Positions 1 to 64,000 of a stretch of 64,000 bases of DNA are shown here, in pieces. The stretch is taken from assembly GCF_003667275.1 (NCBI RefSeq), contig NZ_RCNV01000004.1, positions 62,001 through 126,000 of the forward strand. The letters run 5' to 3'. The notes below the pieces were generated by a model. That model was not told the origin of the DNA. It was given only the letters and a program-made list of their open reading frames with translations, and did not search any database. Position 1 is the first letter of the stretch. Every line of letters begins with the position of its first letter. The translations under genes and the position numbers were made by a program. Origin of the DNA: Mesonia aquimarina (lineage in GTDB: Bacteria > Bacteroidota > Bacteroidia > Flavobacteriales > Flavobacteriaceae).

Positions 1-1736
1 CAACCAAATTTTATACAGAAGAAGGTGTATTCGATTTAGTGGGAAATAACATGCCTATTTTCTTTATTCAAGATGCGATGAAATTTCCGGATTTAATACA
101 TGCTGTAAAACCAGAACCCGATCGTGATATTCCACAAGCTGCCTCGGCACATGATACGTTTTACGACTTTGTATCGTTAACCACGGAAACTTTACATAAT
201 CATATTTGGGTAATGAGCGACCGTGCCATTCCTCGAAGCTATAGAATGATGGAGGGTTTTGGAATTCATACGTTCCGGTTAATTAATAAAGATGGAAAAT
301 CTCACTTTGTTAAATTTCATTGGAAACCCTTATTAGGAGTTCATTCTGTAACTTGGGATGAAGCTGTAAAAATACACGGTGCCGATACCGATTTTCACCG
401 ACGCGATTTATGGGATGCTATTGAAGCTGGTCATTACCCAGAATGGGAACTTGGTTTTCAAATAGTACCCGAAGAAGATGAGCATAAATTTGATTTCGAT
501 TTATTAGATCCTACAAAATTAATTCCCGAAGAAATGGTGCCGGTGCAACGTATTGGTAAAATGACCTTAAATAGGAATCCTGATAATTTCTTTGCTGAAA
601 CCGAACAAGTAGCTTTCCATCCGGGACATTTAGTTCCAGGTTTAGACTTTACTAACGATCCTTTATTACAAGGACGCTTATTTTCATATACCGATACGCA
701 GTTATCACGTTTAGGTAGTCCTAATTTTCACGAAATTCCAATTAATCGTCCTGTAAATGAAGTTCACAATAATCAACGTGATGCTCATATGCGAATGACG
801 GTAAATAAAGGGAAAACTGCATACTTCCCTAATTCTATAGGAGGTGGTTGTCCACATTTGGCAAAAATGGCAGAAGGTGGCTTTACTTCTTATGAAGAAC
901 GTATCGATGCTAAAAAAGTTCGTGAACGAAGCGAAAGTTTCAGCGATCATTTTAGTCAACCTGCTTTATTTTACAGAAGTTTAGAAGAATGGGAAAAAAA
1001 TCATATAGTAGATGCTTATACTTTTGAGATTGGAAAATGTACCTATGATCATATTAAAAAAAGAATGTTATATGTAATTGCTGAAATAGATAAAGACTTA
1101 GCAAAAGAAGTAGGTAAAGGTTTAGGTATGGAAATTCCTAAAGAAATAGAAGAACCCGTAAATCAAGCAATTGGCGCAGATGCTGATGTTAAGAAACATC
1201 AACCCGGGAAAAAGAAAAATTACTTAGAAAAATCGGATGCTTTAAGTCAAACACATCTTAAAAGCAATAGTATTGTGAGCAGAAAAATTGCTATTCTTGT
1301 TGGTGATGGCTTCGATGGTGAAGCTACTATGAATATGAAAAAAGGCTTAGAAGAAAAAGGAGCAATGCCACAAATAATTGCAACCCATGGAGGAACAGTT
1401 AAATGTGATAAAAATAAAGACCATAAAGTTGATGCGGCTATTCTTACCACAGAAAGCGTTTTGTTTGATGCCTTTTATGTACCGGGAGGAGAAAAAAGCG
1501 TACAAGCACTTTTAGATGAACCTAAAGCAAAAAAGTTTATTAATGAAGCTTTAAAGCATTGCAAAGCGATAGCCGTAAGTAAAGAAGGTGAACAATTATT
1601 GGAGACTACCCACGGTAAGGATTTTAAAGATGATGATGCTATTTTCATCAACAAAAGCCCAGATAAATTTGCCAGAGCGATAGCTCAGCATCGAAATTGG
1701 GCACGCGAAGAAAAAGCAAAGAAAATCCCGGCCTAA
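1..1736 (+). CDS. katE: Large-subunit catalase (HPII/KatE type), 5' end missing
   Basis: Heme catalase that breaks down hydrogen peroxide. The reading frame is open from base 3, and the codons before the first GTG (base 39) read TKFYTEEGVFDL, a conserved catalase segment, so the gene starts outside the window and base 39 is not its start. Visible: the distal-side Asn in VGNNMPIFF, the proximal heme Tyr motif RLFSYTDTQ near bases 676-702, and a C-terminal DJ-1/PfpI-like domain (about bases 1270-1700) typical of clade 2 catalases. As in HPII, the position of the DJ-1 nucleophile (AVSKEGEQLL) carries no Cys, so this domain is probably structural. The catalytic His lies upstream and cannot be checked. 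A perfect hairpin terminator follows. Confidence 0.95.
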   Translation, partial: TKFYTEEGVFDLVGNNMPIFFIQDAMKFPDLIHAVKPEPDRDIPQAASAHDTFYDFVSLTTETLHNHIWVMSDRAIPRSYRMMEGFGIHTFRLINKDGKSHFVKFHWKPLLGVHSVTWDEAVKIHGADTDFHRRDLWDAIEAGHYPEWELGFQIVPEEDEHKFDFDLLDPTKLIPEEMVPVQRIGKMTLNRNPDNFFAETEQVAFHPGHLVPGLDFTNDPLLQGRLFSYTDTQLSRLGSPNFHEIPINRPVNEVHNNQRDAHMRMTVNKGKTAYFPNSIGGGCPHLAKMAEGGFTSYEERIDAKKVRERSESFSDHFSQPALFYRSLEEWEKNHIVDAYTFEIGKCTYDHIKKRMLYVIAEIDKDLAKEVGKGLGMEIPKEIEEPVNQAIGADADVKKHQPGKKKNYLEKSDALSQTHLKSNSIVSRKIAILVGDGFDGEATMNMKKGLEEKGAMPQIIATHGGTVKCDKNKDHKVDAAILTTESVLFDAFYVPGGEKSVQALLDEPKAKKFINEALKHCKAIAVSKEGEQLLETTHGKDFKDDDAIFINKSPDKFARAIAQHRNWAREEKAKKIPA

Positions 1737-1754
1737 TAGGTTAAGAATTTATTC

Positions 1755-1791
1755 TATATAAAAGCTATGCATTTTGCATAGCTTTTATATA
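1755..1791 (+). terminator. Rho-independent terminator of the catalase gene
   Basis: Perfect 17-bp inverted repeat (arms 1755-1771 and 1775-1791) with a 3-base loop, followed by a T-rich stretch. It begins 18 bases after the catalase stop. It rules out the TTG at 1774 as a start for the next gene, because that codon lies in the hairpin. Confidence 0.85.
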
Positions 1792-1803
1792 TTTAATTTT
1801 CAC

Positions 1804-2871
1804 ATGATAATTATGAATATAAAGAACGAAGTATATTATAAAATTATCTCCGGATCTCTATTAATAATAGGCGGGTATTTTCTAATATTAGGACTTATAA
1901 AAGTAAAAGCTTTTTTAGCTCCCCTAGTAATTGCAGGTATTTTAAGTTTAGTCATTTATCCTCTTTGTAAAAAAATAGAAAAAAAACTTTTTAAATCCCT
2001 AGCTTGTGTACTTTCTGCTTTGCTGCTTTTTATTCTTTCGCTTGGCGTAGTGCTAATCGTTTATTATCAACTTCAGGGGTTTATAGAAGAATGGCCTTCC
2101 ATAAAAGAAAACATGGCCCCTAAGATAGAAAGTCTTAAAGCTTTTATAATAGCAGAAACGCCTATAACGTCTAAAGATATTTCAAATCAATCGCTGAGTA
2201 AAATTGGTTCTCAAATAAAAAAACCAACCGATAAAATATTTGTTTTTTTAACTTCAACCGGTTCTTTTATCGGGAGTTACCTGTTAGTTTTTATTTATAT
2301 TTTTTTTCTGCTTCGTTATAGAAAGCGGTTCTTACAATTTTTAATCAAGTTATTTCCTGCAAGACACAAAAAAGAAATAGAACATACTGCCAATCAACTT
2401 ACCAAAGTAATTTCTGAATATTTAGTCGGAAAGTTATTTCTCATGGGGATTCTTGTTATTCTATATAGTGTCGGTTTAGGAATCTCGGGAGTAGATAATT
2501 TTATCTTAATAAGTCTTATTGCTTCTCTTCTTACCTTAATTCCTTATATAGGAAATGTAATAGGCTTTTGTCTCGCATTTGGCTATGGTTATTTAGTTTC
2601 AGGAGAAGTTAGTGTCCTTATCGGTGTGGTTATCACTTTTACGCTTTCTCAATTTTTAGAAAGTTATGTTTTACAACCCTATGTAATAGGAGGTCGTGTA
2701 AACCTTCATCCTTTTTTGGTTATTTTAATGGTTATTGTTTGGAGCGCTATATGGGGAATTGCAGGAATGATTTTAGCCGTACCTCTAACAGCTATTCTTA
2801 CTACAATTATGTTGCATATTCCTAAACTTAAAATTGTAGGAGAATTATTTCAAAATAAACCGATTGACTAA
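1804..2871 (+). CDS. AI-2E family transporter (PerM/YdiK-like permease)
   Basis: About 355-residue integral membrane protein of the AI-2E exporter/PerM family, whose members move small molecules or ions across the inner membrane; the substrate is unknown here. Hydrophobic segments lie near the N terminus (two, around LLIIGGYFLILGLI and FLAPLVIAGILSLVIYPL), a third follows at once, and a C-terminal bundle contains the family-typical LIPYIGNVIGF and the final AGMILAVPLTAIL. A soluble, charged stretch (roughly residues 80-140) separates the halves, as usual in the family. I chose the ATG at 1804 (1813 is equally possible) because the longer frame starts inside the preceding terminator hairpin. 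It converges on the PaiB-like gene with 6 bases between stops. Confidence 0.85.
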   Translation: MIIMNIKNEVYYKIISGSLLIIGGYFLILGLIKVKAFLAPLVIAGILSLVIYPLCKKIEKKLFKSLACVLSALLLFILSLGVVLIVYYQLQGFIEEWPSIKENMAPKIESLKAFIIAETPITSKDISNQSLSKIGSQIKKPTDKIFVFLTSTGSFIGSYLLVFIYIFFLLRYRKRFLQFLIKLFPARHKKEIEHTANQLTKVISEYLVGKLFLMGILVILYSVGLGISGVDNFILISLIASLLTLIPYIGNVIGFCLAFGYGYLVSGEVSVLIGVVITFTLSQFLESYVLQPYVIGGRVNLHPFLVILMVIVWSAIWGIAGMILAVPLTAILTTIMLHIPKLKIVGELFQNKPID

Positions 2872-2877
2872 AAAGTT

Positions 2878-3486
2878 TTAAGTTGTTTTCTCATTTTCCT
2901 TCTGAATAGCACATGCTAAACTTTTATTGTCTTCTTCTAAATGAGTGGTAATATTTTTGATGTCTTTTTTTGAAAAGTCTTGATGATATTTTGCAATAGC
3001 TTCAATTTTTGTGGGTCTCAACCAAAAACCGGTGATTTGTTGAAAATTATTTTTAATAATTTTCTCAGGAATATCATCATACAAAAGTGGGCATTTCTTC
3101 TCCTGTTCAAAGACCTTTAAAAGATTTCGTAAAGAACCCTCTAATTCTTCGGAAGTTTGAATCTGTACATTAGCATGCATATGCACTGCACTATAATCCC
3201 AAGTACTGATGTCTTTATTTTCATACCAAGAGGAAGAAACGTAACCATGCGCACCTTGAAAAATTAAAAACACTTCTGCATCATTTTTTAGGTATTTCAA
3301 CATTTCGTTATGATTAGCGATATGACCATATAACAATAAATCTTTTGAACCTGCTGAAATTAATATAGGAATATGCGTAGCTGAAAATTTGGACTCCTTT
3401 ATAATTAAGGTAGCAAAAGGATTATTTTTTATGATATCTTTTTGATACTGCTGATCAGTTTTTCGGTATCTTAAAGGTTTATACAT
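2878..3486 (-). CDS. PaiB-like FMN-binding protein
   Basis: 202-residue protein of the PaiB family (FMN-binding negative transcriptional regulator, split beta-barrel flavin fold). Recognisable segments are the N-terminal MYKPLRYRKTD, the central HGYVSSSWYE (family HxYxSxxWY), and GFWLRPTKIEAIAKYHQD near residues 150-170, matching the family's IxGF.xxI....K.SQ region. PaiB was first described as a repressor of sporulation genes in Bacillus, but in Bacteroidota there is no evidence for that role and a flavin or pyridoxamine-oxidase-like function is equally possible. It is a single gene, convergent with the AI-2E transporter. Confidence 0.8.
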   Translation of the reverse strand: MYKPLRYRKTDQQYQKDIIKNNPFATLIIKESKFSATHIPILISAGSKDLLLYGHIANHNEMLKYLKNDAEVFLIFQGAHGYVSSSWYENKDISTWDYSAVHMHANVQIQTSEELEGSLRNLLKVFEQEKKCPLLYDDIPEKIIKNNFQQITGFWLRPTKIEAIAKYHQDFSKKDIKNITTHLEEDNKSLACAIQKENEKTT

Positions 3487-3534
3487 TTCTTTTTTTTACT
3501 GAAGATAAGGCTAATTTATAAATCTAAAAATTAA

Positions 3535-3968
3535 ATGCTAATGATGTTATTTTTGACCAGTATAATTGCCACTATTATAATGACTGCCTTCAGCTATATT
3601 TATTCTGAATTAAAAAATGAAAAGTTTAAGGAACCACAATTAATAAATATATTAATCAATCGGTATCCAAATATCAAAAGATCCATCGGTAAACGACATT
3701 TATTAGGCTGGATACTACATTTTTTAATCGGCTTTATTTTTACTGCTCTATTTTTTTAGTATGGAATAATACAACTCTTGACATTTCTTGGGCAAGCGGT
3801 TGCTTGTTGGGATTTATCGCAGGGATTATAGGCGTTTTAGGATGGAAAACTGCATTTTATATTCACCCGAATCCGCCCAAAATTAAGTTTTCAAAATTTT
3901 ATCTTCAACTTATTGTCGCTCATATTTTATTTGGATTAAGTTGTGTGGCGTTCATTAAATTTTTTTAG
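3535..3968 (+). pseudogene. Small multi-pass membrane protein interrupted by a frameshift at a run of seven T
   Basis: The first frame (3535-3759) encodes 74 residues with a hydrophobic start and a second membrane segment (HFLIGFIFTALFF), then TAG. Shifting by -1 at the T7 run (3751-3757) opens a frame to TAG at 3966-3968 that encodes about 70 more residues with two further membrane segments (GCLLGFIAGIIGVLGW and AHILFGLSCVAFIKFF). This second frame has no good ATG near its beginning, so the two parts are probably one protein of about 145 residues with three or four membrane spans. One extra T would restore it. Alternatives are a sequencing error in the homopolymer, a real disruption, or -1 ribosomal slippage on T TTT TTT. 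I do not recognise the family. Confidence 0.65.
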
Positions 3969-4035
3969 CAATAAGATCCTTAATTTTTTTAACCAATAAT
4001 AAAAATTTCTTTTTTAAACCTTAAATAAAATTATT

Positions 4036-4560
4036 ATGATTCAAAAATTATTTACCATTTCTACCGAGAGTTTTTTCTTTATCTTTTTCTGTGCTGTAGG
4101 TATTTATTTCGCTATTATTCTATTCACAAAAATAGCCGGTAAACGAAGCTTTTCTAAAATGTCGAGTTTCGATTTTGCGATGACCGTAGCTATAGGTTCG
4201 GTTGTTGCTACGGTTATTTTATCTTCAACTATTAATTTAACGCAAGGCTTATTGGGTTTAGGTATGCTGTATATTTTACAAATGTCAGTAGCTTTATTAA
4301 GACGTTTTAATTGGATACAAAAAATAGTGGACAATAAACCCTTATTACTGATGGATGGCGAAAATATATTAGAAGACAACTTGCGGAAAGCTCGAGTAAC
4401 AAAATCTGATTTACGTGCAAAATTAAGAGAAGCTAATGTAATTGAGTTTAGTGAAATTAAGGCGGTAGTTTTTGAAACGACCGGTGATATTTCTGTACTA
4501 CATACTACAGAACCCTCAAAAGATTTAAATGATTTTTTAATGAAAGATGTGGAAGTATAA
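4036..4560 (+). CDS. DUF421 (YetF/YcaP-like) membrane protein
   Basis: 174-residue membrane protein with three N-terminal membrane segments and a soluble C-terminal domain. The signature of the family is visible: KIAGKRSFSKMSSFDFAMTV, followed by AIGSVVATVIL, then a cytosolic part with KPLLLMDGENILEDNLRKA and VIEFSEIKAVVFETTGDISV. YetF-type proteins are widespread and their biochemical role is not settled. The product is of ordinary length for the shorter Bacteroidota members. It follows the frameshifted membrane gene by 67 bases on the same strand and precedes another membrane protein gene, so these may be co-transcribed. Confidence 0.85.
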   Translation: MIQKLFTISTESFFFIFFCAVGIYFAIILFTKIAGKRSFSKMSSFDFAMTVAIGSVVATVILSSTINLTQGLLGLGMLYILQMSVALLRRFNWIQKIVDNKPLLLMDGENILEDNLRKARVTKSDLRAKLREANVIEFSEIKAVVFETTGDISVLHTTEPSKDLNDFLMKDVEV

Positions 4561-4640
4561 CAACTTTTTTTCATTCGTGTTAATGTTTTTATTAATAGAA
4601 TTAACCTAAATAATAAGTTTTAAAGTTCTTTGCTTAAAAA

Positions 4641-5171
4641 ATGGATAGATTCAGTAGAAATTCTCTTATAGGCGGTATTGCAGCTACTATTATTACTTCT
4701 ACCGGAATGATTTTAATGGGCCATGTTTCTGGCTTGGAGGCCAAAGATTTAATTACTTCCTCCTTACCGCGTCTAAATACTTTTTTTAATACTGTAGTAC
4801 TTGCTTCTGCAACTATTTTAACATTATTGCTTACAATTACCAATATAAGTCACGGTTCAAAATCTACTTTAAAAAAAACTTATTATATAAGAATTTTAAA
4901 AATAGCAAAGTTAGACGCTACGGTATTTATTATTAGTGTGATAACATTCTTACTTATGAATAATCCGCTTACAGAAGCTGAAAGTATTCATACAAGTTAT
5001 TATAGCTATCTTTACTATATTTGGTCTTCAATTTCGAGTATTGTTTGTGGAGCAATTGTGGCGGTAATTATCATGCTTTATTATACCATTACTACACTCA
5101 TTTCAATCGTAGGTCTAAATAAAGACGATCATCCTCTTATACATAATGAAGACCCTGGGGAAAATGTTTAA
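4641..5171 (+). CDS. Membrane protein of unknown function
   Basis: I do not recognise this 176-residue protein. It has four hydrophobic stretches: LIGGIAATIITSTGMILMG (residues about 9-27), VVLASATILTLLLTI (52-66), ATVFIISVITFLLM (91-104) and SIVCGAIVAVIIMLYYTITT (133-152). Between the second and third is a basic loop (HGSKSTLKKTYYIRILK). The pattern suggests a small four-span inner-membrane protein. The start ATG at 4641 immediately precedes MDRFSRN and there is no better upstream start. It lies 80 bases after the DUF421 gene and converges with the AraC-type regulator gene 4 bases beyond its stop. Confidence 0.7.
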   Translation: MDRFSRNSLIGGIAATIITSTGMILMGHVSGLEAKDLITSSLPRLNTFFNTVVLASATILTLLLTITNISHGSKSTLKKTYYIRILKIAKLDATVFIISVITFLLMNNPLTEAESIHTSYYSYLYYIWSSISSIVCGAIVAVIIMLYYTITTLISIVGLNKDDHPLIHNEDPGENV

Positions 5172-5175
5172 TTTT

Positions 5176-6186
5176 TTATTTGGAATTTAAATAACTACTT
5201 GGGGCTATTTTGTATTTTTCTTTAAATATTTTAGAGAAATAGCTTCTACTGGATAGCCCTATTTCATACACAATTTCACTTATATTTTTTTCTCCTTTAT
5301 CAAGTAATTTTAAAGATAATTCTAAGCGTTGATTTTTTATATACTCATTAATACTTTGCTGATGTTTTAATTGAAAGCCTTGTTGTAATTTTTGTTTATT
5401 TAATCCAAACTTTTTTGAAATTTCATCTATGGTATCAATATTCATTAAATGATCATTAATATAGTCTTCTACATCATTTACAACCTCAAATTCACTTTTA
5501 CGAAGAATGTTTTGTTTCTTATCTTGTTTTATATCATCTTCATATTGAGCAAGCATTAAAGAAAGTGCTTCTAAGGCTTTTGCTCCCAAAAAATTTACTC
5601 TAATAAGGTTATCTTTTTCAAACTCTTGAATATCTTTAATTACTTGCGCTAAATGTAGACTGTAATTACTTCGATAGAAGACCTCTCTTATACCTTCTAC
5701 ATCAGCAAAAATCTTATAAAAGTAATAAGGAATCTCTTCAAGTTTGTAATTAATATGTTCCTTAAAAGCTTTTCTATCAATTTCTACAACTTGAAAATTG
5801 AATGCTTCATTAGTTGGAAATTTATAAATATGTCCGTAATGATAGTAGGTAGAAATAATAGCACTTTGATATTTCTGTATTTTTCTACGTTCGCTATCCG
5901 GTTTAATCGAGTGTATTAAACTCCCCTCTTGACAGTAGATAAATTTTAAAGGATGTACTTTTTTACTGGTAAAATTTAGCACCACCTGTTTTATGAATTT
6001 ACCTTTAAATTCCAATAAGCCAACTCCATTAGGAAAATTTATGCCTTGTATAAATCCTTCTCCTAAGTGTTGTGGTATATCTAATTTATATTCAGAAAGA
6101 TGTTCCGTTAAGGAAGTTTGAAACTGTACAGATAGTTCACTTAATATTTCTGAGACGCTAATTCCTTCAATAGTAAATACTATCAT
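5176..6186 (-). CDS. AraC-family transcriptional regulator
   Basis: 336-residue regulator. The C-terminal ~100 residues form an AraC-type double helix-turn-helix: the first helix pair around IDEISKKFGLNKQKLQQGFQ, the second around ISEIVYEIGLSSRSYFSKIF followed by KEKYKIAPSSY, which matches the family end motif. The N-terminal ~200 residues are a sensor part of the kind common in Bacteroidota, without a clear ligand signature. It lies on the same strand as, and 71 bases downstream of, the DUF1989 gene, so it may be the last gene of that operon and its regulator. It ends 4 bases from the convergent membrane gene. Confidence 0.9.
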   Translation of the reverse strand: MIVFTIEGISVSEILSELSVQFQTSLTEHLSEYKLDIPQHLGEGFIQGINFPNGVGLLEFKGKFIKQVVLNFTSKKVHPLKFIYCQEGSLIHSIKPDSERRKIQKYQSAIISTYYHYGHIYKFPTNEAFNFQVVEIDRKAFKEHINYKLEEIPYYFYKIFADVEGIREVFYRSNYSLHLAQVIKDIQEFEKDNLIRVNFLGAKALEALSLMLAQYEDDIKQDKKQNILRKSEFEVVNDVEDYINDHLMNIDTIDEISKKFGLNKQKLQQGFQLKHQQSINEYIKNQRLELSLKLLDKGEKNISEIVYEIGLSSRSYFSKIFKEKYKIAPSSYLNSK

Positions 6187-6257
6187 CCTTACAAGTATTT
6201 TGTATTTTTAAATTTACACAGAAAGCTGTTATAGCATTCTTTAAAAAAAGTTAAGGT

Positions 6258-6845
6258 TTATTTTTCTGAAGATGAAATAGTGTAATGAATAGGTTTAAAA
6301 CTTCCATTGTTACTATCTTCTGCGGAACAAGCAGTAAGTCCCACTACTAAATCCATCAATGCTTCAAAACAAACATAATCGCCGGATTTACTGGTAGGAG
6401 GATCCACACTTAAGCTCCCAGTTGAAGAAAACTGAACATTCATGAAAATATTAAAAGCTGTAGGAATATCATCGGGTTCAATACCAAATTTTTCTAAATT
6501 TTTAGTAAGATTTTCAAAACAGCTAGGATGATAATACTCGTTCTTATACATAATCTGAAAAGTTTCAGGACTACAAGGTGCAAGTAAAAAATCATTTCTT
6601 CCGTTGGTATCTTCCAAAATCTTCATCATTTTTTGACTTCGATTACTCCATAGAAAATTACCTTTTGTAATGAGTAGATTTTCTTCAAAATCAAGTGTTT
6701 TACCAGAAGAAATTTTTTCTCTTAAATCCTTTGCGTTAAAAAGTACCATATCACTTACCTGTTCACCTTCCGGATCTATTACCTTTAATATATCTCCTTT
6801 TTTTAATCTAAAGGCTGTACCAGTCTGCTTTTCTATTATTTTCAT
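6258..6845 (-). CDS. DUF1989 / urea-carboxylase-associated family protein
   Basis: 195-residue DUF1989 protein. Typical features are the N-terminal barrel-like part (GTAFRLKKGDILKVIDPEGE, then QVSDMVLFN), the conserved RSQKMMKILEDTNGRNDFLLAPCSPETF-type region near residues 70-98, HPSCFENL, then TAFNIFMNV and a DPPTSKSGDYV segment. Characterised relatives are the two subunits of carboxyguanidine deiminase (CgdAB), encoded with guanidine carboxylase, but here there is a single copy and no carboxylase. It begins 18 bases after the YqcI/YcgG gene's stop and is probably translated from the same transcript. The exact reaction is unknown; an amidino or ureido substrate is an inference from family and neighbour. 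Confidence 0.85.
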   Translation of the reverse strand: MKIIEKQTGTAFRLKKGDILKVIDPEGEQVSDMVLFNAKDLREKISSGKTLDFEENLLITKGNFLWSNRSQKMMKILEDTNGRNDFLLAPCSPETFQIMYKNEYYHPSCFENLTKNLEKFGIEPDDIPTAFNIFMNVQFSSTGSLSVDPPTSKSGDYVCFEALMDLVVGLTACSAEDSNNGSFKPIHYTISSSEK

Positions 6846-6863
6846 GCGTATAAAATAAAATTA

Positions 6864-7520
6864 TTAGTGAAATGGACATTTCCAATCTTTATCAACCTCT
6901 CTCCCACTATATTGCCTTGCCTCACTATTCTCTCCAAAATCTTCTAACATAGGATTAATATAGCCCTGAAGTTTTTCATCTCTCTTACGAATTCTATTTT
7001 TCACAGAAGTATATTTACCCATTTCTCTCAACTTTTCAAATTGTTGATGAAGGTTAAAAACTATAGTGGGATAAGGACTTTTTCTAGCTAATCTACTACT
7101 ATTTGGAAACATTCCTACAATATAAAAAGCTCTGCCGCACAAACTAAAACTAAAATTTTCATGCTCAGGATCAGAGTTAACGCTGGGGTCCCAACTATAA
7201 TGATCTAATTCTGAAAGCATCTTTAATTGTTTCCATAGAGATTTTTCAAATTCACTTTCCGAAAGGAATTCATCTTTTGAAAAAGTGGCTATAAAACTTT
7301 TAAAATTCTTAGAATTAAAATCATAATTCTTTATATATAATTCTAGATCATTCAATAACCCATTTGTGCTATGTATATTCAGCATAGCCTCATAATCATT
7401 TATAACAGCATTGTTTAAACTGAATACGCTTTGAGCCATTATGCAGGGATGATTATTTTCTAAAATAAATTTATCAAATTTACGTTTTAAGTCCATAGTT
7501 TCCATAGCTTTTTTTTTCAA
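6864..7520 (-). CDS. YqcI/YcgG family protein (GntA-like heme-dependent N-hydroxylase candidate)
   Basis: 218-residue protein of the YqcI/YcgG family. The family core is clear: FSFSLCGRAFYIVGMFPNSS, then SRLARKSPYPTIVFNLHQQF, an RDEKLQGYINPML stretch and the C-terminal WKCPFH. A characterised member is GntA of guanitoxin biosynthesis, a heme enzyme that N-hydroxylates a guanidino group, so a heme-dependent N-hydroxylation of a guanidino or amine substrate is a reasonable hypothesis, not a demonstration. The family's usual size is 220-280 residues, so this is short but complete. The start could also be the Met at residue 6 or 9. It is first in a likely operon with the DUF1989 and AraC genes; the promoter should lie in the long gap upstream. 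Confidence 0.8.
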   Translation of the reverse strand: MKKKAMETMDLKRKFDKFILENNHPCIMAQSVFSLNNAVINDYEAMLNIHSTNGLLNDLELYIKNYDFNSKNFKSFIATFSKDEFLSESEFEKSLWKQLKMLSELDHYSWDPSVNSDPEHENFSFSLCGRAFYIVGMFPNSSRLARKSPYPTIVFNLHQQFEKLREMGKYTSVKNRIRKRDEKLQGYINPMLEDFGENSEARQYSGREVDKDWKCPFH

Positions 7521-7931
7521 AGTTCCCCTATTTACATTACATTAAATGCTATAATTGATTTTTTATTTGTCCCAAATGAACTAAAAATCTTAAATTATTA
7601 TTAATTTATCAATCATTACACAAAATTTACTGTAATCAATTATAGAATTACAAATAATCAACTAAATAAAACCAACACTTACTAAGCGTAATAATATTAA
7701 CTTTATAAAAATCTCAACAGAATTTAAAGGATTACAATCAGAGATTTTAATGTAACTGATAAAGAAAAAACTTACGCTAATCTAACACAACAATGATGCT
7801 TGATTAGATTAAATTTACCTTATAAATAGAAAGCCTAGCGTAATTATTTGATTGTACCTAGTTTACATAAAACTTTCTTACAACATCAAATAAAAGTTCC
7901 TTTTTCACATCATAAAAAAGATTTCAAAAAA
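7521..7931. promoter_or_regulatory. 411-base AT-rich gap: likely control region of the YqcI/YcgG operon
   Basis: No coding frame of note. It lies downstream of the porin gene and upstream of the minus-strand YqcI/YcgG gene. Two interrupted inverted repeats built on TTACA...TGTAA are visible: TTACA 7616-7620 with TGTAA 7631-7635 (wider arms 7613-7620 and 7631-7638 with one mismatch), and TTACA 7732-7736 with TGTAA 7751-7755. A further weak inverted repeat pairs CTAATCTAA with TTAGATTAA around 7785-7815. These could be regulator sites, but AT-rich DNA yields such repeats by chance. I saw no exact TAnnTTTG box close to the start. Confidence 0.35.
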
Positions 7932-9086
7932 TTATAATAATCGCAAAGGAGCTATAAAACCGACTCGTACTTCATTTTTATTGTAATTGGACACTCCTAG
8001 ATTTTGGATAGCATAGGCTGTATAATCATAATACCGACCGATATATGCTAAAAAAAAGCGAACATCAATATCCTTAAATGGGCTATAATAAATGGTAGGA
8101 ATTGCGCCATAACTGGTTCGCGTATGTTTCAATTCATCTTGAATGGTACCATAAGCACTGCTAGTCATTAGCGTTAAAAGACCTTTAAACTTTGGGCTAA
8201 AACGATATTCGGCTCTTAACCAATTTTCAACATACAAAACATTTTCAGCTACTTTGTCATCCCCAAGAATAGCCGTCATTACTCCTTTTGTATCTACTTC
8301 CTCATAGCTATAATCAAAATCGTACATCAAAGTAAGCCTATCGTGTTGGTAATTATGACCTAAAGTAAAAAAATAAGTTCCTTTATTTTTCACCTGATTG
8401 GAATAACTCATACTATAAATAGTTTGAAATTTTCCGTCAAAAAAAGTTCCTCGCCAGTTTCCTACAACCGCTACCGGCCATACAGGCTCTTCAATACCTT
8501 CTGCAACTTCATCTCCATAAAGGTCATCATAATGCATGGTACGCGAATTCAATATTTGTAAACCAAAATTATGGTTTTCTGCAGCTTGATGAGTAACTCC
8601 AGCTCCGGTTACATAAGCCAACACATTGGATTGAATATCATTATACTCAAGAACATCCATAGCACTAAATTGGTATTGATTTCCTCCATAAAACGCAAAC
8701 ATTTTTCCTAATAAGAGATTAAACGACTCATTGACTTTAACGTTGATGTAAGCTAGTTCTATATTACTACCTAGTTGATCTAGCGTTTGAACATCAGTTC
8801 CTCTATTAAATCGGTTTCTAAAGCGAAAGTCTACTTTTTCATGTAATTTACCAGAAATTCCAAGAGCGGTAAACCCATTTTGAAATTGTACCCCATTATA
8901 ATAATTGTCATCACCCCTAAACGTATACCCTCTTAACTCCATGCGCATATCAAATGTGATATTTATATTTTTTAAGAGTTCCGTCTTTTCAATGGGAATT
9001 ATAGGGTCACTCAAACTGTCGCTCTGCTGAGAGAAACCTAATAATGGAATTAAAAAAAATACACTTATAAAAACTGACTTTAGCAT
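7932..9086 (-). CDS. Outer-membrane porin-like beta-barrel protein
   Basis: 384-residue secreted protein. The N terminus has a signal peptide (MLKSVFISVFFLIPLLGFSQ, cleavage likely after GFSQ). The rest consists of alternating aromatic and polar strands such as LRGYTFRGDD, KVDFRFRNRFNRG and LLLGKMFAFYGG, and ends in RVGFIAPLRLL. The layout (FRFRNRF... followed by AYINVKVNESFNLLLGK) resembles the phosphate-selective OprO/OprP-type porins of Bacteroidota. The substrate cannot be read from the sequence. It stands alone with long gaps on both sides; a GTAAGT-AA-ACTTAC palindrome lies about 70 bases upstream of the start. Confidence 0.75.
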   Translation of the reverse strand: MLKSVFISVFFLIPLLGFSQQSDSLSDPIIPIEKTELLKNINITFDMRMELRGYTFRGDDNYYNGVQFQNGFTALGISGKLHEKVDFRFRNRFNRGTDVQTLDQLGSNIELAYINVKVNESFNLLLGKMFAFYGGNQYQFSAMDVLEYNDIQSNVLAYVTGAGVTHQAAENHNFGLQILNSRTMHYDDLYGDEVAEGIEEPVWPVAVVGNWRGTFFDGKFQTIYSMSYSNQVKNKGTYFFTLGHNYQHDRLTLMYDFDYSYEEVDTKGVMTAILGDDKVAENVLYVENWLRAEYRFSPKFKGLLTLMTSSAYGTIQDELKHTRTSYGAIPTIYYSPFKDIDVRFFLAYIGRYYDYTAYAIQNLGVSNYNKNEVRVGFIAPLRLL

Positions 9087-9154
9087 GAATAACAGGAATT
9101 AAAACTTTTATTTGCTGCACTAAGTATAATAAGTAGGCACACTTTTTAAATTAC

Positions 9155-9168
9155 GTAAGTAAACTTAC
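9155..9168. promoter_or_regulatory. Short palindrome upstream of the porin gene
   Basis: Inverted repeat GTAAGT (9155-9160), AA, ACTTAC (9163-9168), 69 bases upstream of the porin start at 9086. Its position fits an operator or part of a promoter region. There is no independent support. Confidence 0.25.
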
Positions 9169-9319
9169 TAAAATTTTATCACTAGTAGAGATACATCCAA
9201 CAGATCGATTCAATACCCTTAAACTCCAAATTAATATCTTTTTTAAAGAATAATTTTTTCAACTGAAAAATAAATTGCTTTTATTTTATGCAATTTTATG
9301 AACCAATAAGTAAAAGTAA

Positions 9320-9461
9320 TTGAGTGATATTACGCAAGTAGAAAGTGTGCAAGAAGGTTTAGAATGTAATATTTTTAAGCATTTACTAGGTTGGTACCAC
9401 AGCAAAAATAACAGTAAAAGAAGTTGTAGAATACATAAAAGATTCTAATGAAACAAAATAA
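9320..9461 (+). pseudogene. Possible remnant of a coding sequence
   Basis: In this otherwise empty 537-base gap (9087-9623) two short frames look protein-like. Frame one (9320-9391) reads SDITQVESVQEGLECNIFKH; frame two, after a shift, reads TAKITVKEVVEYIKDSNETK and stops with TAA at 9459-9461. Neither has a credible start, and a hairpin overlaps the stop. This looks like the frameshifted 3' end of a lost gene, but the family is not recognised and chance is possible. The rest of the gap shows only AT-rich sequence and the porin upstream region. Confidence 0.3.
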
Positions 9462-9499
9462 ACCACTTACAAATGTTTTAAGTTCGTAGTGGTTTATTT
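9456..9499. terminator. Hairpin terminator
   Basis: Perfect 12-bp arms AAATAAACCACT (9456-9467) and AGTGGTTTATTT (9488-9499), with three further pairs after a one-base bulge. On the minus strand it is followed by TTTTG and could terminate the aldehyde dehydrogenase transcript, 125 bases beyond its stop; on the plus strand it would end the possible gene remnant. Confidence 0.6.
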
Positions 9500-9623
9500 A
9501 TAACTGTATTAAAACAACTCTTCTGGAATTTATAATGACCAGTTTATTTTAATGTATCTCTCCTATTCCTATTTAGATGAAATAATTTATTCGAAATAAA
9601 TAAGAAATTATAAATGTTTTTTT

Positions 9624-11009
9624 TTAATTCAACTTCATAATCGATTTCGCATTCACAAATTCTTTTACACCAAAACCACCGTGTTCTCTACCATAGCCAG
9701 AATTTTTTACGCCTCCAAAAGGCATATCAGGCTGAGCAAGACCAAATGAATTGATAAAAATCATTCCTGTATCAAAATGTTTTTTTGCGATCTCTAGAGC
9801 TTTATTTTCATCTTTAGTAAAAATTCCTCCTCCTAAACCAAAACGACTGTCATTTGCAATACTAATAGCGTCATCTGTATCTCTAGCTTTTATTAGAGAA
9901 GCTACTGGGCCAAAAAGTTCATCATCATAAGCGGGTTGGCCAGGTTTTACATTTGCCAAAACTGTGGAAGGGTAAAAATAGCCTGTTCCTTCAGGTAATT
10001 TTCCTCCACAAAGAATTTCTGCTCCATTTTTTACGCTTTTCTCAACTTGTTCGTGTAATTCTTCACGTAAATCTTTTCGAGCCATAGGTCCCATTTTGCT
10101 GTCTTTATCAGTTGGATCGCCGTAAGTGATTCCACTCATACTTTTTACAAAAGCTTCTTTAAAGTCCTCATAAATCTTTTCAGTTACAATAAATCGTTTT
10201 GCCGCAACGCAAACTTCCCCATTATTATAAATTCTTCCTTGGGTACACATTTTCACAGCTTTTTCAATATCGGCATCTTCTAGAACTAAATAAGCATCAT
10301 TAGAACCTAGTTCCATAACGCTTTTCTTTAACTCTGCTCCTGCTTTTTTAGCCACAACCTTACCCGCGTCTGGACTTCCGGTAAGTGTTACGCCTCGTAC
10401 CCGATCATTTTCAATTACTTTATCAGATTGATCATGGTTAATAATAAGTACGCTAAATAAATGTTCAGGTAAACCTGCTTCTTTAAAAATTTTCTCTAAT
10501 AAAAGTGCGGTTCCGGTAACGCTTTCGGCATGTTTTAAAAGGACTCCATTTCCTGCCATTAAGTTTGCAATTGCATATCTTATTACTTGATATGACGGAA
10601 AATTCCATGGTTGAATTCCGTAAATAACTCCTAAAGGAGAATAGGTGATTGTACCACTACCGCCATTAATTAAACTACGTTTTTCATCTTTTAATTCTTT
10701 GGGTGCATTTTCTGCCGTCCAATCACAAATCCCAGCACAAAGATCAACTTCTTGCTTACTGTGTTTAATTAATTTACCCATTTCTTGGGTCATTAACTCA
10801 ACCAAGTCATCCTTGTGATTTTTTAAATTTTCACCAACACTTTTTATAATCTTGGCACGCTCCTCAAGCGATTTGGTTTTCCAAGTTAGAAAAGCTTGAT
10901 GACAATTTTCGATGCTCGTATTTACTTGGTCTTGACTCATATACTTATAAGTCTTAATTTCCTGCTCTGTGGCAGGATTAATCGTTTTAAATTCTTTTTC
11001 GTTAGCCAT
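9624..11009 (-). CDS. NAD(P)-dependent aldehyde dehydrogenase, succinate-semialdehyde dehydrogenase type
   Basis: 461-residue soluble aldehyde dehydrogenase. It oxidises an aldehyde to the acid with NAD(P). Active-site signatures are visible: the PWNFPSYQVIR cofactor segment (residue about 133), VTLTGSPDAGKVV, the general-base Glu in VMELGSNDAYLV, and the nucleophile Cys in GEVCVAAKRFIV; the C-terminal PFGGVKNSGYGREHG is typical. Its length and the ELGSND variant match the short succinate-semialdehyde dehydrogenases (GabD/Sad-like) of Bacteroidota. No GABA transaminase or other pathway gene is adjacent, so the physiological substrate is uncertain. It is monocistronic, starting with MANEKEF. 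Confidence 0.88.
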   Translation of the reverse strand: MANEKEFKTINPATEQEIKTYKYMSQDQVNTSIENCHQAFLTWKTKSLEERAKIIKSVGENLKNHKDDLVELMTQEMGKLIKHSKQEVDLCAGICDWTAENAPKELKDEKRSLINGGSGTITYSPLGVIYGIQPWNFPSYQVIRYAIANLMAGNGVLLKHAESVTGTALLLEKIFKEAGLPEHLFSVLIINHDQSDKVIENDRVRGVTLTGSPDAGKVVAKKAGAELKKSVMELGSNDAYLVLEDADIEKAVKMCTQGRIYNNGEVCVAAKRFIVTEKIYEDFKEAFVKSMSGITYGDPTDKDSKMGPMARKDLREELHEQVEKSVKNGAEILCGGKLPEGTGYFYPSTVLANVKPGQPAYDDELFGPVASLIKARDTDDAISIANDSRFGLGGGIFTKDENKALEIAKKHFDTGMIFINSFGLAQPDMPFGGVKNSGYGREHGGFGVKEFVNAKSIMKLN

Positions 11010-11119
11010 AATTTATTTTTTTCTGAATTTAAAAAAATAGTACATCAGTCTATCACAAAACAATGTTATACTTAACTTTATAAAATGTTATTTGAAAGAA
11101 TAAAAAATAAGTCAATAAA

Positions 11120-11255
11120 AAAGAGGCTGTCTAAAAAAGTCTATTTTGTCAACCTGAACTTGATTCAGGTTCTCATACTGGTTTGTATTTCAGCAATATG
11201 AGATTCTGAAATAAATTCAGAATGACACTTTTTTACTTTTTTAAGCAGCCTCTTT
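11120..11255. repeat. Composite palindromic intergenic repeat
   Basis: An imperfect palindrome of about 136 bases. Outer arms AAAGAGGCTG (11120-11129) and CAGCCTCTTT (11246-11255) pair exactly; inner arms of about 30 bases (TGTCA...TCTCAT and ATGAGA...TGACA) are related inverted copies. Each inner arm also holds its own small palindrome: CCTGAA-N5-TTCAGG and TTCTGAA-N5-TTCAGAA. It begins 111 bases upstream of the aldehyde dehydrogenase start and ends 18 bases beyond the stop of the DJ-1/PfpI gene, for which it may act as terminator. The structure resembles dispersed MITE- or REP-like elements. Confidence 0.7.
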
Positions 11256-11273
11256 AATTGTATATTATTACTA

Positions 11274-11822
11274 TTAAGCGTGTTGTAAATCGTGTTTACC
11301 TTCTTTTATTTCTTCAATTAATTTTGAATTAAAAGCAGGTAAATCATCCGGAGTTCTACTGGTTACAAATGCCTCATCTACTACAACTTCTTTATCTACC
11401 CAAAGCGCACCGGCATTTTCTAAATCTCTTTTTATAGATTTATAAGAAGTCATCGTTCTACCTTCAACCACGTCAGCATTAATTAATGACCAAGGGCCAT
11501 GGCAAATAGCGGCAACTGGTTTACTTTGTTTAAAGAAGTCTCTGATAAAAACTAGCGCATCTTCATTGATTCTTAATTGATCGGGATTAATTACTCCACC
11601 GGGTAAAACCAATGCATTATATTGTTTTGCGCTTACATCGGTAATAACTTTATCTACAGAATATTCATTGGACCAATTTCCATCTGACCAACTTTTAATC
11701 TTTCCAGATTTTAAACTTACAATTTCAACTGTAAATCCTTCTTTTTCCATCGCTTCTTTAGGCGATTTTAATTCACTTTCTTCAAATCCATCTGTCGCGA
11801 GAATTGCAATTTTCTTTTTCAT
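11274..11822 (-). CDS. DJ-1/PfpI family protein (type 1 glutamine amidotransferase fold)
   Basis: 182-residue cytosolic protein of the PfpI/YhbO/YfkM group. The conserved Glu is in ATDGFEESEL (residues 9-18), the nucleophile Cys in AVAICHGPWSLI (about 107-118), followed by the family's VVEGRTMTSYKSIKRDLENA and DEAFVTSRTPDDLPAF. Members have been reported as proteases, chaperones, deglycases or general stress proteins; the exact activity is disputed. It is a complete, family-length protein. Both neighbours on the same strand have long gaps, so it is probably transcribed alone, with the palindromic repeat just after its stop. Confidence 0.9.
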   Translation of the reverse strand: MKKKIAILATDGFEESELKSPKEAMEKEGFTVEIVSLKSGKIKSWSDGNWSNEYSVDKVITDVSAKQYNALVLPGGVINPDQLRINEDALVFIRDFFKQSKPVAAICHGPWSLINADVVEGRTMTSYKSIKRDLENAGALWVDKEVVVDEAFVTSRTPDDLPAFNSKLIEEIKEGKHDLQHA

Positions 11823-11920
11823 AGCTTTTTTCTTTTTTTGTTTGCTTAAAATTACAATTCATTTAAAAATCAGTGTATTAAAAATTTTATAAAGCTTTTT
11901 TTAAAGCCGTTAAACCTTTA

Positions 11921-12895
11921 TTAAATATCTTTTTCATCATCTGGCGCTAATTCATCCAGCACTTTTTTCTTTTCTTTTATGTGTATTTTTCTTGCTTCTA
12001 ACTCTTCTAATTCTTGATAAATAGCAGGTTCACTAAATCGATTAGGTGAAATATCTTCATTAGTCATCAAAGCATATTGAACTGTAAATTCGGCTCCAAA
12101 AAACATAATTAGGCACGTATAGAAAACCCAAAGTAAAATTAGAACAACCGATGAAGCACCACCATAAACAGAAGTCGGTTCACTCTGACCAAAATAAAAA
12201 CCTAAGGCATATTTTCCGATTAAAAAAAGCAATGTTGTTAACGAAGCACCAATAATTGTAACTTTCCAACGGACTTTTATATCAGGAAGAAGCTTAAATA
12301 CCGCGGCAAATAAAGCACCTATAAAAATATATGAAAGCAAAAAATTTAAAGCTTCAATACTGATGGATGTTATTCCCGGAGCAAAATTTTCGAATTTTTC
12401 ACTTAAAAAACTAATCCCAGTAGAAATTACTAAGGAAATTAAAAGCATAAAACCGATAACGAGAATCATTCCAAAAGAAATAACTCGATCAATTAATACA
12501 CGCTTAAAAGATTCTTTTTTTACGCGTACACTCCAAATTCTATTCATTGCTTTTTTTAATTGAAAAAAGGCTCCGGTAGCACCAAATAACAAAATGGCAA
12601 TCCCTATAATTATTGCTAAAACAGAGCCGCCATCTAGCATCGCATTATTAATCATGGTTTCTATAGCCTTTGCTGTATCTGCCCCGGTTAGTCCTCTAAT
12701 TTCTGATGTTATTTTTGTGCGTACTTCTTGCTGATCGAAAAAATAACCTGCGATTCCAACTACAATTACTAATAAAGAAGGTAAAGAAAAAAATGTGTAA
12801 TAAGCAATTACGGCACTTTGTTCAAATGGATTATTTTTCATCCATTGCTTGTAAGTTTCTTTAAAAAGTGAACTATATTTTTTAATAATTTTCAT
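11921..12895 (-). CDS. YihY/BrkB family inner-membrane protein
   Basis: 324-residue membrane protein of the YihY (formerly BrkB / RNase BN) family. Features: the N-terminal NPFEQSAVIAYYTFFSLPSL motif, six membrane segments (around residues 36-56, 93-113, 140-160, 185-205, 215-235, 245-270), the family segment LLFGATGAFFQLKKAMNRIW, and VYGGASSVVLILLWVFYTCL near the end. A charged C-terminal tail (EELEARKIHIKEKKK) is cytosolic. The function is unknown; the old tRNA-processing assignment for this family was withdrawn. It starts 76 bases below the stop of the propeller-like lipoprotein gene, with a terminator between. Confidence 0.9.
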   Translation of the reverse strand: MKIIKKYSSLFKETYKQWMKNNPFEQSAVIAYYTFFSLPSLLVIVVGIAGYFFDQQEVRTKITSEIRGLTGADTAKAIETMINNAMLDGGSVLAIIIGIAILLFGATGAFFQLKKAMNRIWSVRVKKESFKRVLIDRVISFGMILVIGFMLLISLVISTGISFLSEKFENFAPGITSISIEALNFLLSYIFIGALFAAVFKLLPDIKVRWKVTIIGASLTTLLFLIGKYALGFYFGQSEPTSVYGGASSVVLILLWVFYTCLIMFFGAEFTVQYALMTNEDISPNRFSEPAIYQELEELEARKIHIKEKKKVLDELAPDDEKDI

Positions 12896-12908
12896 AGCTA
12901 AAAATAAA

Positions 12909-12936
12909 AAATCCCGACATAAAAATGACGGGATTT
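12909..12936 (-). terminator. Terminator of the propeller-like lipoprotein gene
   Basis: AAATCCCG (12909-12916) pairs with CGGGATTT (12929-12936), extended inward by CAT/ATG pairs around one mismatch; on the minus strand the stem is followed by a T run. It lies between the lipoprotein stop (12973) and the BrkB start (12895). Confidence 0.75.
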
Positions 12937-12972
12937 AATACATTCTTAATATTATTTTTCTAATTTTTTAAA

Positions 12973-14019
12973 TTAGTCTTCCTCATGAAAATAAAGAGAA
13001 TTAGCTCCGCTTAGTATATTATTGACAGATGGCGCTATATCGCCTCCTGCTTCATAATCAGAGTTAGAGAAACCTAATACTCTACCGCCGCCGTTAGCAA
13101 CTTCAGCAATAAAAATAGTTCTTGTTTCCTCATCGTAAGCAACATCTACAGGGTTTCCTAAAAAAGTACTTGCACCTGCAATTCTGGTTTGTTCTCCAAC
13201 AGCTAATATTTCACCATTTGCAGTAGCATTTAATTTTGAAGTAGCATTAGTAATTACGTGAAAACCACCATCTGAATCTGAACTCGCATCACCGATATCT
13301 GTCATTACCAATACATCATTATCATCGTCGTAGGCAATACCATGCGTTCTATTAATTCCTTCAATAGTTATTGTTTTAGTAGCCATTTCTGTTGTAGTTT
13401 CTGAAAAACTTGCTGCAAAATTTTCGAAAATTGCTAAGTCACTTGTTTTATCTACAACGGCTAGAAGATCATCGTCTTTAAAAGTAATTCCCCATACCGC
13501 GAAATCTACAGTGATTACGTTTCTAAGAGTTAAAGCATTTGCTGTTTTTGTGTAAACAAAAAATCTTCCGTCTGCAGTATTTTCATCTCCATCAACATCT
13601 GCGTTGTCGGCAATAACTACAATATTATCGTCTACTGCAATTTTTCTTGGGCTTTCTAAATCACTAGAAGAAGAAATTCCTTCTTCAACCTCCAGCGAAG
13701 AATCTTCTATGAAATTCATAATTCCTGTATAGGTATTTATTTGATTAGAGGATCTTGAAACTACATAAAGTTCATCAGAATCATCTTCATAGTAAACACC
13801 TTCATTAGAAGAACCTGACGTCTCAATTATTCGTTGCGTTGGTGTATCTGCAGAAAAGTCATATACATTTACATCTCCTGTATTACCGCTAGTTACATAA
13901 AGTTCTGCTCTTTCAGTTTCATCTGGAATATCGCTGGCAGAATTATCATCATCATCACTACAAGAAACGAAACTCGCTGCTGCTATTAAGCCTAAGTAAA
14001 TAAATTTTGTCTTTTTCAT
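12973..14019 (-). CDS. Lipoprotein with beta-propeller-like repeats
   Basis: About 348 residues from the ATG at 14019. I prefer this start because MKKTKFIYLGLIAAASFVSC is a clean lipoprotein signal peptide with a lipobox Cys, followed by an acidic DDDD run; the longer frame (start 14079) only adds a basic extension. The mature protein repeats units of the type ELYVTSGNTGDVNVYDF, VVIADNADVDG, NDVLVMTDIGD and TIFIAEVANGGGRVLGFS, spaced about 40-50 residues apart, as in YncE/NHL-like beta-propellers. The composition is acidic and Ser/Thr-rich. It is probably surface- or periplasm-exposed and lipid-anchored. Ligand and role are unknown. CTTAACTT/AAGTTAAG repeats lie about 65-90 bases upstream. 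Confidence 0.7.
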   Translation of the reverse strand: MKKTKFIYLGLIAAASFVSCSDDDDNSASDIPDETERAELYVTSGNTGDVNVYDFSADTPTQRIIETSGSSNEGVYYEDDSDELYVVSRSSNQINTYTGIMNFIEDSSLEVEEGISSSSDLESPRKIAVDDNIVVIADNADVDGDENTADGRFFVYTKTANALTLRNVITVDFAVWGITFKDDDLLAVVDKTSDLAIFENFAASFSETTTEMATKTITIEGINRTHGIAYDDDNDVLVMTDIGDASSDSDGGFHVITNATSKLNATANGEILAVGEQTRIAGASTFLGNPVDVAYDEETRTIFIAEVANGGGRVLGFSNSDYEAGGDIAPSVNNILSGANSLYFHEED

Positions 14020-14122
14020 AAATTTAAAATTAGTTTTTAATTTTTTTATTGATTTCAAACCTATGAAATATCTTTTCACTCTTAACTTAAAGTAAAGTTA
14101 AGGTTAATCTAAAGTTAAGCCA

Positions 14123-14154
14123 AAAAGCCCCTGCTATATATTGCAGAGGCTTTT
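14123..14154 (-). terminator. Terminator of the proline dehydrogenase gene
   Basis: AAAAGCCCCTGC (14123-14134) and GCAGAGGCTTTT (14143-14154) form a stem with one mismatch and an 8-base loop, starting 23 bases beyond the minus-strand stop, with T-rich tracts at both ends. Confidence 0.75.
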
Positions 14155-14177
14155 ATTAAATATCATATTAAAAAATA

Positions 14178-15368
14178 TTAAGAAATACGCTTGGTGAACT
14201 GCCCGTCTCTACGCTGTTTTTCTTCTCGTAATAAAGCAAGTTCACGTCCCGTTTGTCCTTTAACCGAAGAATTTTCTTGTGCTCTTCTAATTAAGTAAGG
14301 TACTACATCTCTAATTGGACCAAATGGAACTAGTTTTGCCGCATTATAACTATTTAAAGCAAGATTAAAAGTAATGTGGTCACTCATTCCGTAAAGCTGA
14401 CTAAACCAAATTCTATCGTCTCCTTTTTTTAGTTCTTTTTCATCCATTAATTGCATTGCTAAATAAGTACTTACCTCATTATGTGTACCTATATACAAAG
14501 AAATATCATCTAAATGTTGCATTGAATAATAAAGTACAGCGTTAAAATTCACGTCGCTTGCCTCTTTATCTTCACAAATTGGAGTTGGATAACCCATTTT
14601 ATCAGCTCGCGCATTTTCCTTTTCCATATAAGCACCACGCACAATTTTAGCACCAACTTTAAAGCCTTTATTTTTTGCTCTTTTATGTAAATCTTTAATG
14701 TATTGTAATCTATCCCATCGGTAGCATTGTAAGGTATTGTAAACAATAACTTTTTCTTGGTTATATTTTTCCATCATTTCTTCCACCAAATTGTCTGCTG
14801 CGTCTTGCATCCATGATTCTTCGGCATCGGCTAAAATTCTGGTATCTAATTCTGCTGCTAAAGCACAAATCTTATCAACCCTATTCATTACTCGCTCCCA
14901 CTCTTGTTGTTCTTCATTAGAAAGCTCTTCTTGGTTAGAAACTTTTTCCCAAATAGCAAATCTTCCTAATCCAGTAGGTTTAAAAACAGTAAATGGTATT
15001 TCCTTTTGTTGATTAGCAAAACGAACAATTTCCATCTTTGTTTTTAAGGCCGCATCAAACTGAGCTTCATCTTCTTTTCCTTCAGAAGAATAATCCAATA
15101 CGCTATGCACATGCATATCATACATTTTTTTTATGGTAGGCAAGCAATCTTGTTGGCTTGTACCTCCACAAAACATTTTAAAAATCGTTTTTTTAATAAT
15201 TCCCTCAACAGGTAAACGTAATGTTAATGCTAAATTTGTAAACCTTGTTCCGACAGCAACTAAAGTTGGTCTGTTCATCATGCTAAAAATGAAAAGAGAA
15301 CGTTTTAAATCTTTATCATCTTTTAGGGCAAAAGCACGCTTAGTGTTGTTAAAAATCTTCCTTACCAT
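14178..15368 (-). CDS. Proline dehydrogenase
   Basis: 396-residue FAD enzyme that oxidises proline to pyrroline-5-carboxylate, a stand-alone PRODH domain rather than a PutA fusion. Family signatures: FTVFKPTGLGR (residue about 125), ILADAEESWMQDA, VYNTLQCYRWDRLQYI, the GFKVGAKIVRGAYMEKE strand, IGTHNEVS and FSQLYGMSDHITFNL near the end, then YLIRRAQENS with the substrate-binding RR pair. The length is usual for Bacteroidota. The second enzyme of the pathway, P5C dehydrogenase, is not in this window. It is divergent from aroB with a 93-base gap and monocistronic. Confidence 0.93.
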   Translation of the reverse strand: MVRKIFNNTKRAFALKDDKDLKRSLFIFSMMNRPTLVAVGTRFTNLALTLRLPVEGIIKKTIFKMFCGGTSQQDCLPTIKKMYDMHVHSVLDYSSEGKEDEAQFDAALKTKMEIVRFANQQKEIPFTVFKPTGLGRFAIWEKVSNQEELSNEEQQEWERVMNRVDKICALAAELDTRILADAEESWMQDAADNLVEEMMEKYNQEKVIVYNTLQCYRWDRLQYIKDLHKRAKNKGFKVGAKIVRGAYMEKENARADKMGYPTPICEDKEASDVNFNAVLYYSMQHLDDISLYIGTHNEVSTYLAMQLMDEKELKKGDDRIWFSQLYGMSDHITFNLALNSYNAAKLVPFGPIRDVVPYLIRRAQENSSVKGQTGRELALLREEKQRRDGQFTKRIS

Positions 15369-15461
15369 AGTTCTTTTAAAAATTTGCGTAAATATAAGTG
15401 TAGAATTACTATTATTTTATTTATTCTACTTAATTTCGACTAAGATTTAACGTAAGTTTTA

Positions 15462-16535
15462 ATGAATTCTATTGCATCTGTTAAGAATATTATACATTTT
15501 GGTGAATATCAATACGATACAGTAAATAACTTCATCAAAAAAAAATCGCCTTCAAAAATTTTTATTCTTTGCGATACTAATACGCAAGAACATTGTTTAG
15601 CCTATTTTTTGCAACACATAGAAACCAATATTACAATTGAAGTTATTGAAATTGAAGCTGGCGAGGAGCATAAAAACCTAGAAACTTGCACTGGAGTTTG
15701 GCAAAGTTTAACCGATTTAGATGCCGATAGAAAAGCATTATTAATAAATTTAGGAGGTGGTGTTGTAACTGATCTCGGCGGGTTTGTAGCAGCTACTTAT
15801 AAAAGAGGAATAGACTTTATAAATATCCCTACCTCGCTCCTAGCGATGGTTGATGCCTCTGTTGGCGGTAAAACTGGCGTTGATTTAGGCAATTTAAAAA
15901 ACCAAATTGGTGTTTTTCAAAGTCCACAGCTAACTTTAATAGATTGTGGTTTTTTGGGTACTTTACCAAAAAAAGAATTTAGAAGCGGTTTAGCTGAAAT
16001 GCTTAAACATGGACTAATTGCAGATGCCGATTATTTTAAGAAATTAAGCGACCTTTCTCAATTAAATCTAGCAGATTTAGAAAGTTTAATTCATCATTCT
16101 ATTCAACTTAAAACAACTATTGTAGAATCTGATCAGTTTGAAAAAGGAAGCAGAAAAATTTTAAATTTCGGGCATACACTTGGCCATGCCATCGAATCTT
16201 ACTTTTTAAAAAACAATGACCGTAAAACTTTATTACACGGAGAAGCTATAGCTATAGGGATGATTTTAGAAACCTATCTTTCTGTAAAAACGTTAGATTT
16301 TTCAGAAAAAAAGTGTCAAGAAATTAAGAAGATAATTCTTAATACATTTTCTCCTGTTAGATTTGATTCTAAAGAAATTCAATCTATTTGTGATCTTTTA
16401 AAATTTGATAAAAAAAACAGTCACGGAAATATAAATTTTGTGCTGCTTCAACAAGTAGGAAAACCACAAATAGATTGTTATGTTCCTCAATATAGTATTG
16501 AAGAAGCTTTTCAATATTATGCTAAAGCCTTATAA
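15462..16535 (+). CDS. aroB: 3-Dehydroquinate synthase
   Basis: 357-residue NAD- and metal-dependent enzyme of the shikimate pathway that cyclises DAHP to 3-dehydroquinate. Visible motifs: GGGVVTDLGGFVAATYKRGI (NAD binding and helix after it), PTSLLAMVDASVGGKTGVDL, the metal-binding Glu in RSGLAEMLKHGL, and the two metal His in FGHTLGHAIES and LHGEAIAIGM. The length matches the family. The start ATG at 15462 is the only one before the conserved core. No other aro gene is adjacent. It is convergent with bcp, and the two coding regions overlap by 6 bases in the palindrome TTATAA, which holds both stop codons. Confidence 0.95.
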   Translation: MNSIASVKNIIHFGEYQYDTVNNFIKKKSPSKIFILCDTNTQEHCLAYFLQHIETNITIEVIEIEAGEEHKNLETCTGVWQSLTDLDADRKALLINLGGGVVTDLGGFVAATYKRGIDFINIPTSLLAMVDASVGGKTGVDLGNLKNQIGVFQSPQLTLIDCGFLGTLPKKEFRSGLAEMLKHGLIADADYFKKLSDLSQLNLADLESLIHHSIQLKTTIVESDQFEKGSRKILNFGHTLGHAIESYFLKNNDRKTLLHGEAIAIGMILETYLSVKTLDFSEKKCQEIKKIILNTFSPVRFDSKEIQSICDLLKFDKKNSHGNINFVLLQQVGKPQIDCYVPQYSIEEAFQYYAKAL

Positions 16536-16979
16536 AATTTGCTCTGCGTGAGCTTTCGTTTTTACTTTAGCAATTACTTCTTCAATTTTCCCTTCTTCAT
16601 CAATGATAAAAGTAGTTCTATGAATTCCTTCATATTCTTTTCCCATAAATTTCTTAGGTCCCCATACTCCAAAGGCATTAATTACACTCTTGTCTTCATC
16701 TGCTAATAAAGGAAAAGGCAACTCATATTTATTTTTAAAATTTTGTTGGCGTTTTGGAGAATCTGCGCTTACCCCTAAAATAGCATAGCCTTTTTCTTGA
16801 AAGGTTTCCCAGTTGTCTCGCAAGTTACAAGCTTCTGCTGTACAGCCCGGTGTGCTAGCTTTTGGATAAAAAAATACGACCAATTTTTTTCCTTTATAAT
16901 CGCTTAATTCGTGAGAATTTCCATCTTGATCTTTTGCTGAAAAATTTGGAGCCTTATCGCCGGCTTTTAATGTTGTCAT
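16530..16979 (-). CDS. bcp: Thioredoxin-dependent thiol peroxidase (bacterioferritin comigratory protein)
   Basis: 149-residue atypical peroxiredoxin of the BCP/PrxQ group that reduces hydrogen and organic peroxides with thioredoxin. The peroxidatic Cys and the resolving Cys five residues later are in STPGCTAEACNLRDNW (residues about 42-57). The N-terminal KAPNFSAKDQDG and the later GVSADSPKRQQNF are also typical. It shares a 30-base divergent intergenic region with nth and overlaps aroB at its 3' end. The thioredoxin reductase that would feed electrons to it may be the one encoded at 46.4 kb. Confidence 0.95.
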   Translation of the reverse strand: MTTLKAGDKAPNFSAKDQDGNSHELSDYKGKKLVVFFYPKASTPGCTAEACNLRDNWETFQEKGYAILGVSADSPKRQQNFKNKYELPFPLLADEDKSVINAFGVWGPKKFMGKEYEGIHRTTFIIDEEGKIEEVIAKVKTKAHAEQIL

Positions 16980-16985
16980 AATTCT

Positions 16986-16993
16986 TATTTTTG
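16986..16993 (+). promoter_or_regulatory. Candidate -7 box for nth
   Basis: TATTTTTG fits the Bacteroidota TAnnTTTG box and would place the transcript start close to 17000, about 10 bases before the nth ATG. The whole divergent region with bcp is only 30 bases, so the promoters must overlap. Confidence 0.45.
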
Positions 16994-17009
16994 CTTAAAA
17001 GTAAGTAAA

Positions 17010-17684
17010 ATGACCAAACAGGAAAAAGTAGAATTTGTTATAAATACGTTAAATGAGATTTATCCGGAAATCCCAATACCGTTAGATCATAAAGATCCAT
17101 ATACTTTATTAATTGCTGTACTTCTTTCTGCTCAAAGTACTGATGTAAAAGTAAATCAAATTACACCATTACTTTTTGAAAAAGCCAGCACACCTTATGA
17201 AATGGTAAAACTTTCGGTTGAAGAAATTAGGGAAATCATAAAACCTGTTGGTTTATCTCCCATGAAATCAAAAGGAATCCATGGACTTTCTGAAATTTTA
17301 ATCGAAAAATATAATGGGAAAGTTCCTGCTAGTTTTGAGGCTTTAGAGTCTTTTCCGGCCGTTGGGCACAAAACGGCAAGTGTTGTTATGGCACAAGCCT
17401 TTAATGTTCCTGCGTTTCCGGTAGATACGCATATTCACCGTCTAATGTACCGCTGGAATTTATCTAACGGTAAAAGTGTTGCCCAAACTGAAAAAGATGC
17501 AAAACGTCTATTTCCTGAAGAAAATTGGAATAAACTTCATTTACAAATTATTTGGTACGGAAGAGAATATTCTCCGGCTCGCGGCTGGAATCTGGATAAA
17601 GACATTATCACAAAAACCATTGGAAGAAAAACTGTTTTACAAGCCTATGCTAAAAATAAAAAAGAAACCCGAACAAAAAAGTAG
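17010..17684 (+). CDS. nth: Endonuclease III-type DNA glycosylase lacking the iron-sulfur cysteines
   Basis: 224-residue base-excision repair glycosylase/AP lyase for oxidised pyrimidines. The helix-hairpin-helix and catalytic Lys are in FPAVGHKTASVVMAQ (residues about 112-126) and the catalytic Asp in FPVDTHIHRLMYRW (about 134-147). E. coli Nth then has a C-x6-C-x2-C-x5-C loop holding a 4Fe-4S cluster; here the region after IIWYGREYSPARGW (about 180-193) contains no cysteine at all. Both catalytic residues are kept, so the enzyme is probably active without the cluster. It starts with MTKQEKVEF; its stop lies within the terminator hairpin that follows. Confidence 0.92.
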   Translation: MTKQEKVEFVINTLNEIYPEIPIPLDHKDPYTLLIAVLLSAQSTDVKVNQITPLLFEKASTPYEMVKLSVEEIREIIKPVGLSPMKSKGIHGLSEILIEKYNGKVPASFEALESFPAVGHKTASVVMAQAFNVPAFPVDTHIHRLMYRWNLSNGKSVAQTEKDAKRLFPEENWNKLHLQIIWYGREYSPARGWNLDKDIITKTIGRKTVLQAYAKNKKETRTKK

Positions 17685-17697
17685 TTCGGGTTTTTTT
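17665..17697 (+). terminator. Terminator of nth
   Basis: AAACCCGAAC (17665-17674) and GTTCGGGTTT (17684-17693), then a T run to 17697. The nth stop codon (17682-17684) is in the loop and first stem base, so the hairpin overlaps the coding end. Confidence 0.85.
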
Positions 17698-17702
17698 AAA
17701 GT

Positions 17703-17855
17703 TTAATTTAAAATTGTTTCAAATGTTTTTTTATTCTTGGTTTCAACTACGTTTAACGCTTTTGAATAATTGAGAAGAAACGCTATAGTTTCTTTTCTAG
17801 GTTCTAAATTTTCCACCTTTTTATTGGGTGATTGGTTTAAGTAGAGTTTTGCCAT
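17703..17855 (-). CDS. Small conserved-looking protein of 50 residues
   Basis: A complete frame from ATG (17853-17855) to TAA (17703-17705) encoding 50 residues, beginning MAKLYLNQSPNKKVENLEPR and continuing with KETIAFLLNYSKALNVVE. It is hydrophilic, basic and has one likely amphipathic helix in the middle; no signal peptide or membrane segment. It fills the gap between the nth terminator and the stop of the ECF sigma gene, on the same strand and 59 bases downstream of the sigma gene, so it may be co-transcribed with it. The codon use is like that of its neighbours. I do not recognise a function. Confidence 0.6.
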   Translation of the reverse strand: MAKLYLNQSPNKKVENLEPRKETIAFLLNYSKALNVVETKNKKTFETILN

Positions 17856-17914
17856 GTAATGTGCGTTTTTTGTTAGTGTTAGTTTAATAACGACAAAAAA
17901 CGCAACGTATTGTA

Positions 17915-18502
17915 TTAGTTTGTTAAAACAATATTATGTTTCTCAATTACTTTACGTAAATTAATTAGTGCATAGCGCATTCTACCCAATGCTGTATTGA
18001 TGCTAACATTTGTTCTTTCAGAAATTTCTTTAAAACTCATGTCCTTATAAATACGCATAATTAACACTTCCATTTGATCTTCAGGAAGTTCTTGAATCAA
18101 ATTTCTAACATCGTTTTCTATCTGATCTTTTACCATTAATTTTTCCGCATCTAGTTTTTCATCTTTTAGCACAGAAAAAATATTAAAATCACCTTTATTT
18201 TCAAATTTCGGCATGCGATTGCTTTTTCTGAAATGATCTATCACTAAATTATGAGCAATACGCATAACCCAAGGTAAAAACTTACCTTCTTCATTATACT
18301 TTCCGCGCTTAAGCGTTCGTATAACTTTTATAAATGTATCCTGAAAAATATCTTCGGTAATATCTCGATCAAAAACTTTAGAAAAAATGAAGTTATAAAT
18401 ACGTTGCTGGTGACGGTTAATTAATTTGGAAAGAGCCTCTTCATTACCATCTATATAACTTTTTACTAAAGTCGCATCTGTCGTCGTCTTAATTTTCTTC
18501 AT
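17915..18502 (-). CDS. ECF-type RNA polymerase sigma factor
   Basis: 195-residue sigma-70-family protein with region 2 (RHQQRIYNFIFSKVFDRDI, then TEDIFQDTFIKVIRTL) and the region 2.3-2.4 segment LPWVMRIAHNLVIDHFRK, a linker, and region 4 (LPEDQMEVLIMRIYKDMSF followed by KEISERTNVSINTALGRMRYAL). No anti-sigma gene is adjacent, which is unusual for an ECF factor and suggests other control. The start is the ATG at 18502, preceded at 9 bases by an AAAGG purine run. Its leader (18504-18597) can fold over this site. The target genes are unknown. Confidence 0.9.
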   Translation of the reverse strand: MKKIKTTTDATLVKSYIDGNEEALSKLINRHQQRIYNFIFSKVFDRDITEDIFQDTFIKVIRTLKRGKYNEEGKFLPWVMRIAHNLVIDHFRKSNRMPKFENKGDFNIFSVLKDEKLDAEKLMVKDQIENDVRNLIQELPEDQMEVLIMRIYKDMSFKEISERTNVSINTALGRMRYALINLRKVIEKHNIVLTN

Positions 18503-18503
18503 A

Positions 18504-18597
18504 ACAATTACCTTTCTATAATTAATAATCCAAGACCATGAAGTATGGTTTTGGTAGGGGTTAATAATAAATTTTTAGTCTATAATAAGGTAATTGT
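18504..18597 (-). promoter_or_regulatory. Structured leader of the sigma-factor gene
   Basis: On the minus strand the leader begins with ACAATTACCTT (18587-18597) and ends with its exact complement AAGGTAATTGT (18504-18514) directly before the ATG at 18502. The 72 bases between include a small hairpin ACCAT/ATGGT (18535-18549). The downstream arm contains the AAGG that would serve as ribosome-binding site, so closing the stem would hide it. This is read directly; regulation is inferred. Confidence 0.5.
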
Positions 18598-18802
18598 GCT
18601 AAATAGGCTTTTAAGATTTTTTAGGTTTATTTGTGGTAAATATAACAACATATCTTTGACAATTGCAAATAAGTTAAAAATTTTAACATTATTTCTGCCA
18701 TTGAGTCAAACTTTGTAAGAAATTATTATTTTATTCTAATATGACCAAAAGCCTAATAAAACTGATTAACATAACATTTCATTTTAGTCCGTTTAGTTTC
18801 CT

Positions 18803-18810
18803 TAAATTTG
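18803..18810 (+). promoter_or_regulatory. Candidate -7 boxes for uvrA
   Basis: TAAATTTG at 18803-18810 fits TAnnTTTG and would give a leader of about 15 bases before the ATG at 18831. A second match, TATCTTTG near 18652-18659 with a TTG about 17 bases upstream, lies farther away. The rest of the 328-base divergent gap (18503-18830) holds the sigma-gene leader and otherwise AT-rich sequence with no coding frame. Confidence 0.45.
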
Positions 18811-18830
18811 CTGATTATTCCTTATAAAAA

Positions 18831-21623
18831 ATGAGCAAAACAAAATCTTTTTCTTCTTTAGATCCAAAAGAAAATATACTTATAAAAGGTGCTAAACTCC
18901 ACAATCTCAAGAATATTAATGTGGTTATTCCTAGAAATAAACTGGTAGTGATCACAGGGTTATCAGGTTCAGGAAAATCAAGTTTAGCTTTTGATACCTT
19001 GTATGCAGAAGGACAACGGCGTTATGTAGAAAGTTTGTCATCTTATGCCAGACAGTTTTTAGGTCGTTTAGACAAACCTAAAGTAGATTATATTAAGGGC
19101 ATTGCTCCCGCCATTGCGATAGAACAGAAAGTAAATTCAACCAATCCTAGATCTACTGTTGGCACTTCTACAGAAGTTTATGATTATTTAAAATTACTAT
19201 TTGCCAGAATTGGCAAAACCTACTCTCCTATTTCTGGAGATGAAGTAAAAAAAGATACCGTAACCGACGTAATTAATTATATAAAAACTTTTGAAGAACG
19301 TGCTAAACTCCTTCTCCTCGCTCCTATTTTAAAAGAAGAAGGAAGAACATTAGCCGAAAAAATTGGTGTATTACAACAACAAGGTTTTAGTAGAATAAAA
19401 GCTGATAAAGAAGTTTTACGAATTGATGAAACCGATTTAACTAAACTAGAAAAGAAAAAGGTCATGTTGGTTGTAGATAGAATTGTAAAGAAAGATGAAG
19501 AAGATTTTTACAACCGACTTGCAGATGCTGCTCAATCTGCTTTTTATGAAGGTAAAGGAGAATTATTTGTAGAAAGTTTAGCCGATAAAAAAATAAGACA
19601 ATTCAGTAATAAATTTGAGCTAGACGGTATTACATTTAATGAACCCAATATTCATTTATTCAGTTTTAATAATCCGTACGGTGCTTGCCCTACTTGCGAA
19701 GGTTATGGAGACGTTATTGGTTTAGATGAAGATTTAATTATTCCTAACACCGGCCTTTCCATTTACGAAAACGCTATTTTTCCTTGGCGCGGAGAAAGTA
19801 TGAGTTGGTATAGAGATCAATTGGTTAATAATTCTCATAAATTTGATTTCCCGATCCATAAACCCTACTTTGAATTAAGCAAAGAGCAGAAAAAATTATT
19901 ATGGACAGGAAATAAGTATTTTGAAGGTTTAACCAGTTTTTTTGATCATTTAGAAGCAAAGTCTTATAAAATTCAAAATCGCGTTATGCTGTCACGCTAT
20001 CGCGGAAAAACAATCTGTAAAACTTGCGAAGGAAAACGTTTACGCTCAGAAGCAGATTATGTGAAAGTGGATGGTTATTCTATTACAGATTTAGTTGAAA
20101 AGCCATTAGATCAGGTTCAAGAAATATTTAAAAAATTAAAGTTAAGTAAGCAAGACACTGCCATTGCAAAGAGAATTTTAAAAGAAATCAATAGTCGTTT
20201 ACAATTTTTAAGTGATGTTGGGCTAACTTATCTCACATTAAATAGAAAATCAAATAGTCTTTCGGGCGGAGAGTCACAACGCATAAATTTAGCTACTTCT
20301 TTAGGAAGCAGCTTAGTAGGATCGATGTATATTTTAGATGAACCTAGTATCGGCTTACATCCACGAGATACCGAAAATTTAATTGAAGTTTTAAAATCTT
20401 TGCGTGATCTTGGAAACACGGTTATTGTAGTAGAACACGATGAAGATATTATGAAAGCTTCCGATGAGATTATAGATATTGGTCCCGAAGCGGGAACCTT
20501 AGGCGGTGAAGTTGTTGCTACCGGAAATTATAAAAATATTTTAAAATCTGATTCGCTTACCGCAAAATATTTAACGGGAGAATTAGCCATTGAAATTCCT
20601 AAAAAAAGACGGGATTTTAAATATTATGTTGATGTAATTGGAGCTAGAGAACATAATTTAAAAAATATTGATGTACGTTTTCCATTAGGCGTTTTTACAG
20701 CAGTAACAGGGGTTTCCGGAAGTGGAAAAAGTACATTAGTAAAAAATATTCTCTATCCGGCCATTCTAAAAGAAACCGGTGGTTATGGAGAAAAAATTGG
20801 TCAGGTTACTAAAATTGAAGGTAAATTTAGTAATTTAAAAAACATCGAGTTTGTAGATCAAAATCCTATTGGGCGCTCTTCTCGTTCTAACCCGGTAACT
20901 TATATTAAAGCATACGATGAAATTAGAAGTCTATTTGCGAATCAAAAACTAGCAAAAGTAAGAGGTTATAAACCAAAGCATTTTAGTTTTAATGTTGACG
21001 GTGGTCGCTGTGAAACCTGTAAAGGTGAAGGTGAAGTAACCATAGAAATGCAATTTATGGCCGATGTTCACCTAGAATGTGAAGCATGCAAAGGAAGACG
21101 TTTTAAGAATGAAATTTTAGAAATTAAGGTTGAAGACAAATCAATTTTCGATATTCTAAGCATGACCATTTCTGATGCTATTGAGTTTTTTGAAACCCAC
21201 GGCGAAACCAAAATTCAACGAAAACTACAACCTCTTTTAGATGTTGGTTTAGGTTATGTAACTTTAGGTCAAAGCTCCTCTACTCTTTCGGGTGGTGAAG
21301 CACAGCGAATAAAATTAGCTTCGTTTTTAGGAAAAGGAAATACAAAAGATAAAGCTTTATTTATTTTTGACGAACCTACAACCGGATTACATTTTCATGA
21401 CATTAAAAAATTAATGGCTTCTTTTAATGCTTTGCTAGAGAAAGGACATTCTGTTATTGTAATAGAACACAATATGGAATTGGTAAAATGTGCTGATTAT
21501 GTAATTGATTTAGGTTTAACCGGAGGCGAAAAAGGAGGGAATTTAATTGCTACCGGAACACCGGAAGAAATTGCAAAAAATAAAAAATCATATACAGCAA
21601 AGTATTTAAAAGAAAAACTCTAA
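18831..21623 (+). CDS. uvrA: Excinuclease ABC subunit A
   Basis: 930-residue damage-recognition ATPase of nucleotide excision repair. Two ABC modules are visible: Walker [16 protein letters not shown] (residue about 43) and [15 protein letters not shown] (about 628), signatures [10 protein letters not shown] and [14 protein letters not shown], and Walker [12 protein letters not shown] and [11 protein letters not shown]. The C-terminal zinc module is intact (CETCKG ... CEACKG). In the first zinc module only ACPTCEG remains; the position of the other CxxC pair reads KFELDGI, so that site lacks two ligands. The length is family-typical. It is divergent from the sigma gene, and no uvrB or uvrC is adjacent. 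Confidence 0.97.
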
Positions 21624-21730
21624 ACTAAACTTGAAAACCAAGTGTTTGGCATAATACTTGTAATTTAAATAATGATTATCAAGCATTGCTTACGCAATAA
21701 GTGATAATTAATTTTTTGGTTGGTTAGTTG

Positions 21731-21767
21731 GAAAGTCCTCAGATTAATTTTTGGGGACTTTCTTTTT
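21731..21767 (+). terminator. Terminator downstream of uvrA
   Basis: GAAAGTCC (21731-21738) and GGACTTTC (21755-21762) followed by TTTTT. A weaker stem (TTATCA...TGATAA, about 21676-21707, then a T-rich stretch) lies just upstream and may act as a first stop. Confidence 0.75.
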
Positions 21768-21841
21768 GTAAAAATACAAAAAATATTTTTTTGGCATCTT
21801 TTTTGAAAATATATTAATGTATTTATAAAAATATTAGTATT

Positions 21842-22768
21842 ATGAAAAAGCTAACCTTATTATTCGCACTATTTTTTATTTGTCTATTTACTTCAAAAGC
21901 TTCAATAGATTTTAGAAATCAGCAAGCTGTAATTTTTACAGAGTCTAATGTTGAGTTTGCCATTTATCCTGATGGACAATTTGACTTTTATTATTTACCC
22001 GCGCAACCTATTAGAATTAATACTCAAAGTTCTATGGTAAATATCAGTTTCAACGCAGGCTATAATTATAATCCCTTTATTCAATTTGATGATTATGGAG
22101 CTGTCGTTCAAATAGAACGCGTTCCTATTTATTATGATTATTATGGACGCGTAACTAGAATTGGAAATACAAATTTATACTATAACAGGTTTGGACAGCT
22201 TAGTCAAATTGGGAATTTAAGAATTAGATATAATCGCTATGGAAATATTTCAAACTATATTGGCTACATAAATTATAATAATCAACAGTATATTTATAGA
22301 CCGTGGCATCAATTTTATTGTAAGCCTACGCGAGTAATTGTCTATTCGCAACCTTATCGTGCTTATTATCAACCTAGAAGATTGTCATATAATTCGTTTA
22401 GAAGCAATTATCAAAATCGCTCTAATTATAGAAACAATTTTTATGAGCCTTCTGCTTCCATAGGAAATTATAATAGAGGTACAAAAACCGCTTCAACAAC
22501 CAATATAAGATCCAGCGGTATAAATAATACAAGTTCTATAAATACAAGAAGGAACAATACTCGTGAATTATCCAGAGAAAATGAACGAAAATTAAGTACT
22601 GTAGAACGCTTACCATCAAGTAGAAATGAAGGAAGAAACGAGCGAGTTTCTTCAGAAACTACTACCCGAACTGAAAAAAATACAAGTGTAAGAAAACCAA
22701 ACACTTATAATTCTCGTAAATCTAATACATCTGCTGCAAGAAGTAGTGCGGCTTCAAGCAGGAGATAG
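21842..22768 (+). CDS. Secreted Tyr/Asn-rich protein with YGR-IGN repeats
   Basis: 308-residue protein with a signal peptide (MKKLTLLFALFFICLFTSKA). Residues about 95-145 contain tandem units of the form YYxxYGRVTRIGN, YYNRFGQLSQIGN, RYNRYGNISNYIG, spaced about 16-18 residues apart. The C-terminal half is low-complexity, rich in Ser, Arg, Asn and Thr, basic and probably unstructured. I do not recognise a catalytic domain. The composition suggests a periplasmic or surface protein that binds a polymer or another envelope component, but that is inference. It is flanked by terminators on both sides, so it is a single-gene unit. Confidence 0.65.
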   Translation: MKKLTLLFALFFICLFTSKASIDFRNQQAVIFTESNVEFAIYPDGQFDFYYLPAQPIRINTQSSMVNISFNAGYNYNPFIQFDDYGAVVQIERVPIYYDYYGRVTRIGNTNLYYNRFGQLSQIGNLRIRYNRYGNISNYIGYINYNNQQYIYRPWHQFYCKPTRVIVYSQPYRAYYQPRRLSYNSFRSNYQNRSNYRNNFYEPSASIGNYNRGTKTASTTNIRSSGINNTSSINTRRNNTRELSRENERKLSTVERLPSSRNEGRNERVSSETTTRTEKNTSVRKPNTYNSRKSNTSAARSSAASSRR

Positions 22769-22790
22769 CAATAGTTTTGGTTAGTTTTTT

Positions 22791-22829
22791 CAAACTCCTT
22801 GATAGTTTTATTGGGGAGTTTGTTTTTTT
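22791..22829 (+). terminator. Terminator of the YGR-repeat protein gene
   Basis: CAAACTCC (22791-22798) and GGAGTTTG (22815-22822) followed by a run of seven T. The downstream arm overlaps the 3' end of the convergent flippase gene. Confidence 0.8.
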
Positions 22830-24271
22830 ATATACTTTTCTATGGTTTGTGTTATATCATCAGAAAAATTAAATCGGTACACTACCCATAAATAAATTAG
22901 GCTTAAAATTCCTGATTTTAAGGGTATAGAAAATATGGGGTTTATCGGAATTTTAATGAAATAAAAAATTAAGCTTAAAATTGTTATCAATAAAAGTACA
23001 AGCAAGGTTTTTCTTGTAAATGGATGCAATTTAAATTTTTGATAGACTAAAATTAATTTTGTTGAATTGTATAAGAAAAATGCAACAAAACTCGCTATAG
23101 CCGCACCTAATAAACTAAAAACAGGAATTAACCATATATTCAACAAAAAGGCAATTATAACCATTGCAATACCCAGAATAAGAATTAATCGGTAATGATC
23201 TGAATTTAATAGTATACTATTGTTATTGCCGATTAAATTATCAAAGAGTTTTACCAAACAAAGTAAAATGACAATAGAAACTTCAATCTCATATTCCTTT
23301 GGCATTAATTCATATAACTGATTGATATTGGTGATGATTAAACAAAAAATTAGTCCGCTCACCGCTAATAATGTCACCGAACTTTTTTTATACATCATAC
23401 CCAATTTTTCTTTCTCTTTATTATTGAGCAATGTAGCCGTAATCGGGTTTAAAATCTGTAGCATTGCTCTTGAAGGCACTGCAATTACCGAGGCTACATA
23501 AACTGCAATTCCATAAACCGAAACATTTTCTATGGGTAAATAATGTTCTATCATTACTTTATCTAAATCTAATAAAGCGGTTGCTACGGTTCCAGCAATA
23601 AAAATTAAAAATGAATATTTATAAAGTGATTTTTTATTTGAAGGTAATCTAAAATCAAATTTTGGCGGTAGCAAATTAAATGCATAAATCATAATAAGTA
23701 AACTTCGCAATGCGTAAACCAGCACTAAGGAATATATAAATCCTGTAACATCAAGTAACTCATAACAAACCAATAGCAGAAGAATCATTACACAAATTCG
23801 ATGAAAAACTTCTCGCATAAAATTCCCAAAAACACTTTTCAATTTTAATTTTCCCCAGGCAAAAAAAACTTCAAAATAAGCAATGCTGACTGCGATGATA
23901 AAAATAACCCAAACATAAGGTTGGACTAGTGCATTTTTGTTGAAGTAAATCAGTAAATTTTCATAAAAAACATAACCGAAAGCTCCTAAAACTATCCCCA
24001 TCAATAAAGGGAAAATCAATGCAAATGAGAGTAATTTTTGCTGATCTTCTTCTGTTTTATACGAACTATAAAATTTGATTAATGTATTGTGAACACCTAA
24101 ACCTAAAATTGGCCAGATTAGTGTACTTGCCGAGAGTAGAAATGTAATTAAACCGTAATATTTTGGTGTTAAAAAATTTGGGTAAAGCAGCAAAACATTT
24201 ATAGCACCAATGGCAAAACCTAAATAGGTGGTCACCATATTTTTAAAAGACTGATTTAAAACAATTCCCAT
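22808..24271 (-). CDS. Polysaccharide biosynthesis protein / lipid-linked sugar flippase (Wzx-like)
   Basis: 487-residue polytopic membrane protein of the MOP/polysaccharide exporter superfamily with about 14 hydrophobic segments. The start MGIVLNQSFKNMVTTYLGFAIG and the early PNFLTPKYYGLITFLLSAST are typical: the first helix followed by a loop with the LGxxxxG-like sequence. Proteins of this type flip undecaprenyl-linked oligosaccharides across the inner membrane for O-antigen or capsule assembly. It is the last of a minus-strand set: DUF4834, YfhO, glycosyltransferase, flippase, with 9 bases between glycosyltransferase and flippase, which supports a role in surface polysaccharide. No Wzy or Wzz is visible. 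Confidence 0.85.
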   Translation of the reverse strand: MGIVLNQSFKNMVTTYLGFAIGAINVLLLYPNFLTPKYYGLITFLLSASTLIWPILGLGVHNTLIKFYSSYKTEEDQQKLLSFALIFPLLMGIVLGAFGYVFYENLLIYFNKNALVQPYVWVIFIIAVSIAYFEVFFAWGKLKLKSVFGNFMREVFHRICVMILLLLVCYELLDVTGFIYSLVLVYALRSLLIMIYAFNLLPPKFDFRLPSNKKSLYKYSFLIFIAGTVATALLDLDKVMIEHYLPIENVSVYGIAVYVASVIAVPSRAMLQILNPITATLLNNKEKEKLGMMYKKSSVTLLAVSGLIFCLIITNINQLYELMPKEYEIEVSIVILLCLVKLFDNLIGNNNSILLNSDHYRLILILGIAMVIIAFLLNIWLIPVFSLLGAAIASFVAFFLYNSTKLILVYQKFKLHPFTRKTLLVLLLITILSLIFYFIKIPINPIFSIPLKSGILSLIYLWVVYRFNFSDDITQTIEKYIKKQTPQ

Positions 24272-24280
24272 AGTACTAAG

Positions 24281-25576
24281 TTAAGCGTAGTGCCTTAAAA
24301 TTTCAGCTAAGTTTTTAGTTAAATTTTTTCGGCTATACTTTTCAATTCCTTCAGAAGATACTTCAAGAGAATTCTGCTGAAAGTCATTAAAATACTTCAA
24401 AATTTCTTGCTTAATTTTTTCCTTTTCATCATATAAAAAAGGAGGCGTCATTTTTACTTCTGCTAAGATTTTTGACACATCCCAAGCTTTGGGGCCAATA
24501 GCTATAATTGGTCGTTTAGCCGCTAAATATTCAAATAATTTTCCGGGAATTATGGCTTCTGTTTCTGGTCTGTCTATTTCTAAAAGTAATAAAACCTGTG
24601 CTTGTTGCTGAAATTCTATAGCTTTTAGATGAGAAACGTAACCAATATTTATAGCATGGTTTTTTAAGCCAGCTTTTTTAATACTTTGAAAAACTTGACC
24701 ACTCACCTTCCCTATTAATTGAAGCTGAAACAACTTTTTAAAGTCATTATTTTCTTCAATAATTTCAGCCAAAGCTTGCCATAATGCTATCGGATTTCGT
24801 TCTGAGAGTAATGAGCCTATATGTGCAATAGTAAATTTTTTAGCTGAATTATTTTTTTTTAGTAAAGCTTGTTTTTCATAGCCATTTGTAATTACAGAAA
24901 TTTCTGTAGAAGTTAATGCTAAAAATTCTTCTTTAGTTTTAAAACTCGTTGTAATGATATGCGAAGCTTCTTGTAAAACCTGCTTCTCTAATGCTTTATG
25001 TTTTGCTGAAGCTTTCTTAGTCAATTTCAACTTCTCATGATAACCAATACTTGTCCACGGATCTCTAAAATCTGCCAGCCAATTCACTCCTAATTTTTGT
25101 TTTAGTTGTAAACCTATTAAGTGTAAACTATGCGGAGGACCGGTAGTTATTATGGTGTTAATATTATTTTTTTTGATGTAACTTTCTAAATATTTCACCG
25201 AAGGTTTTACCCAAAATTTTCTGGCATCGGGAATAAAAAAATTACCTCGAATAAAAAGCAATAACTGCTGAAGCAAATTTTGTTTTTTTTCATCCTCAAT
25301 AATTCCACTGCTAATTTTTTCAGTCGATTTTTTTGAGAAAATTTTTGCTATCCCGTAAGGTTCAAAAATAGGTTGCTTAAGTACTTTAATTCCCTCCGGG
25401 ATTTCATCAACCAAAGATTCATCTACAATTGGGTAATTTGGATTTTCAGGAACAAAAACAATAGGTTCAATTCCGAAATCTCTCAAATATGAAACAAATT
25501 TTAACCAACGTTGTACTCCAGGACCACCGGCTGGCGGCCAATAATATGCAATAATGAGTACTTTTTGCATAGTCAA
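24281..25576 (-). CDS. GT4-type glycosyltransferase
   Basis: 431-residue cytosolic or membrane-associated GT-B glycosyltransferase. The N-terminal acceptor domain starts with MTMQKVLIIAYYWPPAGGPG, a motif of Bacteroidota glycosyltransferases acting on surface glycans; WLADFRDPWTSIGY is also typical. The C-terminal donor domain has FTIAHIGSLLSERNP and ETEAIIPGKLFEYLAAKRPI, in which the Glu-x7-Glu motif positions can be recognised. The sugar cannot be inferred. It is directly adjacent to YfhO (no gap) and 9 bases before the flippase gene, so they form one operon for a surface glycan. Confidence 0.88.
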   Translation of the reverse strand: MTMQKVLIIAYYWPPAGGPGVQRWLKFVSYLRDFGIEPIVFVPENPNYPIVDESLVDEIPEGIKVLKQPIFEPYGIAKIFSKKSTEKISSGIIEDEKKQNLLQQLLLFIRGNFFIPDARKFWVKPSVKYLESYIKKNNINTIITTGPPHSLHLIGLQLKQKLGVNWLADFRDPWTSIGYHEKLKLTKKASAKHKALEKQVLQEASHIITTSFKTKEEFLALTSTEISVITNGYEKQALLKKNNSAKKFTIAHIGSLLSERNPIALWQALAEIIEENNDFKKLFQLQLIGKVSGQVFQSIKKAGLKNHAINIGYVSHLKAIEFQQQAQVLLLLEIDRPETEAIIPGKLFEYLAAKRPIIAIGPKAWDVSKILAEVKMTPPFLYDEKEKIKQEILKYFNDFQQNSLEVSSEGIEKYSRKNLTKNLAEILRHYA

Positions 25577-28006
25577 TTAAGTTCTGTTTTTCTTGAAAAA
25601 GAAAAAGATTCCGCCTAAAATCAACAACACTAATACAATACAACTAATCAATGCTATTGTACTTCCTGTTTTTACAACTTCTGGCTGAAAACTGAAAGTT
25701 AAGGTGTGTTTTCCGGCAGGTAACATGGCCGCTCGTAAAACAAAATCTGCTCTAAAATGCTGGATTTCCTTCTCATCAACTTTAGCAACCCAACCTTCAG
25801 GATAATAGATTTCAGAAAAAACTGCCAATCTTTTTTTACTTGCTTCATAAGTATAAATCAACTCATTTGGCTGGTAAGATGTCAATTTTATATTATCAGA
25901 AGAATTTTCTATAAAATTTTTCTTCGGAAGAAATTCAGCAAAATCTTGATGAACAATTGCGGTCTGTTTTGTATTTAAACTATCCAACGCTAAAATTTCA
26001 TCATTTGCATTATTCACTACTTTTGCTTGTTCTACAAACCAAGCATTTCCGTTAGCATCAGGATTTAGTTGCGCCATTACTTGCCCTTGATTAGAGCGAA
26101 TGGTATATTTTGTATTCAGCATATTTAAAACTTCCCTATTGCCTTGATAAATATGAAAATCAAATAATTGTTGCGTACGTTTTGGTTTTGCAGCGTGATA
26201 ACCACCTAAGGAATTATGAAAATACGAAGCTCTGGCCGAGTTTAACGGACTACTGGAAAGATCTAACACTCTAAAATGTCCATCATCTTCTAAAATTTGC
26301 TGATCTGCCGGTGATTTCTGAAAAGGTTGTTCCATTTGGCGCTTGCTCACAAAATCATCTTCGTTAACGTAACGACGATCTACAGAAATTAAATCAGTTA
26401 ATATTAGAACCAATAATCCACCGATTGCTAAATTTTTTGTCATCTTATTTTTTAAGAATAACCAAATAATTCCGGCAATTAATACCACAAAAATTAAACT
26501 TCTAATAGTATCTGCGGTGAACATCGCGATACGATCTTCTTTTAATGCCTTTATAAAATCCGGGCCTAATTGCTCTATAAACATTCGGTCGCTCTCTACC
26601 GAAAAATCGAATAACATCGATTTCAATAATAAAAACATTACTAAAAGTCCACCAACAATAATGGCGCTCCATTTTAAGGCGTGCGTTTTGGCTTCTTTCC
26701 TTAAGTTCTTATCAAATAACTTTGCCAACCCGACAACCGCTAAAACAGGAACACATAATTCTATAATAATCTGAATGGAAGAAACCGCTCTAAACTTATT
26801 ATATAATGGAATGTATTCAATAAAAAATTTGGTTAATCCCGAAAAATTATCTCCCCAAGACAAAGCTAAAGCTAAGACCGAACCACCAACAATCCACCAT
26901 TTTAATTTTCCGCGAACAAGAAATAATGCGAATACAAACAGGAAAATTACACTCGCGCCAATATACGCCGGTGCACCAATAAAAGTTTGTTCTCCCCAAT
27001 AGGTTGGAGCACCTTCAATAAAACCTTTTGCTTGCTGAGGGCTTGCTCCAAGATTTAATAAGTATTTGTAAGAGGCAGATTCTTCAGTTAATTTTTCTGA
27101 ACTAGAACCACCCATAAAACGCGGAATAAAAAGATTGAAGCTTTCCCAACCGCCATAACTATATTCGGTAATGTAATCATAATCTAAGCCGGCTTGTTGC
27201 GAATTATCGGGTGTTCCATCCGGATTAATACTTACTTCACTTTTTCCGCGTGTACTAAATTTTGTATATTCCTGTGTGGCTAATAAATTAGTTGCATTAG
27301 TTCCTATAGCTAATAAAACCGCAATAACCATAACGCCTAAAGCAGAAAAAAACTGCGGAAGCTTTTTCTTCTTAAAGAAATCGATGAAATAAACAATGCC
27401 TAAAACAATCACCAGCAACAGTAGATAATACGTCATCTGAAAGTGATTAGCACTAATTTCTAGAGCCATTCCTAAAGTTAATAATAAACCACCGCCAATA
27501 TATTTTTTACGAAAACATAAAATGATTCCCGCTAAAACCACCGGCATATAAGCAATTGCGTGCGCTTTAGAATTATGCCCGACTCCTAATAAAATGATTA
27601 AATAGGTAGAAAAACCAAATGCTAATGCACCCAGAAAAGCAAGTTTATAATCTATTTTTAAGCATAGTAATAATATATATAAACCTATAAAATACAAGAA
27701 AAGATAATCTGCCGGACGCGGTAAAAAACGTAAACTTCTATCGAGTTTTTTTATATAATTGTGTGGATAATTTGCACCTAACTGATAAGTCGGCATTCCG
27801 CCAAAAGCAGCATCTGTCCAATACGGTTCTGCATCATTTTCAGCTCTAAAATCATTTTGCTGCTTAGCCATTCCGGTATATTGAACAATATCACTCTGAT
27901 AAATTACTTTCCCTTGTAAAACAGGATTAAAATAAAGTACCGCAACTACAATAAAACCAAGAACTGCTATAATATGAGGAAGAATACGCTTTACATTAAA
28001 GGCCAT
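25577..28006 (-). CDS. YfhO family membrane protein
   Basis: 809-residue membrane protein of the YfhO family with 12 to 14 hydrophobic segments in the N-terminal two thirds and a large extracytoplasmic C-terminal part, ending in a final membrane helix before KKNRT. Characteristic pieces: NPVLQGKVIYQSDIVQYTGM near the N terminus, PHIIAVLGFIVVAVLYF as first helix, and YPEGWVAKVDEKEIQHFRAD in the C-terminal domain. YfhO proteins in Firmicutes are needed for glycosylation of teichoic acid or lipids from lipid-linked sugars (GT-C-like fold). It starts an operon with the adjacent glycosyltransferase and flippase. Confidence 0.88.
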   Translation of the reverse strand: MAFNVKRILPHIIAVLGFIVVAVLYFNPVLQGKVIYQSDIVQYTGMAKQQNDFRAENDAEPYWTDAAFGGMPTYQLGANYPHNYIKKLDRSLRFLPRPADYLFLYFIGLYILLLCLKIDYKLAFLGALAFGFSTYLIILLGVGHNSKAHAIAYMPVVLAGIILCFRKKYIGGGLLLTLGMALEISANHFQMTYYLLLLVIVLGIVYFIDFFKKKKLPQFFSALGVMVIAVLLAIGTNATNLLATQEYTKFSTRGKSEVSINPDGTPDNSQQAGLDYDYITEYSYGGWESFNLFIPRFMGGSSSEKLTEESASYKYLLNLGASPQQAKGFIEGAPTYWGEQTFIGAPAYIGASVIFLFVFALFLVRGKLKWWIVGGSVLALALSWGDNFSGLTKFFIEYIPLYNKFRAVSSIQIIIELCVPVLAVVGLAKLFDKNLRKEAKTHALKWSAIIVGGLLVMFLLLKSMLFDFSVESDRMFIEQLGPDFIKALKEDRIAMFTADTIRSLIFVVLIAGIIWLFLKNKMTKNLAIGGLLVLILTDLISVDRRYVNEDDFVSKRQMEQPFQKSPADQQILEDDGHFRVLDLSSSPLNSARASYFHNSLGGYHAAKPKRTQQLFDFHIYQGNREVLNMLNTKYTIRSNQGQVMAQLNPDANGNAWFVEQAKVVNNANDEILALDSLNTKQTAIVHQDFAEFLPKKNFIENSSDNIKLTSYQPNELIYTYEASKKRLAVFSEIYYPEGWVAKVDEKEIQHFRADFVLRAAMLPAGKHTLTFSFQPEVVKTGSTIALISCIVLVLLILGGIFFFFKKNRT

Positions 28007-28037
28007 GCACTATTTCTTTTTTTAAGATTGTCGAAAA

Positions 28038-28316
28038 TTAATCAATTTCTTCGTAATCAATATATTCTCCTACCTTTTTATTTTCTCTTCGCTCGGTCTC
28101 GATATTTTCACCTTTATGTTCTTGTCGATTAGCAGACTGCTTATTGTAAAAATCTTGTTGTTGCTGAAAATTTTTAGAAACCCGTTGCCCTACTTTTCTT
28201 AGAATAAACTTCATAATCTGCGGACCGTACCATCTAAAAATTATTTTAATTCCGAAATAAACCAATAAAATGATAAAAACGGTTTTAATAAACCCCGTAA
28301 AAGATGCCTCTTGCAT
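28038..28316 (-). CDS. DUF4834 family small membrane protein
   Basis: 92-residue protein with one N-terminal membrane helix (FIKTVFIILLVYFGIKIIFRW, residues about 8-28) and a charged, Gln-rich cytosolic tail. The layout helix-RWYGPQIMKFILRK-Q-rich tail is that of DUF4834, a Bacteroidota family with no known function. It lies 31 bases upstream of YfhO on the same strand, a conserved-looking arrangement that suggests co-transcription. Confidence 0.75.
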   Translation of the reverse strand: MQEASFTGFIKTVFIILLVYFGIKIIFRWYGPQIMKFILRKVGQRVSKNFQQQQDFYNKQSANRQEHKGENIETERRENKKVGEYIDYEEID

Positions 28317-28390
28317 AATTTTTTTCTTACAAAATTATTAAATACTATGCTTTAAAGAAGACTTTAGATCAAAAAATAATAAAATTCATC

Positions 28391-28398
28391 TATATTTG
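28391..28398 (+). promoter_or_regulatory. Candidate -7 box for the beta-barrel protein gene
   Basis: TATATTTG fits TAnnTTTG and lies 16 bases upstream of the ATG at 28415. No clear TTG is visible at the expected upstream distance. Confidence 0.45.
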
Positions 28399-28414
28399 AG
28401 ATAAAAATTATTTT

Positions 28415-29383
28415 ATGCTTAAACATTTTTTACCTGCTCTAGGCTTATTTTTCTTCAGCTTTACGATTTCAGCTCAATATACAGAAACTATAAATTCCAA
28501 TCGTCCAGGGAATTCAAGTGGTGCTTTTGCCGTAGGGAATCAAGTATTACAATTTGAAACAGGTTTACAATACGGTCAAAATAATCATGATCTTTTAGAA
28601 ACTGAAACAGATCAACTTGGTGTTGATTATGAAGTGCGTTATGGTTTTTTAATGGAACAGTTAGAAATTAATTTAAAAGGAACCTATTTAAGTTCTACAC
28701 AACAACAAATTATTGGCGGGCAAGAAATTGAATATAAATATAGAAATTTCCGAAGTAACACATTAGGTGTGAAATATTTAATTTACGATCCTTATAAAAA
28801 TGATTATTTCGAAAAACCAAACCTTAAAAGCTGGAAAGCAAATAACAGTTTTAAATGGAAAGATTTGATTCCGGCAGTTTCAGTTTACGCGGGTGCAAAT
28901 TTACTTTTTGGTGATAATCCTTATTTAGCACCAAATGAACCCAATATCAGCCCTCAATTTGTTTTGTTAACTCAAAATAATTGGGGAAGGTGGGTTTTTG
29001 TGATGAACTTTGTAGTAGACAAAGTAACTACAGATTATCCGAGTTACGCAGGAATTTTTACGATGACGCACAGTATAAATTCTAAAGTTTCTGTCTTTGG
29101 AGAATATCAGGTTATAAAAAACGATTTATACAGTGATAATTTATTACGTGCCGGTGGAGCTTATTTACTTACTAAAGATTTACAATTAGATGCTTCTGCT
29201 ATGGTTAACTTTAAAAACACACCATCGCGTTGGCAAGCTACCCTTGGTGTTTCTTACCGAATTGATATGCACTCATCAGATGAATTAATTTTTGATCCGG
29301 CTAAAAAGGAAAAACCGGAAGAAGACGCTAAGAAAAAAAGAAACAGCGAACTTGTTAATCCTGACGGAACAATGAATGATTAA
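28415..29383 (+). CDS. Outer-membrane beta-barrel protein of the phenol-MetA-degradation-like transporter family
   Basis: 322-residue secreted protein. A signal peptide (MLKHFLPALGLFFFSFTISAQ) is followed by ETINSNRPGNSSGAFAVGN, a motif typical of this family of barrels in Bacteroidota, and then by amphipathic strands such as LQFETGLQYGQNN and QATLGVSYRID. The C terminus is charged (KKEKPEEDAKKKRN), which is unusual for a barrel ending in an aromatic residue, so the barrel may be followed by a short tail. The substrate is unknown. A perfect terminator follows 25 bases beyond the stop. Confidence 0.75.
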   Translation: MLKHFLPALGLFFFSFTISAQYTETINSNRPGNSSGAFAVGNQVLQFETGLQYGQNNHDLLETETDQLGVDYEVRYGFLMEQLEINLKGTYLSSTQQQIIGGQEIEYKYRNFRSNTLGVKYLIYDPYKNDYFEKPNLKSWKANNSFKWKDLIPAVSVYAGANLLFGDNPYLAPNEPNISPQFVLLTQNNWGRWVFVMNFVVDKVTTDYPSYAGIFTMTHSINSKVSVFGEYQVIKNDLYSDNLLRAGGAYLLTKDLQLDASAMVNFKNTPSRWQATLGVSYRIDMHSSDELIFDPAKKEKPEEDAKKKRNSELVNPDGTMND

Positions 29384-29408
29384 TTTATCTTGATAATAAT
29401 TCATAATA

Positions 29409-29442
29409 AAGAAGCCGATACAAAATTGTATCGGCTTCTTTT
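29409..29442 (+). terminator. Terminator of the beta-barrel protein gene
   Basis: Perfect 16-bp arms (29409-29424 and 29427-29442) with a 2-base spacer, the stem flanked by A and T tracts. It can work in both directions and also serves the convergent oxoamine synthase gene. Confidence 0.9.
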
Positions 29443-29461
29443 ATGCTTGAAAATTTATGTT

Positions 29462-30721
29462 TTATTCCTTTACTGCTTCAGAAACTGCAGCAGACATACG
29501 TTTGTATAATCCACTTTCTAACCGCTCTCTAATCGCTGAAAACGCTACTAAGGTTTCTTCGACATCTTGTAAAGTATGTGAAGCTGTCGGAATCATTCTG
29601 AGTAAAATTAAACCTTTAGGAATTACTGGATACACTACAATAGAACAAAACACGCCATGATTTTCTCTTAAATCTTTTACTAGCGCCATTGCTTCAGGAA
29701 TACTTCCTTTTAAGTAAACCGGTGTTACACAGCTTTGCGTTGTACCAATGTCAAAACCTCGATCTTTTAAACCGTTTTGCAATGCATTTACGTTTTCCCA
29801 AAGCTTTTCTTTTAGTTCGGGCATGGTTTTAAGCATTTCTAAACGTTTTAAAGCACCTTCTACTAATTGCATTTGTAGCGACTTTGCAAACATTTGCGAA
29901 CGCAAATTATACTTTAAATAATCGATTACCTCTTGATCTGCCGCAATAAAAGCTCCTGTACTTGCCATTGATTTTGCAAAAGTGGCAAAATAAACATCTA
30001 TATCATTTTGAACACCTTGCTCTTCTCCAGCTCCTGCACCAGTTTCTCCTAATGTTCCAAACCCGTGAGCATCATCAACAAATAAACGGAAATTAAATTT
30101 TTTCTTTAATTCAACTATTTCTTTTAATTTTCCTTGTTCACCACGCATTCCAAATACACCTTCAGAAATCAAAAGAATTCCGCCGCCGGTTTGTTCAGCA
30201 ATTTTAGTTGCACGCTCTAAGTTTTTTTCTATACTCGCAACATCGTTATGTTTATATGTAAAACGTTTTCCTAAATGTAAACGAACACCATCGATAATAC
30301 AAGCATGAGCATCTACATCATAAACGATAACATCATCTTTACCAACCAGGGCATCTATGGTAGAAACCATGCCTTGATACCCGAAATTTAATAAATAAGC
30401 GGCATCTTTATTCACAAATTCTGCCAATTCATTTTGAAGTTTTTCATGTAAGTCTGTGTGACCGCTCATCATTCTTGCTCCCATAGGATATGCTGAACCA
30501 TACTTTGCTCCTGCTTCTGCATCTACTTTTCTTACTTCCGGATGGTTTGCCAAACCTAGATAATCATTCACACTCCAGGTAATAACTTCTTTTCCTCTAA
30601 ATTTCATTCGGTTACTAATTTCACCTTCCAATTTTGGAAAAACAAAATAGCCTTCCGCTTGATCTGCCCATTTACCTAGTGGTCCTTTATCCTTGTATAT
30701 TTTATCAAATAGATCTTTCAT
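29462..30721 (-). CDS. Alpha-oxoamine synthase family enzyme (serine palmitoyltransferase- or cysteate acyltransferase-like)
   Basis: 419-residue PLP enzyme that joins an amino acid with an acyl-CoA or acyl-ACP with loss of CO2. Features: SVNDYLGLANHPEVRK (N-terminal), the PLP-binding Asp/His in FVDDAHGFGTLG, and the Schiff-base Lys in FATFAKSMASTGAFIAADQE (residue about 244). It carries the N-terminal AEGYFVFPKLEG extension seen in serine-palmitoyltransferase-like Bacteroidota enzymes. The family also includes KBL, BioF and HemA; the sequence is closest in layout to the lipid-forming members. The gene next to it encodes a cysteine-synthase-like enzyme, which fits cysteate acyltransferase of capnine (sulfonolipid) synthesis. 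This assignment is inference. TACTTTTG, a candidate -7 box, lies at 30748-30755. Confidence 0.8.
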   Translation of the reverse strand: MKDLFDKIYKDKGPLGKWADQAEGYFVFPKLEGEISNRMKFRGKEVITWSVNDYLGLANHPEVRKVDAEAGAKYGSAYPMGARMMSGHTDLHEKLQNELAEFVNKDAAYLLNFGYQGMVSTIDALVGKDDVIVYDVDAHACIIDGVRLHLGKRFTYKHNDVASIEKNLERATKIAEQTGGGILLISEGVFGMRGEQGKLKEIVELKKKFNFRLFVDDAHGFGTLGETGAGAGEEQGVQNDIDVYFATFAKSMASTGAFIAADQEVIDYLKYNLRSQMFAKSLQMQLVEGALKRLEMLKTMPELKEKLWENVNALQNGLKDRGFDIGTTQSCVTPVYLKGSIPEAMALVKDLRENHGVFCSIVVYPVIPKGLILLRMIPTASHTLQDVEETLVAFSAIRERLESGLYKRMSAAVSEAVKE

Positions 30722-30868
30722 AAGATTTTTGTTTTTAAACCAAGTCGCAAAAGTATGAAATTTCTACAAACTCTTCTTTTACGATTTTGAATTTCGCTTA
30801 ATTTTTTCGTTATAAATAGCAAAAAGCATCCTAATATAGGATGCTTTAATTATTTAATTGCTAAAAAG

Positions 30869-31909
30869 CTACTTAATATATTCTATTTTTTCTGCTCCAA
30901 CATTATTTTCACTATCTGAAAAACCTTGTTCTTGCATCCAATCGTCGCTATATATTTTACTCATATAACGAGATCCGTGATCAGGAAAAATAATAACTAC
31001 TTTACTATTTTCATCAAACTCTCCTTCTTCTACTAATTGTTTAACTCCTTGAAAAGCTGCTCCACTAGTATAACCAACAAATAAACCCTCTGTTCTTGCA
31101 ATATTTCTAGCTGTATGTGCACTTGCTTCATCAGAAACTTTAACGAACGTATCTATAATATCAAAGTCTGTAGCCGTTGGAATTAAGTTTTTCCCTAAGC
31201 CTTCAATTCTATAAGGATATATTTCGTCGGGATCTAACTCTTTAGTTTCGTGATATTTTTTTAGCACAGATCCATAAGCGTCAATTCCAATAATTTTAAT
31301 ATCAGGATTTTTTTCCTTTAAAAAACGCGCTGTTCCAGAAATTGTACCTCCGGTACCACTACAAGCAACAAAATGAGTAATCTCTCCTTCTGTTTGTTTC
31401 CATATTTCAGGCCCTGTTGAATTATAATGTGCATCAATATTTAATTCATTAAAATATTGATTGATATAAACCGAACCTTTAATTTCTTGATTTAAGCGTT
31501 TTGCAACTTGATAATAAGAACGTGGATCGTCTGCCGAAACATTTGCTGGACAAACATACACCTTGGCTCCCATTGTACGAAGCATATCAATTTTATCGCC
31601 AGAAGATTTTGAACTTACAGCAAGAATACAATCATAACCTTTTATAACACTTACCATAGCAATACTAAAACCGGTATTACCCGATGTAGTTTCTATAATG
31701 GTGTCGCCGGGTTTTAAAATTCCTTTGCGTTCTGCTTCTTCTATAATGTAAAGCGCTATCCGGTCTTTAGTAGAATGACCAGGGTTAAAAGCTTCTACTT
31801 TTGCGAAAAAATCGCCTTTAAAATTCTCAGTAATTTGGTTCAACTTTATTAATGGAGTATCCCCTATGAGTTGTAATACATTGTTGTAAACCTGTAAGTC
31901 TTCTCTCAT
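30869..31909 (-). CDS. Cysteine synthase / cystathionine beta-synthase-like PLP enzyme (possible cysteate synthase)
   Basis: 346-residue fold-type II PLP enzyme. The Schiff-base Lys is in [14 protein letters not shown] (residue about 48), the phosphate/substrate loop in [14 protein letters not shown], and [15 protein letters not shown] is the second Gly-rich loop. [20 protein letters not shown] resembles cystathionine beta-synthase more than CysK. The usual GSVKDR is replaced by GHSTKDR, which may change substrate. It has no CBS or heme domain. Enzymes of this group use O-acetylserine, serine, or phosphoserine plus sulfite (cysteate synthase). Its place 147 bases upstream of the oxoamine synthase, same strand, suggests joint work in sulfonolipid synthesis. 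A -7 box match TAAATTTG lies at 31978-31985. Confidence 0.8.
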
Positions 31910-32000
31910 AAATTGATGTTCTTGTTAACATATAAATGTTTGCCGAAGTATCAACTAAACATTAGTACAAAACAGGGCAAATTTACATTATTTTTTTTAA

Positions 32001-34061
32001 TTATTCACTTATTCCTTCTAAGTCTAATATAAAAGCATAATCTTCAGCTACTTCTTTTAAGGCTTCAAACCTTCCCGATGCCCCGCCGTGCCCAGCTTCC
32101 ATATTTGTATGAAATAATAAAATATTTGAGTCTGTTTTTAGTTCTCTTAATTTTGCTACCCACTTTGCTGGCTCCCAATATTGTACTTGAGAATCATGAA
32201 AACCCGTAGTTACTAAGATATTTGGATAATCTTGTGCTTGAACATTGTCATAAGGAGAATAAGATTTCATATACTCATAATAATTCTTATCATTCGGATT
32301 ACCCCATTCATCATACTCTCCTGTTGTTAGAGGAATACTATCGTCCAACATAGTAGATACAACATCTACAAATGGTACTGCAGCAATAACACCATTGTAC
32401 AATTGTGGCGCCATATTTAAAATACCGCCCATTAACATTCCTCCTGCAGAACCACCAAAAGCATATAAATATTTTGCAGATGTATAATTTTGTTGAATTA
32501 AAAATTTACTGCAATCTATAAAATCTGTAAATGTGTTTCTTTTATGAAGCAATTTTCCTTCCTCATACCATTCTCTACCCAAATATTCTCCTCCACGAAC
32601 GTGAGCAATCGCAAAAACAAAACCGCGGTTTAATAAACTTAATCTAGATGTTGAGAAAGAAGGATCGGTGGTATGACCATAACTTCCGTATGCGTATTGC
32701 AGTACAGGATTATTACCGTCTTTTTTTAGACCTTTTTTATAGACTAATGACATTGGAACTTTAGTTCCGTCTTGTGCTGTTGCCCAAATACGTTCTGATG
32801 TATAATTTTCTTTTCTAAAACTGGGATCTTCAACAGATTGTTCTTTCTTAACCTCACTTTCTTTTGTTTTCATGTTAAAATCAATAACAGAGGCTGGAGT
32901 GGTTAGCGAATTATACCCGTATCGTAAAATATTAGTATCAAAATCCGGGTTGTTACCGGTGTAAGCTGTATAGGTTTCATTATCAAAAGGCAAATAATAA
33001 TCTTCCTGTTCATCCCAACGCATAATTCTGATCTTATTTAAGCCTTGGGTACGTTCTCCTAAAACTAAATAATCTCTAAAAATATCGACATCTTCTAACA
33101 AAACATCTTTTCGATGTGGAATAACTTCTTCCCAATTGTCTTTAGCAGTTTTTTCGGTCGGGGTTTTCATCAATTTAAAATTGGTAGCATCATCAGCATT
33201 TGTTAACACATAAAAAAAGTCTTGGTAATGAGCTATTCCATATTCTAATCCGCGAATGCGTTCTTGAAATAGGTGAAAATTTCCTCTGGGAAAATCGGCA
33301 TTTAAAATTCTATATTCATCGCTAACAGTACTGCTAGAACCAATGATGATATATTTTTTTGATTTTGATTTGTAAACGTAAGCATTAAAAGTTTCATCTT
33401 TTTCATGATAAACTAATATATCATCATCTGGATTTTCTCCTAAAATATGCTGATATATTTTATCTGACCGAAGCGTTTCTTCGTCTTTACGAGTGTAAAA
33501 AAGCGTTTTATTATCGTTTGCCCAGGTAGAGCTTCCGGTGGTGGTTTCTATTTTAGTTGGAAGAATTTCTCCTGTTTCTATATTCTTCACCTGAATGGTG
33601 AATTTTCTTCGGCTCACCGTATCAACTCCAAAAGAAATTAAATTATTATCGGGACTAATACTTAGCCCGGTTAATTTAAAATACGAATGCCCTTGTGCCA
33701 TTTTATTACAATCAAATAAAATTTGCTCTTCTGCTTCTAAAGTTTCTTTTTTTCGAGCATAAATTGGATAATTTTTTCCGGTTTCAAATCTTACATAATA
33801 CCAATAACCATTCATCTTATAAGGAACAGAAGTGTCATCCTCTTTGATACGTGCTTTTAATTCTTCGAATAAGTTTTCTTGAAAATGCTTTGTATGCGCT
33901 GTCATTTCATCATTATAAGCGTTTTCTTCCTCTAAATATTTAATTACTTCGGGGTTTTCTCGTTCATTTAACCAGAAATAATTATCTATTCTTTCATCTC
34001 CATGAATTTCCAATTTTTTAGCAATTTTTTTTGCTTTCGGCGCGGCTACTGATATTTTCAA
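32001..34061 (-). CDS. ptrB: S9A prolyl oligopeptidase family protease (oligopeptidase B-like)
   Basis: 686-residue serine peptidase. An N-terminal propeller part (residues about 70-410) is followed by an alpha/beta hydrolase domain. The catalytic Ser is in AFGGSAGGMLMGG (residue about 529), the Asp in TTGFHDSQVQYWEP (about 614) and the His in EAGHGGASGRF (about 650). The EDDTSVPYKMNGYWYY segment near residue 75 is typical of protease II. It has no signal peptide, so it is likely cytosolic, degrading short peptides after basic residues. Its start is at ATG 34061 with KISVAAPKAKKIAKK. Its operon context is single. Confidence 0.9.
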   Translation of the reverse strand: MKISVAAPKAKKIAKKLEIHGDERIDNYFWLNERENPEVIKYLEEENAYNDEMTAHTKHFQENLFEELKARIKEDDTSVPYKMNGYWYYVRFETGKNYPIYARKKETLEAEEQILFDCNKMAQGHSYFKLTGLSISPDNNLISFGVDTVSRRKFTIQVKNIETGEILPTKIETTTGSSTWANDNKTLFYTRKDEETLRSDKIYQHILGENPDDDILVYHEKDETFNAYVYKSKSKKYIIIGSSSTVSDEYRILNADFPRGNFHLFQERIRGLEYGIAHYQDFFYVLTNADDATNFKLMKTPTEKTAKDNWEEVIPHRKDVLLEDVDIFRDYLVLGERTQGLNKIRIMRWDEQEDYYLPFDNETYTAYTGNNPDFDTNILRYGYNSLTTPASVIDFNMKTKESEVKKEQSVEDPSFRKENYTSERIWATAQDGTKVPMSLVYKKGLKKDGNNPVLQYAYGSYGHTTDPSFSTSRLSLLNRGFVFAIAHVRGGEYLGREWYEEGKLLHKRNTFTDFIDCSKFLIQQNYTSAKYLYAFGGSAGGMLMGGILNMAPQLYNGVIAAVPFVDVVSTMLDDSIPLTTGEYDEWGNPNDKNYYEYMKSYSPYDNVQAQDYPNILVTTGFHDSQVQYWEPAKWVAKLRELKTDSNILLFHTNMEAGHGGASGRFEALKEVAEDYAFILDLEGISE

Positions 34062-34188
34062 AATTTATGCTTTTAATTTCTTGATTGCCACAAAGGTAAA
34101 ATTCTAACCTAAATTTACTAAGAAAGCTTCAAGTATTTATGAAATGAACACTTCTGTTTTATAACTTTGTAGCTTAACTTAAAACTAG

Positions 34189-34509
34189 ATGATCATGTTT
34201 GGAGATATGATGAATAAATTAAAGGAGACACAACAAAAAGTTGAAGAGACTAAAAAAAGATTAGATACGGTTAGTCTTCAGGAAGCCTCTAACGACGGAC
34301 TTTTAAAAGTAACTATTACAGCAAATAGAGAAATTAAAAATATTGAAGTTGCTGATAAATTAATGGAAGATAAAGAACAATTAGAAGATTATTTAGTTCT
34401 TACCTTAAATAAAGCTATAAAAAAAGCGAGCGATGTAAATGAAGCTGAGCTTGGAGCAGCTGCTAAAGAAGGAATGCCAAATATTCCAGGAATGGATATG
34501 TTTAAATAA
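34189..34509 (+). CDS. YbaB/EbfC family nucleoid-associated protein
   Basis: 106-residue DNA-binding protein of the YbaB family. It has the typical start [19 protein letters not shown], the coiled first helix, then the beta region [20 protein letters not shown], and the C-terminal Met/Pro-rich [14 protein letters not shown] at 34195 matches family starts better than 34189 (only two residues more). A TAACTTTG box at 34162-34169 fits the Bacteroidota -7 element. In many bacteria ybaB is beside dnaX and recR; here it is separate. A strong terminator follows. Confidence 0.9.
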
Positions 34510-34527
34510 GTGTATGTCAATATTCAA

Positions 34528-34560
34528 AAAAATCCTGATGAAAAATTTATCAGGATTTTT
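34528..34560 (+). terminator. Terminator of the YbaB gene
   Basis: AAAAATCCTGAT (34528-34539) and ATCAGGATTTTT (34549-34560) with a 9-base loop and a T run at both sides; it may also end the convergent minus-strand gene at 34567. Confidence 0.88.
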
Positions 34561-34566
34561 TTTGCA

Positions 34567-35826
34567 TCAAGTTTTTTGTTTCTTTTTCTTAGCAGCTGGA
34601 AATAATACATTATTCAAAATTAAACGATAACCGGGAGAATTAGGATGCAATGACAACTCTGTTTTAGGATCTCCTACCATATGTTGATAATCCTCAGGAT
34701 CGTGACCTCCATAAAATGTAAAAAAACCTTTTCCTTTTATTCCATGGATATAACGAGCTTCACCATTACTTTTATTTTTTCCCATTACTAGAACAGTTGG
34801 TTTTATTTCTCGTGGATCGTAAGAAGTAGTTTGCCCCATAAAGCCTTTCACTAAACTAGTATGGTTTTGACATAGCATCGTAGGAATAGGATCCCATTTA
34901 GCCGAATAGGTTTTCAGAGTAAAATAATCTACCTCTTTAGAAATCTTTCTTTTTGTTGTCATATCAATAGAAGAAAACTCATATTTCATAGGACTTCTCT
35001 CCAACGTGAAATCAGTAAATGCAAATGTATTATTGTAATCAATTTTGCTCTGATAACCAGCCTCACTTGGGTCGCCATCGAACATAGGTTCACAAATATC
35101 AACACCATCTGCAGCTAGAGCTATATCAAAACTATCGGTTGCACTGCACATAGCGAACATAAAACCACCACCTACTACGTAATTTCTTATTTTTTTAGCG
35201 ACAGCTAGTTTTTCTTCAGAAACTTTATCATAACCCAAATCTGTCGCTAATTTTTCAGCATTTTTCTTATCTTCAATATACCACGGAGTTGCGCGATATC
35301 TGGCATAAAACTTACCATATTGACCTGTGAAGTCTTCGTGATGTAAGTGCAGCCAATCGTACAATAAGAGTTTTTCTTCTAATACATCTTTATCATAAAT
35401 AGTTTCATAAGGTATTTCGGCATAAGTTAAAACCATTGTTACAGCGTCATCCCAAGGTGCTTTTCCGTCTGGAGTATAAACAGCAATTTTAGGTGCTTTT
35501 TCTAAGACCACAGCTTCCATGTTTTGTGAAGGACTACTAATCTCTTCTAAAACAGAACTAGTTTTAGCATCGCTTAAAACCTCAAACGAAACTCCTCTAA
35601 TTTTACACTCTTTACGTAATCCCTCTGTGTCTGGTACTAAAAAAGCTCCTCCTCTATAATTGAGTAACCATTTTACTTTTTGTTGCTTTTTTAGCACCCA
35701 ATACGTTATTCCGTATGCTTTTAAATGATCTTTTTGAGAATCAGCATCCATAGGAATTAAAACATAAGATGCAAATGAAAAAAACGGAATTAGTAATAAA
35801 ATTAAAATGCAAATTAACTTTTTCAT
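34567..35826 (-). CDS. Secreted protein usually labelled asparagine synthetase B, GATase-like
   Basis: 419-residue protein with a signal peptide (MKKLICILILLLIPFFSFA). Database labels call homologues asparagine synthetase B, but I see no N-terminal Cys amidase or PP-loop motif of AsnB, so the name is doubtful. The visible core, VVGGGFMFAMCSATDSFDIAL (residues about 220-240) and later FFTFYGGHDPEDY, resembles the ThuA or class I glutamine amidotransferase-like fold, with a Cys after a Gly-rich turn and a His-Asp later. I infer an exported hydrolase or binding protein. No operon partner: dnaB lies 51 bases upstream on the same strand. Confidence 0.7.
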   Translation of the reverse strand: MKKLICILILLLIPFFSFASYVLIPMDADSQKDHLKAYGITYWVLKKQQKVKWLLNYRGGAFLVPDTEGLRKECKIRGVSFEVLSDAKTSSVLEEISSPSQNMEAVVLEKAPKIAVYTPDGKAPWDDAVTMVLTYAEIPYETIYDKDVLEEKLLLYDWLHLHHEDFTGQYGKFYARYRATPWYIEDKKNAEKLATDLGYDKVSEEKLAVAKKIRNYVVGGGFMFAMCSATDSFDIALAADGVDICEPMFDGDPSEAGYQSKIDYNNTFAFTDFTLERSPMKYEFSSIDMTTKRKISKEVDYFTLKTYSAKWDPIPTMLCQNHTSLVKGFMGQTTSYDPREIKPTVLVMGKNKSNGEARYIHGIKGKGFFTFYGGHDPEDYQHMVGDPKTELSLHPNSPGYRLILNNVLFPAAKKKKQKT

Positions 35827-35877
35827 AGTTGAAAGATAATCAAAATTTATTCCATAACTAAATTAGCGTTCTTCAAT

Positions 35878-37428
35878 TTAGAAAGGCACATCATCTTCTC
35901 CTGATGAACTATTCATGGAACTACCAAAGGCTTCATCTGCTGAAGGAAGATTTGCCGGATTAAAATTGTCTTTTTCACCGTCGTTCTCTTCATTCAATTT
36001 AGAGTGAAATTCAAATGGTGAATCAAAAGTTTCAAGATTATCAAATTTACCAAGATGACCGATAAATTTCAGCCTAATATTTTCTAATCCCCCGTTACGG
36101 TGTTTAGCTACAATAAATTCTGCCTGACCTTCGGTCGGACTTCTTTCTTCATCATCCCATTCATCAATTTTATAATATTCAGGACGGTAAATAAATGAAA
36201 CAATATCGGCATCTTGCTCAATTGCTCCAGATTCCCTTAAATCAGAGAGCAGAGGTCGCTTGCTTCCTCCACGAGTTTCTACTGCTCGAGATAACTGAGA
36301 AAGAGCAATAACCGGTACATTTAATTCTTTTGCTAAAGCTTTCAGGTTTCTAGAAATAGTAGAAATTTCCTGTTCACGATTTCCACCTTTCTGTGTTCCA
36401 CCCGCGGTCATTAATTGTAAATAGTCAATTACAATTAACTTTATACCGTGTTGTGAGGCTAAACGGCGTGCTTTTGCACGTAAATCAAAAATAGAAAGAG
36501 ATGGTGTATCATCAATAAATAAAGGTGCTTTTTCCAAGCCTTTAACTTTCACGTTTAGTTGTTCCCACTCGTGTGTTTCTAAATTTCCTGTTCTTAGTTT
36601 TTCTGAAGAAAGTCCTGTTTCAGAAGAAATTAAACGTGTAATCAACTGTACAGAAGACATTTCACAAGAGAAAAATGCAACCGGAATATTTTGTCCAACT
36701 GCAATATTACGAGCCATTGACAAGGTTAATGCTGTTTTACCCATACCAGGTCTTGCTGCCACAATAATTAAATCACTGGGCTGCCAACCGGAAGTAAGTT
36801 GATCTAGTTTATCAAAACCGGAAGGAATACCGCTTAAACCTTCTTTATTAGAAATTTCCTCAATTCTTTTCTTTGCTTGAATTACTAAACTATGAGCCGT
36901 TTCTGAAGAACGTTTAATATTTCCTTGTGTTACCTCATAAAGTTTAGATTCTGCTGTGTCTAATAAATCAAAAACATCTGTACTTTCTTCGTAGGCATCT
37001 TCAATTATTTCATTTGAAATTTTTATCAAACTTCGTTGAATATATTTTTGAAGAATTATTCTAGCATGAAACTCAATATGTGCAGAAGATGATACTTTTT
37101 GGGTTAGTTGAATTAAATAATAATCGCCACCGGAAGCTTCCAGTTTTTCATCTTTCTTTAATTGACTAGAAACCGTTAATAAGTCAACTGGTTCACTATT
37201 TTCAAACAAGGTATAGACAGCATGATAAATATGTTGATGTGATTTTTTATAAAAAACTTCAGGATGAAGAATATCTATAACCTCATCTACACCTTTTTTA
37301 TCTATCATCATCGCGCCTAGCACAACTTCTTCTAAATCAACTGCTTGTGGAGGTAATTTTCCTTTTTCAAGATTAATAACATTTCCTCCTCCAAATTTAT
37401 ATTGTTGTGCCGATTTTGTTTTTTCCAT
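35878..37428 (-). CDS. dnaB: Replicative DNA helicase
   Basis: 516-residue hexameric helicase that unwinds DNA at the replication fork. It has the N-terminal primase-interaction domain (PPQAVDLEEVVLGAMMIDK at residues about 26-45), Walker A in ARPGMGKTALTLS (about 216), Walker B around IKLIVIDYLQLMTAGG, the arginine-finger-type segment SDLRESGAIEQDADI, and the C-terminal HRNGGLENIRL. The tail after residue 470 is acidic and Ser-rich, as in Flavobacteriia. No intein is present. It starts with MEKTKSAQQYK. It is likely transcribed with the secreted protein gene downstream. Confidence 0.97.
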   Translation of the reverse strand: MEKTKSAQQYKFGGGNVINLEKGKLPPQAVDLEEVVLGAMMIDKKGVDEVIDILHPEVFYKKSHQHIYHAVYTLFENSEPVDLLTVSSQLKKDEKLEASGGDYYLIQLTQKVSSSAHIEFHARIILQKYIQRSLIKISNEIIEDAYEESTDVFDLLDTAESKLYEVTQGNIKRSSETAHSLVIQAKKRIEEISNKEGLSGIPSGFDKLDQLTSGWQPSDLIIVAARPGMGKTALTLSMARNIAVGQNIPVAFFSCEMSSVQLITRLISSETGLSSEKLRTGNLETHEWEQLNVKVKGLEKAPLFIDDTPSLSIFDLRAKARRLASQHGIKLIVIDYLQLMTAGGTQKGGNREQEISTISRNLKALAKELNVPVIALSQLSRAVETRGGSKRPLLSDLRESGAIEQDADIVSFIYRPEYYKIDEWDDEERSPTEGQAEFIVAKHRNGGLENIRLKFIGHLGKFDNLETFDSPFEFHSKLNEENDGEKDNFNPANLPSADEAFGSSMNSSSGEDDVPF

Positions 37429-37545
37429 ATCACGAAAGTAAAAAAATTGTTAAGGCAAAGGCGAAAAATTACGAACTAGATAGTTCACCATTCATTAACA
37501 ATTGAACTGTTGATAACTAAATTTTATTGTTGATAAGCATAAAAA

Positions 37546-37571
37546 AACCGAAGTAAAAAACTTCGGATTTT
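37546..37571 (-). terminator. Terminator of accA
   Basis: CCGAAG (37549-37554) and CTTCGG (37561-37566) with A/T-rich flanks; on the minus strand the stem is followed by a run of T. It sits 30 bases beyond the accA stop. Confidence 0.75.
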
Positions 37572-37595
37572 TTAAATGTTATGGATTCAGCGGAT

Positions 37596-38549
37596 CTAGC
37601 CTTTAAACACTCCCATGTTTAAATATTTTTCCATTCTAGTTTCTACTAATTCTTCTGGTGATAAGTTTTTAAGCTCATTATAAGATTCGGAAACTACTTT
37701 AGAAAGTGTTTTAAACATTTCCTCTTTACTACTATGCGCTCCACCTAAAGGTTCTTTTATAATAGAGTCTATTACTTTAAGACGTTTAGCATCTTTTGCG
37801 GTAAGCTTTAAAGCTTCTGCAGCTTGTTCTTTATGATCCCAACTGCGCCATAGAATTGATGAACAGTTTTCTGGAGAAATCACAGAGTACCAAGAATTTT
37901 CTAGCATCATTACCTTATCTCCTACACCAATTCCTAATGCTCCACCACTAGCTCCTTCTCCAATTACAACAACAATTATAGGAACTTTAAGACGTGTCAT
38001 TTCTAAAATATTACGAGCAATCGCTTCTCCTTGACCTCTTTCTTCTGCTTCTAAACCGGGATAAGCTCCGGGTGTGTCTATAAATGTAAGTACAGGAAGA
38101 TTAAACTTTTCAGCAGATTTCATTAAGCGTAATGCTTTACGATAACCTTCTGGACTAGCCATTCCAAAATTTCGGTATTGACGTGTTTTAGTATTATATC
38201 CTTTTTGTTGACCGACAATCATAAAGCTTTGACCATCAACTTTTCCTAAACCACCGACCATTGCTTTATCATCAGCAACATTTCTATCGCCATGAAGTTC
38301 TAAAAAGGTATCGCCGCAAAGTGCCTTTATATAATCTAAAGTATAAGGCCTGTTTGGATGTCTTGAAAGCTGAACACGTTGCCAAGCAGTTAGGTTTTTA
38401 TATATTTCCTTTTTAGTTTCTTTTAGTTTCTTTTCTATTTGCTTGCAGGTTTCAGATACATCAACTTCACTATCTTCTCCTATTTTACAAGCTTTTGTAT
38501 ATTGTTCTTGTAAATCTTTTATCGGTAATTCAAAATCTAAATATTCCAT
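37596..38549 (-). CDS. accA: Acetyl-CoA carboxylase carboxyltransferase subunit alpha
   Basis: 317-residue alpha subunit of acetyl-CoA carboxylase, which with AccD transfers carboxyl from biotin to acetyl-CoA for fatty acid synthesis. Key segments: the N-terminal [49 protein letters not shown], and the oxyanion-forming [15 protein letters not shown] and the [12 protein letters not shown] segment. The length is typical. accB, accC and accD are not here. It lies 136 bases below the LptF/G permease gene on the same strand, and its own terminator follows. Confidence 0.97.
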
Positions 38550-38685
38550 AACTTGGCTATAGCTTTTGTTTTTATAGCTTACAAATATATAAAACTTCTC
38601 TAGTTGTTTTCTCGCTTCAGTTTAATTTTTTAAAAAAATTGGATCCATTAAATTCTAAAAAGATCTTAACTATTTATTTAAGAAA

Positions 38686-39759
38686 TTATCGTCTTGCTTT
38701 ACGTAGTAATATAACAGCTAATACTCCAAAAACGATATTTGGAAACCAAACCGCTAATAGCGGTGAAAAAGTTGATTGCTCTGCAATAGTACCAAATACT
38801 TTATCGAAAAAGACAAAGATAAAGGCAATAGAGATTCCTACCGCTAAATTTACACCCATCCCGCCTCTGCGTTTCATCGCGGAAACTGACACTGCTATTA
38901 TAGTAAGAATATAAGCAGAAACAGGCAAACTTAATCGTTTATATGCAACTACTTGGTAACGATTAATATTGGCGGAGCCACGACGTTTTTCTTGTTCGAT
39001 AAAATCATCTAATTCAGCATAATTCAGGGTTTCTGCGATGTAAGAAACCGGTGTTAATGCATCAAACTCGAATGGTAAAATTGTATCTAATTTAGTTTTA
39101 GAAATCAGCTTATCTCCGCGAGCACCCACAAATCTTTTTTCATAACGAATAAGTGTATAAGAACTGTCTTCTTCATTAAATTGTAATCGATCTGCTTTGA
39201 TTTTAAATTTTAACTGATTTCCTTCAAAATGTTCTAAGGTAAAATTATTTGCTGTGTGTTGCTTTGGTCGAAAATGTGTAGCATAAATATATTCATTATC
39301 ATTTATCTGCCTATAGACATCTTTAGTTTCTTGTACATCCTCGTGTTTTAAATACTTATATTTAAACTCATTATAACCTTCGTTAGCTTCAGGCGCTAAA
39401 TACATACTCATAATTAAGGCAGCAACACAAACTATAGTTGCACCAATAATATAAGGCCGTAAAAATCTATTAAATGAAACACCGGAACTTAAAAAAGCAA
39501 TAATTTCTGTATTATTAGCAAGTTTTGAAGTAAACCAAATTACTGATAAAAATAAGAATAATGGAAATAGTAAATTGGCAAAATAGACCGTAAAGTCTAT
39601 ATAATAATAAACTACCTCTATAAAAGGAACATCTTTTTCAAAAATCTTATCAATTTTTTCAGCTAAATTTACTGTAATTCCAATAGGAATAAAAAGTAAA
39701 AGCAACATAGTAAATGTACCCAAATAGCGTTTTAATATGTACCAATCTAATATTTTCAA
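38686..39759 (-). CDS. LptF/LptG family permease (YjgP/YjgQ)
   Basis: 357-residue inner-membrane component of the lipopolysaccharide exporter. The layout is typical: MKILDWYILKRYLGTFTMLL with the first membrane helix, two more near residues 55-75 and 100-120, a periplasmic beta-jellyroll part (about residues 130-265), then three C-terminal helices ending near the end. Sequence alone does not separate LptF from LptG; many Bacteroidota have two such genes and this one is next to tgt, the common position of the LptG-type copy. It starts 2 bases from the tgt stop, so it is translationally linked to tgt. Confidence 0.9.
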   Translation of the reverse strand: MKILDWYILKRYLGTFTMLLLLFIPIGITVNLAEKIDKIFEKDVPFIEVVYYYIDFTVYFANLLFPLFLFLSVIWFTSKLANNTEIIAFLSSGVSFNRFLRPYIIGATIVCVAALIMSMYLAPEANEGYNEFKYKYLKHEDVQETKDVYRQINDNEYIYATHFRPKQHTANNFTLEHFEGNQLKFKIKADRLQFNEEDSSYTLIRYEKRFVGARGDKLISKTKLDTILPFEFDALTPVSYIAETLNYAELDDFIEQEKRRGSANINRYQVVAYKRLSLPVSAYILTIIAVSVSAMKRRGGMGVNLAVGISIAFIFVFFDKVFGTIAEQSTFSPLLAVWFPNIVFGVLAVILLRKARR

Positions 39760-39760
39760 A

Positions 39761-40891
39761 CTATAAACGTTTATCCATTTGTTTAACCATTTTATCTTTC
39801 CAGGTTCTAAAATCTCCAGCTAAAATATGTTTTCTAGCCTCTCTAACCAACCAAAGATAAAAACCAAGATTATGAATAGTAGCAATTTGCCTGCCAAGCA
39901 TTTCGTTTACAGTAAATAAATGTCTTACATACGCTTTAGAATACTCTGTATCTACCCATGTAATTCCCATTTCATCTATAGGAGAAAAATCGTCTTCCCA
40001 TTTTTTATTCTTTATATTTATAGTTCCGTGAGCAGTAAATAACATTCCATTTCTACCATTTCTTGTTGGCATTACGCAATCAAACATATCTACACCTAAT
40101 GCAATATTTTCTAATAAATTAATTGGGGTACCAACGCCCATTAAATAACGTGGTTTGTCTTCAGGTAATATGTTTGTTACAACCTCTGTCATAGCATACA
40201 TTTCTTCAGCAGGTTCTCCAACTGAAAGCCCACCAATTGCATTTCCTTCTGCACCAGCATTTGCAATGTATTCAGCTGATTGTTCACGAAGATCTTTATA
40301 TGTACTTCCTTGAACTATCGGAAAAAGTGTCTGTTCATATCCATAAAGTGGAGATGTTTTTTCAAAATGATTTATACATCTATCTAGCCAACGATGTGTC
40401 ATATGCATAGATCGTTTTGCATATTTATAATCGCACGGGTATGGTGTACATTCATCAAAAGCCATAATTATATCGGCTCCTATTTCTCGCTGAACTTCCA
40501 TAACATTCTCGGGCGTAAAAAAGTGATATGAACCATCTATATGCGATTTAAACTTAACGCCTTCTTCTTTTATTTTTCTATTGGCCGAGAGCGAGTAAAC
40601 TTGGTACCCGCCACTATCTGTCAAGATATTCCGGTCCCAATTCATGAATTTATGTAAACCCCCAGCTTTTCTTAAGATATCAGTTTTAGGACGTAGATAT
40701 AAATGATAAGTATTCCCTAAAATTATATCAGGATTTATTTCTTCTTTTAGTTCTTTTTGATGAACTCCCTTTACTGTAGCAACTGTACCAACAGGCATAA
40801 AAATAGGAGTTTCTATTGTGCCGTGATCTGTGGTTATACTTGCAGCTCTTGCACTGCTATTAGGATCTTTAGCTTGGAGTTTAAATTTCAT
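39761..40891 (-). CDS. tgt: tRNA-guanine transglycosylase without the zinc cysteines
   Basis: 376-residue enzyme that replaces G34 by preQ1 in tRNAs with GUN anticodons (queuosine pathway). I chose the start MKFKLQAKDPNSSARA at 40891, because families start there; an upstream ATG at 40912 would add seven residues. Active-site motifs are intact: NILTDSGGYQVYSL, GGLSVGEP and DCVMPTRNGRNG with the nucleophile Asp. In E. coli Tgt the zinc site is CxCxxC plus His; here the aligned region reads DEMGITWVDTEYSKAYVRHL, without Cys, although the later TIHNL His remains. It forms a tgt-lptF/G(-accA) operon. Confidence 0.93.
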   Translation of the reverse strand: MKFKLQAKDPNSSARAASITTDHGTIETPIFMPVGTVATVKGVHQKELKEEINPDIILGNTYHLYLRPKTDILRKAGGLHKFMNWDRNILTDSGGYQVYSLSANRKIKEEGVKFKSHIDGSYHFFTPENVMEVQREIGADIIMAFDECTPYPCDYKYAKRSMHMTHRWLDRCINHFEKTSPLYGYEQTLFPIVQGSTYKDLREQSAEYIANAGAEGNAIGGLSVGEPAEEMYAMTEVVTNILPEDKPRYLMGVGTPINLLENIALGVDMFDCVMPTRNGRNGMLFTAHGTINIKNKKWEDDFSPIDEMGITWVDTEYSKAYVRHLFTVNEMLGRQIATIHNLGFYLWLVREARKHILAGDFRTWKDKMVKQMDKRL

Positions 40892-41111
40892 ATTATGGTT
40901 TAAAGCGCACAAAGATAAGCATAAGCTACGAGTTTAAAAGTATAGCTTTAAAATCCTTATTTTATTTAATATAAAAAATCATTTTACTCCCTATATCAAT
41001 TATTATCTTTAAAAACTCTTTTAGAATATACTAATCGAAATAAGGTTTAAATATGACAAGCTTTTCTATATTTGAAGATATAAAACATTAAATTTATTAC
41101 ACTTTTAAATC

Positions 41112-41897
41112 ATGAAAAAAATCTACTTTATATTCTTCAGCTTTTCAATATTCCTTAGTGCTTGTCAAAACGAACCTAAAAAAATAAAAAGTGATAAAGA
41201 AGCGGTTGCCTTCGCTGAAAAAATTGAAAAAACACACGAAAAAAAATCCTTTGCAAAAAAGCAAGCAGTTTCTTTTCATATCGATTTAAATTTTGGCGGA
41301 GAAGAAAGATTAAATGCTACCATTACACAACTCACAAATTCCGGAAAGATTAAAATTAAAAAAGATGACGGTACTACAATAATTTTTGATGGTAAAGAAG
41401 TTTATCTCTACCCAGAAGTCACCAATTATTCCGGTGCTCGATTTGATATTTTTACTTGGTCTTATTTTTTTATGATGCCACATAAATTAACCGACCCAGG
41501 AACTGTTTGGAAAAATAAAAAAGAACGTGAATTAAATGAAAAAAAATACAATTCAGCTAAATTAAGCTTTCAGCAAAACATAGGCGACGCCCCAGATGAT
41601 TGGTATGTAGTTTATGCTGATAAAAATACAAACTTACTAAAAGCAGCGGCCTACATTGTAACCTTTGGTAAAGATATAGAAAAAGCCGAAAAGAACCCAC
41701 ACGCAATTGTATACGAAAACTATATTACAGTAGACGGTATACCTTTCTCCAATTATTGGAAATTTTTTAATTGGAGTGAAGAAAAAGGAATTTACGGAAA
41801 ACCCATTGGGGAAGCACTCATTAAAAATATCAGTTTAAAAGAAGTATCAGAAGGAGAATTTTCTGTACCAAAAACTGCCATAAAAATCGAGCAATAA
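41112..41897 (+). CDS. Lipoprotein, possibly DUF6503-like
   Basis: 261-residue protein. Its N terminus MKKIYFIFFSFSIFLSACQN is a lipoprotein signal with lipobox LSAC. The mature part is beta-rich with segments such as VSFHIDLNFGGEE, TTIIFDGKEVYLYPEVTNY, RFDIFTWSYFFMMPHKLTDP and GIPFSNYWKFFNWSEEKG, reminiscent of LolA/LppX-like outer-membrane lipoprotein-sorting folds and of Bacteroidota DUF6503. The function is unknown. A TATATTTG box at 41067-41074 could be its promoter. It is followed by the thrS promoter. Confidence 0.65.
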   Translation: MKKIYFIFFSFSIFLSACQNEPKKIKSDKEAVAFAEKIEKTHEKKSFAKKQAVSFHIDLNFGGEERLNATITQLTNSGKIKIKKDDGTTIIFDGKEVYLYPEVTNYSGARFDIFTWSYFFMMPHKLTDPGTVWKNKKERELNEKKYNSAKLSFQQNIGDAPDDWYVVYADKNTNLLKAAAYIVTFGKDIEKAEKNPHAIVYENYITVDGIPFSNYWKFFNWSEEKGIYGKPIGEALIKNISLKEVSEGEFSVPKTAIKIEQ

Positions 41898-41923
41898 AAA
41901 CAATATTTAAGCACTTTTGTTGC

Positions 41924-41953
41924 TTGTAAAGAAAAATTATCCTTTTATCTTTG
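41924..41953 (+). promoter_or_regulatory. Promoter of the thrS-infC-rpmI-rplT unit
   Basis: TTG (41924-41926), 19 bases, then TATCTTTG (41946-41953): a complete match to the Bacteroidota -33/-7 promoter form. The transcript start should be near 41960, leaving a leader of about 10 bases before the thrS ATG at 41971. That leaves no room for the long T-box or operator leader found elsewhere. Confidence 0.75.
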
Positions 41954-41970
41954 CCACTTAAACTAGACGC

Positions 41971-43917
41971 ATGATCAAAATTACTTTGCCAGATGGCAGC
42001 ATCAAAGAGTTTGAAAACGGAACAACCGTTTTAGAAGTAGCCCAAAGCATAAGTCAAGGCTTGGCTAGAAATGTTATTTCTGCAAAATTCAACGGGCAAA
42101 CCGTTGAGACTAAAACCCCATTACAAACAGATGGATCTTTAGTGTTGTTCACTTGGAAAGATGATGAGGGCAAAAAAGCATTTTGGCATAGTTCTGCTCA
42201 CGTTTTAGCGCAAGCAATTCAAGAATTGTACCCTGGTGTAAAACTTACCATTGGTCCTGCAATCGATACTGGTTTTTATTACGATGTAGATTTTGGCGAG
42301 CATAAAATTTCTGAAAATGACTTCAAAAAAATTGAAGATAAAATGCTAGAAATCTCGCGCCAAAAGCACGAATTTGAAATGCGAGAAGTTTCAAAAGCAG
42401 ATGCTTTAAATTTCTATAAAGAAGAAAAAAATCCTTACAAAGTTGAATTAATTGAGAACTTAGAAGACGGAGATATTACATTTTGTGATCATGCTAACTT
42501 TACAGACTTGTGTAGAGGTGGTCATATACCAAATACCGGAATTATTAAAGCGGTAAAGTTAATGAGCGTTGCCGGTGCGTATTGGCGCGGAGATGAAAAC
42601 AATCCACAGTTAACGCGTGTTTACGGTGTCTCTTTTCCAAAGCAAAAAGAATTAAAAGAATATTTAGTTCTTTTAGAAGAAGCAAAAAAGCGTGACCATA
42701 GAAAACTTGGTAAAGAATTACAACTCTTTACATTTTCTCAAAAAGTCGGACAAGGTTTACCACTTTGGCTGCCAAAAGGTGCTGCATTAAGAGAACGATT
42801 AGAAAATTTCCTTAAAAAAGCGCAACAAAAAGCAGGTTACGAGCAAGTCGTTTCACCACATATTGGTCAAAAAGAATTGTACGTAACTTCTGGTCACTAT
42901 GCAAAATATGGCGAAGACAGTTTTCAACCAATAAAAACACCAAGTGAAGATGAAGAGTTTTTATTAAAACCGATGAACTGCCCTCACCACTGCGAAATAT
43001 ACAATGCAAGTTCTTGGAGTTATCGTGATTTACCAAAACGCTTTGCCGAATTTGGTACCGTTTATCGTTACGAGCAAAGTGGTGAATTACATGGATTAAC
43101 CCGTGTAAGAGGTTTCACTCAAGATGATGCCCATATTTTTTGCACACCAGATCAATTAGATGATGAGTTTAAAAAAGTAATTGATTTAGTATTATATGTT
43201 TTCGGTTCCTTAGGTTTCGAAAACTTTACGGCACAAGTTTCATTAAGAGATCCAGATAATAAAGAAAAGTACATCGGCTCCGATGAAAATTGGGAGAAAG
43301 CAGAAAATGCAATTATTAATGCCGCAAAAGAAAAGAATTTAAATTATATAATTGAAACAGGTGAAGCAGCATTTTATGGTCCTAAATTAGACTTCATGGT
43401 AAAAGATGCTCTAGGAAGAAGCTGGCAATTAGGAACTATACAAGTAGATTACAATTTACCTGAACGTTTCGATTTAACCTATAAAGGTAGTGATAATGAA
43501 ATGCATCGCCCTGTAATGATACACCGTGCTCCTTTTGGAAGTATGGAACGCTTTGTGGCAATTTTACTGGAACATACTGGTGGAAATTTCCCATTATGGC
43601 TAATGCCAGAGCAAACTATAATTCTGTCTTTGAGTGAGAAATATGAAAATTATACAAAAAAAGTTTTAAATTCACTAGAAAATCACGAAATTCGCGGCGT
43701 ATCGGACAATCGAAATGAGACCATGGGTAAGAAAATTCGTGAAGCCGAAGTCAACAAGATACCATATATGGTCATTGTTGGTGAGAAAGAAGAGCAAAAT
43801 GGCATCATTTCTGTACGTAAACACGGTGGTGAAGATTTAGGCACAATGAGCGTTGAGCAATTTGCAGAAATCATTAATACAGAAATTAGCCAAAGTTTAA
43901 AAACATTTGAAGTTTAA
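41971..43917 (+). CDS. thrS: Threonyl-tRNA synthetase
   Basis: 648-residue class II synthetase that charges tRNA-Thr. Domains in order: TGS (1-60, [19 protein letters not shown]), the editing domain with [11 protein letters not shown] (about 72-82) and HKIS-type segments, the catalytic domain with zinc ligands Cys in [12 protein letters not shown], His in [12 protein letters not shown] and His in [13 protein letters not shown] (motif 3), and the anticodon-binding C-terminal domain (from about 545). All zinc ligands are present, in contrast to tgt. It leads the unit thrS-infC-rpmI-rplT, with only 17 bases to the inferred infC start. Confidence 0.97.
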
Positions 43918-43934
43918 TTTAAAATTATATAGTC

Positions 43935-44492
43935 ATAGCAATACGTAGAAAAAAATCCAAGAATTCATTTAGACAGAAAAAGGAGGATCCGCACAGAATT
44001 AACGATAAAATTCGTGTGAATGAAGTTCGCTTAGTAGGAGATAATGTAGAGATGGGTGTTTACCCAACTAGAAAAGCCTTATCTATTGCTGAAGAATTAG
44101 GCTTAGATTTGGTAGAAATTTCTCCAAATGCTAAACCGCCTGTTGTTAAGGCCATGGACTATAAAAAGTTTCTTTATGAACAAAAGAAACGTGAAAAAGC
44201 CATGAAAGCAAAAGCTTCTAAGGTAGTGGTTAAAGAAATTCGATTTGGTCCTAATACAGATGATCATGATTATGAATTTAAAAAGAACCACGCACAAAAA
44301 TTCTTAGAAGAAGGAGCAAAGCTTAAAGCTTATGTCTTTTTCAAAGGTCGTTCTATTGTCTTTAAAGATAAAGGTGAAATTTTATTACTTCGCCTTGCTA
44401 CCGATTTAGAAGAAGTTGGTAAGGTAGAACAAATGCCTAAGCTAGAAGGAAAGCGTATGACCATGTTTATGGCGCCAAGAAAATCAAAATAA
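43935..44492 (+). CDS. infC: Translation initiation factor IF-3 with a non-canonical ATA start
   Basis: 185-residue IF-3 that blocks early 50S joining and checks start-codon choice. The frame is open from a stop at 43920-43922, but contains no ATG, and the first GTG is at 44016, which would cut off the conserved N-terminal segment [18 protein letters not shown]. The codons before it read (ATA) A I R R K K S, matching the usual M A I R R start of Bacteroidota IF-3, so ATA at 43935 is the likely start. ATA at 43929 or 43941 is possible. E. coli infC also uses a rare start (AUU) for autoregulation. Domains: N (to about residue 75), linker [14 protein letters not shown] domain with [19 protein letters not shown]. 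Confidence 0.93.
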
Positions 44493-44545
44493 ACGAGATT
44501 TCTCGTGAAAATAATAAGTTGAGATAACTAAAAACAAGGACAGAC

Positions 44546-44743
44546 ATGCCTAAAATGAAGACAAAATCTAGTGCCAAAAAACGTTTCAAGTTAACCGGTA
44601 CTGGTAAAATCAAAAGAAAGCACGCGTTTAAAAGCCATATTTTAACAAAAAAGTCTAAAAAACGTAAGCTTGCATTGACTCATAGTACATTAGTACATAA
44701 GTCTGATGAAGATAACATTAAACTTCAATTACGTTTAAAGTAA
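44546..44743 (+). CDS. rpmI: Ribosomal protein bL35
   Basis: 65-residue basic large-subunit protein. [20 protein letters not shown] and the following [20 protein letters not shown] are diagnostic of bL35. It is located between infC and rplT, the conserved order of this operon, 53 bases after the infC stop and 97 bases before rplT. The start ATG is preceded by an AAGGACAG stretch, one of the few purine-rich starts in this region. Confidence 0.97.
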
Positions 44744-44840
44744 GAAGTTTAATAGGTTAAGTTTTATTTTAATAACCCTGGAGTTAGGCCTGTAAAAAGT
44801 ATTAAGAAATTAATCGCCTGCTACAAAAAACAAATTAATT

Positions 44841-45185
44841 ATGCCAAGATCAGTAAATTCAGTTGCTTCAAGAGCTAGAAGAAAAAAAGTAATGAAGCAA
44901 GCAAAAGGTTATTTCGGACGTCGTAAAAACGTTTGGACAGTAGCCAAAAATGCGGTAGATAAAGCAATGTTGTATGCTTATAGAGACCGTAAAACCAAAA
45001 AAAGAAATTTCCGTACATTATGGATTACTCGTATTAACGCGGGTGCTCGTTTAAACGGAATGTCTTATTCTCAATTTATGGGGAAAGTAAAAGCTAATAA
45101 TATCGATTTAAACCGTAAAGTTTTAGCCGATTTAGCGATGAACCACCCAGATGCTTTTAAAGCAATTGTAGATAAAGTTAAATAA
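44841..45185 (+). CDS. rplT: Ribosomal protein bL20
   Basis: 114-residue large-subunit protein needed early in 50S assembly. [39 protein letters not shown] and [20 protein letters not shown] are diagnostic. In other bacteria L20 represses its own operon by binding the mRNA. The 97 bases before rplT contain no obvious pseudoknot that I can establish by eye. A terminator follows, so this ends the thrS-infC-rpmI-rplT unit. Confidence 0.97.
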
Positions 45186-45217
45186 AGTACAACAAAAGTT
45201 GTCTCATCTTATCAAGA

Positions 45218-45248
45218 AAACCTTCTCTTAATTGAGAAGGTTTTTTTA
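45218..45248 (+). terminator. Terminator of rplT
   Basis: AAACCTTCTC (45218-45227), loop TTAATT, GAGAAGGTTT (45234-45243), then a run of T to 45247. It ends the thrS-infC-rpmI-rplT transcript, 33 bases beyond the rplT stop. Confidence 0.9.
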
Positions 45249-45260
45249 TTTTTAGGCTTT

Positions 45261-46223
45261 ATGAAGACAATTTATACATTCATCTTTTTTCTACTCTGCT
45301 CTACTCCATTGTTTTCTCAAATAGAGTTTGAGGAAATGGACTTCAAAAAATTCTATAAAGTCGGTGAAAATAAAGAAATATTTATGCCGCTTGGTAAAAT
45401 TTCCTTTGCTGACTCTGTTATTTCTTTTAAAGAAGGTTCTCCAAAAGCTTTAAAAGAATTTGCAGATCCTAAAAATTGCTTAGGAGAAACAGACTTCGTA
45501 CGCTATTTAGAGCCTAATTATGTGTCTATTGGTTGTGGCGGAGAACTAGTTGTTCAGTTTAAAGACAATGGATTTATAGATATTGATGGACCAGATTTAT
45601 ATTTTTTCGAAATCGGTCCTTCCGTAGAAGCCTTCGAAGTTCATATTTCTGAAGATGGAAAAACCTGGTATCCAGTAGGAGACACTCATGGCGGTTCGTC
45701 TTATGTGGATATAGCTTCTGCTGAAAAAGAAATAAATTATAAACGAATTTATTATTACATTAAAATTAAAGATTTACATTTTTTCTGTCGCGGACCAACT
45801 CCCGGAGCAGATATTGATGCAATTGCTACAATTGCAGGTGTACTAAAAATAGACTTACAGGCAAATCTTCTTTTTGACACGGATAAATACAATCTTAAGG
45901 AAACTGCTAAAAGTGCCCTAGATAGTTTAAAAAATGGATTAGGACAAATCCCTAAAGCTGAAATTATAATCGAGGGCCATACCGATGCAGACGGAAGCGA
46001 TGAGTACAATCAAACTTTATCTAAAAATCGGGCTGAAAGTGTAAAAAATCACTTAGAAAAAACCTTAAAAGAGGTTGGAGAATACACTTTTGAGACGAAA
46101 TTTTATGGAGAAGAAAAGCCGATTAGTGATAACACTACAACTCAAGGAAAACAGCAAAACAGGCGTGTTGAAATTGTTGTAATTCCCGATGAAGAATTCT
46201 ATAAACCACCTAAAAAGAAATGA
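45261..46223 (+). CDS. OmpA-family protein with an N-terminal all-beta domain
   Basis: 320-residue secreted protein. A signal peptide (MKTIYTFIFFLLCSTPLFSQ) is followed by an N-terminal domain (residues about 60-190) that is beta-rich with SIGCGGELVVQFKDNGFIDI and EVHISEDGKTWYPVGDTHGG, resembling discoidin-type or lectin-like surface domains. The C-terminal OmpA peptidoglycan-binding domain (from about 200) has LFDTDKYNLKETAKSALDSL and EGHTDADGSDEYNQTLSKNR, with the Asp and Arg that contact peptidoglycan. There is no beta-barrel between them, so it is likely a periplasmic or surface tether. No partner gene is visible. A hairpin shared with trxB follows. Confidence 0.8.
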   Translation: MKTIYTFIFFLLCSTPLFSQIEFEEMDFKKFYKVGENKEIFMPLGKISFADSVISFKEGSPKALKEFADPKNCLGETDFVRYLEPNYVSIGCGGELVVQFKDNGFIDIDGPDLYFFEIGPSVEAFEVHISEDGKTWYPVGDTHGGSSYVDIASAEKEINYKRIYYYIKIKDLHFFCRGPTPGADIDAIATIAGVLKIDLQANLLFDTDKYNLKETAKSALDSLKNGLGQIPKAEIIIEGHTDADGSDEYNQTLSKNRAESVKNHLEKTLKEVGEYTFETKFYGEEKPISDNTTTQGKQQNRRVEIVVIPDEEFYKPPKKK

Positions 46224-46350
46224 ATTAAATACTAATAGCTCGAGAAAACAAAACACTTAAATTCAAATTAAAATAGAGACAATCGAATATTAGCATTTAT
46301 AAAATCTTTACTTCAGGTAATAAAAATAGATCTTGGTTATATTACTAAAA

Positions 46351-46378
46351 TAAAAGCTGTCTAAAAAGACAGCTTTTA
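46351..46378. terminator. Bidirectional terminator between ompA-family gene and trxB
   Basis: TAAAAGCTGTC (46351-46361), loop TAAAAA, GACAGCTTTTA (46368-46378). T-rich ends on both strands; 22 bases beyond the trxB stop and 127 beyond the OmpA-family gene. Confidence 0.8.
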
Positions 46379-46400
46379 TCGATTAAATTTTGAAAGTTTT

Positions 46401-47384
46401 TTAAGCCGAAACCTTTTCTGTTTCTTCAGCTTCACTTTCTACCGTAGCTAAATAACGCTCAGCATCAAGTGCTGCCATACAACCTGTACCGGCTGCAGTT
46501 ACTGCTTGCCTATATTCTTTATCTTGAACATCTCCACTAGCAAAAACGCCAGGAATGTTTGTTTTGGTAGATTTTCCTTGAGTAATTAAATATCCCGTAT
46601 CATCCATCTCTAACTGATCTTTAAAAATATCAGTATTTGGTTTATGACCAATAGCAATAAATAAACCGGTAATTTCTATATCTTCTTTCTCTCCAGTTTC
46701 ATTATTAATCATACGCAAACCTTCTACAACTTGTTCACCAATAACTTCATCTACTTCGGTATTGTAACGTAAATCAATATTTTTTGTACTCGTTACACGG
46801 TGTTGCATTGCTTTTGAAGCACGCATTTCATCTTTACGAACTAACATGGTTACTTTTTCACAAATATTTGCTAGATAAGTAGCTTCCTCAGCTGCAGTAT
46901 CTCCGCCACCTACAATAGCAACTTGTTGATTTTTATAGAAAAAACCATCGCAGACTGCACAAGCTGAAACTCCCCCACCTCGTAAACGCTGTTCACTAGG
47001 CAAACCTAAATATTTAGCAGTAGCGCCGGTAGAGATAATTACAGTTTCGGCTTCTACCCAAGTAGAATTATCAATGCAAGCTCTATGAATTCCGCCAACT
47101 TCCTTACTAAACTCAACTTCGGTTACCATTCCCATGCGGACTTGCGTACCAAAACGTTCTGCTTGTTTTTGTAATTGTATCATCATCGTTGGTCCATCAA
47201 TTCCATCGGGATAGCCCGGAAAATTATCTACTTCTGTCGTAGTAGTTAATTGCCCACCAGGTTCCATTCCTGTGTACATTACCGGATTCATGTCGGCTCT
47301 AGCGGCATAGATTGCTGCAGTGTAACCTGCAGGACCAGATCCGATTATCAGACATTTTATTCGTTCAGTTTTTGTTGCTGTCAT
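46401..47384 (-). CDS. trxB: Thioredoxin reductase
   Basis: 327-residue flavoenzyme that reduces thioredoxin with NADPH. Motifs: FAD-binding IIGSGPAGYTAAIYAARADM (residues about 12-31), redox-active CAVC in GGGVSACAVCDGFFYK (about 135-150), NADPH-binding VAIVGGGDTAAEEATYLAN (about 155-173) and the second FAD motif GVFASGDVQDKEYRQAVTAA. It has the typical length. With Bcp at 16.5 kb it would belong to the peroxide defence of the cell, as would the catalase. Single gene; the start is at ATG 47384 and the divergent dioxygenase-like gene begins 176 bases away. Confidence 0.96.
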   Translation of the reverse strand: MTATKTERIKCLIIGSGPAGYTAAIYAARADMNPVMYTGMEPGGQLTTTTEVDNFPGYPDGIDGPTMMIQLQKQAERFGTQVRMGMVTEVEFSKEVGGIHRACIDNSTWVEAETVIISTGATAKYLGLPSEQRLRGGGVSACAVCDGFFYKNQQVAIVGGGDTAAEEATYLANICEKVTMLVRKDEMRASKAMQHRVTSTKNIDLRYNTEVDEVIGEQVVEGLRMINNETGEKEDIEITGLFIAIGHKPNTDIFKDQLEMDDTGYLITQGKSTKTNIPGVFASGDVQDKEYRQAVTAAGTGCMAALDAERYLATVESEAEETEKVSA

Positions 47385-47533
47385 AATTTTTTCAATTTTC
47401 AGATTGTAAAAATAGGAAGAACTTCAAAATTCCCCTAGAAAAATAATGAAGTCTTCTTATAAAAGTATCATTTAAACTAATTATTTTTATAAAATCTACT
47501 AAATTAGAATAGATAAAGTTCATTAGTTTTTGA

Positions 47534-47541
47534 TATTTTTG
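47534..47541 (+). promoter_or_regulatory. Candidate -7 box for the tryptophan dioxygenase-like gene
   Basis: TATTTTTG fits TAnnTTTG and is 19 bases upstream of the ATG at 47561; no strong TTG is seen at the expected distance. Confidence 0.4.
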
Positions 47542-47560
47542 TGGGAAATATACCCAACTC

Positions 47561-48472
47561 ATGAGTAAGAAAGAACTATTATCTGCACTGGATAAAAAAT
47601 ATGAAGCATTAGGAGAAAATCCCGAAACTTATTTAAAAGGCTTACTTCAAGCAAAACCTATAAATTATTGGGATTATATAGACGTAGATGCATTGCTTTC
47701 TTTACAAAAACCAAGAACCGATTTTAAGGACGAGGAAATTTTTATCATGTACCATCAAATCACAGAATTGGTTTTGAAACTCATGATTAACGAATTGAAA
47801 CAAATTACCTTAGAAGATTTAGAAGAAGAAGTTTTTATTGATAAAATGAAGCGTTTAAAACGTTACACAAATTTATTAATGACTTCTTTTGATGTTATGC
47901 GTTTTGGCATGAGTTATGACGACTACAATACCTTTAGAGCAACCTTAGCTCCGGCAAGCGGTTTTCAGAGTGCTCAATTTCGGTTTTTAGAAATTTACAG
48001 TACACCTTTAGAAAACCTTGTTAATATAAAAGGAAAAGAACGCCTACCGGACAATCCCACTACCGAAGATTATTTTGATAATATTTATTGGAAAGATGCC
48101 GGACACAACCGTAAAACCGGAAAAAAAACCTTAACGCTACGTTTATTTGAAGAAAAATATTTAAATGATTTTATAAGGCTTGCCAATCATATGAAAGGAA
48201 AAACATTAGCCGAAAAACTTCAAAAATTCACTAACCCCTCTAAAGAATTAATTAACGCTGCAAGAGATTTTGATCACTATTACAATGTTGAATGGCCTTT
48301 AGTTCACCTAAGAACGGCGCAGCATTACTTAGACAAAAAAGGAGAAAACAAAGCCGCTACCGGTGGATCTGAATGGAAAAAATATTTACATCCAAAATAT
48401 CAACAGCGTAAATTTTTCCCACAACTTTGGACAGAAAAAGATATGCTAACCTGGGGAGAAAAAACAGAATAA
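47561..48472 (+). CDS. Tryptophan 2,3-dioxygenase family protein
   Basis: 303-residue heme protein of the TDO family. MYHQITELVLKLMINELKQI (residues about 65-84) carries the distal His, YNTFRATLAPASGFQSAQFR (about 124-143) the substrate-binding Arg region, and TAQHYLDKKGENKAATGGSE the proximal His and the conserved GGS. It opens the indole ring of tryptophan to N-formylkynurenine. The protein is somewhat longer than bacterial TDO (about 280), from an insert around residues 180-220. No kynureninase or formamidase gene is adjacent. It is followed by acs 107 bases downstream. Confidence 0.88.
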   Translation: MSKKELLSALDKKYEALGENPETYLKGLLQAKPINYWDYIDVDALLSLQKPRTDFKDEEIFIMYHQITELVLKLMINELKQITLEDLEEEVFIDKMKRLKRYTNLLMTSFDVMRFGMSYDDYNTFRATLAPASGFQSAQFRFLEIYSTPLENLVNIKGKERLPDNPTTEDYFDNIYWKDAGHNRKTGKKTLTLRLFEEKYLNDFIRLANHMKGKTLAEKLQKFTNPSKELINAARDFDHYYNVEWPLVHLRTAQHYLDKKGENKAATGGSEWKKYLHPKYQQRKFFPQLWTEKDMLTWGEKTE

Positions 48473-48579
48473 AACAAACATAAACCAGTTCTACAGAGTT
48501 AACTTTTCGTATTTATTTAACAGAAAAGCCCCTTGATTTTTTTAACTTTAAGTAAATAAAAAATCATATAAGCACCTCT

Positions 48580-50493
48580 ATGGATATAAGGGACAATCTT
48601 CAACTAAAAACTTTTGCAGAATATAAAAAAGCATACAAAGCCAGCGTAGAAAACCCTGAAAAATTTTGGGATGCTATAGCAGATAAATTTGATTGGAAAA
48701 AAAAGTGGGATAAAACGCTGGAATGGGATTTTGAAAAACCCGAAGTAAAATGGTTTCAAGGCGGAAAACTTAATATTACAGAAAATTGTTTAGATCGTCA
48801 TGTTAAACATCACCCTAATAAAGAAGCTATTATTTGGGAACCTAACGACCCTAGTGAAGAATCTCGCCACATTACATATAAGCAATTACAAATTAAAGTT
48901 TGCAATTTTGCGAATGTTTTAAAACAAAATGGAATAGAAAAAGGTGATCGTGTTTGTATTTACATGCCGATGATTCCAGAATTAGCAATCGCAATGCTTG
49001 CTTGTGCAAGAATTGGCGCTATCCATTCTATCGTTTTTGCAGGTTTTTCCAGTAAAGCGATTGCTAACCGAATTAACGATGCTGAATGTAAAATGCTTAT
49101 TACCGCAAACGATTATTATCGAGGAAGAAAATCGATTGAATTAAAAGCAATTTGTGATGAAGCCTTAAAAGAAACACCTTCTATTGAAACGGTTATCGTT
49201 TATCGAAGAACAGTAAACCCCACACCGATGAAAGAAGGACGCGATAAATTTTGGTTCGATGAATTGCAAAAAGCTTATTCTGAATGCGACCCGGCAGAAG
49301 TAGATGCTGAAGATCCGCTATTTATTTTATATACTTCAGGTTCCACAGGAAAACCAAAAGGAATGGTTCATACTACCGGTGGTTATATGGTAGGAACTAC
49401 TTATAGTTTTCAGAATGTTTTTCAACCAAAAAATGATGATGTTTATTGGTGCACCGCAGATATTGGGTGGATTACCGGCCACTCTTATATTATTTACGGA
49501 CCACTGGCAGCTGGAGCTACAACTGTCATGTTTGAAGGGGTCCCAAGCTATCCTGATTATAGTCGCTTTTGGGAAATAGTTGAAAAATTCAAAATCACGC
49601 ACTTTTACACCGCACCAACAGCTATTCGTTCGTTAGCAAAGCAACCACTCTCACACGTTGAAAATCACGATTTAAGTTCATTAAAGGTTTTAGGATCTGT
49701 GGGAGAACCGATTAACGAAGAAGCTTGGCATTGGTTTAACGATAATATTGGTAAGGGAAATTGCCCGATCGTAGATACTTGGTGGCAAACAGAAACCGGT
49801 GCGATTATGATTTCTCCTTTAGCTGGAATTACTGCTACGCGACCTACATTTGCTACTTTTCCGCTGCCCGGCGTTCAACCCGCTTTAATGGATGAGGAAG
49901 GAAATGAAATTGAATTCAATAATCAAAAAGCAGAAGGAAGATTGGCTATAAAAGCGCCTTGGCCATCAATTGCCAGAAGCATTTGGAATGATCACGAGCG
50001 TTATAAAAATGTTTATTTTTCAGCTTATAAAAATATGTATTTTTCCGGCGACGCTGCTTATCGTGACGCTACCGGAAATTACAGAATTACCGGTCGTGTA
50101 GACGATGTAATAATAGTTTCCGGTCATAATTTAGGAACTGCTCCTATTGAAAATATTATAAATGAAAATGAAAAGGTAGCCGAAAGTGCGATTGTTGGCT
50201 TTCCGCATGAAGTTAAAGGGACGGCACTTTATGCCTATGTAACCTTACATAACGGTAAAGAGGCTACTGATGAATTAAAACAACAAATAAGAGCAGAAAT
50301 TTCTAAAAGCATAGGTGCCATTGCGAAGCCTGAAAAAATTCAGTTTGTAAATGATTTGCCAAAAACACGAAGTGGAAAAATTATGCGTAGAATTCTTCGG
50401 AAAATTGCTTCAAAAGAAACCGATAATTTAGGCGACACTTCCACCCTATTAAATCCAGATGTTGTTCAAGAAATTATAGATAATGCTTTATAA
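48580..50493 (+). CDS. acs: Acetyl-CoA synthetase
   Basis: 637-residue AMP-forming ligase that makes acetyl-CoA from acetate. Motifs: the P-loop-like LFILYTSGSTGKPKGMVHTT (residues about 247-266), VDTWWQTETGAIMISPL, YFSGDAAYRDATGNYRITGR, and the catalytic Lys in KTRSGKIMRRILRKI (about 603-617), which is the usual acetylation-regulated site. W and G residues fitting the acetate-specific pocket (WWQTETG) are present. It is slightly shorter than the E. coli enzyme. The terminator at 50505-50539 follows. No acetylation enzyme gene is adjacent. Confidence 0.96.
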   Translation: MDIRDNLQLKTFAEYKKAYKASVENPEKFWDAIADKFDWKKKWDKTLEWDFEKPEVKWFQGGKLNITENCLDRHVKHHPNKEAIIWEPNDPSEESRHITYKQLQIKVCNFANVLKQNGIEKGDRVCIYMPMIPELAIAMLACARIGAIHSIVFAGFSSKAIANRINDAECKMLITANDYYRGRKSIELKAICDEALKETPSIETVIVYRRTVNPTPMKEGRDKFWFDELQKAYSECDPAEVDAEDPLFILYTSGSTGKPKGMVHTTGGYMVGTTYSFQNVFQPKNDDVYWCTADIGWITGHSYIIYGPLAAGATTVMFEGVPSYPDYSRFWEIVEKFKITHFYTAPTAIRSLAKQPLSHVENHDLSSLKVLGSVGEPINEEAWHWFNDNIGKGNCPIVDTWWQTETGAIMISPLAGITATRPTFATFPLPGVQPALMDEEGNEIEFNNQKAEGRLAIKAPWPSIARSIWNDHERYKNVYFSAYKNMYFSGDAAYRDATGNYRITGRVDDVIIVSGHNLGTAPIENIINENEKVAESAIVGFPHEVKGTALYAYVTLHNGKEATDELKQQIRAEISKSIGAIAKPEKIQFVNDLPKTRSGKIMRRILRKIASKETDNLGDTSTLLNPDVVQEIIDNAL

Positions 50494-50504
50494 ATAGTTA
50501 AATG

Positions 50505-50539
50505 AAAAAGGAGATTAGAAAATCGCTAAATCTCCTTTT
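50505..50539 (+). terminator. Terminator of acs
   Basis: AAAAAGGAGATT (50505-50516) pairs with AATCTCCTTTT (50529-50539), then T-rich. The downstream arm lies within the 3' end of the convergent tsaC gene. Confidence 0.75.
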
Positions 50540-51135
50540 CCTTTTCTTATAACTTCGGGTTCACCTGTAGTCAAATCAATCACTGTAGAAGCAACGTTAT
50601 CACCAAAACCACCATCCACAACAATATCAACCAACTTATCCCATTTTTCAGCTATCAATTCCGGATCAGTTGTGTATTCTATAACCTCATCATTATCTTT
50701 TATAGAAGTTGAGACAATAGGATTTCCGAGAGCGCTTACTATTGCTTTGCTTATAGAGTTGTCAGGAATACGAATTCCTACTGTTTTTTTCTTTTTAAAA
50801 ACCGATGGTAATGTATTGCTGCCGGGTAAAATAAATGTATATGGACCGGGAAGATTTCTTTTTAAAATTTTAAACGTCTGGTTATCGATCTGCTTTGCGT
50901 ATTCTGAAAGGTTACTTAAGTCTTCGCAAATAAAAGAAAAATTAGCTTTCTCTAATTTTACGCCTTTAATTTTTGCTATTTTCTCTAAGGCTGAATTATT
51001 TGTAATATCACAGCCTAAACCATACACAGTATCGGTTGGGTAAATTACCAACCCTCCTTTTTTTAAAACATCAACTACCTTTTTTATTGCTTTTGGAGAA
51101 GGGTTTTCTTCATAAATTTTGATCAATTCTGCCAT
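50515..51135 (-). CDS. tsaC: L-threonylcarbamoyladenylate synthase
   Basis: 206-residue YrdC/Sua5-type enzyme making threonylcarbamoyl-AMP from threonine, bicarbonate and ATP for t6A37 in tRNA. Family motifs: KKGGLVIYPTDTVYGLGCDI (residues about 25-44), PGPYTFILPGSN (about 95-106), and the SxxR-like VGIRIPDNSISKAIVSALGNPIVSTS region. It is the short TsaC form without the C-terminal Sua5 domain. It starts with MAELIKIYEENPSPKAI. Its stop region overlaps the acs terminator. It is 60 bases upstream of nothing in its own direction, and the TolC gene stop faces away upstream on the same strand. Confidence 0.93.
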   Translation of the reverse strand: MAELIKIYEENPSPKAIKKVVDVLKKGGLVIYPTDTVYGLGCDITNNSALEKIAKIKGVKLEKANFSFICEDLSNLSEYAKQIDNQTFKILKRNLPGPYTFILPGSNTLPSVFKKKKTVGIRIPDNSISKAIVSALGNPIVSTSIKDNDEVIEYTTDPELIAEKWDKLVDIVVDGGFGDNVASTVIDLTTGEPEVIRKGKGDLAIF

Positions 51136-51195
51136 AAGTTTTGGTTTTTAGGAGTGAAAATTTACGAAAAAAAAAGAAGATGAGCTTTGCGTCTT

Positions 51196-52584
51196 TTATA
51201 AATCTAATCTTAAAATTTCAAAAAGTTGAATGGCTGCTTTAAAATATTCATTTTGAATTTTATTTTCTTTTAATTGAGCATCTATTAATTTATTTTCACG
51301 AGAATTTACAAGAAATATAGAACTTTCTCCCACTTCAAATAAGCGGTTTTCTGAAGTAACCATTATTTTACTTTCTTCAACTATTTCTTCAATAATATCA
51401 ATTTGTTCTTGTAAGCTTAAAATTTCTGTTTCTGTAGCCCTAATTTTATTTTTTAATTGCCATTCTTTTTGATCTAATTTATAGGCGGTAGTCTGTCTTT
51501 TTACTTTTGCAATTCGTAAATCACCTCGTTCTTTTCTTAGGAAAAGTGGAAATTCAACTTTTATTCCGGCTTTATAATTGGCCGTGTTTATATAACTGGG
51601 CTCGTCTACTGTCTCTGTTAAGAAATTATATTCAAGATTTACTTTTGGCAAGAGATTATTTTTTCCCAAACGTATATCCAGATCATAGACTTCAAGTTCA
51701 TATTCTAATGAACGTAATTCAGGATGCTCGGAAATATCTTGAGCATTCCCCAAGAAATTTTGTATGCCCAAACTAGTAAAAACTTGTTCTTGTGAAGCCT
51801 GTGGAATGAGTTGGTCTTCTAATTCTACCGGAATTTCTTCTATCCATAAATAATTGGAAAGTGCCAATTTTGCTTTTTGAAGTTTTAATGTAGCTTGTTT
51901 TAGATCTAAATTTCGTGTTCGTAAAAATATTTTTGTTTCAACGGTATCTATGGCCGGGGTTTGCCCAAGTTCACTAGTTCTAGAAACACCATTAAAACGG
52001 ACTTGTGCATTCTTTAAAAAATTCTCAAAAACAGTTTTGTTTTCATAATACAACTTCCAGTCGGCATAAGCCTTGGCCGCTTCAGCTAAAATAGAATTGA
52101 TTAAAATATTTCGTTCAACTTCATTTTTTTCCTGAAGAATTTTTGCTTGTTTTACCGCATTCATTCGTTCATTATACAACAAGCCCCGCAATACATTTAT
52201 ACTTACACCCGCACTCCAAATACCATCGTCAGGTGTTTTATTTTGGGGATTTAAATAAAAGCCTTCATTTTGCTCGTAATCTGCTTTTAGATCGATCCCA
52301 TACCAAGTTGGAATTTTAAAACTCCCCTTCCAAAGCGAATAATACTCGGTGTCTTTAAAGTTTTTTTCCTTTACTCCACCGGATAATTTAGGATCAAAAG
52401 CACCTCTGGCTTTTAACAGTTTTGCTTCAGCCTCCGTAAGCTTTAAATCTGCTTGAGCCACTATAGGATGGTGCATTTTCACCATGGCTAGAAATTCTTC
52501 TAGCGTAAAAACCTCTTCCTGTTCTTGAGCTATAAGCGTTGAAGAAAAAACAAGTGCGATAAAGAGTGAAATTACTTGCTTCAT
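51196..52584 (-). CDS. TolC-family outer-membrane efflux protein
   Basis: 462-residue outer-membrane channel of type I/RND-type exporters. It starts with a signal peptide (MKQVISLFIALVFSSTLIAQ) and then EEVFTLEEFLAMVKMHHPIVAQADL, typical for the family; two repeated long coiled-coil helix pairs (near residues 130-260 and 330-450) are separated by short strands. The last part, SENRLFEVGESSIFLVNSRENKLIDA, is the family-typical end of the second repeat. Its start overlaps the HlyD gene stop by 4 bases. It is the last gene of a TetR-ABC-HlyD-TolC unit and would form the outer-membrane exit of that pump. Confidence 0.88.
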   Translation of the reverse strand: MKQVISLFIALVFSSTLIAQEQEEVFTLEEFLAMVKMHHPIVAQADLKLTEAEAKLLKARGAFDPKLSGGVKEKNFKDTEYYSLWKGSFKIPTWYGIDLKADYEQNEGFYLNPQNKTPDDGIWSAGVSINVLRGLLYNERMNAVKQAKILQEKNEVERNILINSILAEAAKAYADWKLYYENKTVFENFLKNAQVRFNGVSRTSELGQTPAIDTVETKIFLRTRNLDLKQATLKLQKAKLALSNYLWIEEIPVELEDQLIPQASQEQVFTSLGIQNFLGNAQDISEHPELRSLEYELEVYDLDIRLGKNNLLPKVNLEYNFLTETVDEPSYINTANYKAGIKVEFPLFLRKERGDLRIAKVKRQTTAYKLDQKEWQLKNKIRATETEILSLQEQIDIIEEIVEESKIMVTSENRLFEVGESSIFLVNSRENKLIDAQLKENKIQNEYFKAAIQLFEILRLDL

Positions 52585-53951
52585 TTTTTCAAATTTGACT
52601 TGTATACATCGTTATTAATCTCGTCCTTTTTCTTATAATAATTAGGAGGAAACCCGTTTAGTTGACGCCAAATTTCATACCACACAGGCACATCGTCTAA
52701 TAAGGCTAATGTTCTTGCTCCAGAACCAACGCGCAAATCCTTTGGCCAGTCATAATCACTATTATGGTCTGGTGACAATAAAACTCTATACTTACCATTA
52801 CTACTTATAAAGTTCTCTATAGCAACAACTTCTGCTCCGTAGGTTCCGTAAGAAGCATTTGGCCAGCCACTAAATACAATTGCAGGCCAACCATCAAATT
52901 GAACTCTAACATGATCTCCAATTTGTAATAATGGCAAATCTATAGGTCTTACGTAGGTTTCTACAGCAATCTGATAATTTGAAGGCATTATATTGACCAG
53001 TTTTTCACCTTCCTTAAAAGTTTCTCCGATACCCGAAATTAATGCTTTATTAATGTAACCATCTTGAGGTGCTTTTATATAATACATCCCTCTTCTTACC
53101 TCATAATTACTTCGCGAATTTTCAAGTTTAGAAACTTGTGCTTCTGTATCATTTAATGATGATAATGTTGAAGAAACCTCGCTTTCGGTTTTACTGATTT
53201 TATTTTCATATTCCGCCTCAATTCTATTGATTTCCATTTGAGCGTTTAACAGCTCATTTTCACTCGTTAGCAATTTATTTTCTAAATCAATTACTTTGGC
53301 TTGAGCCTCTTGAAGTTTAGACTGTTTAATTTCATAATCTAATCTAGACTTCAACCCCTCTTCGTAAAGTGATTCAATTCGATCAAACTGATTTTCCGCG
53401 ATTGACTGGTTTACTCTTGCTGCTTCTAACGCAATACTATCGCTTTTAATCTTTAAGCGAGCTTGTTGTAATTTATTTCTTGTTTGTTTTAATTTAAGTC
53501 CTTGTTCTTTTCGTAAAGCCTGTAATTGATTTCTTAATGCATTTACTTTCTCTTGATAAGATGATGCAGATTGATTTTTTGAATTAATCTGACTATCTGT
53601 TCTTTCAATTAAATTTGGATCAAAATATTCACTTTTTACTTCTGAAATATGCAAAATTGTATCTCCTTTATTTACAAAATCCCCTTCACTTACATACCAT
53701 TTTTCAATCCTCCCAGGAATTGGAGATTGGATAGTTTGCGGGCGCTGCTCCGGTCTTAAAGTTGTAACATAACCATTACCTTGGATTGTTTGTGTCCAAG
53801 GTAAAAACAGTAAGATGACTAAAAATATAGCTACTCCCAGCATAATTTTAGCAATAAAATTATGCAAATTTCTATCTACTATAGATGAGTAGGCTTCATA
53901 TTTAGAGAAATTTACCTCTGCATCTACTTCGCTATTCGATAAATTAAGCAT
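52581..53951 (-). CDS. HlyD-family membrane fusion protein
   Basis: 456-residue periplasmic adaptor of a type I secretion or efflux system. It has a cytosolic N terminus, one membrane helix (IMLGVAIFLVILLFLPWTQT, residues about 36-55), a lipoyl-like half-motif GRIEKWYVSEGDFVNKGDTI, a long coiled coil (about residues 120-290, rich in Glu, Gln and Lys), then a second half with KAPQDGYINKALISGIGETF and a beta-barrel domain. It is larger than drug-efflux adaptors and similar to HlyD/LktD in layout. It overlaps the ABC gene by 8 bases and the TolC gene by 4, so the three are translated as one operon. Confidence 0.9.
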   Translation of the reverse strand: MLNLSNSEVDAEVNFSKYEAYSSIVDRNLHNFIAKIMLGVAIFLVILLFLPWTQTIQGNGYVTTLRPEQRPQTIQSPIPGRIEKWYVSEGDFVNKGDTILHISEVKSEYFDPNLIERTDSQINSKNQSASSYQEKVNALRNQLQALRKEQGLKLKQTRNKLQQARLKIKSDSIALEAARVNQSIAENQFDRIESLYEEGLKSRLDYEIKQSKLQEAQAKVIDLENKLLTSENELLNAQMEINRIEAEYENKISKTESEVSSTLSSLNDTEAQVSKLENSRSNYEVRRGMYYIKAPQDGYINKALISGIGETFKEGEKLVNIMPSNYQIAVETYVRPIDLPLLQIGDHVRVQFDGWPAIVFSGWPNASYGTYGAEVVAIENFISSNGKYRVLLSPDHNSDYDWPKDLRVGSGARTLALLDDVPVWYEIWRQLNGFPPNYYKKKDEINNDVYKSNLKK

Positions 53952-55557
53952 CTCCGTTTGTATTTAAAGTTATGGTTCTTAAATTTCCTTTGAGCTCACT
54001 TTTACTTGCCAAAATAATAGTACAATCATAAGTTTCTGCATATTGAACCAGGTATTCTATATCACGATCGTACAGAATAAACTCCTCTTCAATCATTAAA
54101 AATTCAGGAAATTTCAATAATTCTCTTATTAATCTAATTTTTTGTACTAAGGCGTGACTTATCAATCTTGTGCCGGGAAAAACGTGTGTATCTACACTTT
54201 GTGATAGGCTATTAATTTCTTCAAGTACTCCAAATTCTTCTAAAAAATCATAAATTACATCCTCTTCTAGCGAAATATTATTTAAGGTTAAATTTTGCCA
54301 AATAGTTCCATCAAATAAATAGTTTGTATTTAATACCAAGCCAATACGCTTTCGGTAATCATCTAAATTGATATTGGAAATCTCTTTTCGGTTTAAGTAA
54401 ATTTTACCATTACGAGTTTTTTTCATTGCAGCCAGAAAATGAAATAATTCATAAATATGTAAATGTTTACCTATTATATTTACAACATCTCCTCTTTCTA
54501 TGGTAAAACTATTTGCTCTATTATAATCTACTTCTAGAGCTTCTACCTGAATTGGAAAAATGGTGTTTTTCTTATTACTGACACGTGCTTTTTTATCGAT
54601 CTTTTTAGAACTTACCTCATCTATTTTCTCTATAGCTGTAACAACATCATAAATGGTTTCTAAGCTAAAACCTATTTTATCTATTGAATTAATAATTAAG
54701 AGAATAATAATTTCTGCAGCCACAAATTGACCGATATTCATTTGTTGCGATAAAACTAAAAGACCACCAATTAACAATAATCCTAGCGTCATAATTACTT
54801 TGAAGCCTACCAGTTGTTTAAACTGATTTTTTACAATTTTAAAATGACGTTGTCTATCATTTAAATAATTTTGGACCAAATCGTTATTTCGCTGTTGTTC
54901 ATATTCGTGGGAAGTATTCTTAAAAGTCTTAAAATTTGCTGCTACCTGCTGTATCCAGAAAGCCACTTTATACTTCTGCTTTGATTCTGAAATGCTTGTA
55001 GCAACAGCTTTCTTCATACTGATTTTGAAAAAAATGTATAACAAAATAACTAACAGCAATCCTAAACCAATAAAAAATGGGTGATAAAAAGATAATAGAA
55101 ATAAGCCAAAAACTATTTGTATAACGGCTGCGGGGAAATCTATCAATAATTTTTCTAATCCCTTCTGTAAAGTCAGTACATCAAAAAATCGATTTGAAAG
55201 TTCCGGTGGAAATGTATTTTCCAGTTCGCGAACTCTAATCTTCGGGAATTTATAAATAAACTCAAAAGCTGCTCTTGCAAAAACTTTTTCTTGTATATTT
55301 TCTAAAATATCTAATTGAAGCACTTGTAAAGCACCCATTAAACCAACTCCTATTGTTACCAATGCAGTTAATAAAATCCAAGAACTAGAAACTTCTGCGC
55401 CTTGAATTAAATTGATAATTGCTTGAATTCCTAACGGAAGTGTAAGACTTATTAAACCTGCAAAAACGGCATAATAAAGTACTTGCAACAAATCGCGGCG
55501 CTCTAACTTTAGTAAGTTGTAAAGTTTATTCCAAGGAGAAATTGAATTACTAGCCAT
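53944..55557 (-). CDS. ABC-exporter-like protein with a degenerate nucleotide-binding domain
   Basis: 537-residue fused membrane and NBD-like protein with about six membrane helices (residues 30-300) and a C-terminal domain (335-537) laid out like an ABC ATPase but lacking its key residues. Where the Walker A GxxGxGKS/T is expected, residues 359-372 read VNIIGKHLHIYELF. The LSGGQ signature position has LISHALVQ (465-472), Walker B has FLMIEEEF in place of LDE, and the H-loop reads ASKSE with Ser in place of His. The D-loop SALD is absent. No N-terminal peptidase C39 domain is present. Domain topology and length (QNLTLNN, NLDDYRKRIGLVLN) are clearly those of the family. It may not hydrolyse ATP. 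Confidence 0.8.
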   Translation of the reverse strand: MASNSISPWNKLYNLLKLERRDLLQVLYYAVFAGLISLTLPLGIQAIINLIQGAEVSSSWILLTALVTIGVGLMGALQVLQLDILENIQEKVFARAAFEFIYKFPKIRVRELENTFPPELSNRFFDVLTLQKGLEKLLIDFPAAVIQIVFGLFLLSFYHPFFIGLGLLLVILLYIFFKISMKKAVATSISESKQKYKVAFWIQQVAANFKTFKNTSHEYEQQRNNDLVQNYLNDRQRHFKIVKNQFKQLVGFKVIMTLGLLLIGGLLVLSQQMNIGQFVAAEIIILLIINSIDKIGFSLETIYDVVTAIEKIDEVSSKKIDKKARVSNKKNTIFPIQVEALEVDYNRANSFTIERGDVVNIIGKHLHIYELFHFLAAMKKTRNGKIYLNRKEISNINLDDYRKRIGLVLNTNYLFDGTIWQNLTLNNISLEEDVIYDFLEEFGVLEEINSLSQSVDTHVFPGTRLISHALVQKIRLIRELLKFPEFLMIEEEFILYDRDIEYLVQYAETYDCTIILASKSELKGNLRTITLNTNGDA

Positions 55558-55560
55558 AAT

Positions 55561-56244
55561 TTAATCAAGTAATTTAAACGTTAAGGTTTGAAAATAGATT
55601 TTAATATGCTCGCAATTTTGCTGATTATTATCGGTTAAATGCGGAAAATGTTGATTTAAAAAATTATGTTTTAACGCTCCTTGTAAAATTGTATTTGCCA
55701 ACATTTTTGGAAACTTAAAATCTGAATTATAGTCAAGAATTAATTGACTTAACCTATCTATTAATCTTCTATAAATAATAAAATATCCATTCTGATTTTC
55801 TTCATCTACATCTTTAGTCTGAAAAATTTTTGAATATTCATGAATTATGATTTGATGTAAAGCAACTTCGTCTATAAAACCAAAACTTTCGTCTTTTTTA
55901 GGATTTTCAGTTATTGCGCTTATTGCTCGACATAAGACTTCTTTTTTGTCGGTTAAGTTATTTGTAGAAAAAACCAACTTATATTCCAACCATCCCCAAT
56001 ACCAGGAAACAAGATAAAGCATAAGCATATGCTTGTTTTCAAAATAACGATAGATAGAACTTTCGTTAGACTGAATTTCTAGGGCTAATTTTTTAAAGGT
56101 AAAACCCTCAATCCCTATTTTATCTATTAATATAATTGAAAACTCTAAGATTCTCCTGCCTAATTTAGAAGACTGCGGATCTTTGATATAGATATTTTCA
56201 GGAATGGTTAACGTTAAACTTGATAGCATGTGACTTAAAAACAA
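55561..56244 (-). CDS. TetR-family transcriptional regulator
   Basis: 227-residue regulator. The HTH lies near residues 30-75: GRRILEFSIILIDKIGIEGF, then FKKLALEIQSNESSIYRYFE (helices 2-3) and NKHMLMLYLVSWYWGWLEYK. The C-terminal ligand-binding part has no recognisable specificity. The N-terminal 25 residues before the HTH are unusual and the start could be at the Met of residue 6. Its stop is 3 bases from the start of the ABC gene, same strand, so it is the first gene of the export operon and probably its repressor. The ligand is unknown. Confidence 0.85.
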   Translation of the reverse strand: MFLSHMLSSLTLTIPENIYIKDPQSSKLGRRILEFSIILIDKIGIEGFTFKKLALEIQSNESSIYRYFENKHMLMLYLVSWYWGWLEYKLVFSTNNLTDKKEVLCRAISAITENPKKDESFGFIDEVALHQIIIHEYSKIFQTKDVDEENQNGYFIIYRRLIDRLSQLILDYNSDFKFPKMLANTILQGALKHNFLNQHFPHLTDNNQQNCEHIKIYFQTLTFKLLD

Positions 56245-56321
56245 AATTACAGCTTACAAAAATAAAAGTATTACTTTCATTTTCAATTTTTGGTAAAAAA
56301 ATAGCATTAATTTAACATTTG

Positions 56322-56549
56322 TTAATGCTGCTTTTTTGAATTATGTTTTTCTACCTCACTTTCTAATTTTAGTACTTTACTACCGTCTTCTTGCATTATA
56401 AGTAAAGCCTTATTACCTTCTTCTCCTTTTCGGGTAATTTTACTGCCGTCAATAGTTTTGCTGATTTCATCTGTATAGGTTTCTTCAACCTTTCCGGTTG
56501 CGGTTCCGTTACCCCATTTCCACTGAACTTTACTTCCTTCTCTTATCAT
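56322..56549 (-). CDS. Small HVA1/DUF2945-type Tudor-domain protein
   Basis: 75-residue protein resembling the hypervirulence-associated TUDOR domain family (DUF2945). MIREGSKVQWKWGNGTATGK and the following VEETYTDEISKTIDGSKITR, then GNKALLIMQEDGSKVLKLES are the family's small beta-barrel: strands around the conserved V-W-W-G and a final Lys-rich tail. Functions of bacterial members are unknown. It is 77 bases upstream of the tetR start and 61 bases below the stop of... the helicase gene that follows it on the same strand begins at 58932, so it is downstream of the helicase gene. Confidence 0.75.
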   Translation of the reverse strand: MIREGSKVQWKWGNGTATGKVEETYTDEISKTIDGSKITRKGEEGNKALLIMQEDGSKVLKLESEVEKHNSKKQH

Positions 56550-56610
56550 TTTTTAGTGAAAAGATAAGAATTTTCAGTCTTACTTAATCTCGGCCTAACA
56601 GAACTTTAAC

Positions 56611-58932
56611 CTATAAAACTTTCAGTTTAGCAAAACGTAAAAGTAATTTTTTTAGTCCGCCTTTTTCAAAGTCTATTTCGGCTTTTTTATCTTGACCAAT
56701 TCCTTCAATATTAATCACCTTCCCTTTACCAAAGCGCATATGCTCTACTTCTTGTCCACTTTGTAATTGTAGCGCAGGTGAATCACTTTTACTTGGTTTT
56801 TCTGCATCGGTTGGTCGTAACCTTCTCATTTTCCGCAATTGTTCTTCGGTAGGTTTATGAGCAGGTGGTGGCGTTCCTTTTTTAGGTTTGTTTTGTCGTA
56901 ATTTACTTTTATCTACTTCGCCAAAAATATCGGAATCTATAAGTGGTTTATATTTATAATCGTCTTGCGGGACCATTAAATCTAAAAACTTTTCGTCTAT
57001 TTCTTCAATAAAACGACTCGGTTCAGCATCTATTAATTTCCCCCAACGGTAGCGTGATTGCGTATACGTAAGATAAGCTTGCTTTTCGGCTCGGGTTAAA
57101 GCCACATAAAATAAACGGCGTTCTTCTTCTAATTCTGAACGTGTATTCATACTCATTCCCGAAGGAAATAAATCTTCTTCCATTCCAACAATATAGACGT
57201 ATGGAAATTCTAGCCCTTTTGCCAAATGAATAGTCATCAGCGCAACGCGATCTTCATCGCCGGTATCTTTATCCATATCGGTTGCTAAAGCGACATCTTC
57301 TAAAAATTCTGATAAGGAACCATCGGCATCGGCGAGTTCTTTTTGTCCTTCCACGAAATCACTCATTCCGTTAAGCAACTCTTCTATATTTTCAATTCGG
57401 GCAATTCCTTCAGGTGTACCGTCTTTTTTTAATTCTTGTAATAAACCTGTTTTTTTAGCTACGGTTTCAGCAACGGTAAACGCATCTTTATTTTCAGCAA
57501 TTAACTGAAAATGCTTAATCATATTCGAAAAATTGGTCAGTTTATTTTTGGTTCCTTTATTTATTTTGAGATCAATTTTTTCAATATTTTCAATGACTTC
57601 AAAAATGGAACGCTTATAATGATTTGCAGCGAGTGAAAGTTTATCCATCGTTGTCGCGCCAATTCCTCTCGCCGGGTAATTAATCACACGTTTTAACGCT
57701 TCCTCATCTTTCGGATTCACAAGCAAACGCAAATACGCCAAAACATCTTTAATTTCTTTACGCTGATAAAATGAAAGTCCACCATAAATTCTATACGGTA
57801 TATCTTTTTTTCGCAACGCATCTTCCATCGCTCTACTTTGCGCATTTGTTCGGTATAAAATCGCAAAATCTCCATTCTGAAGTTGATGTTCCATTTTATT
57901 TTCAAAAATAGAGCTCGCCACAAAACGACCTTCTTCTCCATCGGTTAGCAAACGATTCACAATTATTTTTCCGCCATCTTCATTTTGCGTCCAAACCACT
58001 TTGTCTAATTTGGTTTGATTTTTATCGATAACTGAATTTGCTGCGTTGACAATATTTTTTGTAGACCGATAATTTTGTTCTAGGCGATACATTTCAACGC
58101 CATCATAATCACGCTGAAAGTTTAAAATATTATTGATATTCGCTCCACGGAAAGCATAAATACTTTGTGCATCATCGCCAACAACACAAATATTTTGAAA
58201 CTTATCGCTCAAGGCTTTCACAATTAAATATTGCGAGTGATTGGTATCTTGATACTCGTCTACCAAAATGTAGCGAAAACGATTTTGGTATTTCTGAAGC
58301 ACTTCCGGAAAACGATTTAACAATTCATTTGTCTTCAATAATAAATCATCAAAATCCATCGCACCGGCTTTAAAACAACGGTCCACGTAATTTTGGTAAA
58401 TTTCACCCAACCGCGGACGTTTAGCCATCGCATCTGCCTCTTGCAGTTCTCCATTTTGGAAATATGCTTTTACGGTAATCAAACTATTTTTATAGGAAGA
58501 AATTCGAGAATAAACCTGTTTGTATTTATAAACATCTTTATCTAAGCCCATTTCTTTGATAATCGCAGAAATTAAACGTTGCGAATCTTGCGTATCGTAA
58601 ATTGTAAAATTGGAAGGATAACCTAATTTATCAGCTTCAAAACGAAGAATCTTCGCAAAAATAGAATGGAAAGTTCCCATCCATAAATTTTTTGCTTCGC
58701 TATTTCCGACAATACTCGCGATACGACTTTTCATTTCGCGAGCTGCTTTGTTGGTAAAAGTAAGCGACAAAATATTAAACGGATCTACACCTTTACTCAT
58801 TAAATAAGCAATTCTATAAGTAAGCACTCTGGTTTTACCGGAGCCCGCGCCGGCAATAACAATTAAAGGTCCTTCTTGATGCAATACGGGCGCTAATTGC
58901 GCTTCATTTAACTCTGCTAAATACTTTTCCAA
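56611..58932 (-). CDS. UvrD/PcrA-type DNA helicase
   Basis: 773-residue superfamily 1 3'-5' helicase in DNA repair and replication restart. Motifs: Q-motif region with LNEAQLAPVLHQEGPLIVIAG, Walker A GAGSGKTRVLTYRI (residue about 28), Ia FTNKAAREMKSRI, II ILVDEYQDTNHSQ (about 225), III GDDAQSIYAFRGANI, IV LEQNYRSTKNIVNAAN, V TIHLAKGLEFPYVYIVGMEE (about 570), VI VALTRAEKQAYL. The C-terminal tail is basic, followed by a Tudor-like end (SGQEVEHMRFGKGKVINIEG), a C-terminal domain known to bind RNA polymerase in PcrA. PcrA versus UvrD is not separable in this phylum. Confidence 0.93.
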   Translation of the reverse strand: MEKYLAELNEAQLAPVLHQEGPLIVIAGAGSGKTRVLTYRIAYLMSKGVDPFNILSLTFTNKAAREMKSRIASIVGNSEAKNLWMGTFHSIFAKILRFEADKLGYPSNFTIYDTQDSQRLISAIIKEMGLDKDVYKYKQVYSRISSYKNSLITVKAYFQNGELQEADAMAKRPRLGEIYQNYVDRCFKAGAMDFDDLLLKTNELLNRFPEVLQKYQNRFRYILVDEYQDTNHSQYLIVKALSDKFQNICVVGDDAQSIYAFRGANINNILNFQRDYDGVEMYRLEQNYRSTKNIVNAANSVIDKNQTKLDKVVWTQNEDGGKIIVNRLLTDGEEGRFVASSIFENKMEHQLQNGDFAILYRTNAQSRAMEDALRKKDIPYRIYGGLSFYQRKEIKDVLAYLRLLVNPKDEEALKRVINYPARGIGATTMDKLSLAANHYKRSIFEVIENIEKIDLKINKGTKNKLTNFSNMIKHFQLIAENKDAFTVAETVAKKTGLLQELKKDGTPEGIARIENIEELLNGMSDFVEGQKELADADGSLSEFLEDVALATDMDKDTGDEDRVALMTIHLAKGLEFPYVYIVGMEEDLFPSGMSMNTRSELEEERRLFYVALTRAEKQAYLTYTQSRYRWGKLIDAEPSRFIEEIDEKFLDLMVPQDDYKYKPLIDSDIFGEVDKSKLRQNKPKKGTPPPAHKPTEEQLRKMRRLRPTDAEKPSKSDSPALQLQSGQEVEHMRFGKGKVINIEGIGQDKKAEIDFEKGGLKKLLLRFAKLKVL

Positions 58933-59077
58933 TCTACTTCCGTTTTAAGCCGTGAATTTACCAAAAATGGTAAAAATCCAATAAAGAAGGTGGAGTAATT
59001 TATAAACAAAATACTTAATCTCAATTTTATAAGAAATTATAAATATATTAGTAAACATCTATTTATAATTCTTCTTT

Positions 59078-60682
59078 ATGGAAAATATTATAGACTTTTT
59101 AAGCGAAATTACCTGGTGGCAATGGATTATTATAGCACTTATTTTAATTGCTATTAAAGACATTTTTCTTAATAAAGAACATACAATAAAACATAACTTT
59201 CCTATTGTTGGTCATTTTAGATATATCTTAGAAAGTATTGGTCCAGAGCTCCGCCAATATATTGTAGCTAATAATAGAGAAGAGCTTCCTTTCGATCGTA
59301 TTGAGCGTAGTTGGGTTTATGCTTCGGCTAAAAATGCTAATAATTATGAGGGCTTTGGAACGGATAGAGATATCAATGAGACAAATTATATTTTTATCAG
59401 TAATGCGATGATTCCTTTTGTGATGCCTGAAAAACATCCGAATAAAAAAGACCCCTATTTTTTACCTTGTGCAAAAGTCATGGGTTTAGCAAATAATAGA
59501 AAAAAACCATACCGACCAGCTTCAGTAATTAATGTATCGGCTATGAGTTTTGGTAGTCTATCTGCAAAAGCTATTGAATCTTTAAATAAGGGAGTAAAAA
59601 AAGCATCAGCATATCATAATACCGGAGAAGGCGGATTATCTCCTTATCATAAGCAAGGTGGCGATGTTATTTTTCAAATAGGTACGGGGTATTTTGGAAT
59701 TCGGGATGAAAATGGAAATTTTTCAATGAATACACTTAAAAAATTGGTTGAAGAAAATCCCTGTATTAAAGCTATAGAAATAAAATTATCTCAAGGAGCT
59801 AAACCCGGAAAAGGCGGTGTTTTACCCGCTTCAAAAATTTCTAAAGAAATAGCCGAAATCCGTAAAGTTCCGATGGGGAAAGACGTAATTTCCCCACCAT
59901 ACCACACTGCCTTTAAAGGTATGAAAGGCTTATTAGCATTTATTGAATCTATTGCTAAAGAAACCGGATTGCCGGTTGGTATAAAATCAGCTATAGGAAA
60001 AATGGATCAGTGGGAAGAATTGGCAACAATGATGAAAGACAATAATAGCGGACCGGATTTTATAAGTGTAGATGGCGGTGAAGGGGGTACCGGTGCTGCA
60101 CCGCCTAGTTTTGCAGACCACGTTTCTTTGCCTTGGGTTTTTGGTTTTAGAGATGTGTACAAGGTTTTTAAAAATCACGATCTAACAGATAAAATTGTTT
60201 TTATAGGAAGCGGAAAATTAGGTTTTCCCTCTCAAGCGGCAATGGCCTTTGCTATGGGAGCTGATTGTATAAATGTTGCTCGTGAAGCTATGCTGAGTAT
60301 AGGTTGTATACAAGCTAAATCCTGTCATACAAATACCTGCCCTACGGGTGTAGCTACTCAAAACAGATGGTTGCAAGCCGGAATTAATGTTAAACAAAAA
60401 TCTGAACGCGTAAATTATTACTTTAAAAATTTTAGAAAAGAGTTTATTGAAGTAACACATGCTTGTGGTTACGAGCATCCTTGTCAGTTTACAATGGATG
60501 ATGTTCAAGTAAATTTAAGCGATCAAGATTTTACAAAAACGCTTGCCGCTTCTTATGAATATCATAAAGTAGAAGTTCCTTTTGAAGATATGCTTACTTT
60601 GCAAAAATGTAAGTATCTTGGCGGAAATTATAGGCGAAAAGAATCTGAATCCTCAATAAACAAAGAGGAAGTTCGTTATTAA
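59078..60682 (+). CDS. Membrane-anchored FMN-binding glutamate-synthase-like protein
   Basis: 534-residue protein with an N-terminal membrane helix (WWQWIIIALILIAIKDIFL, residues about 13-31) and a TIM-barrel like the FMN domain of glutamate synthase. Signs: VSAMSFGSLSAKAIESLNKG, NTGEGGLSPYHKQGGDVI, EIKLSQGAKPGKGG, DFISVDGGEGGTGAAPPSFA, and the cysteine cluster AKSCHTNTCPTGVATQNRW. It lacks the amidotransferase domain, so it does not take glutamine itself; it may be a stand-alone FMN/Fe-S oxidoreductase at the membrane. It precedes the unknown gene at 60711 by 28 bases on the same strand and probably functions with it. Confidence 0.85.
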   Translation: MENIIDFLSEITWWQWIIIALILIAIKDIFLNKEHTIKHNFPIVGHFRYILESIGPELRQYIVANNREELPFDRIERSWVYASAKNANNYEGFGTDRDINETNYIFISNAMIPFVMPEKHPNKKDPYFLPCAKVMGLANNRKKPYRPASVINVSAMSFGSLSAKAIESLNKGVKKASAYHNTGEGGLSPYHKQGGDVIFQIGTGYFGIRDENGNFSMNTLKKLVEENPCIKAIEIKLSQGAKPGKGGVLPASKISKEIAEIRKVPMGKDVISPPYHTAFKGMKGLLAFIESIAKETGLPVGIKSAIGKMDQWEELATMMKDNNSGPDFISVDGGEGGTGAAPPSFADHVSLPWVFGFRDVYKVFKNHDLTDKIVFIGSGKLGFPSQAAMAFAMGADCINVAREAMLSIGCIQAKSCHTNTCPTGVATQNRWLQAGINVKQKSERVNYYFKNFRKEFIEVTHACGYEHPCQFTMDDVQVNLSDQDFTKTLAASYEYHKVEVPFEDMLTLQKCKYLGGNYRRKESESSINKEEVRY

Positions 60683-60710
60683 TCTGTAAACCAAAAATTT
60701 AACCGCCACT

Positions 60711-61232
60711 ATGGAAGACATCAATTTAATGCAAATAGTTTTTTATACTTTACCTGCTTTAGTTATTGGTATTATTGCTTATTATTTTTTCAGTTCTCAT
60801 TTAATGAATGAAGAAAAAATGCGTTATTTTTTAATGAGACGCGAAACTCAAAAAGAAGCTATTCCTTTTAAATTGCAAGCTTTAGAACGCATGACACTTT
60901 TTCTAGAGCGCATAAATCCCGGTAATTTATTAGTTCGTGTTAAACCGTATAATGACGATAAGCATGATTATGAAAACTTATTAATTCAACAAATTGAAAA
61001 GGAATTTGAACATAATTTAGCGCAACAAATTTATGTGAGCGATAAATGTTGGCAAGCTATTCGTGCTACAAAAAATGCAACCATTTCATTGATTAGAAAA
61101 ACTAATATGAGCGAAAACGTAGATTCGCCAGATAAACTTCGTGAAGTTATTTTAACTGATTTACTGGATAAAAATGCGCCTAGTCATACTGGTTTAGCTT
61201 ACATTAAAAAAGAAGCGCAAACTATTATGTAA
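60711..61232 (+). CDS. Membrane-anchored protein of unknown function
   Basis: 173-residue protein I do not recognise with certainty; it may be of a Flavobacteriia-specific DUF family. An N-terminal membrane helix (VFYTLPALVIGIIAYYFF, residues about 10-27) is followed by a soluble, mixed-charge part: RRETQKEAIPFKLQALERM, TLFLERINPGNLLVRVKPYN and IYVSDKCWQAIRATKNATISL. This looks like an alpha-helical cytosolic domain tied to the membrane. Its stop is 2 bases from the stop of the convergent patatin gene. It is probably co-transcribed with the FMN protein gene before it. Confidence 0.6.
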   Translation: MEDINLMQIVFYTLPALVIGIIAYYFFSSHLMNEEKMRYFLMRRETQKEAIPFKLQALERMTLFLERINPGNLLVRVKPYNDDKHDYENLLIQQIEKEFEHNLAQQIYVSDKCWQAIRATKNATISLIRKTNMSENVDSPDKLREVILTDLLDKNAPSHTGLAYIKKEAQTIM

Positions 61233-61234
61233 AA

Positions 61235-62140
61235 TTATTTAAGCTCATTTTCCTTATGTTCTAGTGTTTTTTTATCGGCATAATCAAAACCTTGTTGCCA
61301 CCACTCTGTCATCAGTTTTTTATTGAATACTAAAGAATTTTCAGTAAGCCTACTCGGCGTGTAATACAAGTTCAAAATTACATCTCTATTTACGGCGGCT
61401 AGTTTTCCTTCAATTATGTTGCTACGCTCTATTTGGTCTATCACAAAACCGTATAAATTGACCATTAATGAGAATGGATTTTTACCTAAAACTTTATTAT
61501 GTGCCATATTTTCTGACTCTAGAATAATGGCATCTATCTCTGTTGCACCTCTTCTAATGGCTTCGCGTATGGGTACAACACTACCAAAACCACCATCGGC
61601 ATATTCGCAATTATTCTTGTTTACTAAACTCATAAACGGCACATAATTACAAGAAATCCAAATCCAATCGCAAAATTCTTTGTAGCTAAAATCGTTTATA
61701 CTTTTATATTCAATTTTATTTTTAGTTAAGTTAGAGACGGTAACAACAATATCTTTTGTTCTTGCTTTTGCAACTTCAAATTCTTCTTCAGTAATATTTT
61801 TTTCAATTAATTTTCGCAAGTTTTTACTCTCTCCAAAAGTGCGCTTACTTTTTAGAAATTGTAATATTGTGTTTAAATAATTTATGGTTACATATTCTCG
61901 ATCGTCTTTATGTTTTATAATAAACGGATTTAAACTAAAAATACTGTTCTGCTTAACGTTGGTATAAATATGATAGAGTTTATCAATTTTTCCGGTTGCC
62001 AAATGCGTCAGTAATAAACTGCCGGTAGACGATCCTATAAACATATCGTAATTACGTTTTTGCACTCGAATTAAATGTTCGGCTACGCCACCGGCATAAG
62101 CACCTTTACTTCCCCCTCCTGAAATGACTAATGCACGCAT
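61235..62140 (-). CDS. Patatin-like phospholipase family protein
   Basis: 301-residue lipid acyl hydrolase candidate. The oxyanion hole is in VISGGGSKGAYAGGVAEHL (residues about 5-23), the nucleophile Ser in FIGSSTGSLLLTHL (GxSxG, about 35-48) and the catalytic Asp in CEYADGGFGSVVPI (DGG, about 178-191), so a full Ser-Asp dyad is present. It has no signal peptide, suggesting a cytosolic enzyme or one associated with the inner membrane, unlike the large outer-membrane PlpD forms. Its start shares one base with the stop of the M1 peptidase gene (TAATG), so the two are translationally coupled. Confidence 0.88.
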   Translation of the reverse strand: MRALVISGGGSKGAYAGGVAEHLIRVQKRNYDMFIGSSTGSLLLTHLATGKIDKLYHIYTNVKQNSIFSLNPFIIKHKDDREYVTINYLNTILQFLKSKRTFGESKNLRKLIEKNITEEEFEVAKARTKDIVVTVSNLTKNKIEYKSINDFSYKEFCDWIWISCNYVPFMSLVNKNNCEYADGGFGSVVPIREAIRRGATEIDAIILESENMAHNKVLGKNPFSLMVNLYGFVIDQIERSNIIEGKLAAVNRDVILNLYYTPSRLTENSLVFNKKLMTEWWQQGFDYADKKTLEHKENELK

Positions 62141-64000
62141 TATTTAAGTTGTTTTTGTAAATATTCTTGTTGCGACGCGGAATATTCTTGTTGAAATTGT
62201 AAAATTCTTTTTTGGTGATAATCATTAGTCAATAATTCTCGTAATAATTCTCTACAAAAACTTCTAAAACGCCATACTTGATGCTCACAACCTTGTAATA
62301 AATCTTTATAGTTTTCTGCTGAAAATGAATCGATTTGAAATAAATATCCAAAAGCATTTTCTCTAATCTCATATGCAAATTGAGGCGAGGTATAACCCGA
62401 AAGTTGCTGATAAATTTGCTGCTTTTTCTGAGGCTGATAATCTTGGGTAACCAAATGTAAGGTTAACCACAACAACTCAACATTTTTATTACTAAAACCT
62501 TCTATACCGGCTAACGCATCTAAATATTGATGTCGATTTTGAGGGAAATTTTGCCATAAATTAAAAAGTGCTTTTTCCTTTGTTAAATAGGAATCGTCTT
62601 GTAGCAAACTTTCATATTCAGTTTTTAATTGCTTCGGAATTTGCGTTAAGCTTGAAGCAATTGCTTGACGAACTAAGATGTTATTGGTTGCAAATGCTTT
62701 TTTATAAAGCTCAAGAACATTTTGTGGATTCTCCTCGGCTAATTGATAAACTACTTCTTGTCCAATATATTCATTCACTGGAAAATTTAAAGCTTTTGCT
62801 AACTGCTCCCGTTTTTCTTGAAGCGGAATTTTTCTTAAAGCCGAAATTTGAAAAAACTTCAGCATAAAAGGAGATTTCTTAAGAGAATTAAAAGCTTGCG
62901 TAGATTGAAAAGCTGATTGTTCTAGCCAGTCTACTTTAAAGTTATTTAAATCTATTCCGCTAACAGATTCTATTTCGGAGAGAAAATCTGAAGTTTCTAC
63001 ATTGTTAAATCCATTTTTTAACAAATAATTTTGCACTCCTTTTTTAAACGCCTCTGCCCCTACTTTTTCACGCAAAATATGTAACGCCCAAGCACCTTTT
63101 TGGTAAAAAGTAAGCGAACTTGCTTTTCCGTTTAAAAGTGCTTCGCCTTTTCCGTTATTACTCATTTCACGTAATTGCTCAGCAGTTTCGTATAATTTAT
63201 GGTAATAATAATCTTCTCCAAAAATTTCTTTTTCGGCCATTAAAGCATAAAAAGTTGCAAAGCCTTCGTGAAGCCAATGATGCGTTGAAGATTTTTCGGT
63301 TACAAAATCACCAAACCATTGGTGTGCTAATTCGTGTGCGTTTACGTTGACATAATTTCGATCGATAAATCCAATAGAATCGGTTAAAAAACTATCAGAA
63401 AAAATTGTAGCGGTCGTATTTTCCATTCCTGCATAAAGAAAATCGCGTACAGGAATTTGTTTATAATTTTGCCACGGAAAAGGAACACCGATTTCTTCTT
63501 CAAAAAAATCGAAGATTTGTTGAGAATAGCGATAAGTTGGTTCTACTTTTAATGAGTCTTTCGGTTCAAAATACAATTTCATCGGAATACCACTAGCTGA
63601 AGAAATTTCTTTAGCTTGAAAATTTCCAAAGGCAACCGCGACTAAATAACTACTCATCGGATTTTTCATATCGAATTTCCAGGTCGTTGTTTTAGCTTCG
63701 GTATTTTTATCAACTAATTTCCCATTGGCAATTACGCTATAGTTTTTAGGCACTTTATATGAAAGATCAAATTCTATTTTATCATTCATATCGTCTATAC
63801 TCGGCAACCAGTGCGAGGTGTATTTTCCTTGTCCTTGCGTCCAAACTTGATTGCTCGCAGAGTTTTCCCAGCCAACAAAATAAATGGTTTGTTTAGGTTT
63901 TACCGTGTAATTAAATTTTATAGTGTAGTTTTTTTCCGCTTTAAATTTTTTCTTAATCCAAATTTTATCTGCTGTTGTATTTAATTTCACTTTAGTTGAA
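62140..64000 (-). CDS. M1-family metallopeptidase (aminopeptidase N-like), N terminus missing
   Basis: Zinc aminopeptidase cut by the window end. The frame has no stop up to base 63999, and the residues before the GTG at 63990 read STKVKLN, so the start lies outside. About 620 residues are visible: the N-terminal beta domain, the substrate-binding GxMEN (FLYAGMENTTATIFS), the zinc motif HELAHQW with its third ligand Glu in HEGFATFYALMAEKE, and a C-terminal alpha-helical repeat region. The catalytic Tyr region is unremarkable. It is followed by the patatin gene with a 1-base overlap, a coupling that suggests joint expression. A signal peptide cannot be checked. Confidence 0.92.
   Translation of the reverse strand, partial: STKVKLNTTADKIWIKKKFKAEKNYTIKFNYTVKPKQTIYFVGWENSASNQVWTQGQGKYTSHWLPSIDDMNDKIEFDLSYKVPKNYSVIANGKLVDKNTEAKTTTWKFDMKNPMSSYLVAVAFGNFQAKEISSASGIPMKLYFEPKDSLKVEPTYRYSQQIFDFFEEEIGVPFPWQNYKQIPVRDFLYAGMENTTATIFSDSFLTDSIGFIDRNYVNVNAHELAHQWFGDFVTEKSSTHHWLHEGFATFYALMAEKEIFGEDYYYHKLYETAEQLREMSNNGKGEALLNGKASSLTFYQKGAWALHILREKVGAEAFKKGVQNYLLKNGFNNVETSDFLSEIESVSGIDLNNFKVDWLEQSAFQSTQAFNSLKKSPFMLKFFQISALRKIPLQEKREQLAKALNFPVNEYIGQEVVYQLAEENPQNVLELYKKAFATNNILVRQAIASSLTQIPKQLKTEYESLLQDDSYLTKEKALFNLWQNFPQNRHQYLDALAGIEGFSNKNVELLWLTLHLVTQDYQPQKKQQIYQQLSGYTSPQFAYEIRENAFGYLFQIDSFSAENYKDLLQGCEHQVWRFRSFCRELLRELLTNDYHQKRILQFQQEYSASQQEYLQKQLK

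Follow-up and report, generated by a model that had tools for sequence, protein, structure and literature searches.

Our alignments show that the loss of ATPase motifs seen in an ABC gene of the window (the whole stretch of 64,000 nucleotides analysed here) is family-wide and graded, and that this gene belongs to a widespread family of ABC exporters linked to HlyD and TolC, many of which look, from their motifs, unable to hydrolyze ATP. The transmembrane domain (TMD), its loop 1 and, in most loci, the linkage to hlyD and tolC are conserved, and one clade has no nucleotide-binding domain (NBD). We tentatively propose, as a plausible reading of this pattern, that an ABC exporter may have been turned into the ion-gradient-driven engine of a tripartite pump, in convergence with SbmA. 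The features of the locus, in window positions, are the following:

55561 to 56244, minus strand: TetR-family regulator, separated from the downstream ABC gene by 3 bases (TetR_N score of 22.5 bits, slightly under the cut-off of 24)
53944 to 55557, minus strand: ABC exporter half-transporter with a degenerate NBD, 537 aa (intact frame, Pfam, motif alignment)
54568 to 55557, minus strand: TMD, residues 1-330, six helices predicted by hydropathy, more conserved than the NBD
54646 to 54738, minus strand: TM6 and the cytosolic extension of this helix (residues 274-304); the acidic E282, D293, E300 and D304 share a single helical face
53968 to 54555, minus strand: degenerate NBD, residues 335-530 (motif alignment, hhalign)
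54451 to 54471, minus strand: Walker A position, residues 363-369 (GKHLHIY), P-loop lost
54151 to 54165, minus strand: ABC signature position, residues 465-469 (LISHA)
54082 to 54099, minus strand: Walker B position, residues 487-492 (LMIEEE)
54001 to 54006, minus strand: H-loop position, residues 518-519 (SK)
52581 to 53951, minus strand: HlyD-family periplasmic adaptor, 456 aa, overlapping the ABC gene by 8 bases
51196 to 52584, minus strand: TolC-family outer-membrane factor, 462 aa, overlapping hlyD by 4 bases

The gene order is that of the TetR-ABC-HlyD-TolC operon described by the earlier note, and the ABC frame is intact as claimed (53944-55557, minus strand, 537 aa, 0 internal stops in the window). 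The note also had the ABC gene overlapping both its neighbors. The 8-base overlap with HlyD is there (53944-53951), but the 4-base one (52581-52584) lies between HlyD and TolC, away from the ABC gene, which is separated from the TetR gene by 3 bases. This organization recurs: a TetR homolog precedes the ABC gene in 37 of 41 non-redundant flavobacterial-type loci, HlyD and TolC partners are present in all 41 non-redundant long loci, and 40 more distant loci have hlyD in 37 cases and tolC in 36. Operon genes aside, our search for a recurrent neighbor beside the operon (loci L001-L080) found none in more than 7 of 41 loci.

The window protein passes the Pfam cut-off of ABC_membrane (PF00664; 35.2 bits, cut-off 28), and the ABC_tran search proposed by the earlier note gave 20.5 bits, below the cut-off of 25. 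When window-clade NBDs were compared with canonical NBDs by hhalign, 169 columns were aligned with a probability of 99.7%. Hence, the C-terminal domain (about residues 335-537), which had been claimed to be ABC ATPase-like, is an altered NBD, and its replacement by an unrelated domain is ruled out. The motif columns were read against L082, an intact exporter from the same genome. Walker A is GKHLH-IY in the window protein (GQSGSGKS in L082), the Q-loop is GLVLNTN (GLVTQDS), with the Gln lost, the signature is LISHALV (KLSGGQK), Walker B is FLMIEEEF (IMILDEAT), and the H-loop is ILASKS (IVIAHR). The alignment bears out the absence of GxxGxGKS/T and the altered signature (LISHALVQ) noted before, and corrects two further readings. 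The "EEE at Walker B" does replace the Walker B Asp, but the column of the catalytic Glu still holds Glu (E, E); the H-loop His is indeed missing, but its column aligns to Lys519, Ser518 being one residue before. NBD dimers are head-to-tail sandwiches. With this geometry, and since Walker A and the signature are both gone, an NBD of the window version would be unable to complete an ATP site, be it in a homodimer or in a heterodimer with an intact half.

The family set comprises 174 proteins including that of the window, from Bacteroidota and one sphingomonad, and a match at E 1e-25 occurs in 97 of the 395 genomes sampled from the phylum, counting the window's own genome. No family row has LSGGQ and two have LSTGQ, while the DE of Walker B is kept in 14 of the 174, the H-loop His in 10 and the Q-loop Gln in 11. 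A Lys occupies the Walker A column in 152 rows, and the NBD is absent in six, including L144, which was scored as NBD-less by hand because of a stray aligned letter. Some deep members combine a broken signature with both Walker motifs and the H-loop His. The proteins L011-L080 retain a Walker A (GxxxxGKS/T) in 69 of 70 cases, with the signature and the His lost. The loss of all five motifs is common to the nearest relatives of the window protein (L001-L010, L089 and L091), and loss of the window type is also seen in records under the names Mesonia, Salegentibacter and Zunongwangia. Most flavobacterial relatives keep a Walker A that the window clade lacks. One member with Walker A, L148, exceeds the ABC_tran cut-off with 60.7 bits.

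The most constrained features of the family are the six-helix exporter topology and a set of family-specific charged residues in the TMD. In TM6, at least three positions of the quartet E282, D293, E300 and D304 are acidic in 171 of the 174 family rows. The 23 T1SS-type and own canonical rows have no more than one such acid, and the 20 NHLM-type rows no more than two. The E282 position is acidic in 174/174 family rows and in none of 43 canonical exporters (20 of 30 TIGR03375 loci, which passed a motif filter, three exporters of the own genome and all 20 NHLM loci). The acid at D304 is probably ancestral, since this position is acidic in 19 of the 20 NHLM-type exporters, and the E300 position is non-acidic in four of the six NBD-less members. 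The chance of finding the acids on one helical face is 0.004, in a test made only after the pattern was noticed, and their likely orientation comes from a remote alignment, in which E282 falls on a TM6 Phe of P-glycoprotein and D293 on MsbA K299, given as a substrate-chamber residue in the accessible part of PMC8660845. Glu314 of LmrA can be placed only roughly, near residues 300-304, through the equivalence of MsbA N346 and LmrA H353 in the portion of PMC4979069 at hand, and we do not claim identity. These acids alone are no marker of a switch in energy source, because they also occur in deep members that retain both Walker motifs and the His. Intracellular loop 1 (residues 115-137) is among the best-conserved stretches, NBD-less members included (mean majority fraction 0.90), and its N122, R123, D126 and K132 are found in all 174 family rows.

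In six genomes (L142-L147), the operon is reduced to TMD-HlyD-TolC, with a membrane domain of 332-339 aa and no NBD. Four of these ORFs overlap hlyD by 8 bases and two stop 40 and 66 bases short of it; four members matched ABC_membrane (PF00664) with 32.8-38.9 bits. A detached family NBD was not found in the six genomes (one family NBD query, E 1e-8). Their best NBD matches are full-length exporters of at most 29% identity, and the shorter frames (233-482 aa) reach at best E 1.3e-12, with identities of up to 34%. The L142 locus has an intact NBD gene (76.8 bits with ABC_tran) at a distance of 1.3 kb downstream of tolC, with a histidine kinase gene in between. Since this NBD gene overlaps by 4 bases a gene for a probable permease of 266 aa, it looks like part of another transporter. 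Among the P-loop ORFs checked at the other five loci there is no ABC-type NBD, that of L143 being an AAA_21-type ATPase.

How could such a pump be energized? We infer the energy source, the substrate and the placement of the TM6 acids in the cavity. The membrane domain would still take its substrate from the cytosol or the inner leaflet and pass it into the HlyD-TolC conduit, working by alternating access with an ion gradient, most likely of protons, as the driver. Protonation and deprotonation along the TM6 face (E282, D293, E300, D304) would replace ATP binding and hydrolysis, and the remaining NBD would be a non-catalytic piece for dimerization or gating, a role that would explain both the weaker but real purifying selection on this domain and its absence in one clade. 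There are precedents for such coupling, as far as the available parts of the sources go. MsbA deprived of its NBD keeps a pH-gradient-dependent drug efflux, with lower efficiency (PMC4979069), but cannot sustain the transport of lipid A in cells (PMC8660845). Proton-coupled transport by LmrA requires Glu314 in TM6 (PMC6155054), and SbmA is described as a proton-driven, NBD-less protein that descends from ABC transporters and has a glutamate ladder (PMC13316013). The TetR gene of flavobacterial-type operons and the lack of a recurrent neighbor gene suggest the efflux of small molecules rather than the secretion of a dedicated protein. In the flavobacterial relatives with a good Walker A, ATP binding may still be relevant. 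A further observation counts against the ion-gradient reading: loop 1, the usual contact of the NBD, is kept in NBD-less members, whereas SbmA has lost its coupling helices, and this could mean that there is a cytosolic partner.

One rival would be that an ordinary ABC pump has recently decayed in this strain, which we regard as highly improbable. The earlier note had held that the gene is degenerate but maintained, and this is supported by the loss shared with the nearest relatives, the open frames, the low dN/dS and the co-occurrence of the ABC gene and hlyD. Frames are open in L001-L010 (530-534 aa) and unbroken in same-genus loci (535-552 aa, the single TAA in six rows being the natural stop), and each of the 16 same-genus genomes has either both the ABC gene and hlyD or neither. 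We ran dN/dS on 14 pairs, of which L001-L002 gave no dS and several others had dS above 1. Values for the NBD ranged from 0.018 to 0.112 in the 11 pairs without the window protein, and were 0.117 and 0.136 in its two pairs, where dS is saturated. The constraint on the two domains is inverted relative to canonical exporters. In comparisons restricted to pairs with TMD identity below 95%, the NBD is the better conserved domain in 244 of 250 canonical pairs, but only in 25 of 78 deep pairs, in 0 of 2398 L011-L080 pairs and in 0 of 71 window-clade pairs. In favor of decay, relatives at 41-47% identity keep Walker A, which is half of what the earlier note would have taken as its mark (intact Walker A/B in close relatives, together with signs of relaxed selection). 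But these same relatives are also without the signature and the His, so the motif loss is not a recent event in a single strain, and loss of the window type is shared by records under three genus names. The split of the deep relative L179 over two frames is the only sign of decay found in the ABC gene, and we treat it as one exception in rejecting this explanation.

The other rivals accept that the gene is maintained. A separate, intact NBD encoded elsewhere could dock on the conserved intracellular loops and power the membrane domain in trans. The conservation of loop 1 in NBD-less members, the many other ABC proteins encoded in all six of their genomes and the NBD gene near L142 speak for it, but the matches in these genomes are full-length exporters of low identity or shorter frames with E of at least 1.3e-12, the L142 candidate has its own probable permease, the other five loci are without an ABC-type NBD, and an attached degenerate NBD would need displacing in members that carry one. 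We therefore consider this reading quite unlikely. Alternatively, the membrane domain might be a gated conduit, opening a path into HlyD-TolC for a substrate that exits down its own gradient, with the NBD remnant serving as the gate, or as an ATP sensor in members whose Walker A survives. This would fit the retention of Walker A in L011-L080 despite the lost signature and His, an NBD dN/dS well below 1, and degenerate sites in known transporters that, in the part of PMC7756269 available, hold ATP without turnover. Yet it leaves unexplained the near-invariant TM6 acids, rare in canonical exporters, and the absence of a gate in NBD-less members, and we judge it unlikely. Finally, rather than being a transporter, the protein might have a scaffolding or envelope-sensing role, keeping HlyD-TolC together or signaling to TetR. 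No energy source is shown and no other gene family recurs in more than 7 of the 41 loci, which is compatible with such a role, but the strong constraint on exporter topology and family-specific charges, and the TolC-type outer-membrane factor in all 41 non-redundant loci, point to efflux, and we give the idea little credence. Among the options raised by the earlier note (another NBD, a scaffold, or being driven otherwise), the evidence leans, without proof, to the last.

If the ion-gradient reading is correct, it is possible, though we would not press the point, that the family represents a second, independent natural conversion of an ABC exporter from ATP to an ion gradient, this time inside an HlyD-TolC pump and with living intermediates. 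These would run from the signature-broken deep members, through proteins with Walker A and little else, to those with a motif-less NBD or none. Parsimony on a quick tree gives five changes of Walker A, but we do not claim five separate losses, since AU tests fail to reject the joining of L167 with L218 (p 0.56), of the window clade with L167 (p 0.26) and of the window clade with L218 (p 0.41). They reject the window clade and the NBD-less clade as one joint clade (p 7.9e-5), and on this ground we claim two separate losses, one in each of these clades.

An ion-driven pump of this kind would mean that, in nature, the membrane domain of an ABC exporter can shed its ATPase and go on running a whole-envelope pump. 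Graded homologs would then be available for testing whether the membrane domains of ABC exporters are ion-coupled in themselves, as has been claimed for LmrA and MsbA. There is also a consequence for annotation: plasmid copies are labeled "ABC transporter ATP-binding protein" though many members look unable to hydrolyze ATP.

Our literature search found no description of an HlyD/TolC-linked ABC exporter family with a degenerate NBD, but several known systems resemble it in part. Type I secretion and NHLM bacteriocin exporters (TIGR03375 LssB, TIGR03796 NHLM_micro_ABC1) have a TMD and NBD homologous to those of the window protein, and an HlyD adaptor and a TolC-type outer-membrane factor in one operon. 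The window protein scores far below their cut-offs (96.7 of 693.1 bits and 95.9 of 853.3 bits, respectively), and its family differs from them by the lost ATPase motifs, the family-specific TMD charges, the TetR gene of flavobacterial-type loci and the lack of a recurrent substrate gene. SbmA/BacA-like peptide transporters (SLiPT) have an ABC-derived membrane domain with conserved acids and have lost the NBD, as have L142-L147, whereas the window protein retains a degenerate one. The Pfam model SbmA_BacA, which we take to be that of the SbmA/BacA family, did not turn up for the window protein or any of seven relatives when hits up to E 1 were considered; these proteins match ABC_membrane instead. 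SbmA itself is an importer with extra TM0 helices and lost coupling helices, traced to YddA in the accessible part of PMC13316013; the present family, in contrast, has kept loop 1, the HlyD-TolC linkage and, in most members, a degenerate NBD. The engineered MsbA-MD and LmrA-MD, the latter reported to pass ion currents (PMC6155054, in part), are exporter membrane domains without NBD like those of our NBD-less members. They are laboratory truncations, whereas the loss described here is natural. CFTR, TM287/288 and TAP are ABC exporters with one degenerate site. Exporters of this kind also have non-consensus ATP-site motifs in a maintained transporter, to judge from the available parts of PMC7756269 and PMC8277102, but they keep one working site per dimer, whereas a homodimer of the present kind would have two dead sites.

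To judge from the alignments, the loss of ATPase motifs, which the earlier note had described in one exporter, is a trait of the whole family. The gene from which the family was gathered is as follows.

Window 53944-55557, minus strand: open reading frame for the ABC exporter half (537 aa).

In Pfam, this protein passes the cut-off for ABC_membrane and stays under it for ABC_tran. Its nucleotide-binding domain (NBD) matches canonical NBDs with 99.7% probability over 169 aligned columns, in which Walker A, the Q-loop Gln, the signature, the Walker-B Asp and the H-loop His are absent and the catalytic-Glu column retains Glu. The genome encodes three more proteins that match at E 0.001, all of them exporters whose motifs are near-normal; one carries LSSGQ, and in one Asp replaces the catalytic Glu. 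One scan, with matches in Flavobacteriaceae and other Bacteroidota, confirmed 559 relatives, of which the 80 best loci were retained. Genome searches, counting the own genome, gave matches in 30 of 60 relatives (E 1e-40) and in 97 of 395 genomes of the phylum (E 1e-25). With 40 further stretches and 4 plasmid loci, the family set holds 174 non-identical proteins, the window's included, gathered by likeness to the window protein and so non-random, with many members closely related to each other. None has a complete motif set, because LSGGQ occurs in 0/174; LSTGQ occurs in two, both deep. Walker-B DE is kept in 14, the H-loop His in 10, the Q-loop Gln in 11 and Lys at the Walker-A column in 152, and six lack the NBD. 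Plasmid pNL2 of the sphingomonad Novosphingobium aromaticivorans (L217:3611-7836) carries the same ABC-HlyD-TolC arrangement, with an NBD without Walker A, and the membrane domain also has matches on other sphingomonad plasmids. Given these members, the family seems to cross phyla.

The erosion of the NBD is graded. In a tree built from 83 membrane domains, 14 deep members (L153-L160, L174, L177-L181) retain both Walker A and Walker-B DE, and 10 of them have the His as well. Among the proteins L011-L080, 69/70 keep GxxxxGKS/T and few other motifs. Walker A is gone in the window clade (Mesonia, Salegentibacter, Zunongwangia), L167, Aureibacter (L218) and Novosphingobium (L217). Finally, L142-L147, from 6 genomes, 5 genera and 3 families (by family code), encode a membrane domain of 332-339 aa without NBD; of these ORFs, four share 8 bases with hlyD and two stop 40 and 66 bases short of it. 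By the AU test, the window and NBD-less clades are separate loss events (p 7.9e-5); the other Walker-A losses may not be independent. Some members (L148-L154, L156-L158, L160, L177-L178, L181, L216) have an N-terminal extension, reaching about 680-830 aa in total, some with His-rich linkers. Relative to the window protein, the membrane domain of L148 starts some 145 residues further on. The extension may be a C39-like remnant; in L148, the sole long member tested, Pfam names nothing C39-like there. The ABC homologue at L179:1634-3507 lies in two frames, by frameshift or assembly error.

Is the degenerate domain maintained or decaying? Canonical exporters conserve their NBD better than their membrane domain (244/250 pairs). 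Constraint within the family is mostly the reverse: the NBD is better conserved than the membrane domain in 25/78 deep pairs, 0/2398 pairs of L011-L080 and 0/71 window-clade pairs. Still, the family NBD is under constraint and not free, since its dN/dS is low (0.02-0.11 vs 0.02-0.045 for the membrane domain in 11 pairs; about 0.12-0.14 vs 0.04 in two window pairs, with dS saturated).

In most loci the gene also keeps its partners. In the window, tetR lies 3 bases upstream, hlyD overlaps the ABC gene by 8 bases, and tolC follows hlyD with a 4-base overlap. Co-occurrence was scored in 16 genomes of the same genus, counting the own one: 10 have the ABC gene together with hlyD, and 6 have neither. 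Once redundancy was removed, L001-L080 gave 41 loci. All 41 have both hlyD and tolC, and 37 have tetR upstream; beyond these, no neighbouring family recurs in more than 7/41. Homologues of the window proteins at 40 more distant loci number 37 for HlyD, 36 for TolC and only 13 for TetR, and TetR has a homologue in 1/6 NBD-less loci. No HlyD/TolC homologue was found in the stretches examined of L155, L174 and L179, which share one family code. UvrD-like and Sua5-like genes flank the operon in the window (50515-58932), L001-L005, L009 and L010, and were not found in the stretches examined of Zunongwangia (L006-L008). A small ORF (window about 56330-56550, minus strand), which we take to resemble a short DUF2945 protein, separates tetR from the UvrD-like helicase gene. 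An imperfect 16-nt inverted repeat upstream of tetR (window 56295-56337) is a candidate terminator or TetR operator. In a Mesonia MAG (L005:8861-10378), the tolC homologue forms two overlapping ORFs, by frameshift or assembly error.

The membrane domain has its own invariants: N122, R123, D126, K132 and K195 in 174/174, H238 in 173, and at position 282 Glu in 173 and Asp in one. The six NBD-less members retain all seven residues. R123 and D126 are also common among canonical exporters, but K132, K195, H238 and E282 are not. Positions 282, 293, 300 and 304 share one face of TM6 (chance 0.004, in a test made after the pattern was noticed); all four are acidic in 165 proteins, three in 6 and two in 3. 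At most one is acidic in the 23 T1SS-type and own-genome canonical rows and at most two in the 20 NHLM-type rows, and over these 43 rows position 282 is acidic in 0, 293 in 8, 300 in 2 and 304 in 24. Since 19/20 NHLM-type rows have an acid at 304, that residue is probably ancestral. Of the near-canonical rows, the deepest, L159 and L180, have only 2/4 acids, and L158 has 4/4. Remote alignments place E282 at a Phe in TM6 of P-glycoprotein and D293 at MsbA K299, a substrate-chamber residue (PMC8660845).

How could such a protein be powered? Because the window type lacks both Walker A and the signature, it would have no complete ATP site, whether as a homodimer or paired with an intact half; for the NBD-less members none is possible. 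An NBD partner could act in trans, for which the conservation of intracellular loop 1, the usual NBD contact, in NBD-less members is the chief argument; we consider this unlikely, and a search of the six NBD-less genomes with one family NBD as query (E 1e-8) turned up no detached copy. In L142, an intact ABC NBD gene (L142:11019-11864 and L241:1519-3164; ABC_tran 76.8 bits) follows the NBD-less operon and a histidine kinase gene; it overlaps the gene of a probable permease of 266 aa and appears to be part of another transporter. We tentatively favor a membrane domain that would work as an exporter driven by an ion gradient and deliver to HlyD-TolC, because no complete ATP site is expected in these two types, the search just described gave no detached family NBD, and there are precedents. 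MsbA stripped of its NBD retains pH-gradient drug transport at lower efficiency (PMC4979069) and does not support lipid A transport (PMC8660845), proton-coupled transport by LmrA requires a TM6 glutamate (PMC6155054), and SbmA is a proton-driven ABC descendant without NBD (PMC13316013).

No published account of this family was found among the literature matches listed, which is weak evidence, since the search did not cover most subscription papers. The nearest published kind that we found is that of the SbmA-like transporters.
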